Shown here in pieces: positions 1 through 64,000 of a DNA stretch of 64,000 nucleotides. The stretch spans positions 15,777,001 to 15,841,000 of the forward strand of contig CM060979.1 of assembly GCA_030765065.1 (NCBI GenBank), in the 5' to 3' direction. Each line of letters starts with the position of its first letter. The stretch's first letter is position 1. Both the position numbers and the translations under genes were made by a program. Below the pieces are notes generated by a model. It saw only the letters and a list, made by a program, of their open reading frames with translations. It was not told the DNA's origin and made no database searches. This DNA comes from Deroplatys truncata. Its lineage: Eukaryota; Arthropoda; Insecta; Mantodea; Mantidae.

Positions 1-79
1 GACAAATAAACTGTATATCTTGAATTTTCTGGGAATAACCTGTGAAGTCCTCTTCATTCCGAAGGAATTTTGATAAGTG
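1..79 (-). repeat. Old CA-element subfamily, internal s3 fragment
   Basis: This stretch matches the reverse complement of the s3 segment of the diverged CA-element subfamily, around the part reading like 'ttctgggaataacctgtg'. It is cut at the window edge and is broken on its right by a solo LTR. It has no coding value. Confidence 0.6.
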
Positions 80-1044
80 TGAAGAAGATGGTTTGTTGTT
101 GCTACGTATGGAAAGCCAATTTCAAGAAGCTGTATTATATTTCAACTGTTGGGGAGCCAAACTTGAAGTAGTTGCAACCGCACGTATGGTAAAAGGTTTC
201 CGGTAGCCTTGGCCCCAAATGGCCTTTGCACCAAGTTTAAAATATTTTTTTAACTTTGTAATTTAACTGTTTCTTTAATTATTATTTAGGTTTGCCTCGG
301 CTGCGTCAGTATTATTGTTAGAGACATGGATTTCTTTTCAAGGCGTGGTACGGCTGAAGAATGTAGGCTTACACAGATTATAATTTTACTTCACTCCTTT
401 TATTAATGCTTGACACGATTTAAATAACACTTCACTGATATAGAGAGAGCTGTGAAATTTTTTTATTAACAACTTGCACTTTTTCGCACTTAAACTATTT
501 TTGCCTCACACAAAATACGTATTAAATTTCTCGAGGACGCATCTCGCGTCAGTTAGGAACACTGTCTGAAAGCAACGCGTCCAGTTATGAGCGCTGTCTA
601 CAAGCAACTGAACTCTAAATTTGTAAATTTTGCTATATTTCAGTTTCTGATTGGCTAATCCTAGTCCAATAGAATACCTTATTTAACTAAAGCTTTTTCT
701 GGTTGTTGATTGTCTATTTTATAAACTGTCTCAAAATTTACATTATTGTTGCTCCAATAATGACTAGTAGCATTTAAACTTTCATACTCATTATTTTCTC
801 AAGGTTACCTCATTGTTAACAACTTTTAGCCTATTATTCTCACAGCTCCTACATTATTAAATTACGTAATACATTCACATAACATTATTGAACATGTATG
901 CAATAATATAAAAATTTACAATGACTGTAATATACACTTTTTATATATTGTTACATACACATATTGCTTCAAGGCGGGCTGTTATTGAACTTACATATAA
1001 TATAATTAGACTGAAATTATTTAAGTGTTAGAAATACTGCCTCA
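80..1044 (-). mobile_element. Solo LTR, copy A (965 bp)
   Basis: The copy begins TGAAGAAG and ends CTGCCTCA, the same termini as copies C, D, E and F, so it has the TG...CA ends of an LTR. On the minus strand it has two CCAAT boxes, a TATAAA-like box and AATAAA motifs in promoter-then-polyadenylation order, which is why I assign that strand. No internal gag or pol sequence is attached, so it is a solo LTR left by recombination. The flanking tetranucleotides (AGTG and GTTT) do not match, unlike four sister copies, so this target duplication has decayed or the ends recombined. Confidence 0.65.
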
Positions 1045-1793
1045 GTTTACATGTTATACATTAAATCCTAATTACCGTATTAAATGTTCCAATGAATCGA
1101 AATTATAATTCTATTAATGTACTTAAAATAGGTTTTAAAAAGATCCTTATTGATTTTGGTAATTCTATAAGATGAAACAAACGCAACTACTGCGTATCTT
1201 ACACAGATTGACGGATGGCGAAGTCTGGCAAGCTAGGGAGACTTCGTTATTTAAAACCTGCTTGACTTATGAGCTTGATATAAAACAGGTAGACGAGACA
1301 ATGGGCTTTTTGGGTTAAAGGGGCCTCTGAAAATAGTATTTCCAGATGTGAACACTAGTGTTTTACTGAACGCCATACTTCTTGCACCTTAGGAAATCAA
1401 CGAGAAAAGCAAAAATATTTGAAATTGTGCATTTTTAAAGCGGACATTATAAAAATGGTGAAGAAAGACCAGGTATTCGACCAGATGTCCCTCGCCCTCG
1501 CAACTGAGGGACACGGAAACGTGTCGATGTGTACGCATATCCCGGTTGCCACAAGCAGCAGTTGCCTAATAACAGGTGTTGGGGGCCAAACTCAACCTTC
1601 CTCCCGAGTGAAGGTAGCCCCAGCATTACATACACTACCGTGCTATTAACTCTGGGAAGGCTGCCTTCCAGCGAATATGTGACAGCTCAGACACAAACCT
1701 GGCTTTCACCCACAAATACCAGCCATTCTTCCTTATCCCTAATACATTAGTATTTTCCTAATGCAAGAGGATATCTTAGCAAATACACAAAAA
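1045..1793. other. Unassigned sequence
   Basis: I recognise no gene here. The interval 1460-1740 has near-balanced base composition and short open frames, but no domain motif and no splice pattern that I trust. It could be the degraded tail of a SINE or another interspersed repeat. Confidence 0.4.
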
Positions 1794-2606
1794 TCTGACG
1801 TGTTACACTCACATGACTTTCTCTACTCTTGTACAAACTATTCTTACAAACGCTTATTCTCCATATGGTTCATGTTAATCGAGATAAACATTTGCAGTAG
1901 CCTTTAAGCACATACATATCTCTTAATAGCTGGTTGCTAGGTGCAGCACCATTCCCTTTCCCACAGATTAATACTCTTTGCATATCCAAGACAAAAAAAT
2001 GAATAACGAATTCCCATTTGAGAAAATAAGTATTGATAATTTTAAGGGAATAACAAGCAATATCTCGAAAATGGTTCACTCAACAAAAAAAATATGTATA
2101 TGACATAAATTGTGTATTTTAACGCGATCTACATTTTTATGCAGTAAAATTTTGTCTATCTCTTATGGTTTACCAGTTATGCAAAAGTCGTTCACAATGA
2201 AGAATACTTTTGGAGACATTCCCAGAAAATTCAAGATATACATTTTATTTTTCATGAAAATATCTTAAACATGTGATATGTTATTCAAAATTGTTAGAGC
2301 CATTTTTGAGAAATTAAAATTTTCGAAAAATGTTCCATATAAAGGGTAATCTGGGGTGGGGGATTTTCTTGAAAACCTTCGTGTCGCATCTCTGGAAGAT
2401 ACTGAACCTAAATACCAATTTTGGTGTTTATCCGACTGTTCGTTTCTGAGTCGTGCTGTTCACAGACACACACACGGAGAGGTTTCCAAAAATGCTTTTT
2501 TTGGATTCAGGGGGTCTTAAAACATGTATTTGCGGTGAAATCTCGGTATCGAATTTTTGGGTGGAATACAATACTTCCCCTACTTACTATACGTAGTAGA
2601 GAAAGT
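1794..2606 (+). mobile_element. CA-element, young copy with very short CA tract
   Basis: The copy starts TCTGACGTG directly after an A-run and ends GTAGAGAAAGT before an A-rich run. It contains s1, s2 and s3 in order. The (CA)n site near 2462 is only a few units long (CACACACAC). Its 3' end is followed within about 11 bp by the 5' end of an old copy, the head-to-tail packing seen across the window. Confidence 0.75.
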
Positions 2607-2768
2607 AAGAAAAAAAATCTGGTGTGTTACATTCACATGACTTTCACTGCCCTATATCATTTATTAGTAAGTATAAAACATATTCTTTCCAAAGCTTATA
2701 TTTCTGTCTACTTCATTTTAATCTAGGCAAACTTTTGCAGAAATAGCTACATTACACATTTCATTATA

Positions 2769-3496
2769 GGAGGGTAATCCAGAAAGTCCCAGACGTTTTG
2801 AAATAAACAATTAATAAAATGCAGATATCAACTTGTATTATCTACATTTGAAAGTTACACTCTTAAGCTATTTTTCTACATAATCGCCATTCAAATTGAG
2901 ACATTTATCATACCGTGGCACAAGTTTTTCAATGCCCTCTCTGTAGAAATCTGCCGCCTGCGACTTCAACCACTGGTTTACACCGGCATGCAGTTCAACG
3001 TCAGTATCAAAGCATCAATTTGATGCACCACACTCCGTGAAATTTGGGGAAAATGTTCCGAAAGTTCTGTAATCGTGAAACGACGATTTTCACGAATTTT
3101 GACATTGATTTCCATTGAGAGTTCATCAGTCATAAGGCTAGACCTACCACTGCGATCCTCGTCGTGAACATTGGTACGGCCATTTTTAAAATCAATGCAT
3201 TATTGCCTGACTCGCCTTTCACTCATTATTCTCTGTCCTTAAACATCACAAAGTTGACGATAAATTTCAATTGGTTTGTTCTTTTTAGACAACCGCACTT
3301 CACAAGTGGCGGGATTTTCTATTGCAGCGCACATTTTAACAACTCACAGAGAGCACAGTAAGGAATACACAGTCCTCACGCTACCACAGCTGGATGCGTA
3401 CTGAATGTAGGAACGTTCTGACACCAATATGGCGGCTCTAGCCCTACTCATCACCACGATAGGCAATAACGTCTAGGACTTTCTGGACTGCCCTTG
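2769..3496 (-). mobile_element. Internally deleted mariner element with TIRs
   Basis: The ends are imperfect inverted repeats of about 28 bp. The left reads GGAGGGTAATCCAGAAAGTC and the right, reversed, reads CAAGGGCAGTCCAGAAAGTC. TA dinucleotides flank both ends (2767-2768 and 3497-3498), the target duplication of the Tc1/mariner superfamily. The element is 728 bp against about 1.3 kb for a full mariner, so nearly half is missing. The insertion point lies in the old CA-element, and other old copies show the empty site. Confidence 0.85.
2868..3334 (-). pseudogene. Mariner transposase remnant (HTH part joined to C-terminal tail)
   Basis: Read on the minus strand, the first part encodes the N-terminal start and the mariner helix-turn-helix region, with the family motifs NGRTNVHDEDRSGR and KIRENRRFTITELS. 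A large internal deletion then removes the catalytic DDD region and joins to the conserved C-terminal stretch (YREGIEKLVPRYDKC, then GDYVEK). There are stop codons and a frameshift around the early part and at the deletion joint. About 467 bp remain of a gene normally near 1 kb. It cannot make an active transposase. Confidence 0.85.
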
Positions 3497-4059
3497 TAGA
3501 TACAAAGGCAGTATCAGTGATAACGAATTCAACAATTCAAACCATTAATAACAGATACCTCGGAAATGGCTAATGCTACGAAATGAGTTACTTGCATGTT
3601 TTAAAGAGATCTACCTTTTTTGTGTAGTACGTTTTCGTCTATCGCTTAACGTTTACCAGTTACACAAGATTATACAAAATTCCTTCCGAATGAAGTAGAC
3701 TTCATAGGCTCTTTCAAGAAAATTGAAGATATCAATTTTATTTACCACGTAAATTTCTTTAATATAATACTATGGCATTTTAATCAAAATTGTTACAGCC
3801 GTTTTTGTAAAAAATTCGAAAAATCTTTCAAGTAAAGGATAGTTGGGGTGGGTATTTTCTTGAAAATCTTCTTATAGCACCTTTGGAGGATAATGAACTT
3901 AAATACCAAGTTTGGCATCTATCCGCCACACACACTCATGAACACACACATGCCCACACGGATATTTCAAAACATACATTTCCAGTGAAATCTCGGTATC
4001 GGATTTTTTAGTGGAATGGAATACCTTTATCTACCCACTATGTACGTGGTAGAGAAAGT

Positions 4060-4842
4060 AACAAAGTAATATTTGTTACATTCACTCCTTCTTGCTAATG
4101 AACAGCAAAATTCTAGTAACTCAGCGTACAGTAAGTGACAGAACACAAATAGAGCACTCTGGAGTTGGCTTGATGTGAAAGGTTACTTACGTAATGAATT
4201 ATACGTAATTACAAAGACACATGCTAGGAAAAGACAAATACATTACATATCTACGCAATTATTTATTGTAGTAAACTAAGCATTATCTTCTGGAATTTCC
4301 GCAACAGTAAAAAGAAAGAACGAAAAGAAACTAAATTAATCACTATAGTTATCTTATTAAGTAGGTGACACATTCTGTAACTATAGGCAGTGCATTTTAA
4401 TATAACTAATTTCCTGGAGTGCGATCAATCTGTATACCTAGAAAAAGTTCTGAGGAGGTGGTTTAATCAAGTGGCAGGAGCACAATGTCAAACATCTCAT
4501 CAATAGTGTCCAATGAACTGCCACTGAAAGATGCCTCACTATTTCATTATCATAGATTTCATTCCTAAACTTCAACCTCTCAACTTCTTTTCCGAATAAT
4601 CATCAGCAATTCTTTTAGTCTTCTAAGTTGCAAAACTCTTATTATATATCATCTCTCGCGCCTGGCGATGAATAGCACTTTGCCTTCATTGCGACATGAT
4701 TACAATTATTGCATCTGCAGTGAGTGTACTGCTGCTGACACGTTCTTTCTCGACGTGTGAATGGCGTAAACATCGTGACTGTTGCGCATATTTTCCGATA
4801 GGGCTATACGCTTTGTCGGGTAGTACATAACAACCTCACTCG
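4060..4842. other. Unassigned sequence downstream of the leftward heat-shock promoter
   Basis: This would be the transcribed region of the minus-strand heat-shock promoter. I see no chaperone motif, no long ORF and no copy of the 116-bp repeat present on the other side. It is mostly A/T-rich and I recognise no repeat family in it. Confidence 0.4.
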
Positions 4843-4909
4843 TAGAACAGCACTTAATATCGCATCAGAAACGCACTGACTCACTTGCGAGCGCGCTCGC
4901 CTACATACA
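4843..4909 (-). promoter_or_regulatory. Core promoter and leader start of the leftward heat-shock unit
   Basis: On the minus strand this reads GCTCGCAAGTGA, then TCAGTG (initiator-like, about 4874-4879), GTTTCTGATGCGA and AAGTGCTGTTCTACGAG. The same words occur in the same order in the plus-strand leader at 6440-6515, with a gap of about 20 bp. At the TATA position it has TGTATGTAG (4901-4909) where the right-hand promoter has TATATAAG. The core is therefore recognisable but probably weakened. The homology shows that the two promoters arose by inverted duplication. Confidence 0.65.
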
Positions 4910-4915
4910 AGTTGG

Positions 4916-4968
4916 GAATTTTCTGGAAAGTTCGCGGGAGGCGAAGATGAGAAACTTCCAGAAGAATC
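4916..4968 (-). promoter_or_regulatory. Heat-shock elements of the leftward promoter
   Basis: Positions 4916-4933 read GAAttTTCtgGAAagTTC, four perfect alternating NGAAN/NTTCN units, the binding site of trimeric heat-shock factor. A second cluster at 4951-4968 reads GAAacTTCcaGAAgaATC, three perfect units and one near miss. HSEs are symmetric, so strand is assigned from the TATA-like box and leader lying to their left. Chance occurrence of a perfect four-unit element followed by a second cluster is very unlikely. Confidence 0.8.
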
Positions 4969-5034
4969 TGGTTATCTCTGGTTCTGGAGTTTACCTTCGG
5001 TGGAGGCGCTACTCACTGTTTCTTATTTCTATTT

Positions 5035-5495
5035 AACCGAGCGAGATACCTCCGTGATAACGTGTGAGGCTCGCATTCGTGAGGTCCCGGGTTCCATTCC
5101 GGATGGCCGCCCACTGTGACTATTGGTTTTTCGCGGTTTTCCCTGGTTGATATAGCCGAATGCCGAAGTAGTGTATTCTACAACGGATTTCCTCTATCCA
5201 CCATTTCCTCTCATTAATTTCACTTTCATGTTTCAGTTTGACTCCGGGGCTGTGGTTCGGTCGGTGTCGGACAGACGTCGCGGAGACTTGTAATTTGGAA
5301 CTTCTCCTCGGCCCTGCTAGAGGGAGGGGCCATGTGGTTAAGCCTGAAACTATTAGGGAACCCTGCTCGGTCTCGCTCTGGAATCCATACATCTCTTGCG
5401 GGTCCCTCGCCTTATATATTACTCCCAGGGGTGTACGCACAAAAGATTCATTGGGGGTCGAGGTGCTGGAAGTCCCCTCCGTTAACTTTTAACGT
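5035..5495 (+). mobile_element. SINE-2 copy between the two heat-shock promoters
   Basis: A tRNA-like head (A-box-like region near 5040-5070, B-box GGGTTCCATTCC near 5088-5099) is followed by the family body, including 'gcggttttccctggttgata'. Its body is most like the copy at 27430-27965, with shared words such as GGTCGGTGTCGGACAGACG against the reversed equivalent there. No clean target duplication is seen. It lies between two divergent promoters and would have lengthened the spacer by about 460 bp. Confidence 0.7.
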
Positions 5496-6343
5496 CTTTC
5501 CTGTACTCGGAACAAAAGAAGCACAAGCTGCACGCCACTGCAACTATTACATTAACCACCGCTGCCGTGGTCATCATCATTCGCAATTACGGTAACGCTA
5601 AATGCTCCCTCCACATGGCCTCATTTACTGAAAGGAAACCTCAGGATGGACCTACAGACGTTTGCCTGATCATTATAATTCCAATGCGTAATCACGGAGG
5701 GATGAAGGACAGCCGTGCTCTCAATGAAGTCTCGGTTCACAGGTGGGGGAGGGGGAGCCAAACATACTCTGTCACGGATTCTTGTTCTGCGTGTGCAAGC
5801 TCGTCCTGGTAATTTCAAGAGAGCATTGAAATTATTATTACTGAGTAAATGGAGACAGGGTTTCGAAACTTCCTGGAAACAATCAAATTACTACCGCAGA
5901 ATAACAACTTCTTAAATTACTGTTGAAAAAAATGAAATGATAACTCTAATTTCTTGGACAATCAGCTTTTATTTCACTTATTTGTTGAAATATCTGTATA
6001 TCATCGTCATAATTAGTTATTCTCAAACTAAGTTTAGAAACGTAATATATCTAAGTAAAGCAGACCTTTAAGGTGACAAAGAAAGAGCACAAAATGGTAA
6101 TTTATGCAACAAGTGGACAATCTTAATGATTGTGTACGAGTGTCATTAAGATTTACCACGAGTTGTTAGCATTATACATTGTAGGAAATAAATCATGAAA
6201 TAATTCGGCTTCCATAGCTGACATAAGTGACCCAGCGGCTATGGCCCAAGGTTATCGGGAGGTCGGTGCCGTGCAGCGGAGAGGTAAACAGATAAGTTAC
6301 CGCTCGCACAGCGTAAATACCAGAAGCGCTAACGACAGACACC
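5496..6343. other. Intergenic spacer upstream of the rightward heat-shock promoter
   Basis: No coding feature is convincing here. A weak heat-shock-like cluster (TTC GAA ac TTC ct gGAA, about 5862-5878) and a lone GAAGCG near 6332 lie in the spacer. The rest is A/T-rich. Confidence 0.35.
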
Positions 6344-6363
6344 AGAATCTTCTGGAGGTTTCC
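6344..6363 (+). promoter_or_regulatory. Distal heat-shock element
   Basis: Positions 6345-6362 read GAAtcTTCtgGAGgtTTC. These are four alternating 5-bp units with one mismatch (GAG for GAA), at the correct spacing for a heat-shock-factor trimer. It lies about 26 bp upstream of a second element, the usual paired arrangement of inducible hsp promoters. Confidence 0.8.
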
Positions 6364-6388
6364 TTCCCACGCCTCAAAATGTGTGTCC

Positions 6389-6419
6389 AGAAAGTTCTAG
6401 AATTTTCTATGAAACATTC
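6389..6419 (+). promoter_or_regulatory. Proximal heat-shock element
   Basis: Positions 6390-6407 read GAAagTTCtaGAAttTTC, four perfect units. One base out of phase, a further GAA (6411-6413) and TTC (6417-6419) follow. The TATA box begins 19 bp after the perfect core. Confidence 0.88.
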
Positions 6420-6426
6420 CATTGAC

Positions 6427-6465
6427 TATATAAGCGAGCGTTCTCGCAAGTGACAGTCATTCAGT
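6427..6465 (+). promoter_or_regulatory. TATA box and initiator of the rightward heat-shock unit
   Basis: TATATAAG lies at 6427-6434. The arthropod initiator consensus TCAKT is met at 6457-6461 (TCATT) and again at 6461-6465 (TCAGT), which places a start at 6459 or 6463, 32-36 bp after the TATA. Together with the upstream heat-shock elements this is a complete, apparently intact heat-inducible core promoter. Confidence 0.85.
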
Positions 6466-6639
6466 GAGTTAGCGAGTGTGTTTCTGGTGCGACGAAAAGT
6501 GCTATTCTCCGAGCGAGTTGCTGACGACTGCTGTGACGTGCAGTGAGTGTTGCTTCCGCGAGATATTAGAGGCCTTGTGTTCGAACCCCCAGAAGAGACT
6601 GTGTCGTGCGTATTACATTACGTCGCGAAGATGGCGAAG

Positions 6640-8160
6640 TGACAGAGTAAATTGAAGTAGTTCACATTAGTGAAGTGATACTGTGATCTAAGCGAAGCCC
6701 CAGTGAAAATTGAACTAGTTCACATTAACGAAAAGACAGTGAGAACTTAGTGAAGTGACAGAGGAAATTGAACCAGTTGACATTAGTGAACTGATTGTGT
6801 TATATAACTGAAGCTCTAGTGAAAGTTGAACTAGATCTCATTAACGAAAAGACAACGAGAACTTAGTGAAGTGACAGAGGAAATTGAACCAATTCACACC
6901 GGTGAACTAACAGTGTGAACTAACTGAAGCTCAAGTGAAAGTTGAACTAGATCTCATTAACGAAAAGACAACGAGAACTTAGTGAATTGACAGAGGAAAT
7001 TGAACTAGTTCACATCGGTGAACTGACAGTGTGAACTAACTGAAGCTCTAGTGAAAGTTGAAATAGATCTCATTAACGAAAAGACAACGAGAACTTAGTG
7101 AAGTGACAAAGGAAATTGAACCAGTTCACATTAGTGAAGTGACAGTGTGAACTAACTGAAGCTCAAGTGAAAGTTGAACTAGATCTCAATAACGAAAAGA
7201 CAACGAGAACTTAGTGAACTGACCAAGGAAATTGAATCAGTTCACATTAGTGAAGTGATAGTGTGATATAACTGAAGCTCTAGTGAAAGTTGAACTAGAT
7301 CTCATTAACGAAACGACAACGAGAACTTAGTGAAGTGACCGAGGAAATTGAACCAGATCACATCGGTGAACTTACAGTGTGATATAACTGAAGCTCTAGT
7401 GAAAGTTGGACTAGATCACATTAACGAAAAGACAACGAGAACTTAGTGAAGTGACAGAGGAAATTGAACCAGTTCACATCGGTGAACTGACAGTGTGAAC
7501 TAACTGAAGCTCTAGTGAAAGTTGAAATAGATCTCATTAACGAAAAGACAACGAGAACTTAGTGAAGTGACAAAGGAAATTGAACCAGTTCACATTAGTG
7601 AAGTGACAGTGTGATATAACTGAAGCTCTAGTGAAAGTTGGACTAGATCACATTAACGAAAAGACAACGAGAACTTAGTGAAGTGACAGAGGAAATTGAA
7701 CCAGTTCACATCGGTGATCTGACAGTGTGAACTAACTGAAGCTCAAGTGAAAGTTGGACTAGATCTCATTAACGAAAAGACAACGAGAACTTAGTGAAGT
7801 GACCAAGGAAATTGAACCAGATCACATCGGTGAACTGACAGTGTGATATAACTGAAGCTCTAGTGAAAGTTGGACTAGATCTCATTAACGAAAAGACAAC
7901 GAGAACTTAGTGAATTGACAGAGGAAATTGAACTAGTTCACATCGGTGAACTGACAGTGTGAACTAACTGAAGCTCTAGTGAAAGTTGAAATAGATCTCA
8001 TTAATGAAAAGACAACGAGAACTTAGTGAAGTGACAAAGGAAATTGAACCAGTTCACATCGGTGAACTGACAGTGTGAACTAACTGAAGCTCAAGTGAAA
8101 GTTGGACTAGATCACATTAACGAAATACAACGAGAAGAGATAGAGAAAATTGAACCAGTT
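6640..8160 (+). repeat. Tandem array, about 13 units of 116 bp (each 2 x 58 bp)
   Basis: The word TTAACGAAA (or a one-base variant) recurs at 6725, 6841, 6957, 7073, 7189, 7305, 7421, 7537, 7653, 7769, 7885, 8001 and 8117, always exactly 116 bp apart. Each unit splits into two related 58-bp halves, one beginning GAAAAGACAACGAGAACTTA and the other GAACTGACAGTGTGAACTAA, which match at roughly 60% of positions. Units differ by scattered substitutions (GACAGAGG or GACAAAGG, CTCTAG or CTCAAG) but show no indels until the last, which points to homogenisation. The array is rich in GTGAA and GTTGAA words, like the leader before it. Confidence 0.93.
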
Positions 8161-8335
8161 CACATTAATGAGGTGGCAATGTGAACTAAGTGAAGTCCCT
8201 CACATAACGAGGAGACGGTGAGAGCTTAATGAAGTGACAATGTGAACTAAGTGAAGTCCCTCACATAACGAGGAGACGGTGATAGATGAGTATGGTGACA
8301 GCGAAAACTGAACAAAGTCACAATATATTATGAGA
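8161..8335 (+). repeat. Degenerate end of the array with a roughly 61-bp duplication
   Basis: The last 116-bp unit is shortened, then a half-unit-sized segment containing GTGAACTAAGTGAAGTCCC and AACGAGGAGACGGTGA occurs twice (about 8178-8238 and 8239-8299). This is a 58-bp half that has been duplicated separately and has drifted. Confidence 0.75.
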
Positions 8336-8361
8336 TTTTAGCTTCTCTCCTTGCATTTCAG

Positions 8362-8455
8362 TTGTTATCACCTGGTATAGGAAGCTAAGCATTAAACGCA
8401 GGACAGAAGGAAGAACGCTTCAACTACCACCTGATTGTTGGCAGAGACATCGCAG
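8362..8455 (+). other. Candidate exon after the tandem array
   Basis: A strong acceptor (a pyrimidine-rich run followed by TTGCATTTCAG) ends at 8361, and a donor CAG|GTAACA begins at 8456. This defines a 94-bp exon. A second acceptor, GGTCTTTGCAG, ends at 8501 and could be an alternative acceptor, because an intron of only 46 bp would be unusually short. The exon has no obvious coding frame. The splice calls are from consensus only. Confidence 0.45.
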
Positions 8456-8501
8456 GTAACAACCCCCCGCCGTCCTTCTTGAACTGTTTTGGTCTTTGCA
8501 G

Positions 8502-10155
8502 ACAGTACTCGGACCCATTCTACCGGCCTGTCAGTGGTCTTTGGTCTCTGTTATTTTGTATTATTTATAGTGATAATGGTTTCAGTGTAGATAACATGAA
8601 GCGTACTGCTTAAGAATTCGTATGCCGTATTATTACATTACTGGCATGTTGAACCGATAAGCAAGACATTTCCTTCCTGTGAGAGAAGCGAGTAGGTGTT
8701 AGGCACTGTGATGTAGCTTATTATCAGCACAGCATGACAGGTAATTACAAACTCAGATTTTAATTGTTTAATACTGCACTGACGTTTTTGTATCTTTGAC
8801 ACTCAGAGAAACGAAAATCACAAAATGGTTTCAATTTCTCTCTATAAGCCACACATTGCCATATTGAACCACTTATGCACTATATGCAACCTGCATATAA
8901 TGGTAGGGTTGCAGAAAAATAGTTGACACATTGAAAATGACTTATAAAACATCGGAGTCTTTTACTCTGTGCACGCCTTAAATTAGTATATCATGCAACA
9001 ACACTACAAAGATAGCAATTAAGACGTGAGTATGTTCATGAAACGAGTGCTAGCGAGTTGACAGCATCTTGAGTATTGCGACTATTGTAACAGATGGCAG
9101 TAGTGTTGAGTCCAGGCTGTATTTATTGATGTTTTGCAGGTAACGTGAAAGCAACACATTTTGAAGCAAAGAAAATGAACTCAATTTATTAGGATATTAA
9201 AATTACAATGTACATAATTTATTTTAAATACACATATTTTATTGTTTATTTGAGGACTGCTGCTTTGAAAATGTTAAAAGGTATGTGAGAGGTCATAATG
9301 AGTCGTTGAAGTTATAGTTCTGTAATCAGCGTGTTATAGTGTGGTCAACCAAAAGATTCATTCCGCTCTAATTACTCGCATTTACATTTGTGAAGACAGA
9401 AGACGGTCTATATCTACCAAACCATAATTCCACGTTCTTCAGGTGTCAGTACGGAAGGCGATATCCGTTTGCAGGACTCACAAGTATTTCTTGGTGACTC
9501 TCATTGTGTAGGAGTCGGAGAGACCAAGGTAACTAAGTAGCATAAATCACATGTTGATCCGGATAGCGAGTAGAGCCTTGGTTCACTTTCACTTCTCTGG
9601 TGCCTTTAATTCTTGGGCGACAACGCCCTAAAAGACATAAAGGGCCCGAAAAAGGATTTTTAGTTCAATACATCCCCTTCTATCCAGAAAAGGAAGAAGG
9701 AATCAAAGCGATCAACATAATTATTAAGAGGATGTAATGAAAACAAAGCGGACGATAAAGTTTTTTTATTGCTCTATTTATACCCCGCCTATGGTTCATA
9801 TGGGCAGTCTTTTACCTTTGGTACATGTTGGCTATCGGCAATGCTGTTAACTCGTATACAATTATCATTGGATTTCTGGGTTCTCTTTGGCTTTTATACT
9901 TCCAGACTCTGGGGAGGATAGGCTAGAGAAAAATTCCCTCCCCCCAGATGGAAATTGTTTTTCGCCTATAGCAATATACTTTTATGACTAATTATAATTT
10001 AATAGAAGTTTATTAATGCTGCAAATTTTAATTACCTGTTTAATGTTTCATTACTTTTAGATGTACAGCACAAAACTCAGCTTGATTGTCACATAAGAGT
10101 GAAAATAACACACAAAACTTTTATGCAGCAATAATTCTAATTTTCGAGAAAAAAA
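8502..10155. other. Non-repetitive A/T-rich sequence
   Basis: None of the window's repeat families occurs here. It could hold downstream exons or the 3' end of the heat-shock transcript, but I see no convincing polyadenylation signal close to the array. No protein-coding region is recognised. Confidence 0.4.
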
Positions 10156-10984
10156 TCTGATGTGTTACACTTACATGACTTTCTCTACTCTTGTACAAAC
10201 TATTTTTACTAACGCTTATTCCCCATATGCTTCATGTTAATCGAGATGTTAATCTTATTGCTAATTTTCTTGTAGATGCAAGGGGAATTGGTAGGCTTTA
10301 AGCGATAGTCAAATATTTTAAGAGCTGGTTGCTTTGTGGAGTATTCCATTCTATTTGGATTACCGGGACAAAAAAATTAATAACGAATTCCCATTTGAGA
10401 AAAAGTATTGGAAAATTTAAGGGAATAACAAGCAATATCTCGAAAATGGTTCACCCAACAAAAAAATGTATATGACATAAATTGTGTATTTTAACGCGAT
10501 CTACATTTTTGTGTAGTAACATTTTGTCTATCTCTTATTGTTTACCAGTTATGCAAAAGTCGTTCACAATGAAGAATACTTTTGGAGACATTCCCAGAAA
10601 ATTCAAGATATACATTTCATTTGTCATAAAAATGTCTTACACATATGATATTTTAATCAAAATCGTTAGAGCCATTTTTGAGAAACTTAAAATTTTCGAA
10701 AAATGTTCCATGTAAAAGGTAATCCGGGGTGGGGGGATTTTCTTGAAAACCTTCGTGTCGCATCTCTGGACGATACTAAACCTAAATACCAAGTTTGGTG
10801 TTTATCCGACTGTTCGTTTCTGAGTTATGCTGTTCACAGACAGACACACACTAGGACATGTTTCCAAAAATGCTTTTTTTGGATTCAGGGGGTCTCAAAA
10901 CATGTATTTCCGGTGAAATCTCGGTATCGAATTTTTGGGTGAAATACAATACTTCCCCTACTTACTATACGTAGTAGAGAAAGT
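10156..10984 (+). mobile_element. CA-element, young copy
   Basis: A complete s1-s2-s3 copy, starting TCTGATGTG after a run of A and ending GTAGAGAAAGT before a run of A. The CA site (10847-10858) is short and reads 'cagacacacacta'. It is followed by a second copy only about 40 bp away. Confidence 0.85.
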
Positions 10985-11023
10985 AAAAAAATAATAAAAA
11001 TAATTTCTATACTAATAAAAAAA

Positions 11024-11723
11024 TCTGATGTGTTACACTCACATGACTTTCTCTACTCTTGTACAATCTAATTTTACAAACGCCTATTCTCCATATGCGT
11101 CATGTTAATCGAGATATCGAGATGTCTATCTTATTGATAACTTTCTTGTAGATGCAAGGGGAATATGGTAGCTTTTAAGCGATAGACAAATATTTTAACG
11201 CTGGTTGCTATGTGGCGCATTCCATTCTCTTTGCATTACCAGGACAAAAAATGAATAACGAATTTGAGAAAAAGTATAATTATTAGAAAATTTAAGGGAA
11301 TAACAAGCAATATCTCGAAAAAGGTTTACTCAACAAAAAAATGTTAATGACGTAATATGTGTATTTTAACGCGATCAACATTTTTTGTGTAGTAAAATTT
11401 TGTCTATCTCTTTTGGTTTACCAGTTATGCAAACGTCGTTCACAATGAAGAATACTTTTGGAGACATTCCCAGAAAATTCGAGATATACATTTCATTTCT
11501 CATAAGAATATCTTAAACATATGATATTTTCATCAAAATCGTTAGAGCCATTTTTGAGAAAATTAAAATTTTCGAAAAATCTTCCATGTAAAGGGTAGTC
11601 TGGGGTGGGGGGATTTTCTTGAAAACCTTCGTGTCGCATCTCTGGAAGATACTGAACCTAAATACCAAGTTTGGTGCTTATCCGACTGTTCGTTTTTGAG
11701 TTATGCTGTTCACAGACACACAG

Positions 11724-11787
<64 letters not shown>

Positions 11788-11924
11788 ACACACGGACATG
11801 TTTCCAAAAATGCTTTTTTTGGATTCAGGAGGTCTCAAAACATGTATTTCCGGTGAAATCTCGGTATCGAATTTTTGGGTGGAATGCAATACTTCCCCTA
11901 CTTATTATACGTAGTAGAGAAAGT
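11024..11924 (+). mobile_element. CA-element, young copy with long CA tract
   Basis: A complete copy with the same termini. Its (CA)n tract at about 11718-11798 is among the longest in the window. The His/Thr-rich open frames over it come only from the dinucleotide run. Near its end the A-run is mutated to AAAAGTAAG. Confidence 0.85.
11718..11798 (+). repeat. (CA)n microsatellite inside a CA-element
   Basis: A nearly pure CA tract with minor interruptions (CAGTCA near its start, CAGA near its end). It sits between GCTGTTCACAGA and CGGACATGTTTCC, the fixed position in every copy of the element. Confidence 0.95.
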
Positions 11925-12056
11925 AAAAGTAAGTACAATTTTCTTCACTGTGTCACTACAATGTATTCTATAAAGAATACACCAAAAACAAATCGTAAAT
12001 GCACATATAGTATTGAAATTCTTATGTATAGAAATCTGTAATGTTATATTTACATT

Positions 12057-12862
12057 ACTTTCTCTACCATGTACATAGTATTTAGGGAAGGTATTGATTT
12101 CCACACAAAAATTCGATACCAAGATTACACCGGAAAGAATAAAAAAGAACCATTTTTAGAAAAAGGTCGGTGAACAGCATCACTCAAAAACGGATAATTA
12201 CCTAACTTGGTATTTGAGTTTAGTATCTTCCAAAGATGCGACAATAAGGTATTCAAGAAAATCACCTACCACAGTCTACCCTTTACATGGACAATTTTTC
12301 GAAATTTTTTATTTTCTAAAAAGGGGCTCTAACGATTTTGATTAAAGTACCGTATATTCAACATATTTACATTACAAATTAAATGTATATCTGATTTTTT
12401 GGGGAATAGCCTGTGAAGTCCACTTAATTTCCAAAAAAAAATTATAGTTGTATAACTGATAAACCTTAACCTTGTAATATCAAAAAATGTAGATCTTTAT
12501 AAAACACTAATTTCAATCAAATACGTTTTGTATCATATGCCGTTTTCGAACTATCAGTTATTAATGTTTCGAAATGTTAAATACTATGCTATTCTTTAAA
12601 AGTCTTTTCAACATTCAGTTGTTTCTCGCGATGTCATGGAAACAGTATGGAATTTTAAGTCCGGCATATAGCGTCCAGTTGTTAAACATTTGACTATCAC
12701 TGTTCTCTTTGTATCTATAACGAAATGTGTAATGTAGCTGTTTCTGCAAATGTTTATCTGGATTAAAATTAAGTATATAGAAAAGTTTTCATAAGAATAG
12801 TTCTTATATCGATTAATAAATGGTGTACGGTAGAGAAAGTACTGTGAATGCAACAGATCAGA
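12057..12862 (-). mobile_element. CA-element, old subfamily, reversed copy
   Basis: The copy begins ACTTTCTCTACC and ends CAGATCAGA, the reverse complement of the element termini. It carries the old-type s1 block (AACAACTGG-type region and 'catttgactatcactgttct'). The CA tract is absent and its flanks are joined directly. Confidence 0.7.
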
Positions 12863-12869
12863 AATTTTT

Positions 12870-13003
12870 GCTTTCTCTACTACGTATAGTAAGTAGGAGA
12901 AGTATTGTATTCCACCCAAAAACTCGATACCGAGATTTCACCGGAAATATATGTTTTGAAACCCCCTGAATCCAAAAACAGCATTTTTGGAATCATGTCC
13001 GTG

Positions 13004-13051
<48 letters not shown>

Positions 13052-13845
13052 TGTGAACAGCATAACTCAGAAACAAACAGTTGGATAAACACCAAACTTG
13101 GTATTTAGGTTCAATATCTTCCAGAGATGCGACACGAAGGTTTTCAAGAAAATCCCCCCACCCCAGATTACCCTTTTCATGGAACAATTTTTCGAAAATT
13201 TTAATTTTCTCAGAAATAGCCTTGATTTGGATTAAAATGTTATATGTTTAAGACATTTTCATGACAAATGAAATGTATATCTTGAATTTTCTGGGAATGT
13301 CGAAAAGTATTCTTCCTTGTGAACGATGTTTGCATAACTGGTAAACCATAAGAGATAGACAAAATTTTACTTCACAAAAAATGTAGATTACGTTAAAATA
13401 TACAATTTATGTCGTATAAATTTTTTTTTGAGTGAACCATTTTCGAGATATTGCTTGTTACTCCCTTAAATTTTTCAATACTTATTTACTGAAATGGGAA
13501 TTCGTTATTCATTTTTTGTCTTGGATATGCAAAGAGTATTAATCTGTGGCAAAGAAAATGGTGCTGCACCTAGCAACCAGCTATTAAGAGATATGTATGT
13601 GCTTAAAGGCTACTGTATTTCTATATTGCCCTTGCAAATACAAAACAAGGGGAACATAGTACGCCTTAAGCGATAGTCAAATATTTTTAGAACTGGTTGC
13701 TATGTGTAAAATGTAATTCTTCTTGCATCTCAAAAGATCGTTTCTGCAAATGTATCTCGATTAATATGAAATAGATGGAGAATAAGAGTTTGTAAAAATA
13801 GTTTCTACAAGAGTAGAGAAAGTCATGTGAGCGTAACACTTCATA
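12870..13845 (-). mobile_element. CA-element, young reversed copy
   Basis: It starts CTTTCTCTACTACG and ends with a decayed 'gtaacacttcata' 5' terminus. A (TG)n tract lies at about 12997-13050. Its s1 is a longer variant containing CTAGCAACCAGCTATTAAGAG and 'gcccttgcaaatacaa', shared with the copies at 14520, 14798, 21293 and 50381. That marks a sub-lineage. Confidence 0.8.
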
Positions 13846-14254
13846 TTTTTTACTTTTATGATAAGCAGTAGTCGAGGGTTGAAAGGTTAACGCGTCGCCA
13901 GGGCTACAATGAAGAAATGCGATTTGTTCACCGCAACCTGGCAAACAGTTGCAACCCGCCAAGTATCCTAGAGCGTGGCCAGTAGGTATAACCAGACGGA
14001 GAATGGCAACTTTGTCGAGCGCTGTTTCGAAATTATGCCGGCTAGAATGCGGTTTGTATTACTTTCTATCAAGCAGATGCCTCATCTCATGGGACTCTGG
14101 GTACAGCCCTCTCCCTTCCGGCCCAGTTATTTTCTCTCATTTTCATTACCTTGTCATCATTTCAACCGCACACGTTGGTAAGCCTGCTCTGCAGTACAGT
14201 CAATTGTGCATCATAAAGACGTTAAGAAAGTTACTAAACGTGTTTCACTCATGA
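13846..14254. other. Unassigned sequence
   Basis: Base composition is more balanced here than in the surroundings and short ORFs exist, but no domain is recognised. The end (about 14130-14230) looks like the tail of a tRNA-type SINE. I cannot confirm that. Confidence 0.3.
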
Positions 14255-14519
14255 AAAAAATATCTTATCTGTTACATTCACATGCCTTTCTACACCCAGT
14301 ATCTTTAATTTTCATGTAGCCTCTATAAATTTCCTGCCAAAGCTAATATTTCCAACTACTATATTTTACTGGATAGAAAACTTTGGACTTAACTTTGGGC
14401 TTTGGACAGGACTTAAAAAAAATCAAATAACGAATTCCCATTTGAGAAAAAGTATAAGTATTGGAAAATTTAAGGAAATAACAAGCAATATCTCGAAAAT
14501 GGTTCACTCAACAACAAAA
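14255..14519 (+). mobile_element. CA-element 5' part, outermost layer of a nested stack
   Basis: A diverged s1 (TCTTATCTGTTACATTCACATG near 14264) is followed by a normal s2 ending CACTCAACAACAAAA, where another copy begins. Its expected continuation (s3) is most simply the segment at 17904-18399. Confidence 0.55.
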
Positions 14520-14797
14520 TCTGATGTGTTACACTAACATAACTTTCTCTAGTCTTGTACAAACTATTTTTACAAACGCTTATTCTCCATCTACTTCATG
14601 TTAATCGAGATAAACATTTGCAAACTCTATCTTATTGCTAATTTTCTTGTAGATGTAGGGAAAAATATATTTATAAGGGCAATATAGAAAAACAGTAGCC
14701 TTTAAGCACATACATAACTCTTAATAGCTGGTTGCTAGGTGCAGCACCATTCCCTTTGCCACAGATTATAACTCTTGGCATATCCAAGACAAAAAAA

Positions 14798-15545
14798 TCT
14801 GATGTGTTACACTCACATGACTTTCTCTACTCTTGTACAAACTATTTTTACAAACGCTTATTCTGCATCTACTTCATGTTAATCGAGATAAACATTTGCA
14901 GACTCTATCTTATTGATAATTTTCTTGTAGATGTAAGGGGAATATATATTTACAAGGGCAATATAGAATTACAGTAGACTTTAAACATATACATGTCTCT
15001 TAATAGCTGGTTGCTAGGTGCAGAGCCACTCCCTTTCCCACAGATTAATACTCTTTGCATATCCAAGACAAAAAATGAATAAAGAATTCCCATTTGAGAA
15101 AAGTATTGAAAATTTAAGGAAATAACAAGCAATATCTCGAAAACGGTTCACTCTACAAAAGAAATGTATATGACATAAGTTGTGTATTTTAACGCGATCT
15201 ACATTTTCTGTATAGTAACATTTTGTCTATCTCTTATGGTTTACCAGTTATGCAAAAGTCGTTCACAATGAAGAATACTTTTGGAGACATTCCCAGAAAA
15301 TTCGAGATATACATTTCATTTCTCATGACATTATCTTAAACATATGATATTTTCATCAAAATCGTTAGAGCCATTTTTGAGAAAATTAAAATTTTCGAAA
15401 AATCTTCCATGTAAAGGGTAATCTGGGGTGGAGGGATTTTCTTGAAAACCTTCGTGTCGCATCTCTGGAAGATACTGAACCTAAATACCAAGTTTGGTGC
15501 TTATCCGACTGTTCGTTTATGAGTTATGCTGTTCACAGACACACA

Positions 15546-15585
<40 letters not shown>

Positions 15586-15713
15586 CATGTTTCCAAAAAT
15601 GCTTTTTTTGGATACAGGAGGTCTCAAAACATGTATTTCCGGTGAAATCTCGGTATCGAATTTTTGGGTTCAATGCAATACTTCCCCTACTTACTATACG
15701 TAGTAGAGAAAGC
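14798..15713 (+). mobile_element. CA-element nested in the first A-run of another copy
   Basis: A full copy with the long-variant s1. It is flanked by A-runs on both sides and ends GTAGAGAAAGC, with one terminal change. The CA tract is at about 15540-15582. It lies between s1 and s2 of the 14520 copy. Confidence 0.85.
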
Positions 15714-15806
15714 AAAAATGAATAACGAATTCCCATTTGAGAAACTTATTGAAAAACTTTAGGGAATAACAAGCAATATCTCGAAAATGGTTCACTCAAC
15801 AAAAAA

Positions 15807-16668
15807 TCTGATGTGTTACACTCACATGACTTTCTCTACTCTTGTACAATCTAATTTTACAAACGCTTATTCTCCATATGCTTCATGTTAATCGAGATAT
15901 CGAGATGTCAATCTTATTGGTAATTTTCTTTTAGATGCAAGGGAAATATGGTAGCTTTTAAGCGATAGTCAAATATTTTAACGGTGGTTGCTATGTGGCG
16001 CATTCCATTCTCTTTGCATGTCCAGAACATAAAAAAAATGAATAACGAATTTGAGAAAAAGTATAAGTATTGTAAAATTTAAGGAAATAACAAGCAATAT
16101 CTCGAAAACGGTTCACTCAACAAAAGAAATGTATATGACATAAGTTGTGTATTTTAACGCGATCTACATTTTTTGTGTAGTAAAATTTTGTCTATCTCTT
16201 ATGGTTTACCAGTTATGCAAAAGTCGTTCACAATGAAGAATACTTTTGGAGACATTCCCAGGAAATTCAAGATATACATTTTATTTGTCATAAAAATATC
16301 TTAAACATATGATATTTTAATCAAAATCGTTAGAGCCATTTTTGAGAAAATTAAGATTTTCGAAAAATCTTCCATGTAAAGGGTAGTCTGGGGTGGGGGG
16401 ATTTTCTTGAAAACCTTCGTGTCGCATCTCTGGAAGATACTGAACCTAAATACCAAGTTTGGTGCTTATCCGATTGTTCGTTTTTGAGTTATGCTGTTCA
16501 CACACACACACAGACACACACACAGACACACACACACGGACATGTTTCTAAAAATGCTTTTTTTGGATTCAGGAGGTCTCAAAACGTGTATTTCCGGTGA
16601 AATCTCGGTATCGAATTTTTGGGTGGAATGCAATACTTTCCCTACTTACTATACGTAGTAGAGAAAGT
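15807..16668 (+). mobile_element. CA-element nested in the second A-run of the same copy
   Basis: A full copy inserted between s2 and s3 of the 14520 copy. Its CA site (about 16499-16538) is interrupted by CAGA units. It has short-variant s1, so it belongs to a different sub-lineage from its neighbour at 14798. Confidence 0.85.
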
Positions 16669-17209
16669 AAAAATATGTATATGACATAAATTGTGTATTT
16701 TAACGCGATCTACATTTTTTGTGTAGTAAAAGTTTGTCTATCTCTTATGGTTTACCAGTTATGGAAAAGTCGTTCACAATAAAGAATACTTTTGGAGACA
16801 TTCCCAGGAAATTCCAGATATACATTTTATTTGTCATAAAAATATCTTAAACATATGATATTTTAATCAAAATCGTTAGAGCCATTTTTGAGAAAATTAA
16901 AATTTTCGAAAAATCTTCCATGTAAAGGGTACTCTGGGGTGGGGGGATTTTCTTGAAAACCTTCGTGTCGCATCCTTGGAAGATACTGAACCCAAATACC
17001 AAGTTTGGTGTTTATCCGACTGTTCGTATCTGAGTTATGCTGTTCACAGACACACACACAGACACACAGACACACACACGGACATGTTTCCGAAAATGCT
17101 TTTTTTGGATTCAGGGAGTCTCAAAACATGTATTTCCGGTGAAATCTCGTATCGAAATTTTGGGTGGAGTGCAATACTTCCCCTACTTACTATACGTAGT
17201 AGAGAAAGT

Positions 17210-17679
17210 AAAAATGAATAACGAATTCCCATTTGAGAAAATAAGTATTGAAAAATTTAAGGGAATAACAAGCAATATCTCGAAAATGGTTCACTCAACA
17301 ACAAAAATGTATAAGAAATAAATTATGTATTTTAACGCGATCAACATTTTTTGTGTAGTAAAATTTTGTCTATCTTATGGTTTACCAGTTATGCAAAAGT
17401 CGTTCACAATAAAGAATACTTTTAGAGACATTCCCAGAAAATTCAAGATATACATTTTATTTGTCATGAAAATATCTTAAACATGTGATATTTTAATCAA
17501 AATCGTTAAGAGCCATTTTTGAGATAATTAAAATTTTCGAAAATTGTTCCATGTAAAGGGTAGTCTGGGTTGGGGGGATTTTCTTGAAAATCTTCGTGTC
17601 GCATCTCTGGAAGATACTGAACCTAAATACCAAGTTTGGTGTTTATCCAACTGTTCGTTTCTGAGTTATGCTGTTCACA

Positions 17680-17738
<59 letters not shown>

Positions 17739-17903
17739 TCACACACACACACACACACACAGACACACACACGGACATGTTTCCAAAAATGCTTTTTTTG
17801 GATTCAGGGAGTCTCAAAACATGTATTTCCGGTGAAATCTCGATATCAGATTTTTGGGTGGAATACAATACTTCCCCTACTTACCATACGTAGTAGAGAA
17901 AGT
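17210..17903 (+). mobile_element. CA-element s2+s3 piece without its own s1
   Basis: It starts AAAAATGAATAACG immediately after the end of the preceding copy and runs to GTAGAGAAAGT. No free s1 in the stack pairs with it, so it came either from unequal exchange or from movement of a composite (full copy plus s2s3). It has a long CA tract (17681-17770). Confidence 0.7.
17681..17770 (+). repeat. (CA)n microsatellite inside a CA-element
   Basis: About 90 bp of CA repeats with a CAGACTCA interruption near 17735 and a CAGA near 17760. It is the longest tract in the window. Confidence 0.95.
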
Positions 17904-18399
17904 AGAAATGTATATGACATAAATTGTGTATTTTAACGCGATCTACATTTTTGTGTAGTAAAATTTTGTCTATCTCTTATGGTTTACCAGTTATGCAAAA
18001 GTCGTTCACAATGAAGAATACTTTTGGAGACATTCCCAGAAAATTCGAGATATACATTTCATTTGTCATAAAAATATCTTCAACATATGATATTTTAGTC
18101 AAAATCGTTAAAGCCGTTTTTGAGAAAATTAAAACTTTTGACAAATGTTCCATGTAAAGGGTAATTTGGGGTGGGGGATTTTTTTGAAAACCTTCGAGTC
18201 GCATCTCTGGAAGATACTGAATCTAAATACCAAGTTTGGAGTTTATCCAACTGTTCGTTTCTGAGTTATGCTGTTCACAGACTCACACATGGACATGTTT
18301 CAAGGGGCCTCAAAACATATATTTCCGGTGAAATATCGGTATCGAATTTTTGGGTGGAATAGAACACTTCCCCTACTTACTATACGCAGTAGAGAAAGT
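17904..18399 (+). mobile_element. CA-element s3 piece closing the nested stack
   Basis: It begins in the second A-run (AAATGTATATGAC) and ends 'gcagtagagaaagt'. The CA site has collapsed to 'cagactcacacatgg' and the following block has lost about 30 bp. It probably completes the copy that begins at 14255. Confidence 0.6.
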
Positions 18400-18925
18400 A
18401 ATAAAATGATTCAGGTGCGCCCATGCAAGGCAGTCTTGTGGCAATCTGCTAAAGTTGGAGTAACTTTTAAATTAGAGATATTTTGTTTCACAGTTAGTCC
18501 CTCACGTGTTTAGAGGAGATTCTGTAAACTGAGGAATGGCTTATTATACGCGATAACAACTAAGGTCTAATCATTTCATTACAGGAGATTATTCCGTCGA
18601 TTTCGGCGAATTAAGCAGGGGGATACTAGGCCCATAAACGAAGCCGCTTGGAATTAAGCGTTTCAAATTATGTAGGAAATTTTCAGTTAAACTTGAGAAC
18701 CCGTAAAGTCTCCCCTCCCCCTGCAGAGAATAAGGGTAACTTTCTTTTTGTTTGCTAGCACTGACGTTTAAACTTTCTAAAGTCGATTTTAACTTCATAA
18801 CATGTGGTGGAAGATCGATTGTTAAATCAAACTGATTCCATTGTCTTTTAATGTTGTTTATAATAGGATAGCAAAATTATTGAATGTGGGGTTGAAGTTG
18901 CAGGACAATTCCGTTTTTATTAGGT
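18400..18925. other. Unassigned sequence
   Basis: No repeat family is recognised. An acceptor-like 'catttcattacag' ends near 18583, but the following frame stops at once, so I do not call an exon. Confidence 0.35.
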
Positions 18926-19791
18926 AGCGGAAGTATTGCATTCCACACAAAAATTTGATAACGGGATTTCACCGGAAATACGCGTTTTGAGGCCTCCCGA
19001 ATCCAAAATAAACTATTTTAGACGTGCATCCATATGTGTATACGTATGTGTTTGTGTGTGTGAACAGCATAACCAAAATATGGCAGCCTCACATTCACAT
19101 GGCTTTCTCTACTTCATTTAATGTGATAAACCATTGTAGATATAGCTACACTACACATTTCGTTATAAATACAAAGGGAACAGCGATAGTCAAATGTTTA
19201 ACAACTGGACGCTATATGCTCGCCTTAAAATTCAATACTATCTCCATGCAATCGGAGAAACAACTGAATATCGACAGGATTTTAAAAGAATAACAAACTA
19301 CTAAGTAATTCAAGCTATTAACGATGGATATCTCGGAAATGGCTGCTGTCAGAAATAGAGTTATTTGAGATAAATTGTTTGATATAAAGAAATCAATTTT
19401 TTTGTGTAGTGACTTTTTGTCTATGGCTTAATGTTTATCAGCTATACAAGATCGTATATAATTGCTTTCGATTTTCAGATTATTCCTATAAAATTCAAGA
19501 TATACGTTTTATTTATCATGTAAATATCTTTAAAACGTGGTACTTTAATCAAAATCGTTAGTGCCAGTTTTTAGAAAATACAAAAATAATTAGAAAAATC
19601 CATTTTTTTAAAATCCTGTCTATTTTCAGTTGTTTCTTGCGATGTCATGGCAACAGTATGGAATTTTAAGGCCAACATATAGCGTCCAGTTGTTAAACAT
19701 TTGACTATCGCTGTTCTCTATAACGAAATGTGTAATGTAGCTGTTTCTGTAAAGGTTTATTTGGATTAAAATGAAGTAGACATAAAAAAAA
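18926..19791. repeat. Patchwork of old CA-element fragments
   Basis: Three pieces can be told apart: a reversed 3' end with a short TG site (18926-19085), a plus-strand old s1 to s3 piece (19086-19600), and a reversed old s1 (19610-19791). The last is interrupted by a young copy and resumes at 20542. The changes of orientation suggest successive insertions and deletions. Confidence 0.55.
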
Positions 19792-20541
19792 TCTAATGTG
19801 TTGCAATCACATGAGTTTCCCTACAAATGTACAAACTATTTATACAAACCCTTATTCTCCATATGCTTCATATTAATCGAGATGTTAATCTTATTGCTAA
19901 TTTTCTTTAGATGCAAGGGGAATTGCTAGGGTTTAAGCGACAGTCAAATGCTTTAAGAGCTGGTTGCTATGTGGAGTATTCCATTCTATTTGTATGTCCA
20001 GGACATAAAAAAACGAATAATGAGTTCCCATTTGAGAAAGGTATAAGTATTGGAAAATTGAAAAAAGAAATAATAAGGAATATCTCGGAAATGGTTCACT
20101 CGACAAAAACATTTATATAAATAACATAAATTATGTGTTTAACGAAGTGTGCATTTTTTGAGTTGTAAAATTTTGTCACTCTCTTACTGCTTACCAGTTA
20201 TGCAAGTCATTCGGAATGAAGAGGACTTTTGGTGACATTCCCAGAAAATTCAAGAAATAGATTTCATTTGTCAGGAAAATATTTTGAATATACGATTTTT
20301 CTTGAAAATTTTCGTCTGGTATTCTTGCAAGATACTAAACTCAAATATCAAGTTTGGTATTTATCCGAATTTTCGTTTTTGATTTATGTTGTTCACAGAC
20401 AGACACACAAACACACACACGGACATGTTTCCAAAAATGCTTTATTTGGATTCAAAACATGTATTTCCGGTGAAATCTCGGTATCGAATTTTTGGGTGGA
20501 ATACAATACTTCCCCTACTTACTATACGTAGTAGAGAAAGT
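19792..20541 (+). mobile_element. CA-element, young copy with an s3 deletion, nested in an old reversed copy
   Basis: It starts TCTAATGTG after eight A and ends GTAGAGAAAGT before five A. About 90 bp of s3 around the TTTGAGAAAATTAAAATTTTCG block are missing. The flanks 'atgaagtagacat' and 'agctttagtaag' belong to the same old reversed copy. Confidence 0.8.
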
Positions 20542-20625
20542 AAAAAGCTTTAGTAAGATTAGTTTGTATAGCCAATAATAAATGATAGAGGGTAGAGAAA
20601 GTCATGTGTATGTATCACATCACTT
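20542..20625 (-). repeat. Old CA-element 5' end, continuation after the nested copy
   Basis: It reads AGCTTTAGTAAGATTAG and ends GTAGAGAAAGTCATGTG then TGTATCACATCA, the reversed 5' terminus. It continues the old s1 at 19610-19791. Confidence 0.6.
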
Positions 20626-20839
20626 GTTTTAAATTAAAACTATTTACTTGAAAATTCCCCCACCTAATATGAGTAAATAAAGAAATGACTGTGCAAAAAG
20701 CTCAAAGCTCTAGCTGAAATAGTTTATAATACAGTTAAACATTTTTAATTAGAGAAAAACTGCAAATTTCCTAGAACTATTCTGCGCATTCAAATTTGTC
20801 AGAGCATAATAGTGACATTTTCTAACACTATAGTACAGA
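20626..20839. other. Unassigned A/T-rich sequence
   Basis: Short target region for the SINE-1 insertion. Nothing else is recognised. Confidence 0.4.
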
Positions 20840-20851
20840 GAAAATAAATGT

Positions 20852-21183
20852 GGGCGGCACCGTGGGCCCGGGTTCAATCCCAGGGACCCGCATGTGGGGT
20901 TTGTGGTGGACAAAGCGGGGTTTGGGCGGGTTTTCTCCGGTTTCCCCCGCCATTCATTCCACCAACTGCTCCATCATCACCTTTCCTTTCATCCATTTCG
21001 CCATCATTTCGTTTATCTACTTCCTTCATCCCATACCATGCATCGGGCTGATCACCCATCCTGGATGCTCTGTCTGCTCCATGAGAGTCTGCTCCTCTCG
21101 ACAGGCCTCTGACCCCAGGCACCCACCTGTAAGTCCTGGGGGGTGTAAATCCTACATAAGCGGAGGTTAAACAGTGAAAGAAA
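20852..21183 (+). mobile_element. SINE-1 copy with 12-bp target duplication
   Basis: The tRNA-like head is 5' truncated but keeps the B-box GGGTTCAATCCC. The body includes TCCATCATCACCTTTCC and the conserved end CCTGGGGGGTGTAAAT, with a GAAA-rich tail. GAAAATAAATGT flanks it on both sides (20840-20851 and 21184-21195), a target duplication typical of LINE-driven retroposition. The short ORFs over it have no meaning. Confidence 0.9.
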
Positions 21184-21292
21184 GAAAATAAATGTACGGA
21201 TTTGATTGAAATTGATATTATTAGTTGTAGAGAAATAAATGTTTGTTTTTATGAAATTGTTGCTGGTGCTAACATTTTGCTTCATACTTTTT

Positions 21293-22157
21293 ACTTTCTC
21301 TACTACGTATAGCAAGTAGGGGAAGTATTGTATTCCACCCAAAAATTCGATACCGAGATTTCACCGGAAATACATGTTTTGAGACCCCCTGAATCCAAAA
21401 AAAAAAGCATTTTTGGAAACATGTCCGTGTGTGTGTCTGTGTGTGTGTGTGTCTGTCTGTGAACAGCATAACTCAGAAACGAACAGTCGTATAAACATCA
21501 AACTTGGTATTTAGGTTCAGTATCTTCCAGAGATGCGACACGAAGGTTTCAAGAAAATCCCCCATCCCAGATTACCCTTTACATGGAACATTTTTCGAAA
21601 ATTTTAACTCTCTCAAAAATGGCTCTAACGATTTTGATTAAAATATCATATGTTTAAGATATTTTTATGACAAATAAAATGTATATCTCGAATTTTCTGG
21701 GAATTTCTCCAAAAGTATTCTTCATTGTGAACGACTTTTGCATAATTGGTAAACCATAAGAGACAGACAAAATTTATGTCATATACATTTTTTTGTTGAG
21801 TGAACCATTTTCCAGATATTACTTGTTATTCCCTTAAATTTTTCAATAGTTATTTTCTCAAATGGGAATTCGTTATTCATTTTTTTTGTCTTGGATATGC
21901 AAAGAGTATTAATCTGTGGGAAATGGAATGGTGCTGCACCTAGTAACCAGCTATTAAGAGATATGTATATGCTTAAAGGCTACTGTATTTCTATATTGCC
22001 CTTGTAAATATATTTTCCCCTTACATCTACAAGAAAATTAGCAATAAGATAGAGTCTGCAAATGTTTATCTCGATTAACATGAAGTAGATGGAGAATAAG
22101 TGTTTGTATAAATAGTTTGTACAAGAGTAGAGAAATTCATGTGAGTGTAACACATCA
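21293..22157 (-). mobile_element. CA-element, young reversed copy (long-variant s1)
   Basis: Starts ACTTTCTCTACTACG after a T-run, ends CACATCA before a T-run. A short TG site lies at 21426-21459. s1 is of the long type with GTAACCAGCTATTAAGAG. Confidence 0.85.
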
Positions 22158-22549
22158 ATTTTTTTTTAGCCAGTGAATGAGGTAGTCATAAAATACATGC
22201 CCTTATCTTTAGGTAGCAGATTACAAATTTGAATACAAATCAGAGGAATCCTGAAATGTAAATAGTAAATTTTATTCGCAGAAATGTAAAAGAGAAAAAA
22301 CACGTAGAAAGGCTTCAATGGGGTTAAACGGGAGCGTACAGATGAGCTTTTAAAAATGTTTGATCAAAATGATTGACAGGTGTTTATAGAATATTTATGT
22401 AAAGCGTTGTCATTTTCACCTAGAATCTCATTCCAGTGTCGCTTAAATAGTTTCTGAGATAACGGAGCATGAATTTAGCAGATTTAACATTGTTGAGATA
22501 GGACTTTTAATCTCCCCTTTAACAAGATGTAGGTAGAGGAGGAGTTAAG
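22158..22549. other. Unassigned sequence
   Basis: I see no gene or known repeat here. Confidence 0.35.
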
Positions 22550-23990
22550 AGTAGGCCTCCGGTAACTGGAGCAGGGCATTGCAAGCTGGCCATGATGTGC
22601 CCTTTTTGCTACCAAGTGACCACTTTGAGGAAGGAATGAAGGGGAGACTCGAAAGGCGACCAGATGCGGACTACGACACGTGCTACCAAGGACGGGGTGC
22701 CTAACGATTCCGACATGACACTAATCCTGACGCCGGCTAGCCCTGCCGTAGACACCCGCATTTTTAACACTAAAATAATTTCAGTCAAATTATATGATAT
22801 AAAATATAATAACAGCCCGCCTTAAAGCAATATGTGTATAATATAATATACAAATGCATGTAACAGTCATTGTATTAATGTTTATATTATTATGTACATG
22901 TTCAATAATGTTATGTGTAATTTAATAATGTAGGAGCTGTGAGAATAATAGGTTAAAAGTTGCTAACAATGAGGTAACAATGAGGTAACCTTGAGGCAAT
23001 AATGAATAAGAAAGTTTAATAATACTACTTGTAATTATTGGAGTAACAATTACGTAATTTTTGAGACACTTTATAAAATAGCCAATCAACAACTAGAAAA
23101 AAGCTTAAGTTAAACAAAAGTATACTATTGGAGTAGGAATAGCCAATCAGAAACTGAAAGGGAGCAAAATTTACGAATTCAGCATTCAGTTGCTTGTAGA
23201 CAGTCTTCCTAACCGGACGCGAGACGCGTTCTCGAGAAGTTTAATATTTATTCAGGGTGAGACGAAAATAATTTACGTGTTTAAAAAAAAAGTGCAAGAA
23301 ATTAATAAATAATCTCACAGCTCTCTATATCAGTGAAGTGTTATTTTATTCGTTTAAAGAGTTAATAAATGGAGTGAAGTACAAATTATAATCTGTGTAA
23401 GCCTACATTCTTAGCCGCACTACTCTCTGCAAAGAAATCCATGTCTCTAAAAATGATACTGACGCAGCCGAGGCAAATATAAATATATAATATTTAAAGA
23501 AACAGTCAAATTACAATGTTAATATTTTTAAATTTGGGGCGAAGGCTACCGGAAACTTTTTACCATACGGGCGGTTGCAACTACTTCAAGTTCGGCTCCC
23601 CAACAGTCGAAATACAATACAACACCATCATAAAATTAACCTTCTTCAAATTGGCTTCCATACGTGGGGCAGAAACTACCTTCTTCAGGGTACCAGAAAT
23701 TAGGCACTCCCAGGAAGAATAGGGGCCCATTATCCCTGCCAAGCCACAGGGAGAAATCTTTACATAGCGTAAATTCCACCGTCCTGCCGCAACACACCTA
23801 CCGCCGTCGCCTGGTCCCACAACCCTGAAACGGATGAAAAGAAATGATGGACAGGAAATTCGAGGTTAAAGCAGAACCTCAGCATTCGGTTACCTACCCC
23901 GGAAAACCACGTAAAAATTGTGAGAGTGGCAGGCATAACGGGAATCGCACCCGGGACCTCTCGAATGCGAGCCGCGGATCATTCACGTTC
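22550..23990 (-). mobile_element. SINE-2 copy split by a solo LTR
   Basis: The tail half (22550-22750, with CCAGATGCGGACTACGAC and GACGCCGGCTAGCC) matches 41320-41410 of another SINE-2. The head half (23690-23990) holds 'gaaattcgaggttaaagcag', CAGCATTCGG and the tRNA-like start (reverse of GGTCCCGGGTGCGATTCCCG). The solo LTR at 22750-23687 separates them. Confidence 0.6.
22750..23687 (+). mobile_element. Solo LTR, copy B
   Basis: Matches the LTR family in the orientation that starts TGAGGCAG in copy E. Here the start has drifted (around TAGACACCCGCATTTTTAAC) and the end is CTTCTTCA at 23687. CCAAT boxes ('agccaatcaac', 'agccaatcag') and AATAAA motifs are kept. No matching target duplication is visible, so the start is approximate. 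Confidence 0.65.
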
Positions 23991-24802
23991 GGTAGAAGTA
24001 GATAGAAGAATAGTTTGTAGAAGAGTGAGTAGAGAAGGGCATGGATTTGTTTTGTAGGAGCTGGATCGAGTGTTTCTTGCATCAACTCCTTGAGAATTGT
24101 GCTGTCGGTAGTCGTTCATTTGTTTCAACTTGCAGTTCACATCCTGATGCTCGAACTCACGACTTGTTGAATGATGTGTGCATGTGCTGCCATCACGCGG
24201 ATATCTTCATAATGCAAAAAAAGAAGAGCAATGCCTCTCAGTTGGTGTCCTCATTGCTGATATTTACGAGGGTTCCCTCCACGGAGAGACGGGTCCAGGT
24301 AGACGGAGAAAAAGCACATAAATCAGCCAAATAACAACGCTACATGCCCATTATCTGACGGACTCGGCCGGGCTCAGACCTCCTCCATAATTGCTAGGGG
24401 CAACCTCTGCCTTCCTCAACAACCGATCGAGAGGTTTTCAGAAACTAATAATTCACCTGCACCACTGCCACCAGCTGGAAAATTTCAAGTTTCCTTTTTC
24501 TTCTTTTAAACGCAATCTGGGATCAGAGGTCCTTTACACCGCGCGCAGGGCAGGAGCAACATTAGCTAGTGTGAAAGCCGCCGCAAGGAAATGAGGCGAA
24601 ATTGCGGTTTAGAAATCTTTGTGTTGAAGTCACAGAAACCTCCTGAAAGTGAAAAATTAGAACCCGGCCCTTCTTCCCAGGCAGCCGATACCAGAAAACT
24701 ATGACGAAGCACTTCTGTGCAATTATTAACTTCGGCGGCGATTCTGTTGGTCTGAACGTCATGATGAACTATTTACCTGAATAAGTTTTTACTCGATTGG
24801 TA
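23991..24802. other. Unassigned sequence
   Basis: Mixed composition with many short open frames. I recognise no domain or repeat family. It could be unique sequence between the SINE-2 and the LINE. Confidence 0.35.
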
Positions 24803-26531
24803 TTGGCCAAGGGGAAAGGGGCAATGTCAGCGATTAGAGGGTGTAAATATAGAATACCAGATATAAACGTTAAATGGCTAGAGAAAATATATAACACAGT
24901 AGTTGAAGCAAAAATGTTATATAAGTGAAATATGGTGAGCAGAACGAAGCTGGGAAGTGATAAGATATGGTACATAAGAGTTTTTGTAGAGACATTTTAG
25001 GCTTTCCAAATGCCACAGTAAACGAATTTACTCTAATTGAAATGGAGAGAGTGGGGAGAAAAGGGGTAATAATGGAGAGAGCTCTTAAACATTGGTATAG
25101 ACTATTAAATTTAGATGAGAAAAACTTGTTGAGGCAGTGTCTGGAATTTCAAAAAAGGAGTTTCAAGAAAAACGGGTGCAGTTATAGTACAAACTAACTT
25201 GGAAAATAGTGGTCTGGGAGAAATTTGTAGGAGGAGGGAAAATAATGTTAAGGTTTTTTGGAAAGAAGCTAGATAGAGGTTTGAAGATATAGAGATACAA
25301 AATACATTTACTATCATCGAGAAGAAAATTTCCTTGGAATCATATATATTAATAAAAAATCTGATGTGTTACACTCACATGACTTTCTCTACTCTTGTAC
25401 AAACTATTTTTACAAACGCTTATTCTCCATCTACTTCATGTTAATCGAGATGTTAATCTTATTGCTAATCTTCTTGTAGATGCAAGGGGAATTGCTAGGT
25501 TTTAAGCGATAGTCCAATATTTTAAGAGCTGGTTGCTATGTGGAGTATTCCATTCTCTTTGCATTACCAGGACAAAAAATGAATAACGAATTTGAGAAAA
25601 AGTATAATTATTAGAAAATTTAAGGGAATAACAAGCAATATCTCGAAAAAGGTTTACTCAACAAAAAAATGTTAATGACATAAATTGTGTATTTTAACGC
25701 GATCAACATTTTTTGTGTAGTAAAATTTTGTCTATCTCTTTTGGTTTACCAGTTATGCAAACGTCGTTCACAATGAAGAATACTTTTGGAGACATTCCCA
25801 GAAAATTCGAGATATACATTTCATTTGTCATTAAAATATCTTAAACACATGATATTTTAATCAAAATTGTTAGAGCTATTTTTGAGAAAATTAAAATTTT
25901 AGAAACATTTTCCATGTAAAGGGTAATCTGGGGTGGAGGGATTTTCTTGAAAACCTTTGTGTCGCATCCCTGGAAGATACTGAACCTAAATACCAAGTTT
26001 GGTGTTTGTCCGACAGTTCGTTTCCGAATTATGCTGTTCACAGACACACACACACGGACATGTTTCCAAAAATGCTTTTTTTGGATTCAGGGGATCTCAA
26101 AACATATATTTCCGGTGAAATCTAGGTATCGAATTTTTGGGTGGAATACAATACTTCCCCTACTTACTATACGTAGTAGAGAAAGTAAAAATGTATGGAC
26201 TAGAGAACAGTATGTGGATTACTCAAATAAGGAACAAAGAGAGAGTATAACTTTGGTACGAGCAGGTGTATGGAGACTAATAGGAATGAGAAATGGGTTC
26301 CCACAGAACCAGTGTCCAATATGTGGGGAAAGAGAAGATTTAGAACATATCGTGTTTGATTGTAAAGGTACACAGCATTGGAGAAAGGAAGCTATAAATG
26401 GGAAATGGTTCAAACTGGACATGAAAGTAGCCTTAAGCAAGATCTTTAACAAGGACAATAAAAAGGTAGGAGAGTACCTGTCCAAAGCAAAAAAGAAATG
26501 GTTATGGACAATAAAAAGAGACGTGAATTAA
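24803..26531 (+). pseudogene. LINE pol C-terminal region, split by a CA-element
   Basis: Plus-strand reading gives a segment with VVEAKMLY, then HKSFCRDILGFPNATVNEF, motifs that follow the reverse-transcriptase domain in non-LTR retrotransposons. After the inserted CA-element the frame continues to CPICGEREDLEHIVFDC, the C-terminal CCHC zinc-binding motif of these proteins, and stops at 26529. There are stops near 24925 and at 25195-25197. Removing the inserted 825-bp element plus 5 duplicated A returns both sides to one frame. 5' truncation is normal for LINEs. The clade is not determined and no RNase H motif is seen in this piece. Confidence 0.75.
25362..26186 (+). mobile_element. CA-element inserted in a LINE reading frame
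   Basis: A complete young copy of 825 bp with a short CA site (26043-26056). The left flank is TTAATAAAAAA and the right flank is AAAAATGTATGG. The host is identifiable LINE sequence, so this copy gives the cleanest definition of the element's ends: first base T of TCTGATGTG, last base T of GAGAAAGT, target an A6 run. Confidence 0.9.
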
Positions 26532-26745
26532 TTTCATCATGAGATGTTAAGATATGTAATTATATTATCATTATTATAAAATTAGTATTATTAGTTTATT
26601 ATTTTGGTATTATTACCATTATTATAAATTTTTTATGTTATAAATAAAGAAAGTAATATGGGTAGAATATGGCAAGATAACAGCTTGGGCTTATGTATAG
26701 CCATATTCTAAGGAAGATTGCTAGCACAAATAAATAAATATATCA
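26532..26745 (+). repeat. LINE 3' untranslated region and tail
   Basis: A/T-rich sequence after the LINE stop, ending 'cacaaataaataaata', a simple-repeat tail of the kind found at non-LTR retrotransposon 3' ends. Confidence 0.55.
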
Positions 26746-26764
26746 TTCAAGGTCAAATTATACC

Positions 26765-27090
26765 CATCTATGTTCCAAATTTTCATCGTTGTTAGTATAA
26801 CAAACATTTCTTTTCCTTGAAATTAATGATCCTCCACACAAGACGTGTGTTGGACAAGGTTGGAAAGATAGAATCAAACGACTGAAAAATGCAATGCCAC
26901 CGCCGGGATTTGAACCATGGATCTCTCTGTTTCTGTCCAGTTGCTCTAACCGCTGAGCTACCATAGCAACATGCCGGTACGATATTACATTCCCCAACTG
27001 ATTCGCATTTTTCCCAGTAAACCACAAGGAGATCTCAGATTGTATTGAGAAGACATACCCCAATGGCGACTTATAATGCTGAAACGTTGT
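26765..27090 (-). mobile_element. SINE-3 copy with a tRNA-like core (left arm of an inverted pair)
   Basis: On the minus strand a tRNA-like core reads ATGGTAGCTCAGCGGTTAGA (A-box region) and GGTTCAAATCCC (B-box). The predicted anticodon stem does not pair well, so it is a tRNA relic and not a working tRNA. It is preceded by about 130 bp of family sequence (CATTGGGGTATGTCTTCTCA) and followed by TTTTTCAGTCG. Confidence 0.65.
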
Positions 27091-27164
27091 CCAACACACT
27101 GCTTGTGCGGAAGAGCAATTAATTCCATTGATTGGCCTAATAGCGATTGAAACTATGGAGCCGG

Positions 27165-27365
27165 TAACTTAAAGTATTTACAGCATTGTAAGTTGCCATT
27201 GGGGTATGTCTTCTCAATACAACCTGAGATCTCCTGATGTGATTTACCGGGAAATATACGAATCAGTTGGAGAATTTAACGTCGTGCCGGCATGTTGCCA
27301 TGGTAGCTCACTGGTTAGAGCAACCGGATGACATTGAATTTTTCAGTCATCCTTTCTACCTTTCC
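27165..27365 (+). mobile_element. SINE-3 copy (right arm of an inverted pair)
   Basis: It has the same order of words as the left arm in opposite orientation: CATTGGGGTATGTCTTCTCA, GGAGAATTTAACGTCG, ATGGTAGCTCACTGGTTAGA. An internal deletion of about 45 bp removes the B-box, and the sequence resumes at TTTTTCAGTCATCC. The pair could fold into a hairpin with arms of about 130 bp and a 75-bp loop. Confidence 0.65.
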
Positions 27366-27429
27366 ATTTGTTTTCCTTGTTTTAAGCATTGCTATCAGGT
27401 CCAACTGAATATTTACAGGTATAGGATCT

Positions 27430-27965
27430 AACTCGGAGCAGGCAAGGATAGGACTAGTTAACGGAAGTGACACTTAGCAACTCGACCCCCAATGGATCTT
27501 TTGAGCGTACATCCCGGGAGGAATGCATGAGGTGAGGGAACCGCAGGAGACGTATGGGTAGCATAGAAGCCGGCGCAAGTCGACAGAGACGTGTAGAGTT
27601 CCCTAATAGTTCCAGGCTTGACCACCCGGCTACGGGAGACTCGCTCGGAGACGTCCCTCTAGTGGGACAGGGGAAACACGATACATCAGTGAGGCTCAAC
27701 GGCTTATCTCTAGCAGGGCCGAGAAGAAGGTACAAATCGCAAACATCTACCCGACACCGACCGAATAACTGCCCCGGAATCAACCTGAAACATGAAAGAG
27801 AAATATGAGAGGTAATGGGGGGGGTGGAAAATCTGTGGTAGAAACATCCCCGGCATTCGCCTATGTCAACAAGTGAAAAACACAAAAAAACCCATGGTCA
27901 GTGTTGGAGGCCACCGGGGAACGAATTCGAGGCCTCCCGATGCGAATCGCACACTGAACGACAAA
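27430..27965 (-). mobile_element. SINE-2 copy, same variant as at 5 kb
   Basis: The reverse complement carries the family order found at 5035-5495: tRNA-like head (near 27905-27960), 'gttttttttgtgtttttcac' region, GGTCGGTGTCGGGTAGATG, CCCTGCTAGAGATAAG, and the tail with CATTGGGGGTCGAG. A 45-bp stretch around 27640-27690 is an extra segment or local duplication. Confidence 0.65.
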
Positions 27966-27995
27966 CAGCGCGGTTTACTTGGGTTACTAAAAAAA

Positions 27996-28925
27996 TCTGA
28001 TCTGTTACACTCACATGACTTTCTCTACTCTTGTACAATCTAATTTTACAAACGCCTATTCCATATGCTTCATGTTAATCGAGATATCGAGATGTGAATC
28101 TTATTGATAATTTTCTTGTAGATGCAAGGGGAATATGGTAGGCTTTAAGCGATAGTCAAATATTTTAACCCTGGTTGCTATGTGGCGCATTCCATTCTCT
28201 TTGCATGTCCAGGACATAAAAAAATCTGATGTGTTACACTCACATGACTTTCTCTACTCTTGCACAAACTATTTTTACAAACGTTTATTCTCCATATGCT
28301 TCATGTTAATCGAGATGTCAATCTTATTGCTAATTTTCTTGTAGATGCAAGGGGAACATGGTAGGTTATAAGCGATAGTCAAATCTTTTAAGCGCTGGTT
28401 GCTATGTGGCGCATTCTATTCTGTTTGCATATCCAGGACATAAAAATTGAATAACGAATTTGAGAAAAAGTATAAGTATTGGAAAATTTAAGGAAATATC
28501 AAGCAATATCTCGAAAATGGTTCACTCAACTAAGAAAATGTAGATGACATAAATTGTGTATTGTTCCCGATGTACATTTTTTGTGTAGTAAAATTTTGTC
28601 TATCTCTTATGGTTTACCAGTTATGCAAAAGTCGTTCACAATAAAGAATACTTTTGGAAACATTCCCAGGAAATCCAAAATATACATTTTATTTGTCATA
28701 AAAATATCTTAAACATATGATATTTAAATCAAAATCGTTAGAGCCATTTTTGAGAAAATTAAAATTTTCGAAAAATCTTCCATGTAAAGGGTAGTCTGGG
28801 GTGGGGGGATTTTCTTGAAAATCTTCGTGTCACATCTCTGGAAGATACTGAACGTAAATACCAAGTTTGGTGTTTATCCGACTGTTAGTTTTTGAGTTAT
28901 GCTGTTCACAGACACACACACACAG

Positions 28926-28957
<32 letters not shown>

Positions 28958-29739
28958 ACACACGGACATGTTTCCAAAAATGCTTTTTTTGGATTCAGGA
29001 GGTCTCAAAACATGTGAAATCTCGGTATCGAGTGTTTGGGTGGAATGCAATACTTCCCCTACTTACTATACGTAGTAGAGAAAGTAAAATGAATAACGAA
29101 TTTGAGAAAAAGTATAAATATTGGAAAATTTAAGGGAATAACAAGCAATATCACGCAAACGGTTCACTCAACAAAAGAAATGTATATGACATAAATTGTG
29201 TATTTTAAGGCGATCTACATTTTTCGTGTAGTAAAATTTTGTCTATCTCTTATGGTTTACCAGTTATGCAAAAGTCGTTCACAATGAAGAATACTTTTGG
29301 AGACATTCCCAGAAAAATCGAGATATACATTTTATTTGCCATGACAATATCTTAAACATATGATATTTTAATCAAAATCGTTAGAGCCGTTTTTGAGAAA
29401 ATTAAAATTTTCGAAAAATGTTCCATGTAAAGGGTAGTCTGGGGCGGGGGGATTTTCTTGAAAACCTTCGTGTCGCATCTCTGAAAGATACTGAACATAA
29501 ATACCAAGTTTGGCGTTTATCCGACTCTTCGTTTTTGAGTTATGCTGTTCACAGACACACAGACACACAGACACACAGACAGACACACAGACACACAGAC
29601 ACACACACGGACATGTTTCCAAAAATGCTTTTTTTGGATTCAAGGAGTCTCAAAACATGTATTTCCGGTGAAATCACTGTACCGAATTTTTGGGTGGAAT
29701 GCAATACTTCCCCTACTTACTATACGTAGTAGGGAAAGT
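27996..29739 (+). mobile_element. CA-element split by one nested CA-element
   Basis: s1 (27996-28224) stops at GGACATAAAAAAA. After the nested copy, s2 and s3 continue (29086-29739) from AAAATGAATAACG to GTAGGGAAAGT. The break is in the first internal A-run. The CA site (29553-29608) is a CACAGA-rich compound repeat. Confidence 0.8.
28225..29085 (+). mobile_element. CA-element nested in the first A-run
   Basis: A complete copy with CA tract at 28909-28966. A block after ACATG is shortened by about 14 bp (AAACATGTGAAATCTCGG). It is flanked by A-runs at both ends. Confidence 0.85.
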
Positions 29740-29745
29740 AAAAAA

Positions 29746-30612
29746 TCTGATGTGTTACACTCACATGACTTTCTCTAATCTCTACTATTTTTACAAGCGC
29801 TTATTCTCCATATGCTTCATGTTAATCGAGATATCGAGATGTCAATCTTATTGATAATTTTCTTGTAGATGCAAGGGGAATATGGTAGCTTTTAAGCGAT
29901 AGTCAAATATTTTAATGCTGGTTGCTATGTGGTGCACTCCATTCTCTTTGCATGTCCAGGACATAAAAAAAATGAATAACGAATTTGAGAAAAGGTATAA
30001 GTATTGGAAAATTTAAGGGAATAACAAGCAATATCTCGCAAACGGTTCACTCAACAAAAGAAATGTATATGACATAAATTGTGTATTTTAACGCGATCTA
30101 CATTTTTCATGTAGTAAAATTTTGTCTATCTCTTATGGTTTACCAGTTATGCAAAAGTCGTTCATAATGAAGAATACTTTTGGAGACATTCCCAGAAAAT
30201 TCGAGATATACATTTTATTTGTCATGACAATATCTTAAACATATGATATTTTAATCAAAATCGTTAGAGCCGTTTTTGAGAAAATTAAAATTTTCGAAAA
30301 ATGTTCCATGTAAAGGGTAGTCTGGGGTGGGGGGATTTTCTTGAAAACCTTCGTGTCGCATCTCTGGATGATACTGAACCTAAATACCAAGTTTGGTGCT
30401 TATCCGACTGTTCGTTTTTGAGTTATGCTGTTCACAGACACACAGACACACAGACACACAGACAGACACAGACACACACACGGACATGTTTCCAAAAATG
30501 CTTTCTTTGGATTCAGGAGGTCTCAAAACATGTATTTCCGGTGAAATCTCGGTATCGAATTTTTGGGTGGAATGCAATACTTCCCCTACTTACTATACGT
30601 AGTAGAGAAAGT
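29746..30612 (+). mobile_element. CA-element, full copy directly abutting the previous one
   Basis: It starts six A after the end of the preceding copy. It has the usual s1-s2-s3 and a CACAGA compound repeat (about 30436-30481) almost identical to that at 29553-29608. Confidence 0.85.
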
Positions 30613-31082
30613 AAAAATGAATAACGAATTTGAGAAAAAGCATAAGTATTGGAAAATTTAAGGGAATAACAAGCAATATCTCGTAAACGGTTCACTCAAC
30701 AAAAAATGTATATGACATAAATTGTGTATTTTAACGCGATCTACATTTTTTGTGTAGTAAAATTTTCTCTATCTCTTATGGTTTACCGGTTATGCAATAG
30801 TCGTTCACAATGAAGAACTCTTTTGGAGACATTCCCAGAAAATTCAAGATATCGTTTTATTTGTCATAAAAATATCTTAAAGATATGATATTTTAATCAA
30901 AATCGTTAGAGCCGTTTTTGAGAAAATTAAACTTTTCGAAAAATCTTCCATGTAAAGGGTATCCTGGGGTGGGGGGATTTTGTTGGAAACCTTCGTGTCG
31001 CATCCCTGGAAGATATTGAACCTAAATACCAAGTTTGGTGTTTATCCGACTGTTCGTTTCTGAGATATGCTGTTCACAGACA

Positions 31083-31117
<35 letters not shown>

Positions 31118-31244
31118 ATGTTTCCAAAAATGCTTTTTTTGGATTCAGGGGGTCTCAAAACATATATTTCCGGTGAAATCTCGGTATCGAATTTTTGGGT
31201 GCAGTACAAAACTTCCCCTACTTACTATACGTAGTAGAGAAAGT
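30613..31244 (+). mobile_element. CA-element s2+s3 piece without s1
   Basis: Starts AAAAATGAATAACG and ends GTAGAGAAAGT. With 29746-30612 it repeats the 'full copy + s2s3' order of 28225-29739, so the two blocks look like a duplication of a roughly 1.5-kb composite. Confidence 0.75.
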
Positions 31245-31600
31245 AAAAAAGAGATGCCTGATGCCGCATGTCAGGGCGGTCAACGTTCTAACTTGAGTCA
31301 CTATATATGACTAGAGAATTCACCACTTTTGATTGACAGATTGACTCTGGGTCAACAATGAAAATGTTAAATAAATAACTGCTGATTCTTATGCATTTGC
31401 ATCTGCCAAATCCAAAAAATAAGCCAGAAATTTTCCATCACCCACCAATTGATTGTAATATTAAAACAACTTTTACTGTTTAGTAGTATAGGGCGATAAA
31501 TGTTTTCGCAGTTCTCATGGCTCGTGTTATCTTATTTACTGGGCGCCTCTTGTTTTATTATTTTAAATTTGGGTTCATTGTCCTCCAGCTAGCTATTGTA
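31245..31600. other. Unassigned sequence
   Basis: No feature is recognised. Confidence 0.35.
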
Positions 31601-31608
31601 ACTTAGTC

Positions 31609-32283
31609 GAGCACGTGTCTCTAAGCAGGGCGTGTAAACCGAAAGGAGTTGTTGCTAAAAGATAACACTGATAAAAAATCTGAATCTACACCTTTATTGC
31701 CGTCTCACTTAATAATTCACATATTTAATCTTTATACATGCCTGACTGAAACTGTGATATTTCCGAATGTAACTACAGTCGTTATAGTTGCCGCGCACCA
31801 ATTAGTTCGCGTACTTTACATTTTTGTAACTAATTCTGCGACGTGCACCTCGTGAGAGATTCTTCAGAACAGTGCGACACTTGCTTATGGCTCGAGAATA
31901 TATACTCCTTCACCTCGAATTGCTTAAACATTATAATAGAGCTGCTATTGGTTACCAAATCGCGCCCACTTTAGCGTCTGTTTTGGTCAGCCAATCACTA
32001 CTACTAACATATATACTCTAGGGAACATATTCCCTCCATTTCTAAAAAAGGCACGCTACCTGACGTCATTTGTTTGTGACTTCTTAGTGATAAACAACTC
32101 GCCCCCTCGGTTTATTGTTACCCACTTCTATTGTCAGTTTCAGTTAGGCTGTGCAAACTTATTTCCTAACAATACTTATGGCTAACAAACATCTAAAATC
32201 CTGTACATACAATAATATTAATTTACACTATAATCACTGTGGCATTCACAGCATGTTATCATATAAAATATTGCCTCAATGTG
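31609..32283 (-). mobile_element. Probable solo LTR of a second, related family
   Basis: On the minus strand it begins TGAGGCAATATTTT, nearly the same as TGAGGCAGTATTTT of the main LTR family. It then contains CCAAT motifs (GACCAAAAC, AACCAATAGC), a TATA-like GTATATATTCTCG, a GTCGCACTGTTCTG start-like region and AATAAAGGTGTAG as a polyadenylation signal. The internal body is not similar to the main family. No target duplication was found, so the 3' boundary is uncertain. Confidence 0.4.
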
Positions 32284-32643
32284 CTGTTTAAAAGAAAATA
32301 ATTGTATTTCATTACGTCAACAAATGGCATATTTGCTTTAAGCCATTGTTGGATGTGACAGAATGACAAAGTTCAACAACGAGCTTCTCCTCGCAAAACT
32401 ATGGCTTTCCCTCTCAGGTCAATGTTTACTCCACCAACAGATAAAGAAGGTCTGTTACAGATAGAAAGGGTCTTGCATAGTTGCCAGAGGAGTAGAAGCT
32501 AATACCGAGTTTTCTTAAGCATTGTGATTTAGAAGGACGATAAACGTAAACGATAAAAACATTTGTGGTAAGTTCGCTTTAAAAGCGCAGAGGCGAAATT
32601 TGACTCCTCGAATTAGAAGAGCTTATGTGTTATTTTGACAATA
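32284..32643. other. Unassigned sequence
   Basis: A/T-rich with no recognised repeat or gene. Confidence 0.35.
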
Positions 32644-32647
32644 AAAT

Positions 32648-33629
32648 TGAAGAAGGTATATTGTCCTTACGTTGTTGCCCCTCGCTTTGGGAGCCAATTT
32701 TAAGAAGATGGTTGCTTCACGTATGGAAAGCCAATTTGAAGTAGTAGTTGTATTGTATTTCGACTGTTGGGGAGCCGAACCTGAAGTAGTTGCAACCGCA
32801 TGTATGTTAAAAAGTTTCAGGTGGCCTTTGCCCCAAATGTTTCTTTAAATATTATATATTTATGTTTGCCTCGGCTGCGTCAGTATTATTGTTAGAGACA
32901 TGGATTTCTTTGCAAGGCGTGGTGCGGCTGAAGAATGTAGGCTTACACAGATTATAATTTATTATTTACCCCTTTTTATTAATTCTTGACACGATTTAAA
33001 TAACACTTCACTGACATACAGAGCTGTAAGGTTCTTTTATTAAATGCTTGCACTTTTTAAACACGTAAACTATTTTCTTACACAAAATACGTATTAAATT
33101 TCTTGAGGACACATCTTGCGTCCGGTTAGGAACACTGTCTACAACCAACGCGTCCAGTTATGAGCGCTGTCTACAAGCAACTGACTTGATTTCTACCGCC
33201 TAAATTAGTAAATTTCTGTATTTCAAGTCTCTGATTGGCTAATCCTAGTCCAATAGAATACCTTCATTTAACTAAATCTTTTTCTCGTTGTTGATTGGCT
33301 ATTTTATAAACTGTCACAAAAATTACATTATTGCTTCCAAGAATTACAAGTAGTATTGTTAAACTTTCAAATTCATTATTGACTCAAGGTTACCTCATTG
33401 TTAGCAACTTTTAACCTATTATTCTCACAGCTCCTACATTATTAAATTACGTAATACATTCACATAACATTATTACACATGTATAAAATAATATAAACAT
33501 ATACAATGACTGTAATATACACTTTTTATATATTGTTACATACATATATTGTTTTAAGCCGGGCTGTTATTGAATTTATATATTATATAATTAGACTGAA
33601 ATCATTTAAGTGTTAAAAATACTGCCTCA
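32648..33629 (-). mobile_element. Solo LTR, copy C (982 bp) with 4-bp target duplication
   Basis: Starts TGAAGAAGG and ends CTGCCTCA. AAAT precedes (32644-32647) and follows (33630-33633). CCAAT boxes and AATAAA motifs read on the minus strand. No internal retrotransposon sequence is attached. Confidence 0.8.
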
Positions 33630-33779
33630 AAATAGACCAGAATAAGTTTTGGGCTCCGGGAATCTGTTTTAACCGGCTGGTTAAAAGGATCCCGTCATAT
33701 GCCTTTTGCATTTCCTATGATATGGCGGGAGCGTAAGGATCACATGACAGAGTCCTACTTCTGCTTCACAAATATATCT

Positions 33780-34437
33780 GGAATAAGTCCAAAGTCCAAA
33801 TCTACGTTTTATTTGCAATGTAAATATTTTAGTTATGGTATTTTAATCAAAATCGTTAAAGCCATTCTTGGGGAAATAAAAAATTTCGAAAATGTTACTT
33901 ATAAAGGGTAGTTTGGGTTTGGAGGATTTTCTTAAAAATATTGTGTCGCATCTTTGGAAAATATTAAATTTAGAAACAAATTCTGGTAGATAACCGACTT
34001 TTCGTTTTTGAGTTATGTTGTTCACAGCCACACACATACACAGATCTTTTTTTATAAAAATGAAATTCTGGGAATCAAAATGTGTATTTCCGTTTAAAGC
34101 TCTGTACCGAAATCGACTGCACAAAAAATGTAGATCTGTTTAAAACACACAATTTATTTCCAATAAGTTGTTTTTGTGGTATAAGCTATTTCTTAGATAT
34201 CTGTTATTAATTAGTGGTTCGAAGTGTTCATTAATTATCTATTGTTTTAAAGTCCTGTGGATTTTCAGTTGTTTCTGGCGACGTCGTGAACACGGTATGA
34301 AATTTTTAGGCCAGCATATAGCGTCAAGTTCTTAAAAATTTGACTATCGCTGTTCTGTTTGTGTGTATAACAAAATGTATAATGTAGCTGTTTACCAGAA
34401 AGGTTTATTTGGATTAAAATGAAGGAGTCAGAAAAAA
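33780..34437. repeat. Old CA-element fragments in opposite orientations
   Basis: A plus-strand old s3 piece (33780-34128) with a very short CA site (34027-34042) abuts a reversed old piece (34129-34437). The reversed piece is then split by a young copy and resumes at 35166. Confidence 0.6.
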
Positions 34438-34439
34438 AA

Positions 34440-35165
34440 TCTGATGTGTTACACTCACATGACTTTCCCTACTCTTGTACAAACTATTTTTACAAAACGC
34501 TTATTCTCCATATGCTTCATGTTAATCGAGATGTCAATCTTATTGCTAATCTTCTTGTAGATGCAAGGGGAATTGCTAGGCTTTAAGCGACAGTCAAAGA
34601 TTTTAAGAGCTGGTTGCTATGTGGAGTATTCCATTCTCTTTGCATGTCCAAGACATAAAAAAACAATGAATAGCGAATTTGAGAAAAAGTATAAGTACTG
34701 CAAATTTTAAGGGAATAACAAGCAATATCTCGAAAATTGTTCATTCAACAAAACAAATGTATATGACATAAATTGTGTATTTTAACGCGATCTACATTTT
34801 TTGTGTAGTAAAATTTTGTCTATCTCTTATGGTTTAAATCAAAATCGTTAGAGCCATTTTTGAGAAAATCATAATTTTCGAAAAATGTTCCATGTAAAGG
34901 GTAATCTGGGGTGGGGGGATTTTCTTCAAAACCTTCGTATCGTATCTCTGGAAGATCATGGTTTTGGTGTTTATCCGACTGTTTGTTTCTGAGTTATGCT
35001 GTTCACAGGCACACAAACACACAGACACACACACGGACATGTTTCCAAAAATGCTTTTTTTGTATTTAGGGAGTCTCAAAACATATATTTCCGGTGAAAT
35101 CTCGGTATCGAATTTTTGGGTGGAATACAATACTTTCCCTACTTACTATACGTAGTAGAGAAAGT
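34440..35165 (+). mobile_element. CA-element, young copy with an s3 deletion, nested in an old reversed copy
   Basis: Starts TCTGATGTG after eight A, ends GTAGAGAAAGT. A deletion of about 145 bp removes early s3 (TTATGGTTTA joins AATCAAAATC). It sits at the same point of an old reversed copy as the copy at 19792. Confidence 0.8.
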
Positions 35166-36218
35166 AATAAGCTTTCGTAAAAATAGATTTTATACGCAAT
35201 AACAAATGACAGAGGATGGAGTAAGTCATGTAAATGTAACGTTTTTCAAACTCGCAGTTGTATTTTCCTGTTATGTCTCCCAGCACCAGTAGCAGAGTCG
35301 TACAGTAGAGGGTCGATGGACCACCCACTGATCTGACGAAGGATAATCCAAACCTGTGTTTATCTCGTAGATTCGTCACGTGAATGTGAAGACAGTTGAC
35401 TAACAATTTGCATCCCTTAGAGTTCGTGTCTCTTTTGTTTAGCTGTCGCCCAAAACCATCCTCAGCCATGGGCACAATCGAGGCGCAGGGTTAGCCGACC
35501 TGGGGCTTAACCCCAGCTCCTGGCCGTTCCCTTTGAATAATTACATAACAGTAGATAATTTTCTTTAATTCTACGGGTCATTAAATATTTACTTGCGATG
35601 TAGACCGCTTTTCCCTCAACACTTTTGTTCCGTTGTTGGGTGTAATCAAGTGAAGGGTTCCCTAGGCCTAATCGGAAGGAGGAAGAAGGCTGTAATAAAT
35701 AAACCAAAATTGCATATGGCCATGTGGGGATTGACAGCTCCGAGAGACAGGCAGGTAGTGAGAGTCTGGGAACCGGGAGAAGACGCGATCGCCAAACTTC
35801 ATTCATAAAGTGATGATATCGCACCCAAGGTTTTTCTCACCAGATGCATGGGAAAATGTGGGGGTGGATACGTGAGAATTATTGGATGCTGATCGACTAT
35901 CGCCTTCTGTTACATGAGTCGTGACGTGTTGGCCCCCACAGGCCTATAGCAATAGTATACTCCACAACACCGTGTTGACATGCCCAGTGTTCGAACAACA
36001 CACTTCATGTAGCAGTCAAGTTCAACCAAAAGTGTTAAAAAGTCAACTATTATTGTATTGTTAATAAACTATCCTTGTGCTATTCTGTTACATCCGTATA
36101 TCATACGCTATGCTGGATCTCTTCTTATTTACAGTTTTTCAAAATGATTTGGATGTAAATTTACCCTCTCATTCGGTCTTTATGCCTACGACACAACTCT
36201 GTATGCAACAAGGAAAAA
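35166..36218. other. End of an old copy, then unassigned sequence
   Basis: 35166-35240 continues the old reversed CA-element 5' end (AAGCTTTCGTAAAAATAG to GTAATGTAAATGTAACG-like sequence). The remainder has open frames of 70-110 codons on both strands, but none shows a domain I know. Confidence 0.4.
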
Positions 36219-37068
36219 TCTGATGTGCTGCACTCAGACTTTATCTTTTGTTGTACAAACGCTTATTCTCCATCTACCTCGTGTTAATCGAGATAAACAT
36301 TTGCAGACTCTATCTTATTGCTAATTTTCTTTTAGGTGCAAGGGGAATATGCTAGGCTTTAAGCGATACTCAAATGTTTTAAGAGCTGGTTGCTATGTGG
36401 CGCATTCCATTCTCTTTGCATGTCCAGGACATAAAAAAACGAATAACGAATTTGAAAAAAGTATAAGTATTGGAAAATTCAGACAAATAACAAGGAATAT
36501 CTCGGAAATGGTTCACTCGTCAAAAAAATGTATATGACATAAATTGTGTGTTTTTACGAACTCTACATGTTTTATGTAGAAACATTTTGTCTATCTCTTA
36601 CGGTTTACCAGTTCTGAAAAAGCCATTCAGAATGAAGAGGACTTTTGGGAATATTTACAGAAAACTCAAGGTATACATTCTATTTGTCATGAAAATATCT
36701 TAAATATATGATATTTTAATCAAAATCAATAGAGCCATTTTTGAGAAATTCACAATTTTCAAAAAACTTTCCATGTAAAGGGTAGTCTGTGTAGGGGGAT
36801 TTACTTGAAAATCTTCGTGTCGCATCTTTGAAAGATACTGAACCTAAATACCAAGTTTGGTGTTTATCCGACTTTTGGTTTTTGAGTTATGCTGTTCACA
36901 GACAGACAGACACACACACACACACACACACATGGATATGTTTTCAAAGATGCTTTATTTGGATTCAAGGTACCTCAAAACTTGTATTTCCGGAGAAATT
37001 TTGGTATCGAATTTTTGAGCAGAATGCAATACTTCCCCTACTTATCTACTATAAATAGTAGAGAAGGT
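36219..37068 (+). mobile_element. CA-element, more diverged young-type copy
   Basis: A complete copy, start TCTGATGTGCTGC, end GTAGAGAAGGT, with many private substitutions. CA tract at about 36900-36931. Confidence 0.8.
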
Positions 37069-37184
37069 AAAAAATGGGGAAAGTGAATATCTATTTTGCA
37101 GTTGATAAAGTATAAACTATTTGACAGTATAAGCGAATAATAAAGAATATCTACGAAATGGTTAATGCTAGAAAATCTTTTGAC

Positions 37185-37682
37185 ATAGTTGGTTGCTATG
37201 TAGAACATTCCATTCTCTTTGCGTGTCTAGGACATTAAAAAAAAAAAAAGAATAACGAATTTCCATTTGAGAAAAAGTATAAGTATTGGAAAATTCAAAC
37301 AAATAACAAGCCATATCTCGCAAGTGGTTCAATCCAGAAAAAAAGTGTATATAACATTATTTGTGTGTTTTAAAGAGATCTACATTCTTTGAGTAGAAAA
37401 ACTTTGTCTTACGGCTTACCAGTTGTGCAAAAACATTCAGAATGAAGAGGACTTTTTGGAGCATTCCCAAAAATTCAAGATATACATTTCATTTGTCATG
37501 AAATCTTAAATATGTGATATTTTAATCAAAAGTGTCAGAGCCATTTTTGAGAAAGTAGTCTGGGGTGGGGAGATTTTCTTGAAAATCTTCGTGTCGCATC
37601 TTTGAAAGATACTGAACCTAAACACCAAGTTTGGTGTTTATCCGACTTTTGGTTTTTGAGTTATGCTGTTCATACACACACA

Positions 37683-37713
<31 letters not shown>

Positions 37714-37843
37714 CGACATGTTTCCAAAAATGCTTTATTTGGATTCAGGGGGTCTCAAAACATATATTTCCGGTGAAATCTCGGTATCGAACTTTGGGTG
37801 GAATACAATACTTCCCCTACTTACTTCACGTAGTAGAGAAAGT
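37185..37843 (+). mobile_element. CA-element, 5'-truncated copy
   Basis: Begins within s1 (GTTGGTTGCTATGTAG) and runs through s2 and s3 to GTAGAGAAAGT. The first A-run is expanded to 13 A. CA tract at about 37674-37713. Confidence 0.75.
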
Positions 37844-37894
37844 AAAACGCACTTGAAAAGTCAGTAATATTAACTAGAAATGCATAATTTAGAA

Positions 37895-37960
37895 ATTATT
37901 TAGCTCAGTTGGTTGGGGAAACCGGAAGATCCGTGGTTCAAATCAAATGTTCAGTCATTT
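37895..37960 (+). repeat. tRNA-like SINE-3 fragment
   Basis: TTTAGCTCAGTTGGTTGGGG resembles an A-box region and GTGGTTCAAATC a B-box, followed by TGTTCAGTCATTT as in SINE-3. It lacks acceptor-stem pairing and is not a tRNA gene. Confidence 0.5.
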
Positions 37961-38069
37961 TACCATTCCAGTACATTTGTTGTTTGCAAAAAGAAAGAAA
38001 TCCCATTAACGTTTCATTTCAATAAATGTACGTTTTGAAGTCCCCATTAAGTTTTGTTTATTGAAAGAG

Positions 38070-38134
38070 ATTAGGCGTTTGTAAAAGTAGTTTGTACAAG
38101 AGTAGAAAAAGTTATGCGAGTGCAACATATCAGA
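38070..38134 (-). repeat. CA-element 5'-terminal fragment
   Basis: Reads GCGTTTGTAAAAGTAG, then 'acaagagtagaaaaagtt', and ends CATATCAGA, the reversed first 60 bp or so of a CA-element. Confidence 0.6.
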
Positions 38135-38567
38135 TTTTATTCCGCTGTAATATTTTATACATTTTTCGGCTTTTAAAATGTTCCTTACGATGGTATTTTA
38201 AAGTTATCAGAGTGAAAGTTCGGAAATGGTGTCTCCAATAATTTGCTAACAAAAACTTGCTATTCAGTTATTAGTGCGAGGTAAATGTGTTACACCACCA
38301 ATTTTTATCCAGGTTTCAAGAGTATATATTTTTTGCAAGAGCGGAAATTCAGAATTGAACGAAATCATTTTTAAAAAGCATTTCATAATTTGTAGTAAGC
38401 TTGTTTTCTATCTCAGTGAGGAACATGTATCTAAAATGCTATTTAAAGTAATGAAAATTTCATTTAATGAGCGTATTCTTTTTGTAAAATAGCTTAAATT
38501 TGCGTTTTAGAATGCATAATTCAAGTAAAAACTTCAAAATGCTCAGGTGTGCTCTGGGTTTTGAAGA
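38135..38567. other. Unassigned sequence
   Basis: An A/T-rich stretch with one ORF of about 70 codons and no recognised motif. Confidence 0.35.
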
Positions 38568-38571
38568 ATAG

Positions 38572-40378
38572 TGAAGTAGAATCATTTGTTCTTGCTACGT
38601 TATTTGCACCACGCTTTGGGCGTCAATTTGAAGTAGGTCGTATTGAAGGAGTTGTATTATAGTTCTTATGTTGGGGAGCCGAACTTGTAGTAGTTGCAAC
38701 ACCACGTATAGTAAACAGTTTCCGGTAGCCTTCGCCCCAAATGTATTTTTAGGTGGCCTTTGCCCCAATTTTAAAAAATATTAACTTTGTAATTAAACTG
38801 TTTCTTTAAGTATTAAATATTTATGTTTGCCTCGGCTGCGTCAGTATTATTGTTGGAGACATGGAAGTCTTGGCAGGGCGTGATGCGACAAGAATGTAGG
38901 CTTACACAGATTTTAAGTTTTAATTCACTCCTTTTTATTAATCCTTGACAAAAATTAAATAGCACTTCACTGATATCGAGAGCTGTGAGATTCTTTTATT
39001 TAATACTTGCACTTTTTAACAAGTATACTATTTTTCGTCTCACACGAATACGTATTTAATTTCTCGAGGACACATCTCGCATATAGTTACAATCACTGTC
39101 TGCAGGCAACTGACTAGATTTCAACCGTCTAAACTTGTAAATTTCTGTATTTCAAGTCTCTGATTGGCTAAGCCCATTCCAATAGAACACCTGCATTTAA
39201 CTAAAGCTTTTTACTTTCTCTACTACGTATATTAAGCAGAGGAGGTATTGTATTCCGCCCAAAAATTCTATATTTCCCGGAAATACATGTTTTGAGACCC
39301 CTTGAATCCAAAAAAAGCAATTTTTAGAAACATGTCCGTGTGTATGTCTGTGTGTCTGTCTGTGAACAGCATAACTCAGAAACGAACAGTCGGATAAACA
39401 CCAAACTTGGTATTTATGTTCAGTATCTTCCAGAGATACGACAGGGAGGTTTTCAAGAAAATTTCCCCACCCCAGATTGCCCCTTACAGGGAAGATTTTT
39501 CGAAAATTTTAATTTTCTCAGAAATGGCTCTAACGATTTTGATTAAAATATCATATGTTTAAGATATTTTCATGGCAAATAAAATGTATATCTTGAATTT
39601 TCTGGGAATGTCTCCAGAAGTATTTTTCTTTGTGAACGACTTTTGCATAACTGGTAAACCATAAGAGATAGACAAAATTTTACTACACAAAAAAATGTAG
39701 ATCGCATTAAAATACACAATTTATGTCATACACATTTTGTTGTTGTTGTTGAGTGAACCATTTTCGAGATATTGCTTGTTATTCCCTTAAATTTTCCAAT
39801 TGTTATAATTTTTCTCAAATTCGTTATTCATTTTTGTTATGTCCTGGACATGCAAACAGAATGGAATGCGCCACATAGCAACCAGCGCTTAAAAGATTTG
39901 ACTATCGCTTAAAACCTACCAATTCCCCTTGCATCTACAAGAAAATTAGCAATAAGATTAACATCTCGATTAACATGAGGCATATGGAGAATAAGCGTTT
40001 GTAAAAATAGTTTGTACAAGAGTAGAGAAAGTCATGTGGGTGTAACACATCAGAATTTTTATAAACTGTCACTAAAATTACATTAATGCTTCCAAGAATC
40101 ACAAATAACATTTAAACTCTCAAACTCATTATTGCCTCAAGGTTACCTCATTGTTAGCAACTTTTAACTTATTATTCTCACAGCTCCTACATTATTAAAT
40201 TACGTAATATATTCACATAACATTATTACACATGTATACAATAATATAAGCATATACAATGACTGTTACATACATTTTACAAATTATTACATACTTATTG
40301 CTTTAAGGTGGGCTGTTATTGAATTTAAATATTATATAATTAGACAGATATCATTTAAGTGTTAAAAATACTGCCTCA
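38572..40378 (-). mobile_element. Solo LTR, copy D, interrupted by a CA-element; 4-bp target duplication
   Basis: Starts TGAAGTAG and ends CTGCCTCA, with ATAG on both sides (38568-38571 and 40379-40382). A reversed CA-element (39213-40054) lies inside. Compared with copies C and F, about 18 bp of LTR (CTGGTTGTTGATTGGCTA) is missing at the insertion point. Confidence 0.8.
39213..40054 (-). mobile_element. CA-element inserted in a solo LTR
   Basis: A complete reversed copy, start ACTTTCTCTACTACG and end CACATCAGA, bordered by TTTTT on both sides. The TG site (39339-39363) is short. It shows that young CA-elements moved after this LTR was in place. Confidence 0.85.
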
Positions 40379-40382
40379 ATAG

Positions 40383-41264
40383 ATAGCTGCCCTTAACTAA
40401 ACTGAGGACTTAAAACTGATATGAATCGCTTTTGCTCGCAACAAAGAGGAAACGATTTCCATTGTACCTCAGATGTGATGCTGCAGCCCAGCCTTAAGCA
40501 AGAAAGCGATAGCCTTCTTATAGGATAATGCCGATCTACTAAGTGTTGGAATATCAATGTTTCAATTAGGGCAGCTGAATTTATTTAGGTTACAAAGCAA
40601 CAGATAATTTGACAGTACTAGCAAGGATATGATAATAATAGCAGGAAGCAAAGCAATGATTTTGGTGTTTGCCTTCCTTATGCTTTATTTCTAAATCAAT
40701 TTGTATTATTGGAATGACAGGATAGGAATTATCTTGTCTGCAGGGGCGAATTGAAACGTGCCTTTCCTCTCAAAGAAACGGCCCAGTGTTGAAATAATAA
40801 GTCAACAGGTAGGCTATTAGGGTATTGGATTATTACAGGTGTGTGTACTGGGCATGCGCGATGAGGGTGGTCAGTGGGAAAGGCAATTGATGCTCTCGAA
40901 AGTCTCACTTCACTTGTTCATTTGGGGCACAGTACTAAATGCTGCTGGCACCAGCGTAAGAACAACCGCTACGTTTTTGAGGTTAGGGTCGAGTACGGTC
41001 GTGACTTTACACAGATTGCTGTGTCATGCGTTCACACAGCGCACAAAAAGTAATGTCTAATATATCTGCGTTATGTAGGAGTAGCGTAATTTATTATTAT
41101 TAATACTTTTTCAACCACCAAGTGACTGATGATTACTATTTGGAAATATACACAGATGAAACCAAAATTATGACATTTATTGGAATAGATCAAATAAAAA
41201 TAATATTTGTTGTTGTAGTATTCAGTGTCTGACAGAAAAAAATCTTGTGTTGAATTCGCATGAT
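40383..41264. other. Unassigned sequence
   Basis: No repeat family or gene is recognised. Composition is closer to balanced than in the neighbouring repeats. Confidence 0.35.
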
Positions 41265-41725
41265 CTTTTCTACTCCCTGCCGGCCCCTTTGCACCAACCT
41301 GTGACCCCCGGGAGGGAGGGACCAAATCCAGATGCCGACGGCCGTAGGAATGGGCGGGGTCCCTAACATTTCCAGATAGAACGTATCTGACGCCGCACGG
41401 TCCGTGCCCACAAACAATCAACCCGGGGCGGAGCTCACCGGGAAAAGAATTAACGAGTGGTATCACAGCGACGCCGGATAAGAAACCTTCACAGAGTGCA
41501 AGCCACCGTTCAGCCAAAACCCACCACAGTCTTACAACCCTTAAACCGATAATAAGAAGGATGATGTGTACAGGAAATTGCACGCAGGAGAGCCGTGTTA
41601 CAAGATAAACCACCACAGCATTCGCCTGGCGATCTGGGGAAACCACGAAAAACGCATGGGCCAGAGTGGCAGTTCGCCGGGCATCCATCCCGGGACCTCC
41701 CGAATGCAGACCACAGAAGTTACCC
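41265..41725 (-). mobile_element. SINE-2 copy (long-tailed variant)
   Basis: The reverse complement gives a tRNA-like head (GGTCCCGGGATGGATG near 41685-41700), then TCGTGGTTTCCCC, GCCAGGCGAATGCTG, and a G/C-rich tail with CCCGCCCATTCCTACGG. The tail matches the SINE-2 at 22550. The longest minus-strand frame over it (205 codons) has no domain. Confidence 0.65.
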
Positions 41726-41734
41726 CCAGGTCCC

Positions 41735-42645
41735 TTTTCTACAAGCTATTCTTATAAAAGCTTACCTATACTTATACTTCTTGTTAATACAGATACAATT
41801 TCATTACCCATTTACACCTTTCCCTGTAAGCATAAGAAGAATACAGCAAGAAGCTTATTTTTGCACCTACTTAATTTTAATTTAAATAAATCTTTACAGA
41901 AACAGCTACATTACACATTTCGTTATAGATACAAAGAGAACAACGATAGTCAAATGTTTAACAACTGGACGCTATATGCTGGCCTTAAAATTCCATACTG
42001 TTGCCATGACATCGCGAGAAACAACTGAATGTTGATGGGATTTTGAAAAAAATTAGTATTCAACAATTCGAACCTTTAATAACGGATATCTCAGAAACGT
42101 CTTATGCTACAGAAAACATTATTTTAAGTAAATTGTGTGTTTTAAATAGATAAACATTCTTTTGTGTGTTACAGTTGCGTCTATCGCCTAACTTTTACCA
42201 GTTATACAAGAATATACAAAATTCCTTGCTATTCCTAGAAAATTCAAGGTATAAAGTTTATTTGCCGTGTAAACATCTTTAATATAACATTTTAATCAAA
42301 ATTGTTAGAGCCATCTTTTAAAAAATCTAAACCTTGAAAAATGTTCCATGTAAAGGGTAGTTGGGCCCGGGGGAATTTTCTTACAAATCTTCGTGTCGCA
42401 TCTTTGGAAGATACTGAACCTAAATACCAAGTGTGGTATTCATCCGACTTTTCGTTTTTGAGTTATGCTGTTCACAGACACAAACACACGAGCGCGCGCA
42501 CGCGCGCACATACACATACCAACCTTTTTTCTAAAAATGCTTTTCTTGGTTTCAGGGGATTTCAAAACATATATTTTCAGTGAAATCTCTGTATCGAATT
42601 GTTGGATGGAATGCAATAACTTCTATACCCACTACGTGGTAAACA
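41735..42645 (+). mobile_element. CA-element, old subfamily, with a CG-rich variant of the CA tract
   Basis: An old-type copy carrying AACAACTGGACGCTATATGC and the 'taataacggatatctcag' block. The dinucleotide site (about 42478-42522) has become CACGAGCGCGCGCACGCGCGCACATACAC. It ends near CACTACGTGGTAAAC with a decayed terminus. Confidence 0.65.
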
Positions 42646-42649
42646 TAAT

Positions 42650-42704
42650 AAAAAGCAGATTACTTTGTGATGACTTTGAAACTCCATTCTATTTGCATAC
42701 CACG
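42650..42704 (+). repeat. CA-element s1 fragment left of solo LTR E
   Basis: ACTCCATTCTATTTGCATACC is s1 sequence. Its continuation in s2 lies on the other side of the LTR at 43698, so the LTR entered a CA-element. Confidence 0.5.
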
Positions 42705-43693
42705 TGAGGCAGTATTTTAACACTTAAATGATTTGAGTCTAATTATATAATATATATATATATAATTCAATAATTGCCTTAAAGCAATATGTACATGTAA
42801 CAATATATAAAAGGTGTACATTACAATCATTGTATATGTTTAGATTATTGTATACATGTGTAATAATGTTATGTGAATATATTACGTAATTTAATAATGT
42901 AGGAGCTGTGAGAATAATAAGTTAAAAGTTGCTAACAATGAGGTAACAATGAGGTAACCTTGAAGCAATAATGAGTAAGAAAGTGTAATAATGCTACTAG
43001 TCATTCTTGGAGCAGCAATAATGTAATTTTTGTGACAGTTTATAAAATAGCCAATCAACAACCAGAAAAAAGGTTAAGTTAAATAAAAGTATTCTATTGG
43101 ATTAGGAACAGCCAATCAGAGATTGAAATACAGAAATTTACAAATTTTAGGCGGTAGAAATCAAGTCAGTTGCTTGTAGACAGCGCTCATAACTGGACCC
43201 GTTGTTTGCAGACAGTGTTCCGAACCGGACGAGAGATGTGTCCTCGAGAAATTTAATACGTATTTTGTGTGAGAAAATAGTTTACGTGTTTAAAAAGTGC
43301 AAGTATTTAATAAACGAATCTTACAGCTCTCTATATCAGTGAAGTGTTATTAAAATCGTGTCAAGAATTAATAAAAGGAGTGAATTAAAAATTATAATCT
43401 GTTTAAGCCTACATTCTTCAGTCGCACCACGTCCCTGCTAAGAAATATATGTCTCTAACAATAATACTGACGCAGCCAAGGCAAACATAAATATATAATA
43501 TTTAAAGAAACAGTCAAATTACAAAGTTAATATATTTTTTAAATTTTTGGACGAAGGCTACCGGTACTATACGCGCGGTTGCAACTACTTCAAGTTCAGC
43601 TCCCCAACAGTTGAACTACAGTACAACTCCTCCTTAAAATCAAACCTACTTCAAATGGGCTTTCCATACGTGGGGCAGAAACTAGCTACTTCA
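42705..43693 (+). mobile_element. Solo LTR, copy E (989 bp) with 4-bp target duplication
   Basis: Starts TGAGGCAGTATTTT and ends CTACTTCA. CACG occurs at 42701-42704 and 43694-43697. In this orientation TATAAAATAGCCAATCAAC (about 43044) and a second CCAAT (GCCAATCAGAG) precede the AATAAA motifs near 43310-43375. I use this copy as the reference for family orientation. Confidence 0.85.
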
Positions 43694-43697
43694 CACG

Positions 43698-43830
43698 AGA
43701 AAAAAACGAATAGCGACTTCCTACTTGAAAAAGTTATAAGTATTTGGAAATTCAAAGCAATAACAAATAATATCCCGAAAATAGTTAACGCAAAGAAAAG
43801 TTTGACATACATTTTCTGCTCTAAGGTGAA
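43698..43830 (+). repeat. CA-element s2 fragment
   Basis: AAAAAACGAATAGCGACTTCC to ATATCCCGAAAATAGTTAACG corresponds to s2. It is the continuation of 42650-42704. Confidence 0.55.
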
Positions 43831-44395
43831 AAATCTACAGCATGTAAAATATCTTATTGAAATGAACGACAGTTATTACAGACAATAATGACAATGTTTT
43901 TCCGTGTTTCAAAATTCTATATAGCATGGTTATTTGAATATTATTCTTTGATTGTGTATTGTTCTAATAAAAATGCTCCACATTATGCATTTTTTAAGAA
44001 CTACATTAAAAAATCCGAGTTTACAGTAAATTAATTTTTAGAAGGTCTGTAATATCAGATACCTTATATTAATCCAAAATATCCTAGAAAAAAATATTAC
44101 TTTATGTAGTGCCCAAAATTTTCAAAACTGGAACAGTATTTTAAAAGACTATATAGTCATTCACTTTAATGCACTTTTGTGACGCATTACAGAAAGCTTT
44201 AAATGAATTAGTAAAGAGCTGCATCGTGTAGAAAAATCTGAAAAAAGTTTGCGAAAAGCAAGGTTTAAAGTTGGAAATGTCCATTAATAAGCATACACCT
44301 GTCCATTTGTATCTTCAGTTAATTGGTATTTTAAATGCGCCAAGTGGAAGAAACGTCATTTTTTTATTTTTTTATTTTCCACAAGTGCTGGTAAA
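43831..44395. other. Unassigned A/T-rich sequence
   Basis: Very A/T-rich, with no gene or repeat family recognised. Confidence 0.35.
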
Positions 44396-44700
44396 AGTTT
44401 ACAGATACATACAGATACCTTAACGATATATAAATTCTATTTGTCATGCAAACATCTTAAACATATGAATTTTTTAATCCAAATAGCGCCATGTTTGAGA
44501 AAATGAAAAACAACAAAGCAAGTTCCATGTAAGCGGTAGTTCGGGGTGGGGAGATTTAAAAATCATCGTTTCGCATCCTAGAAAGACATTGAACTTAAAT
44601 ACCAAGTTTGGTATTTATCTGATTTTTTTTTCTGAATCATGCTGTTGATAGACGCACAAACGACAAAAACAGACATAGAGTTTTTCTAAAGATGCTTGTA
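44396..44700 (+). repeat. Old CA-element s3 fragment
   Basis: Contains ATTCTATTTGTCATGCAAAC, TTCCATGTAAGCGGTAGTTC and AAATACCAAGTTTGGTATTT in s3 order. The CA site has decayed to GACGCACAAACGACAAAAACAG. Confidence 0.6.
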
Positions 44701-44882
44701 TTTATTTATTTACTTATGCAACTTCCCAACTCGTAAGTAAAAATTAGGACCGCAAACTATATTAAAACAAAATTATTTAGTAGATGTTACACAAAATAGG
44801 TAATTATCTGTTTTCCTTGTAGCTTCTACACAATGTTTTTATATAACAACTAGTAGTTAGGAATGTAAGAAAAGATGCGTTT
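44701..44882. other. Unassigned A/T-rich sequence
   Basis: Short unrecognised spacer. Confidence 0.3.
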
Positions 44883-44890
44883 TAATTATT

Positions 44891-45413
44891 GTATAACCGA
44901 TCGGGATAGCTCGTCTGTGGCCCGCATTCGGGAGGTCGTGGGTTCGATTCCCGCGATCGACCTTCCTGACCTATGAGTTTTTTCGGCGGTTTCTCTGGGT
45001 CGCTAGGCGAATGCTGGGAAGGTTCGTTACATCCCCCGAATTGCCTGTACTTCCATTTCACTTCATCTTTCATCTGCTTAGTCTGTTTTCAGTGTTGCAT
45101 GTGTCGGCGGGAGTCTTAGCGTTGCATGACAGGGGAAAAGGATGCTCTATGTAACCCTTCGTTTCCCGGAATGGGGGCGGTCTGCGAGTCCCAAGGGATG
45201 TTTAAGTCCCCAGGCGGTTGCACTGCTGCCATCCGGGAGTTTCAATCTGTAAATTGTAGGGACCCTGCCCTCTCCCAGTCGTGCCTCCTGGTCCGGCCGC
45301 CCTCTGTCTTCTGTCACCTCACCCCCCTACAGGGGGCACCTCGTTAGGGGCTTAGGCACAAGAGACCTTGTTGGTCGAGGTGTTAAGTGCCCTCCCGCAG
45401 TTGGTCCTAGTCG
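44891..45413 (+). mobile_element. SINE-2 copy, near complete
   Basis: The head reads ACCGATCGGGATAGCTCG with B-box GGGTTCGATTCCC (about 44939-44951). The body has TTTCTCTGGGTCGCTAGGCG, CAGGGGAAAAGGATGCTC and CCCAGGCGGTTGC, and the tail ends TCCTAGTCG. TAATTATT flanks it (44883-44890 and 45414-45421). Because the family tail is itself A/T-rich, this duplication is only suggestive. Confidence 0.8.
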
Positions 45414-45421
45414 TAATTATT

Positions 45422-45915
45422 ATGGGTGTGCAATACAGGAAACTGGGCCCAGGGACCAGGACTGGCGTTTCTAACCCTTTCAGAGCAGTTGTTGCAGAAT
45501 TTCATACGAGTAATTGTGCATGTGTGTTTTAGAATGAGAGAGGAAGATAAGTATGCACTAGCGATGATTTGAAATCAATTAAATTCGTTCAGAATTAAGC
45601 TGCATTTTAGTTAATATATATGCAGCAATTGGTGCATCGCATAAATTATGTTATCATTTAATTAACAGTTTGCATATTCATCACTTCTTGTGGGCTGTTG
45701 ACGTAACGGTGGGGCAGTCATCCCTTTTTCTATAGTTCTCATCATGCGAGAAACTTCCCTCTCTATGCTCCTGTTAATCCTGCCATTGAGGGCTGCCATG
45801 TACATAACTATACCTATAAAATTAACTTTTTTAAAAAAAACTTACAAGGATAAAAATAAATTATAACACTATCAAATTAATAACATTCAGTCTCAGATGA
45901 AATATAAATAACACA
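45422..45915. other. Unassigned sequence
   Basis: No gene or repeat family is recognised. Confidence 0.35.
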
Positions 45916-46287
45916 CATGTGTTACTTTCGCCTGACTTTCTCCACCCCCCATCGCTTGGTGTACAAATAATTCTTACGAAAGTTTATTCTCCTATCTGCT
46001 TCATTTTAACCCAAATAAATCTTTACAGAAACAGCTACATTACACATTTCGTTATAGATACAAAGAGAACAGCGATAGTCAAATGTTTAACAACTGGAGG
46101 CTAAATGCTGGCCTTAAAATTCCAAGCTGTTTCCATGACATCGCGAGAAACAACTGAATGTAGACAGGACGTTAAAAGAATAGCTAAGTACTGAAAAATT
46201 GGAACCATTAATAAGGAATATCTCAGAAAAGGCTGATACCACAAGAACGTTACTAGATATAAGTTGTATGTTTTAGGGAGTACGACT
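45916..46287 (+). repeat. Old CA-element, 5' part
   Basis: Begins GTGTTACTTTCGCCTGAC and continues through ACAGCTACATTACACATTTC and 'catcgcgagaaacaactgaa' to the old s2. It is cut off by a SINE-2. Confidence 0.65.
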
Positions 46288-46782
46288 AATTGCGGGGGGG
46301 TGGGGGCTTAGCGCTTCGACCTACGAGATCTTTTGTGCCTGGAGCCCCTGACGGGATGTCCGGGAGTGAGGGGTGAGGTGAAAGGAGACACAGGGCAGCC
46401 GGACCAAGAGGTACGACAGGGCATCTCCGGATGACAGCTGGTGCAACAGTTCCCCCTCTCCCTGCAGGCTTGCACATTCCTAGGGGGTCCCGGGACTCGA
46501 AGACCGCCCTATTCCGGAGGACGAAGGGTTACGTAGAGCATCCTTTTCCCCTGCCACGCAACGCGAGAATCCTTCCGATACTTGCAACTCTGAAACAGAC
46601 CAAGCGGATGAAAGGTGAAGTAAAATGGAGGAACAGGAAATTCGGAGATATAAGGATCCTTCCCAGCATTCGCAAGGCGATCCGAGGAACCCCCGAAAGA
46701 ACCTGTTGGTCAGGAAGGTCGGCCGCGGGAATCAAACCCACGACCTCTCGAATGTAGGCCAGAGACGTTACCGCTCGGTTTT
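46288..46782 (-). mobile_element. SINE-2 copy, reversed
   Basis: The reverse complement carries the same word order as 44891-45413, including CAGGGGAAAAGGATGCTC and the tRNA-like head with GGTCGTGGGTTTGATTCCCG near 46740. It lies close to the plus-strand copy, so the two form a widely spaced inverted repeat. Confidence 0.75.
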
Positions 46783-46789
46783 TCAAGTG

Positions 46790-47390
46790 GTAAGTGGATA
46801 TTCTTTTTATTTCTCGTGGTCATGCAAAGAGAATGGAATTTCAAAGCCATCACATAGTGACCTTTTAAACACTTGATTATCGCTTTGGTTTCTGGGAACC
46901 TTCCAGCACTTACAACGGAATGTATAGTCAAACTATTTCTGCAAATTTTTATCTCGATTAACATTAAATAAATAGAAAAAATATATTATATGTTACATTT
47001 ACACGACTCTACTTTCAGAAGGAATTATATATAATCTTATGCTTACGTTAAGCGATAGACGAAAACGCACTTTACAAAAAATGAAGATCTCTTTAAAACA
47101 CAGAATTTATTTCAAACAATTTTTTTTGGCATAAGCCATTTCTGAGGTATTTGTTATTAATGATTTGAATTGATGAATGCTTTTGCCATTCTTGTCAACA
47201 TTCAGTTGTTTCTCGCGATGTCATGGAAACAGTGTGGAATTTTAAAGCCAGCATATAGCGTCCAGTTGTTAAACATTTGACTGTCGCTGTTCTCTTTGCA
47301 TCTACTAGAGGACTTTACAGGCTACCCCCAGAGAATTCAAGATGTACATTTCATGTGTTATGAAATATCTGAAACATATAGTATTTTAAT
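46790..47390 (-). repeat. Old CA-element fragments
   Basis: Reversed old-type pieces follow one another (46800-47000 s1-like; 47040-47300 s3 to s1 with TTCTCGCGATGTCATGG). A short plus-strand s3 piece lies at 47320-47390. Confidence 0.5.
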
Positions 47391-47394
47391 CAGA

Positions 47395-48335
47395 AAGTTG
47401 TTTTTGTTGATCTAATGTGCAGGATTTTGTTCCATCAACTTTTCCCTTGCTAGCCAATATAAACTGTGTATCTTCCCGTCTGGTACAGCTTTCCTCAATT
47501 CTGGGCATTCTAGTAGATGTTCTCCATTTAAAATCTTGTCAGCATTGCAAATTTTACATGCTTTGACATTCATAAAACCAAATGTCTGTAGATGTTCCAG
47601 TCATGTCTAGTGGCTAATCTGAAGTGAGCTACGGCTTCTTTCCTTGGGACATTTTATATTTTATGTTGGAGTAATTTTTGTTAGTAATTTCCTTTTGAAT
47701 AGTATATTGGTATTTTTGTTCTATATTAATTTTGATATTTTTTAGTTTCATATCTAGTCCACAAGACTTTATAGGTTTTGAGTATAACACTGCACCCTTT
47801 TTGGTCAGAAAGTGTGCTGTCTCATTACCATTCACTCCCACATGTGCTGGTATCCACTGTAGTATTATTTTGTTTGTAGTAATCTATAATAAGATCTCAC
47901 ATCTGGGCTATGATATCGTTCTATTGCTTGAATGACAGAATCTGAGTCTGTGAGAACAACTACTTTATTTTCTTTTATATCAGTCCTGCAGTATATCTGT
48001 TCTAATGCTCGTTGTATTGCAACAACTTCACCATCAAAATTTGTGGATTGTCTAGGCAATGTAAAATAATGTGAAAAGTATTTACAGTATATACCACCTC
48101 CCAATTTATCTGCAGAACCATCTGTATAAATTCTAAGCCACTCTGTTTCCGGGAATTGATTATGTAGATGTTCAAGTGTAGCAATTCTGCATACATCTGG
48201 CGAGTCTTCTTGTTTATTTAGTTGTTCTGTCCGCTCTTCATTTGTTACTATCTTGATAAAATCCAATGGATTAGTTCTAGGAGGATGAGGAGTGCATTTT
48301 TCTGATAAATGTTTCATCAGAATCATTAAAACAAT
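47395..48335 (-). pseudogene. LINE fragment with RNase H domain
   Basis: On the minus strand, the frame from about 48326 gives TEWLRIYTDGSADKLGGG (first catalytic Asp), then TNFDGEVVAIQRALEQI (Glu) and VVVLTDSDSVIQAI (second Asp). After a frameshift near 47870 come IPAHVGVNGNETAHFLTKKG (the usual xPxHxGxxGNExAD motif, with His in place of Asp at the last position) and HFRLATRHDWN. The last part has several stops. An RNase H following pol is typical of the I/Jockey/R1 group of non-LTR elements. It is a broken 5'-truncated copy. Confidence 0.8.
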
Positions 48336-48339
48336 TTTT

Positions 48340-49486
48340 ACCTTCTCTACTACGTATACTAAGTAGGGGAAGGATTGTATTCTTCTTCTTTCTCTGTTTA
48401 ATCTCCTCTTATGTAGGACTTACACCCCCCAGGACTTACAGGCAGGTGCCTGGGGTTAGAGGCCCGTCGAGGAGCAGACACTCATGGATCAGACAGAATA
48501 TGCAGGATGGGTGATCAGCCCAATGCCTGGTATGCGAGGGAGGAAGTAGATGAAACGAAATGACGGTGAAATGGATGAAAGGAAAGGTGATGATGAAGCA
48601 GTTGGTGGAATAAATGGCGGGGGAAACGGAGAACCCGGAGAAAACCCGTCCAGACGCAGCTTTACCCACCACAAATCCCACATGCGGGTCCCTGGGATTG
48701 AACTCGGGCCGCCTCGGTGAGAGGCGAGTGGTCTAACCACTCGGCGAAGTATTGTATTCCACCCAAAAATTCGATACCGAGATTTCACCGGAAATATATG
48801 TTTTGAGACCCCCTGAATCCAAAAGAAGCATTTTTGGAAACATGTCCGTGTGTGTGTCTGTGAACAGCATAACTCAGAAACGAACAGTCGGATGAACACC
48901 AAACTTGGTATTTAGGTTCTGTATCTTCCAGAGATGCAACACGAAGGTTTTCAAGAAAATCCCCTCACCCCAGATTACCCTTTACATGGAACATTTTTCG
49001 AAAATTTTAATTTTCTCAAAAATGGCTCTAACGATTTTGATTAAAATATCATATATTTTATATATATTTATATATATTCATATATATTTAAGATACTTTC
49101 ATGACAAATAAAATGTATATCTCGAATTTTCTGGGAATATCTCCAAAAGTGTTCTTTATTGTGAACGACTTTTGCATAACTGGTACACCATAAGAGATAG
49201 GCAAAAGTTTACTACACAAACAATGTGGATCGTGTTAGAACACACAATTTATGTCATATAATTTTTTTTGTTGAGTGAACCATTTTCAAGATATTGCTTG
49301 TTATTCTCTTAAATTTTCCAATACTTATACTTTTTCTCAAATTCGTCAGTCATTTTTATGTCCTGGTAATGCAAAGAGAATGGAATACTCCACATAGCAA
49401 CCAGCTCTTAAAACATTTGACTATCGTTTAAAACCTACCAATTCCCCTCGCACCTACATGAAAATTAGCAATAAGATTAACATCTC
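48340..49486 (-). mobile_element. CA-element, reversed, interrupted by SINE-1
   Basis: Starts ACCTTCTCTACTACG and continues after the SINE-1 at GAAGTATTGTATTCCACCC. The TG site is short (48847-48861). s3 carries an extra AT-rich insertion (TATATATTTATATATATTC near 49050-49090). The 5' end is truncated in s1 at 'gattaacatctc'. Confidence 0.75.
48383..48745 (-). mobile_element. SINE-1 copy with 14-bp target duplication
   Basis: The tRNA-like head on the minus strand reads CCGAGTGGTTAGACCACTCG, then B-box GAGTTCAATCCC. The body is the same as at 20852 and 63311, and the tail is GAAAGAAGAAGAA-like. GAAGGATTGTATTC (48369-48382) and GAAGTATTGTATTC (48746-48759) flank it with one mismatch. This is the only SINE-1 in the window with the full tRNA head. 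Confidence 0.9.
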
Positions 49487-49489
49487 AGA

Positions 49490-49697
49490 AAATCAAAAGT
49501 AAAGAATATTTTTCGATGTAAAGGTTACTTTGGGAGGAAGGATTTTCTTGAAAATGTTTCAGTCTCATTTTCTAAAACTGATTTGCTTTTGATCTGCAGG
49601 ACTTCAAAATGTGTATTTCTGTTAAGATTCTGATATCTAAGTTTTGCATGGAATGTGGTATCTTGTCTACGTACTAGGCACGTGGTAGAGAAAGTAA
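49490..49697 (+). repeat. Old CA-element 3' fragment
   Basis: From TTTTTCGATGTAAAGG to CACGTGGTAGAGAAAGT, with the CA site deleted entirely. Confidence 0.55.
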
Positions 49698-50380
49698 ATA
49701 AAAAACATTTACTTCAATTAAGTTTTTTGCAGGGATGCGTCAATTAATTACGTGTGAGTAAATCTGAATTGAAAGGGACATATTTAGCCAAGTGTTCCAG
49801 TGAGGCAACCTTGCTCTCGTTGGTCGCTACGTCGCTTCAGGGAACATTTTGTTGAGCTACCATCCGACTACTGTCTTGGACTCCCCTTGTCCACACCGAG
49901 TGGGATCCCTTCCTCCCGGCCATGTAATTACTACCCTTCGATCCTCCTTTTATATAATCTCAACACTGACACTGCTAGCATCGTTATTTATATCCGTGCT
50001 TGCGTAGCTACATGTGCAATCTCTCATCACACCGCATGGGACATGGAGGCCTTCCGAACATCTAACCCTATAATTTTGGAGAATCATTCTTCCTAGAGTT
50101 CGGTCGGCATGGGGAGGAAACTTTCCTGGGCCTCCAACTTTAAAATATATATAAAAACAGAAGAGACCCACTCTTCAGAAGCCTCCATCGACGTTCCTCC
50201 CACACGCCTTTCTCGATTTATTCAGAAGTCTTCGCTTGAGATCGAGCATGTCATTAATCTCTCCGAATTTATTCTCCATGCGAACAGTTTGGTGTAACAC
50301 ATACATTAGCACCTTTGTTTATTTTGCAGATGTTTCTAAACATCATAATTCAATCCCAAGTGAAGTAAAAACTACAAAAA
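49698..50380. other. Unassigned sequence
   Basis: Frames of 60-100 codons exist on both strands around 49800-50300, without a motif I know. It may be a piece of an unidentified repeat. Confidence 0.35.
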
Positions 50381-51244
50381 TCTGAAGTGTACTCTCCATC
50401 TATTTCATATTAATCGAGATAAACATTTGCAGAAACGATCTTTTGACATGCAAACAGAATTACATTTTACACATAGCGACCAGTTCTAAAAATATTTGAC
50501 TATTACTTAAGGCGTACTATGTTCCCCTTGTTTTGTATTTGCAAGGGCAATATAGAAATACAGTACCCTTTAAGCACATACATATCTCTTAATAGCTGGT
50601 TGCTAGGTGCAGCACCATTCTATTTGCCACAGATTAATACTCTTTGCATATCCAAGACAAAAAAAATGAATAACGAATTCCCATTTGAGAAAATAAGTAT
50701 TGAAAAATTTAAGGGAATAACAAGCAACATTTCAAAAATGATTCACTCAACAAAAAATGTATTAACGCGATATATATTTTTTGTATAGTAAAATTTTGTC
50801 CATCTCTTATGGTTTATCAGTTATGCAAAAGTCGTTCACAACGAAGAATACTTTTGGAGACATTCCCAGAAAATTCAAGATATACATTTTGTTTGTTATG
50901 AAAATATCTTAAACATATGATTTTTAATCAAAATCGTTACAGCCATTTTTGAGATAATTTAAATGTTCGAAAAATGTTCCATGTAAAGGGTAATCTGGGG
51001 TGGGGGGATTTTCTTGAAAACCTTCGTGTCGCATCTCTGGAAGATACTGAACCTAAATACCAAGTTTGGTGTTTATCCGACTGTTCGTTTCTGAGTTATG
51101 CTGTTCACAGACAGACACACACACACACATACACACGTACATGCTTCCAAAAATGCTTTATTTGGATTCAGGGGGTCTCAAAACATGTATTTCCGGTGAA
51201 ATCTCGGTATCGAATTTTTGGGTGGAATACAATACAGAGAAAGT
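50381..51244 (+). mobile_element. CA-element, long-variant s1, 3' end slightly shortened
   Basis: Starts TCTGAAGTG after five A. It contains the 'gggcaatatagaaatacag' long-variant block. Just before the 3' end about 26 bp (TTCCCCTACTTACTATACGTAG) are missing, so it reads AATACAGAGAAAGT. CA site at 51109-51136. Confidence 0.8.
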
Positions 51245-51689
51245 AAAAACTGAGATATTTAAAACGAATATTTGAAGCTCCTTGTACACGATCAAATTTT
51301 TGTCAAATTCAATGCTTTACAAGACTTTCCAAAGAATTGGTGACCTTGTCAAACTGCTTCTAATACTTTGGAAGTCTTGAAAGCAAATAACGACATGCTC
51401 TAAACGATCAACGGTTTGACAATGATTTGATGGCTTTCGTCAATGAAATGCGAGTAGTAAAAGCGAAAACTAAACAACAATGGCTACCTGGGAGCTGCTT
51501 ATGTTATACGAAAACTAGCCATGTCTGTACGTCGTGGGTTTCTCATGCATTACCACAAGATGAAAACGAGAGCTTATGAAGAAATTTCGGGAAAGATTAC
51601 CGAAGGTACAATAATGCATTAATGCAATGTTATATAGGGCGGTTAATCTATCGTGTTTCTTTTATTTATTTATGTACGCTCCATAACTG
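51245..51689. other. Unassigned sequence
   Basis: Words such as TTGTACACGATCAAA and TTTTGTCAAATTC suggest the end of a DNA transposon, but I cannot place it. Confidence 0.3.
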
Positions 51690-51805
51690 CTGTGGTCCTT
51701 AGCGTCCCATTCTATATTGAGCGTGAAAGAGCGGTAATTCCATCGCCCTCCGCGACCTCGGTAATTAGAGGAGAGCATGGTAACCACTACACCACGGAGG
51801 ACGGC
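51690..51805 (-). mobile_element. tRNA-derived SINE fragment
   Basis: The minus strand reads CCTCCGTGGTGTAGTGGTTA, a good A-box region, then GAGGTCGCGGAGGGCG and a tail ending in AATAAATAAA. A clear B-box is missing, so it is not a functional tRNA gene. Confidence 0.5.
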
Positions 51806-52114
51806 GTGTATACCCATTAATAAACGATATGGGGTAGAGAAAGTTATTAATAATTAATATTCGCAATTGTTTTTAAAAATAATTGCATCCTAAACATTTC
51901 TATTAAAATGTTTTTGGCTTTATAAGTTTTGTTTGGAAATAATTGTCTTAGATATTTTTATTTTCCTATAGATATAAATGGAAATGCAATATTTCTATTT
52001 AGGCCCTTAGCATCTGTATGAGAATCTTCTTTAACTTGTGGAATTTAAATTTAAAAGCCGGGTTTTCTAAAATATTTTTGGTGTCAAAAAATATAGGTGG
52101 CAGAGGAAATAAAA
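51806..52114. other. Unassigned A/T-rich sequence
   Basis: A short GGGTAGAGAAAGTTATT near 51831 resembles an old CA-element terminus. Nothing else is recognised. Confidence 0.3.
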
Positions 52115-52545
52115 TTTTTTTTCGGGGTTTTCCCCGGGTCGCCAGGCGAAGGCTGCGAAGGATCATTACATTCCCCTAATTTTATTTTCTGTCCCTCCAT
52201 TTGAGTTCCATTGTCATTTCACTTCGCTTTTCATCTCCTTCGTTGCTTTCAGGGTTGCAAGTGTCTGCGTGTGCATGGCGGGGGAAAAGGATGCTCTAGA
52301 AAACCTTCATCCCCCCAGGAACGGTAAGCCCACAGGGGGATGGGAAGCCGACAGCACCAGCCAGCACCCACGGAGTTCCAATCTGTAAATGGTAGGGCCC
52401 CTGCCCTTTGCATGTCGTGACTCCTGGTTCGGCCGCCTTCTGCCTCCCCTCCCCTCACCTCCCTCTCGGCCTAGGTACAAAAGATGTGGTGTTGTGGTGT
52501 TAAGTCTCCTTCTGCTTCTGGGCCCATCCTGTCCTAAAATAAGGA
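52115..52545 (+). mobile_element. SINE-2 copy lacking its tRNA head
   Basis: Begins at GGGGTTTTCCCCGGGTCGCC and follows the family body through GGGGGAAAAGGATGCTC to a G/C-rich tail. The head is truncated. Confidence 0.7.
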
Positions 52546-53014
52546 CTATGGTTACATTGATAATAATATGCCTAATTAATACATATACACAAGGTGGACC
52601 ATTTAAGTCGAGATTGTACAATATCTCCAAAACTAAGCGTTGTAGAAAGAAATGTGTTGAATAAAAGTTGCTTGATATTATAGGGGAAAGTAAATGCCAT
52701 TAGTCGTATTTTATTTGGAGGACGTTGTGATGGTCATTTTAGAGTCCATTTATTTTCCTTTTTATGTTGTTTTCTCACTTCTCATAAAGAACTAAACAGC
52801 ATTTGTATAAAGCACTTTGCAATTGTTTTTACACCAACGTAAATAACAACCTAAATTCTGAATGGCTGTGTACGAAGAGCGCAAAGAATGGTTGGGCCAC
52901 CCATGGATGGTCATTAGAGGCTCAAGTTACATTTCGTAATTGGGAACCAACATTTATTATTTTGTTACCTTATTCCTCATCACAAGCTTCTTATAAAACA
53001 CTTTCTAATGATAA

Positions 53015-53017
<3 letters not shown>
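52546..53017. other. Unassigned sequence
   Basis: No feature is recognised. Confidence 0.35.

Positions 53018-53058
<41 letters not shown>
53018..53058. repeat. (TA)n microsatellite
   Basis: About 20 TA units directly against the left end of a Tc1 element. Such a run offers many TA targets. Confidence 0.9.
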
Positions 53059-53061
<3 letters not shown>

Positions 53062-54247
53062 TGCCTTTGTGAAAATTGCAATTACAAGAAAAAATTTCCC
53101 ATATAACTCCAAACTTGGTGGAAGTGTAGAAGAGTGTGCAAGCAAGAAGTGATTAGGTTTGCAGAGAGATGGGGTACACGTAGCCCTCTCGTGTCGGTCT
53201 GACAAGGTCAGTGTTGCGCCAGTGTAGACATTGCAGAACTGTGAAACAAGGTGGAAACAATAAAGTGAGTGCCAGTATGCCTCGTCGATGTCAAAGGGAG
53301 CCATATCGGCATGTGAGTGAGTTCGAACGGGGCAGAGTGATCGGACTCCGGGAAGCGAGTTTGTCATGCCGTGACATTTCGGCTCCTACAGGGCACGCTT
53401 CTACGACAGTGATGCCTGTGTGGAAGCAGTGGATAGATGAAGGTCGTAAGCAGCGAAGAGCGGGTACTGGACCACGGAACATGACCACAGCACGGGATGA
53501 CCATCATCTTGTCTGCATGGCCATAACGGACCGTACAGCTTCATTCACAGTGTTGGCTCGACGCTGGAGCACTGCAAAAGGTGTTAACTTGTCTGCATCA
53601 ACGGTTAGTCGCCGTCTGCTGCAGGTTGGACCGGTTGCATGCATGCCATTACGTCGGCTTCCATTGTCCAGAAACCACAAGCTCCTCCGACAGCAATAGA
53701 TAAGTGAACACCGTAACTGGGGTGCTCAATGGCGAAATGTAGTCTTTTCGGACGAGTCCCGCTTCAACGTGTCCTACAGTGATGGCCGCATACGTGTCCT
53801 GCTGTACCGTGGTGAGTGCAACCTGGAGGGCGGCATTGTTGAGCGGCATAGCGGACAAACACCAGGTGTGATGGTTTGGAGCGCCATTGGTTACAACAAC
53901 CGATCTCGCCTCCTACGAATTGAGAGCACTTTGAACAGCAACCGGTAAAAATCGGTCTGGGATATGGTTGGTCGGCACCTGGTGCGTCACGGATTTTTGG
54001 GCTCGAATACAAACTCCGTGGAGGGAAATCCCTCAGGAACTTATTCAGAACCTTTTTGATTCAATACCATGGCGTACAGCAGCTCTAATTCCAGCGCATG
54101 GAGGCCACACCAAATACTGAATATTAGGGCTCAAAGGTCATGTACAGATTTGAAAAGTTTATCATTTGTTACTTGTCATGTACCTAACCTGTGGTATTGA
54201 ATTCATGCGTTTCCTTCTTGGTGTTGCAATTTTCACAAACGGCAGTG
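53059..54247 (+). mobile_element. Tc1-type DNA transposon (1189 bp), defective
   Basis: Inverted termini: the left reads CACTGCCTTTGTGAAAATTG and the right, reversed, reads CACTGCCGTTTGTGAAAATT. The left flank is TA, inside the TA microsatellite. The right flank is CA, probably a mutated TA. Length is below the usual 1.6 kb or so. Confidence 0.85.
53277..54140 (+). pseudogene. Tc1 transposase pseudogene
   Basis: The frame from ATG 53277 starts MPRRCQREPYRHVSEFERGR and includes the bipartite HTH DNA-binding region (RGRVIGLREASLSCRDIS; STVSRRLL). A stop lies at 53697-53699. In the same frame the catalytic region follows with VVFSDESRFNV (first catalytic Asp) and PGVMVWSAIGY. The segment that should hold the second Asp (the QDNAxxH motif) is deleted at about 53945, and a stop follows before VWDMVGRHL. 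Another stop and a shift occur near 54055. It is a dead DD34E-type gene. Confidence 0.85.
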
Positions 54248-55222
54248 CATATAGGAAGTTAAAAGAACTGCACAAAGAACTAAAATTATAATTTTTCTAC
54301 TCGGTTTAGTCTGTTTTTAAGAGATGAAGGGGCTGTAGAGGCGTAGAATAGTGCTGCATATTCTACTCTGCATCTATCATTAAATGCTTTATAATAATTT
54401 TCTAATATATTACCCAGACCTATAACCGAAAGGAAATAGACTATGCCTGTATTTCAAATTTGCGCTGATGTTTCTAAAGGTTTAATGATGCCTTGATCTA
54501 CTCATTCCCTTTTATACAGCAGGATTTACTTGGAAACACACTTTTCTAGATAAAGGGCATAGGATAAACCGGGGTTGCAATAAATGAATGTTGTTCAAAG
54601 CCAGCGGTGTGCTTGCTCAAAGAACCAGCTCCCTCTGCCACCGATATAAGCAGCTTATTTGCAATTTAACACCAAAGTATCTAATGATGTTTTTCAACTT
54701 TTCAATAACACTGGTACTTCCCGTCCGGAATTGACTTTTTCCCCACTCAATTAGCACTTGAATCGCGATTACATCATTACTGTTGGGATTGAATTGCCAT
54801 TTTTGCAGCACTCTGATTATTAGAGAGAAGTGATGATGTATGCATCGCCCTCTGTCACAATTATTTTTTCCCTCCAATTTTGGGGAAATAATTGCATCTT
54901 TGTAGAACAATTGAGCCCAAAAATGCAGTTAAAAATGGCCAATATATTCCGGAATAATTTTTTTCCCGCAGTAACTGCATTTTATATCTGCGCTTTGTAA
55001 TTTCATGCATTTTTTTGCTGTTAATGCTGGCGCTGATGGAGCACTGTGGCGCTTTCCGCGCGTGCCTGGACATTTTATATTGAAATATGGGATGCACCAA
55101 TAGTAACATACTTGAAATTTGTTTGCAGAAACGGTTTCAAAAATGGCGTTTTGGAAGCTGTTTTGACAGCTAGCATTCAGTATCTTTATTAATATTATAA
55201 AGAGAGACAATGCGTATGTATG
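54248..55222. other. Unassigned sequence
   Basis: Contains frames of 80-105 codons on the minus strand without a motif I know. Confidence 0.35.
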
Positions 55223-56659
55223 CAGGGTGTTGTCAAAAACCACAAACCAATTTTGATAACTCTTTCACCGTTGAAATCCCCTGTACCTATTTCCTGATAA
55301 AATACTTCCTAATTTCAATGTATACATTACTAAACGCACACACAACGCCTATATACTACAGTATGGTTTATGTAGAACTGACAAACTTCTTTCTTTAATT
55401 ATTCTTTTGGAAATTCACTCAATGCCCCAATATTAGCATAAAATTAAGCAGAATATTCTGGAGTTTCGATTGCCTGTCACTAGATGCGCAGATGTTCATG
55501 TTTTATTGTCGGCAACTGTTTTTTGAGATTTTGATCTAGTCAATGTAAAAATGGAGTACACATTAAATGAACGACTCCTCCTTGTAAAGCAATACTGGAT
55601 TACGAATTCAAATACAGCTACTCAAAGGGCATACCAGAGAGAATTTGGTGTTCGGAATCCTCCCCAAAGAAACACAATGCTGGGACTGGTAAACAAATTG
55701 GAAACAACTGGATCTCTGGTGAGTGAAAAAGGCAAAACTCGTTCATCTACGCTTCCCATGGTTGTTGGTGAGGTAAGAGCATGACTGGATCAGTCACCCA
55801 AAAAATAATTAAGACGTTTGTCACCGGAGACAGGATACAGCTACTCAATGTGTCAGAGAGCTGTCAAAAGTGCAGCCCTAAAGCCGTATAGGATTACGGT
55901 TGTCCATCAGTTACAGGCACCAGATAAGAATATACGACTGAATTATTGTCGTGGGTTTCAAGCGTTCATTATACAAACTCCTGCCATATTGTCCATCACA
56001 TGGTTCACAGATGAAGCATGGTTCCATTTATCTGGCTAAATAAACTCAAATAACTTACGCTATTGGGCCAGCGAAAATCCACATGTTATTCATGAAGCAC
56101 CTATGCACCCGGTTAAAATCGGAGTTTGGTGCGCAATATCCGCACAGAGAATAGTGGGACCAATTTCTTTTTAAAACAATGTGAACACTGCAGATTACCG
56201 ACGGATTTTCATGGAGTTTGCTGAGCAACTAGGCGATGTGGAGCTGACTCAAGGATATTTTCGGCGCTACATGCCATACTTCAAGTGAATCCATGGCACT
56301 AATTGCAAGTTACTTTGACGACCGGATAATTTCCAAGAACCTGTGGCCAACAAGATTCTATGGGGTTACTGAAAAGATAGGGTTTATGCCACACGTCCCC
56401 AGACATTGGACGATCTGAAGCACACTACACAGGAGATTCAAGCTATTGACAACACAGTCCTCCAACGAGTGGCCAGTAACATGGAACGACGTTTTGAGTT
56501 TTGCCTTAAGCAGAATGGAGGACATTTTCAACATCTGCTATAGAGGTAAATAATTTCCCAAACTTCCTCTGCATTTCAGGCATAATAAGTTGTCGCTAGC
56601 ATAACTCGTTTAGAAAAAATTAAATAAATAAATGTGTCAGTTCTTCATAAATCACCCTG
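55223..56659 (+). mobile_element. Mariner-superfamily element (1437 bp), defective
   Basis: The left end is CAGGGTGTTGTC and the right end, reversed, is CAGGGTGATTTATG. Both are preceded by TAT plus one base. Only the first 7-8 bp match well, so the termini are tentative. The interior encodes a recognisable transposase. Confidence 0.65.
55551..56544 (+). pseudogene. Mariner-type transposase pseudogene (N-terminal HTH of the DUF4817 type)
   Basis: The frame from 55551 opens MEYTLNERLLLVKQYWITNS, the helix-turn-helix start common to a group of arthropod mariner-type transposases. It has stops at 55782, 55805 or so and 56037 but stays in one frame through TWFTDEAWFHLSG (first catalytic Asp) and RYWASENPHVIHEAPMHP. 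Past 56170 the frame shifts. GATCHTSSESM-like and then FCLKQNGGHFQHL pieces can be traced, with a gap where the third catalytic residue should be. Confidence 0.75.
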
Positions 56660-56694
56660 TATAATACTAACTTATTGGAGTTATAAAAAATTCT

Positions 56695-56935
56695 GATGCT
56701 TTACATTCACATAAATTAGTACCCTTTATCGTTTATTAGTGGCTATACAAATTATTCTTACGAAACTTTATGTTTATATCCACTGCATTTTAATCGAGAT
56801 AAGAGTTTCCGAAAATACCACATTACACATTTCGTTTGGATACAAAGAGAACAGCGATAGTCAAATGTTTAACAACTGAACGCACTATGCTGGCCTTAAA
56901 ATTCCATACTGTTTCTTTGACAACGCAAGAAACAA
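56695..56935 (+). repeat. Old CA-element, 5' part
   Basis: From TCTGATGCTTTACATTCAC to 'tttgacaacgcaagaaacaa', then an AATAAATA simple repeat. Confidence 0.65.
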
Positions 56936-57057
56936 ATAAATAAATAAATAAAATACGAATACTATCCCGGCACCTTGGTTAGTACATCGGGACATATATT
57001 CAAACTTATCGTTTGTTCTCATAGCACATTTACATTTTATATTACATCCAATTTTTT

Positions 57058-57670
57058 ACTTTCTCTACTACGTATAGTAAATATGGGAAGTATAGCATTC
57101 TACCCAGAAATTCGATACAGAGATTTCACCAGAAATATATGTTTTGAGACCCCCTGAATGCAAAAAATGCATTTTTGGAAACATATCCGTGTGTGTGTGT
57201 GTGTCTGTGAACAGCATAACTCAGAAACGAACAGTCGGATAAACACCAAACTTGGTATTTAGGTTCAGTATCTTCCAGAGATGCGACACGAAGGTTTTCA
57301 AGAAAATACTCCCACCCCAGACTACCGTTTACATAGAGCTTTTTTCGAAAATTTTAATTTTCTCTAAATAGCTCTAACGACTTACATTAAAATATCATGT
57401 GTTTAAGATATTTTCATGGCAAATGAAATGTATATTTCAAATTTTCTGGGAAGTCTCTGAAAGTATTCTTCATTGTGAACGACTTTTGCATAACTGGTAA
57501 ACCATAAGAGATAGACAAAATTTTACTACACAAAAAATGTATATCGCGTTAAAATACACAATTTATGTCATATACATTTTTTTTTGAGTGAACCATTTTC
57601 AAGATATTGCTTGTTATTCTCTTAAATTTTCCAATGCTTTTTCTCAAACGGGAATTTGTTATTCATTTTT
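57058..57670 (-). mobile_element. CA-element s3+s2 piece without s1
   Basis: A reversed piece from ACTTTCTCTACTACG to TTTGTTATTCATTTTT, that is 3' end to the first A-run. The next copy starts right there. As in 28225-31244, an s2s3 piece is attached to the 3' side of a full copy. Confidence 0.75.
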
Positions 57671-58545
57671 ACTTTCTCTACTACGTAGAGTAAGTAGGTG
57701 AAGTAGGTATTGCATTCCATCCAAATATTCGATACCGAGAATTCACCGGAAATACATGTTTTGAGACCCCCTGAATCCAAAAAAAGCATTTTTGGAAACA
57801 TGTCCACCTGTGTGTGTTGGAGTGTGTGTCTGTGTGTGTGTGTGTGTCTGTCTGTGAACAGCATAACTCAGAAACGAACAGTCGGATAAACACCAAACTT
57901 GGTATTTATGTTCAGTATCTTCCAGAGATGCGACACGAAGGTTTTCAAGAAAATCCCCCCACCCCAGGTTACCGTTTACATGGAACACTTTTCGAAAATT
58001 TTAATTTTCTCAAAACTGGCTCTAACGATTTTGATTAAAATATCGTATGTTTAAGATATATTCATGACAAATGAAATGTATATCTTGAATTTTCTGGAAA
58101 TGTCTCCAAAAGTATTCTTCATTGTGAACGACTTTCGCACAACTGGTAAACCATAAGAGATAGACAAAATTTTACTACACAAAAAATGTAGATCGAGTTA
58201 AAATACACAATTTATGTAATTTACATTTTTTTTGTTGAGTGAACCATTTTCGAGATATTGCTTGTTATTCCCTTAAATTTTCTAATACCTATACTTTTTC
58301 TCAAATGGGAATTCGTTATTCATTTTTTTACGTACTGTACATACAAAGAGAATGGAATACTCCACATAGCAACCAGCTCTTAAAATATTTGACTATCGCT
58401 TAAAGCCTACCAATTCCCCTTGCATCTACAAGAAAATTAGCAATAAGATTAACATCTCGATTAACATGAAGCATATAGAGAATAAGCGTTTGTAAAAATA
58501 GTTTGTATAAGAGTAGAGAAAGTCATGTGAGTGTAATACATCAGA
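57671..58545 (-). mobile_element. CA-element, reversed full copy; left arm of a palindrome
   Basis: Complete, ending TACATCAGA. TG site at 57817-57848. It shares with the copy at 59708 the uncommon reading CTCTTATACAAACTATT in s1. It is continuous with the inverted repeat that follows. Confidence 0.85.
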
Positions 58546-58735
58546 TTTTTTTTCAAACAAAATAACTACAAAGTACACAGTGTCTACAAAATAACAATAT
58601 AGTTTAAAGATAAATGAAAATATAAAAAGGACAATAGAAACTATTAGATTAGAGTACAGGCATAAGAAACAAGTTTGTTTACAATTAATTCTAAATTCTA
58701 TATTTATCTAAACTTGCTGGTAGCCAGCACAAAAA
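58546..58735 (+). repeat. Inverted repeat, left arm
   Basis: From CAAACAAAATAACTACAAAG to AACTTGCTGGTAGCCAG. The reverse complement recurs at 59520-59707 with about 85-90% identity and similar length. It is not part of the CA-element consensus. Confidence 0.85.
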
Positions 58736-59194
58736 CTTCTACTATGCTACTAATAATTTTAATTATTTCATTTATATTTATATTTTATGTAAAATTTTCC
58801 TTAATTAAAATTTTTATAAGGTTAAAGTTATCTATTTATAACATTCCGTTGTTTTCATAGTAATTATTTAAAATATAATAGTTATTTATTTAATTATTTA
58901 TGCATTTGTGTTTATTTGTTTAATTATTTACGTTATAACATTTTATTTAATCTCCAAGTTAATTTTCTAATATTTTTCTTTTAATTTATTTTACATATCA
59001 ATTTTTAAATTTGATCACTAATATATTACTTGCCATCGCGAGAAAGAGCTAAAACTCGACAGAGCAGTAAACGAATAACCAAATATTGTACAATTGGAAC
59101 CATTAATGGCTGATGGCACACAAACGTTAATTGAAATAAATTGTGTGCTATAAAAAATGTATGTTTTCGTCTATTGCTTAACGTTTACCAGTTG
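58736..59194. other. Palindrome spacer: A/T-rich sequence and an old CA-element fragment
   Basis: 58736-59030 is extremely A/T-rich and unrecognised. 59036-59190 is an old CA-element piece ('catcgcgagaaagagctaaa' to CGTTTACCAGTTG). Confidence 0.5.
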
Positions 59195-59500
59195 TAACCG
59201 AGCGGGATAGCTGAGACGGTTACGTTTGTCGCCCGCATTGGGGAGGTCCCGGTATCGATCCAGGGCTATCGCCAACTCTGGCCCATGGTTTTTTTTTGGG
59301 TACTTTCCCCGAGTTGCCAGGCGAATGTTGGGGTGGTTCATCTTCTACCATGACTCTCCTTCTCATTCCTGTTATCCCTCATGTTCCTTGCTATGTGTTT
59401 CAAAATTGTAGCACCAAGCGACTGAGTTCGGCGGGTTGTGGCTGGGCGGTGACTTGCTTTTGTGCTGACTACCAGTACATTTTCGCTGGTTTCCAGTGAA
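59195..59500 (+). mobile_element. SINE-2 copy with altered tail
   Basis: The head reads ACCGAGCGGGATAGCTGAGA and GGTCCCGGTATCGATCC, followed by GTTGCCAGGCGAATGTTGG. The usual G/C-rich tail is replaced by other sequence after about 59400. It sits in the spacer of the palindrome. Confidence 0.65.
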
Positions 59501-59519
59501 TATAGTTAAATAGTAGTAG

Positions 59520-59707
59520 ATAGTACCTGGATACCAGCAAGTGTAGATAAATATAGAATTTAGAATTAATTGTAATCAAACTTGTTTCTTACGCCTATAC
59601 TCTGGTCTAATAATTTCTATTGTCTTTTTTCAATATTCGTTTATTATTATACTATATTATTATTTTGTAGGCACTGTGTACTTAGTAGTTATTTTATTTG
59701 AAAGAAA
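59520..59707 (-). repeat. Inverted repeat, right arm
   Basis: The reverse complement of 58546-58735, including GAAACAAGTTTGATTACAAT and AGTACACAGTGCCTAC. It runs directly into the 5' end of the plus-strand CA-element at 59708, mirroring the left side. Confidence 0.85.
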
Positions 59708-60535
59708 TCTGCTGTGTTACACTCACATGCCTTTCTCTACTCTTATACAAACTATTTTTACAAACGCTTATTCTCCATATGCTTCATGTTAATCGAGATG
59801 TTAATCTTATGGCTAATTTTCTTGTAGATGCAAGGGGAATTGGTAGGTTTTAAGCGATAGTCAAATATTTTAAGAGCTGGTTGCTATGTGGCGCATTCCA
59901 TTCTCTTTGTATATCCAGGACATAAAAAAATTAATAACGAATTCCCATTTGAGAAAAAGTATTGGAAAATATAAGGGAATAACAAGCAATATCTCGAAAA
60001 TGGTTCACTCAACAAAAAAATGTATATGACATAAATTGTGTATTTTAACGCGATCTACATTTTTGTGTAGTAACATTTTGTCTATCTCTTATGGTTTACC
60101 AGTTATGCAAAAGTCGTTCACAATGAAGAATACGTTTGGAAACATTCTCAGAAAATTCGAGATATGCATTTCATTTGTCGTGAAAATATCTTAAACATAT
60201 GATATTTTAATCAAAATCGTTAGAGCCATTTTTGAGAAAATTAAAATTTTCGAAAAATGTTCCATGTAAAGGGTAATCTGGGGTGGGGGGATTTTCTTGA
60301 AAACCTTCGTGTCGCATCTCTGGAAGATACTGAACCTAAATACCAAGTTTGGTGTTTATCCGACTGTTCATTTCTGAGCTATGCTGTTCACAGACACGCA
60401 CACAGACGTGTTTCCAAAAAGGCTTTTTTTTGGATTCATGGGGTCTCAAAACATGTATTCCCAGTGAAATCTAGGTATCGAATTTTTGGGTGGAATACAA
60501 TACTTCCCCTACTTACTATACGTAGTAGAGAAAGT
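59708..60535 (+). mobile_element. CA-element, full copy; right arm of a palindrome
   Basis: Starts TCTGCTGTG, ends GTAGAGAAAGT. The CA site (60390-60404) is short and reads 'cacagacacgcacacagac'. Confidence 0.85.
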
Positions 60536-60689
60536 AAAAAAGGCAAAACCGAATTTCGCGCACACTAATGCGCCAGTTCCCCAATGATCTGTGTTTACTT
60601 GGAATTGCACTAGAGTTTGCAGCCCTAGACACTACAAATACGGCGCGGTTGGGCTACCTGGTATATCAACTTAGAAAGTAATCGGCCCT
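60536..60689. other. Unassigned sequence
   Basis: No feature is recognised. Confidence 0.3.
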
Positions 60690-61028
60690 GTTCAGTTGGA
60701 GTACTTCCCTCGTCAGTGGAATTACATCCAGCATAGTCGCACATTAGCTAGATGGATGAAAATGATCAGTTGTGCGGTACGGTGCTATCGTCAAAACGAG
60801 ATGTGCTTCGCTGTACGTTTGACTCGATTTTCTCCTCAGCTAATGTCGCGATGTCGCTTATTCTCGTCCGGATTGCGTGAGTATAACTTAATGCTGTTAA
60901 AAACATCGGACTGCTTGGAGTAAACTTATTTAACCAGGATTTCATAAACTCCCCTTCAGTGAAACGGCGTAATGACTTTGTAATTTCCAAAGCAACGCCA
61001 TCAAGTTGCCTCTCACTTGCGCTCTTCA
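60690..61028 (-). pseudogene. Possible hAT-type transposase fragment
   Basis: The minus-strand frame from 61029 (ATG) reads LEITKSLRRFTEGEFMKSWL, then ALSYTHAIRTRISDIATLAE. This resembles the region of hAT-derived proteins (DUF4371 / GTF2IRD2-like) where a 'KPFTDGEFIK' motif is followed by 'LSRNTVxRRIxDIA'. Only about 87 codons are open and the catalytic region is missing. It could be a transposon remnant or an exon of a domesticated gene. I favour a remnant because it is bordered by CA-elements. Confidence 0.4.
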
Positions 61029-61217
61029 TTTGCTTTCTCCGCTACTTACGTATAATAAGTAGGGGAAGTATTGCATTCCACCCAAAAATTGGATGCCGAG
61101 ATTTCCCCGGTGTGCCGTCTGTGAACACCATAACACAAAAACGATCGGATAAATACCAAACTTTGTAATTAGGATCAATATCTTCCAAAGATGCGACACA
61201 AAGATTTAAAAAAAAAA
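61029..61217 (-). repeat. CA-element 3' fragment, left of a nested copy
   Basis: Reversed: CTTTCTCCGCTACTTACGT to GATGCGACACAAAGATTT, then an A-run. The TG site and about 60 bp around it are deleted. It continues at 62071. Confidence 0.65.
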
Positions 61218-62070
61218 TATGATGTGTTACACTCACATGACTTTCTCTACTCTTGTACAACTTATTTTTACAAACGCTTAATCTCCATATGTTTCATGTT
61301 AATTGAGATATAGAAATGTTAATCTTATTGCTAATTTGCTTGTAGAGGCAAGGGGAATTGGTAGGCTTTAAGCGATAGTCAAATGTTTTAAGAGCTGGTT
61401 GCTATGTGGTGCATTCCATTCTATTTGCAAGTCCTGGACATAAAAAAAATGAATAACGAATTTGAGAAAAAGTATAAGTATTGGAAAATTTAAGGGAATA
61501 ACAAGCAATATCTCGAAAACGGTTCACTCAACAAAAGAATTGTATATGACATAAATTGTGTATTTTAGTTGCGATCTACATTTTGTGTGTAGTATAATTT
61601 TGTCTATCTCTTGTGGTTTACCAGTTATGCAAAAGTCGTTCACAATGAAGAATACCTTTGGACACATTCCCAGAAAATTCGAGATATACATTTCATTTCT
61701 CATGACAATATCTTAAACAATTGATATTTTAATCAAAATCGTTAGAGCCGTTTTTGAGAAAATTAAAATTTTCGAAAAATGTTCCATGTAAAGGATAGTC
61801 TGGGGTGGGGGGATTTTCTTGAGAACCTTCGTGTCGCATCTCTGGAAGATACTGAACCTAAATACCAAGTTTGGTGTTTATCCGACTGTTCGTTTCTGAG
61901 TTATGCTGTTCACAGACACACACACAGACACACACACACGGACATGTTTCCAAAAATGCTTTTTTTGGATTCAGGGGGTCTCAAAACACGTATTTCCGGT
62001 GAAATCTCGGTATCGAAGTTTTGGGTGGAATACAATACTTCCCCTACTTACTATACGTAGTAGAGAAAGT
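61218..62070 (+). mobile_element. CA-element nested in a reversed CA-element fragment
   Basis: A complete copy, start TATGATGTG (first base kept, second changed), end GTAGAGAAAGT. CA site at 61914-61940. A-runs flank both ends, inside the 'tttcaagaaaatc' part of the host. Confidence 0.85.
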
Positions 62071-62167
62071 AAAAAATCTCGCCACCCCAAACTAAAGTTA
62101 ACATGGAACATTTTTTCAAAATTTTGGATTTCCTAAAAACTGGTTTTAACGATTTGGATTAAAATAT
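62071..62167 (-). repeat. CA-element s3 fragment, right of the nested copy
   Basis: AAAAAATCTCGCCACCCC to GGATTAAAATATCA continues the reversed host begun at 61029. Confidence 0.6.
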
Positions 62168-62341
62168 CAGAAATAGCTACATTACACATACAGTTATAAA
62201 TACAAAGAGAACAGCGATAGTCAAATGTTTAACAACTGGACGCTATATGCTGGCCTTAAAATTCCATACTGTTTCCATGACATCGCGAGAAACAACTGAA
62301 AATCGAGAGGCCTTGAAAGAATGACAAATTATTGAACAATT

Positions 62342-63703
62342 TGAGAAGTTATTTTGTTGTAGGAGTTTGCACCACGCTTTGGGCGTCAATTTGAAGTACG
62401 TATTTTGTTGTAGGAGTTGTATTATATTTCAACTGTTGGGGAGCCGAACTTAAAATTCGTTGCAACCGCACGTATAGTAAACAGTTTCCGGTAGCCTTCG
62501 CCCCAACTGTATTTTCGGGTGGCGTTTGCCCCAAGTTTAAAAAAATTTTAACTTTGTAATTTTTCTGTTTCTTTAAATGTTATATATTTAGGTTTGCCTC
62601 GGCTGCGTCAGTATTGTTGTTAGAGACACGTTTCTCTTAGCAGGGTTTGGTACCACTAAGAATGTAGGCTTACACAGATTTTAAATTTTTACTTCACTCC
62701 TTTTATTAATGCTTGATACGATTTAAAATAACACTTCACTGACATAGAGAGCTGTGAGATTCTTTTTATTAATTAATTACACTTTTTAACACGTAAACTT
62801 ATGTTTTTTCGACACACGAAAATATATTATATTTCTTGAGGACACTTTTTGCGTCTGGTTAGTAACTCAGTCTGCAGGCAACTGAATTGATTTCAACCGC
62901 CCAAGCTTTGTAAATTTATGTTTTTCAAGTCTCTGATTGACTATTCCTAGTCCAATAGAATACCTTCATTTAATTAAAACTTTTTCTGGTTGTTGATTGG
63001 CTATTTTATAAACTGTCACTAAAATTACATTAATGTTGCTTCAATAATCACTAGTAGCATTATTAAACATTCTTAAATTCATTATTGCCTTAAGATTACC
63101 TCATTGTTAGCAACGTTAAACTTATTATTCTCACAGCTCCTACATTATTAAATTACGTAATGCATTCACATAACATTATTAAACATGTTTACAATAATAT
63201 AAGCATATGCAATGACTGTTACATACATTTTACAAATTATTACATACACATATTGCTTCAAGGCGGGCTGTTATTCTAATATATATTTATATAATTTGAT
63301 TAATATCTTTATAGACCGCTCGCCTCCCACCGAGGCGGCCCGGGTTCAATCCCAGGGACCTGCAAGTGGGATTTGTGGTGGACGAAGCGGCGTCTGGGCG
63401 GGTTTTCTCCGGGTTCTCCGGTTTCCCCCGCCATTCATTCCACCAACTGCTCCATCATCACCTTTCCTTTCATCCATTTCACCAACATTTCGTTTCATCT
63501 ACTTCCTTCATCCCATACCAGGCATCGAGCTGATCATCCATCCTGGATGCTCTGTCTGATACATGAGTGTCTGCTCCTCGACGGGCCTCTGACCCCAGGC
63601 ACCCGCTTGTAAGTCCTGGGGGGTGTAAGTCCTACATAAGAGGAGGGTAAACAGATAATGAATGAATGAATTAATATCTTTGAGTGTTAAAAATACTGCC
63701 TCA
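62342..63703 (-). mobile_element. Solo LTR, copy F, with 4-bp target duplication and a SINE-1 inside
   Basis: Starts TGAGAAGTT and ends CTGCCTCA, with AATT on both sides (62338-62341 and 63704-63707). Without the SINE-1 and its duplication it is about 991 bp, matching copies C and E. CCAAT and AATAAA motifs read on the minus strand. Confidence 0.85.
63311..63669 (+). mobile_element. SINE-1 copy with perfect 12-bp target duplication
   Basis: ATTAATATCTTT occurs at 63299-63310 and 63670-63681. The head is partly truncated (GACCGCTCGCCTCCCACCGA), B-box GGGTTCAATCCC, same body as the other SINE-1 copies, tail (AATG)n-like. It is the innermost layer of a three-level nest. Confidence 0.92.
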
Positions 63704-64000
63704 AATTCGAACGTTTAATAACGGATATCTCAGAAGTGACTTATGCCACAAAACATTTATTTGAAATAATTGTGTTTTAAAGAGGTCTACATTTTTGTTG
63801 TGATACGTTTTGGTCTATCGCTCAACGTTTAACAGATACAGAAGATTATACAAAATTCTTTACGAATGAAGTGGACTTCAAAGGCTGTTCTCAGAAAATT
63901 AAAGATATACATTTTATTTTTCATTGTGTGCTATTTTAATCAAAATCCTTAGAGCCATTTTTAGAAAATTAAAATTTCCGAAAAATGTTCCATGTAAATG

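Follow-up and report, generated by a model that had tools for sequence, protein, structure and literature searches.

At the heat-shock loci 87C (alpha-beta-gamma) and 93D (hsr-omega) of Drosophila melanogaster, a heat-shock promoter is followed by noncoding tandem repeats, and the gamma element of 87C is hsp70 promoter sequence. Among Ty3/Gypsy elements, those of the Mdg3/micropia type have a tRNA-Leu-type primer site. Plants are known to have LTR elements driven by heat; in nematodes, the reported spreaders of heat-shock elements (HSEs) are Helitrons.

In Arabidopsis, the LTR of ONSEN (COPIA78) carries a cluster of four nGAAn units, the 4P HRE, which is bound by HSFA2 and triggers transcription in heat (PMC5059998); the element is also the subject of PMC3907296. 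ONSEN belongs to Ty1/Copia; A. thaliana has eight full-length copies of it and 16 fragments, and that study reports no functional HRE in the 16 fragments or solo LTRs (PMC5059998). In Caenorhabditis, 11,527 of 18,766 C. elegans HSEs are stated to lie in Helitrons (PMC6927752). Satellites have been described as growing from mobile elements, whether Helentrons, SINEs or elements in general (PMC7492417, PMC10702118, PMC6947457). Among the matches listed from the open-licence literature, at the level of titles and the beginnings of abstracts, none describes an LTR family of animals that carries an HSF-type core promoter and numbers thousands of copies.

Layout of the block and its promoter

We analysed a window of 64 kb (C5:15777001–15841000; the genome comprises 818 contigs and 4.29 Gb), by which we mean the whole stretch of DNA under study. 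The original prediction placed in it, at 6344–8455, a heat-shock promoter driving a noncoding RNA of 116-bp tandem repeats. The limits of the block are better redrawn as about 6226–8322, and we read it, with a probability of roughly 90%, as the solo LTR remaining from a Ty3/Gypsy-type retrotransposon, because it belongs to a dispersed family with sharp ends, because its relatives show a primer site, pieces of RNase H and integrase, a purine tract and a second, paired LTR, and because a paralogous site is free of the LTR. The features of the block and its neighbour are as follows.

About 6226–8322, plus strand: solo LTR (U3-R-U5) of ~2.1 kb, its ends aligned with dispersed copies, without a primer-site motif in the window and with a paralogous site (L042) lacking the LTR
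6226–6343, plus strand: 5′ part of U3, starting AGTGACCCAGCGGC; many relatives start TGTGACGCAGCGGC
6344–6363, plus strand: heat-shock element 1 (HSE1), four units, 11 of 12 core letters
6389–6408, plus strand: heat-shock element 2 (HSE2), four units, 12 of 12 core letters
6427–6434, plus strand: TATA box TATATAAG
6457–6465, plus strand: candidate initiator TCAGT, which we take to be an arthropod-type motif, 30–33 bp past the start of the TATA box; TTCAGT at 6460
6459–6635, plus strand: leader, putatively R and the start of U5, with likeness in relatives to about 6592
6636–8136, plus strand: 116-bp unit, 12.9 copies (58+58 dimer), inside U5, from Tandem Repeats Finder and self-match
8165–8300, plus strand: about two 61-bp repeats, the diverged end of the array, from a tandem-repeat call
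8301–8322, plus strand: 3′ end of the LTR, ...AACAAAGTCACA; this end motif was counted genome-wide
8361–8648, no strand assigned: separate dispersed repeat adjoining the LTR and outside it, its extent taken from 39 non-self scored rows

The LTR is this long because of its internal array, and we place the start of R, by inference, at the candidate initiator.

HSEs were called as four units in which no more than one of the 12 core letters differed. Both predicted four-unit elements were borne out, at 6344 (11/12) and 6389 (12/12), as was the TATA box at 6427. The window holds nine such matches, some overlapping one another, against a mean of 0.77 and a maximum of 4 in 60 Markov simulations of the window, three of which had two matches within 100 bp. 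A further GAA/TTC pair lies just downstream of HSE2 in many relatives.

Elsewhere in the window, BLAST of the promoter located, at 4835–4983 on the minus strand, a decayed piece of promoter and leader that belongs to this LTR family, ~1.2 kb upstream of the LTR and in divergent orientation, with a perfect four-unit HSE (12/12) at 4915. HSE-like stretches of the GAATTTTCTGG type at 20238, 21689 and 58081 may belong, by eye, to another repeat family that is frequent in the window. Two open reading frames, at 47865–48326 (minus) and 53211–53699 (plus), resemble by eye, respectively, a piece of LINE RNase H and one of Tc1/mariner-like sequence.

Downstream of the leader, the predicted array of about 13 copies of a 116-bp repeat was recovered by Tandem Repeats Finder (91% matches, 0% indels). 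Self-match is 0.91 at a lag of 116 and 0.61 at a lag of 58; the unit is therefore a diverged dimer of 58+58 bp. The longest stop-free stretch in the LTR block is 76 codons, which the range of 200 letter shuffles covers (68–200, mean 107), so the array was rightly described as having no reading frame. A candidate spliced exon, whose coordinates were not stated and which we took as the stretch ending at 8455, was not upheld: this stretch falls mostly within another dispersed repeat, the one at 8361–8648, which has 1722 first-look candidates genome-wide.

Dispersed copies across the genome

A 401-base promoter query returned 6246 first-look candidates; among the 40 scored, the best non-self copy showed 84% identity over 290 of 401 bases. 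Twelve copies fetched with their flanks have a sharp 5′ edge in common with the window, at about 6222–6227. Downstream, GTCACAATA is exact in five of the twelve (L029, L030, L033, L035 and L036); the other copies mostly hold variants of it, and L032 and L034 are without an end match. Eight of the twelve are about 450–600 bp long.

Genome-wide, the 5′ end 21-mer (up to 1 mismatch) occurs at 2039 places (1045+994; reversed control 0+0) and the 3′ end 21-mer (up to 1 mismatch) at 3584 places (1831+1753; reversed control 0+2). The 46-mer of the HSE-TATA core (up to 3 mismatches) occurs at 718 places (361+357; reversed control 0+0) and is exact at 10. When end motifs were paired by hand, using zero-mismatch places among the matches listed (the first of the 2039 and 3584), at least seven same-strand pairs were found within 3 kb, of 402 to 2846 bp. 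Thirteen copies depart from the majority base by 7–15% over 354–377 sites.

The array, too, recurs. A query with the unit gave 142 matches in the best 40 of 1664 candidates, the window included. Locus L015 has the same order as the window, from HSE promoter (by eye) through array to 3′ end, over about 2.3 kb, and L046 spans about 1.2 kb. At L048 a promoter is followed by about 3 kb of array reaching the end of the fetched stretch; L045 is array along its whole 2.1 kb; and L047 holds array, with no promoter detected there. Array length thus varies among copies, and the array appears to have grown repeatedly within the LTR family.

These counts bear on whether the block is a dedicated stress-induced noncoding RNA locus comparable with 87C alpha-beta-gamma or hsr-omega. 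HSEs, TATA box and noncoding array do stand in the correct order for one, and the form of the block, an HSF-type layout with noncoding repeats, fairly resembles the 87C arrangement. We nevertheless find such a locus scarcely credible, given thousands of copies genome-wide, a supposed exon lying mostly inside another repeat, and five hsp70 promoters without homology. The upstream regions of these five full-length intronless hsp70 genes, one of which has an in-frame stop, showed no homology to window positions 6222–6760, the best match having an E-value of 0.13 over 21 bases; capture of the LTR promoter from hsp70 is not supported by the five promoters compared. By eye, the HSE-TATA layout upstream of two of them (L049 and L051) is similar to that of the LTR. 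Upstream of the hsp70 copy with the in-frame stop, L053 1–240 matches stretches near other loci and in the window, and for that reason seems to have been invaded by a dispersed repeat. What stands of the original prediction is the presence of noncoding tandem repeats behind an HSF-type promoter layout; in our reading the block is one of thousands of dispersed LTR copies and no dedicated noncoding RNA gene.

Retrotransposon anatomy and target sites

The unit of HSEs, TATA box and leader serves as LTR in a family of Ty3/Gypsy type. At locus L034, an LTR (1926–2377) is separated by one base from TGGTGTCACGAGTAGGA; a gag-like stretch, an integrase piece and the purine tract AGGAAAGAGGGGAGC come next, and the tract abuts a second LTR, from 3372. 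The two LTRs around this internal region agree at 87.6% over 105 bp, at one locus only and with the second LTR partial. The integrase piece is zinc-binding (PF17921, E 1.4e-5, 25.5 bits, exactly at the cut-off of 25.5). The gag-like stretch, so labelled by eye, is coiled-coil-like; no gag family matched it, the best match being BORCS8 (E 0.15). The primer site TGGTGTCACGAGTAGGA, complementary to a tRNA-like 3′ end, was found in L034 only. Among 41 genome matches, 35 end in CCCACTCCTGACA, which fits the primer site in 15 of 17 letters, the added CCA counted, a fit that is partly by construction because the search tolerated two mismatches. We take this tRNA-like 3′ end to be that of tRNA-Leu; a cluster of such ends at G000:C9:218.98–219.2 Mb is probably a tRNA-Leu gene array.

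At L028, read on the LTR strand, pieces of RNase H, of an integrase zinc finger and of an integrase C-terminus lead to the purine tract GAGGAGGGAAC and then to the LTR. Four of the five pieces scanned match such families at E <1e-4, and two lie above curated cut-offs: RNase H (PF17917, 25.3 bits, cut-off 24.8) and the integrase C-terminal piece (PF22938, E 1.9e-8, 34.7 bits, cut-off 27). The H2C2 zinc finger (PF17921, 24.9 bits) falls slightly below its cut-off of 25.5, and the piece taken for the integrase core gave no match in the scan; nor did any of the pieces scanned match reverse transcriptase proper. The polypurine tracts before the 3′ LTR were recognised by eye in both L034 and L028. 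RNase H precedes the integrase pieces in L028, and this is the Ty3 order. No complete element was found among the copies examined, L034 and L028 being broken.

A query over the LTR end and the gag-like start of L034 matched 39 non-self scored loci. In 24 of the 39, a single alignment crosses the junction and takes in 25 bp or more of the LTR; 12 bp or more are included in 27 and 7 bp in one, and the alignments of 11 start after or at the last bases of the LTR. L060, inside a long copy with both end motifs, also matches the gag-like stretch. Inside a second such copy lies L062 (C1:142295400–142295800), an unrelated high-copy sequence with 4757 first-look candidates and 88–91% identity in 39 non-self rows. 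Transposase-like by eye, it was tried as a transposase partner and rejected, with no Pfam match and two weak eIF-2B matches only in the Protein Data Bank; owing to its high copy number and the want of a Pfam match we regard it as an unrelated element nested there.

A DNA transposon was an alternative reading, namely a MITE: a short non-autonomous element with inverted ends TTGTGAC...GTCACAA, a TA target duplication and an HSP-like promoter aboard. The inverted ends, their palindromic AATATT context and the head-to-tail neighbours of L035 and L036 speak for it. It was dropped on the retrotransposon anatomy of L034 and L028, in which a primer site, pieces of RNase H and integrase, and purine tracts follow LTR order, and the passage from LTR to gag-like sequence in 24 of 39 loci likewise tells against it, so that we consider a MITE very unlikely.

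For the solo LTR, the termini give evidence on both sides. LTR ends of the form TG...CA occur in relatives (TGTGACG...GTCACA, for example in L061), and ATAT flanks both sides exactly in four of the 14 copies with both ends located (L029, L030, L036 and L061), with one mismatch in L026 and L046; in these comparisons the two ends of L036 come from two neighbouring copies, and the 5′ side of L028 is element interior. The window copy, however, reads AG...CA where many relatives start with TG, and its flanks, CATA and ATAT, form no clean target duplication. The primer-site pattern of L034 is absent from the 64-kb window, with nothing like it after 8322, as a solo LTR would have it. At the related site L042, both flanks are present and the LTR is absent, but 26 unaligned bases lie at the joint; L042 is also without most of the neighbouring repeat (window 8377–8689).

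Predicted heat response and comparison with known systems

Judged from its sequence, the LTR family was probably once heat-driven, using HSF for its own transcription. A four-unit HSE is found in 13 of 13 LTR copies, the window included, with 30 matches in 7280 bp inside the LTRs and 15 in 96720 bp outside, a retention that is partly by choice because twelve of the copies came from an HSE-holding query. A less biased sample is given by L061, found by end motifs, and by L015 and L046, found by arrays, which by eye have GAA-TTC-GAA with other spacers. Of 19 ungapped copies, 11, with the window among them, have the identical eight TATA-box letters at this place, and as a descriptive figure, TATA columns deviate less from the majority (0.033 over 7 columns).

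Selection on the HSEs was sought in two comparisons, neither significant, among copies that came from queries holding the HSEs. HSE core letters were not significantly better conserved than spacers (pairwise 0.125 versus 0.143, p 0.31, 19 copies), nor significantly better kept than other non-CpG sites (0.080 versus 0.113, p 0.07, 13 copies). The 19 copies are 25 less L027, L061, L015, L046, the window's minus-strand copy and the second copy of L034, which were omitted because they gave no gap-free alignment or only a partial one.

The HSEs of the window could be relics, the block being a solo LTR of a once heat-driven family whose copy here, like most others, would be silent. This is a variant of the solo-LTR explanation within the same LTR class, and we lean slightly towards silence of the window copy. 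The departure of the 13 copies from the majority base and the lack of measurable extra conservation in HSE cores agree with it, whereas the perfect HSE2 of the window, its intact TATA box and the ten exact occurrences of the 46-bp core do not. That the window copy may still make RNA in heat is, from its letters, a little short of an even chance.

In the mechanism we propose, heat-activated HSF trimers would load at the two clustered HSEs of U3, above the TATA box, and Pol II would start near 6457–6462, yielding the element's genomic RNA under stress. LTR–LTR recombination would have removed the element body and left one LTR, and a 58-bp motif in U5 may have given rise to the 116-bp array through slippage or unequal exchange. 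If still firing, the window copy would in heat produce, as a by-product, an unspliced noncoding RNA that bears the repeats, and solo LTRs could drive whatever is downstream of them in stress. More speculative, and rather unlikely in our estimate, is a full animal counterpart of ONSEN, in which an HSF-driven Ty3/Gypsy family would have spread HSE-TATA promoters, hundreds to thousands of them, through a large, probably arthropod, genome and the arrays in some LTRs would be transcribed in heat; such array RNAs would be a source from which stress-body RNAs like hsr-omega or satellite III could arise. An active family would allow a test of a common origin for stress-driven transposition and stress-induced repeat RNAs, and of the rewiring of a large genome's heat response by LTRs.

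Like 87C and 93D, the window LTR sets an HSF-type promoter before noncoding tandem repeats; unlike at 87C, an hsp70-derived promoter was not found among the five regions compared, and the unit here is an LTR. As in satellites grown from mobile elements, tandem arrays have grown inside dispersed elements, but here the array lies inside an LTR, beside an HSE promoter. The primer site of L034 agrees in 15 of 17 letters with a tRNA-like 3′ end common in this genome and resembles that of Mdg3/micropia elements; the likeness is one of primer sites, and the pol read here is in pieces. With ONSEN the family shares clustered HSEs in the LTR, seen here in 13 of 13 copies, twelve of them from the HSE-holding query. 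ONSEN is a plant Ty1/Copia element, whereas this family has, in the pieces of L028, the Ty3 order, and also thousands of end motifs and a tandem array in U5; it does not belong to Ty1/Copia, because RNase H precedes integrase in L028. In contrast to the ONSEN fragments, HSE matches persist here in LTR copies, few of which have a visible interior. With the Caenorhabditis Helitrons it shares the spreading of HSEs through an animal genome by a mobile element; Helitrons are another class of element, and here the LTR joins HSE, TATA box and putative start site in a complete core promoter layout.
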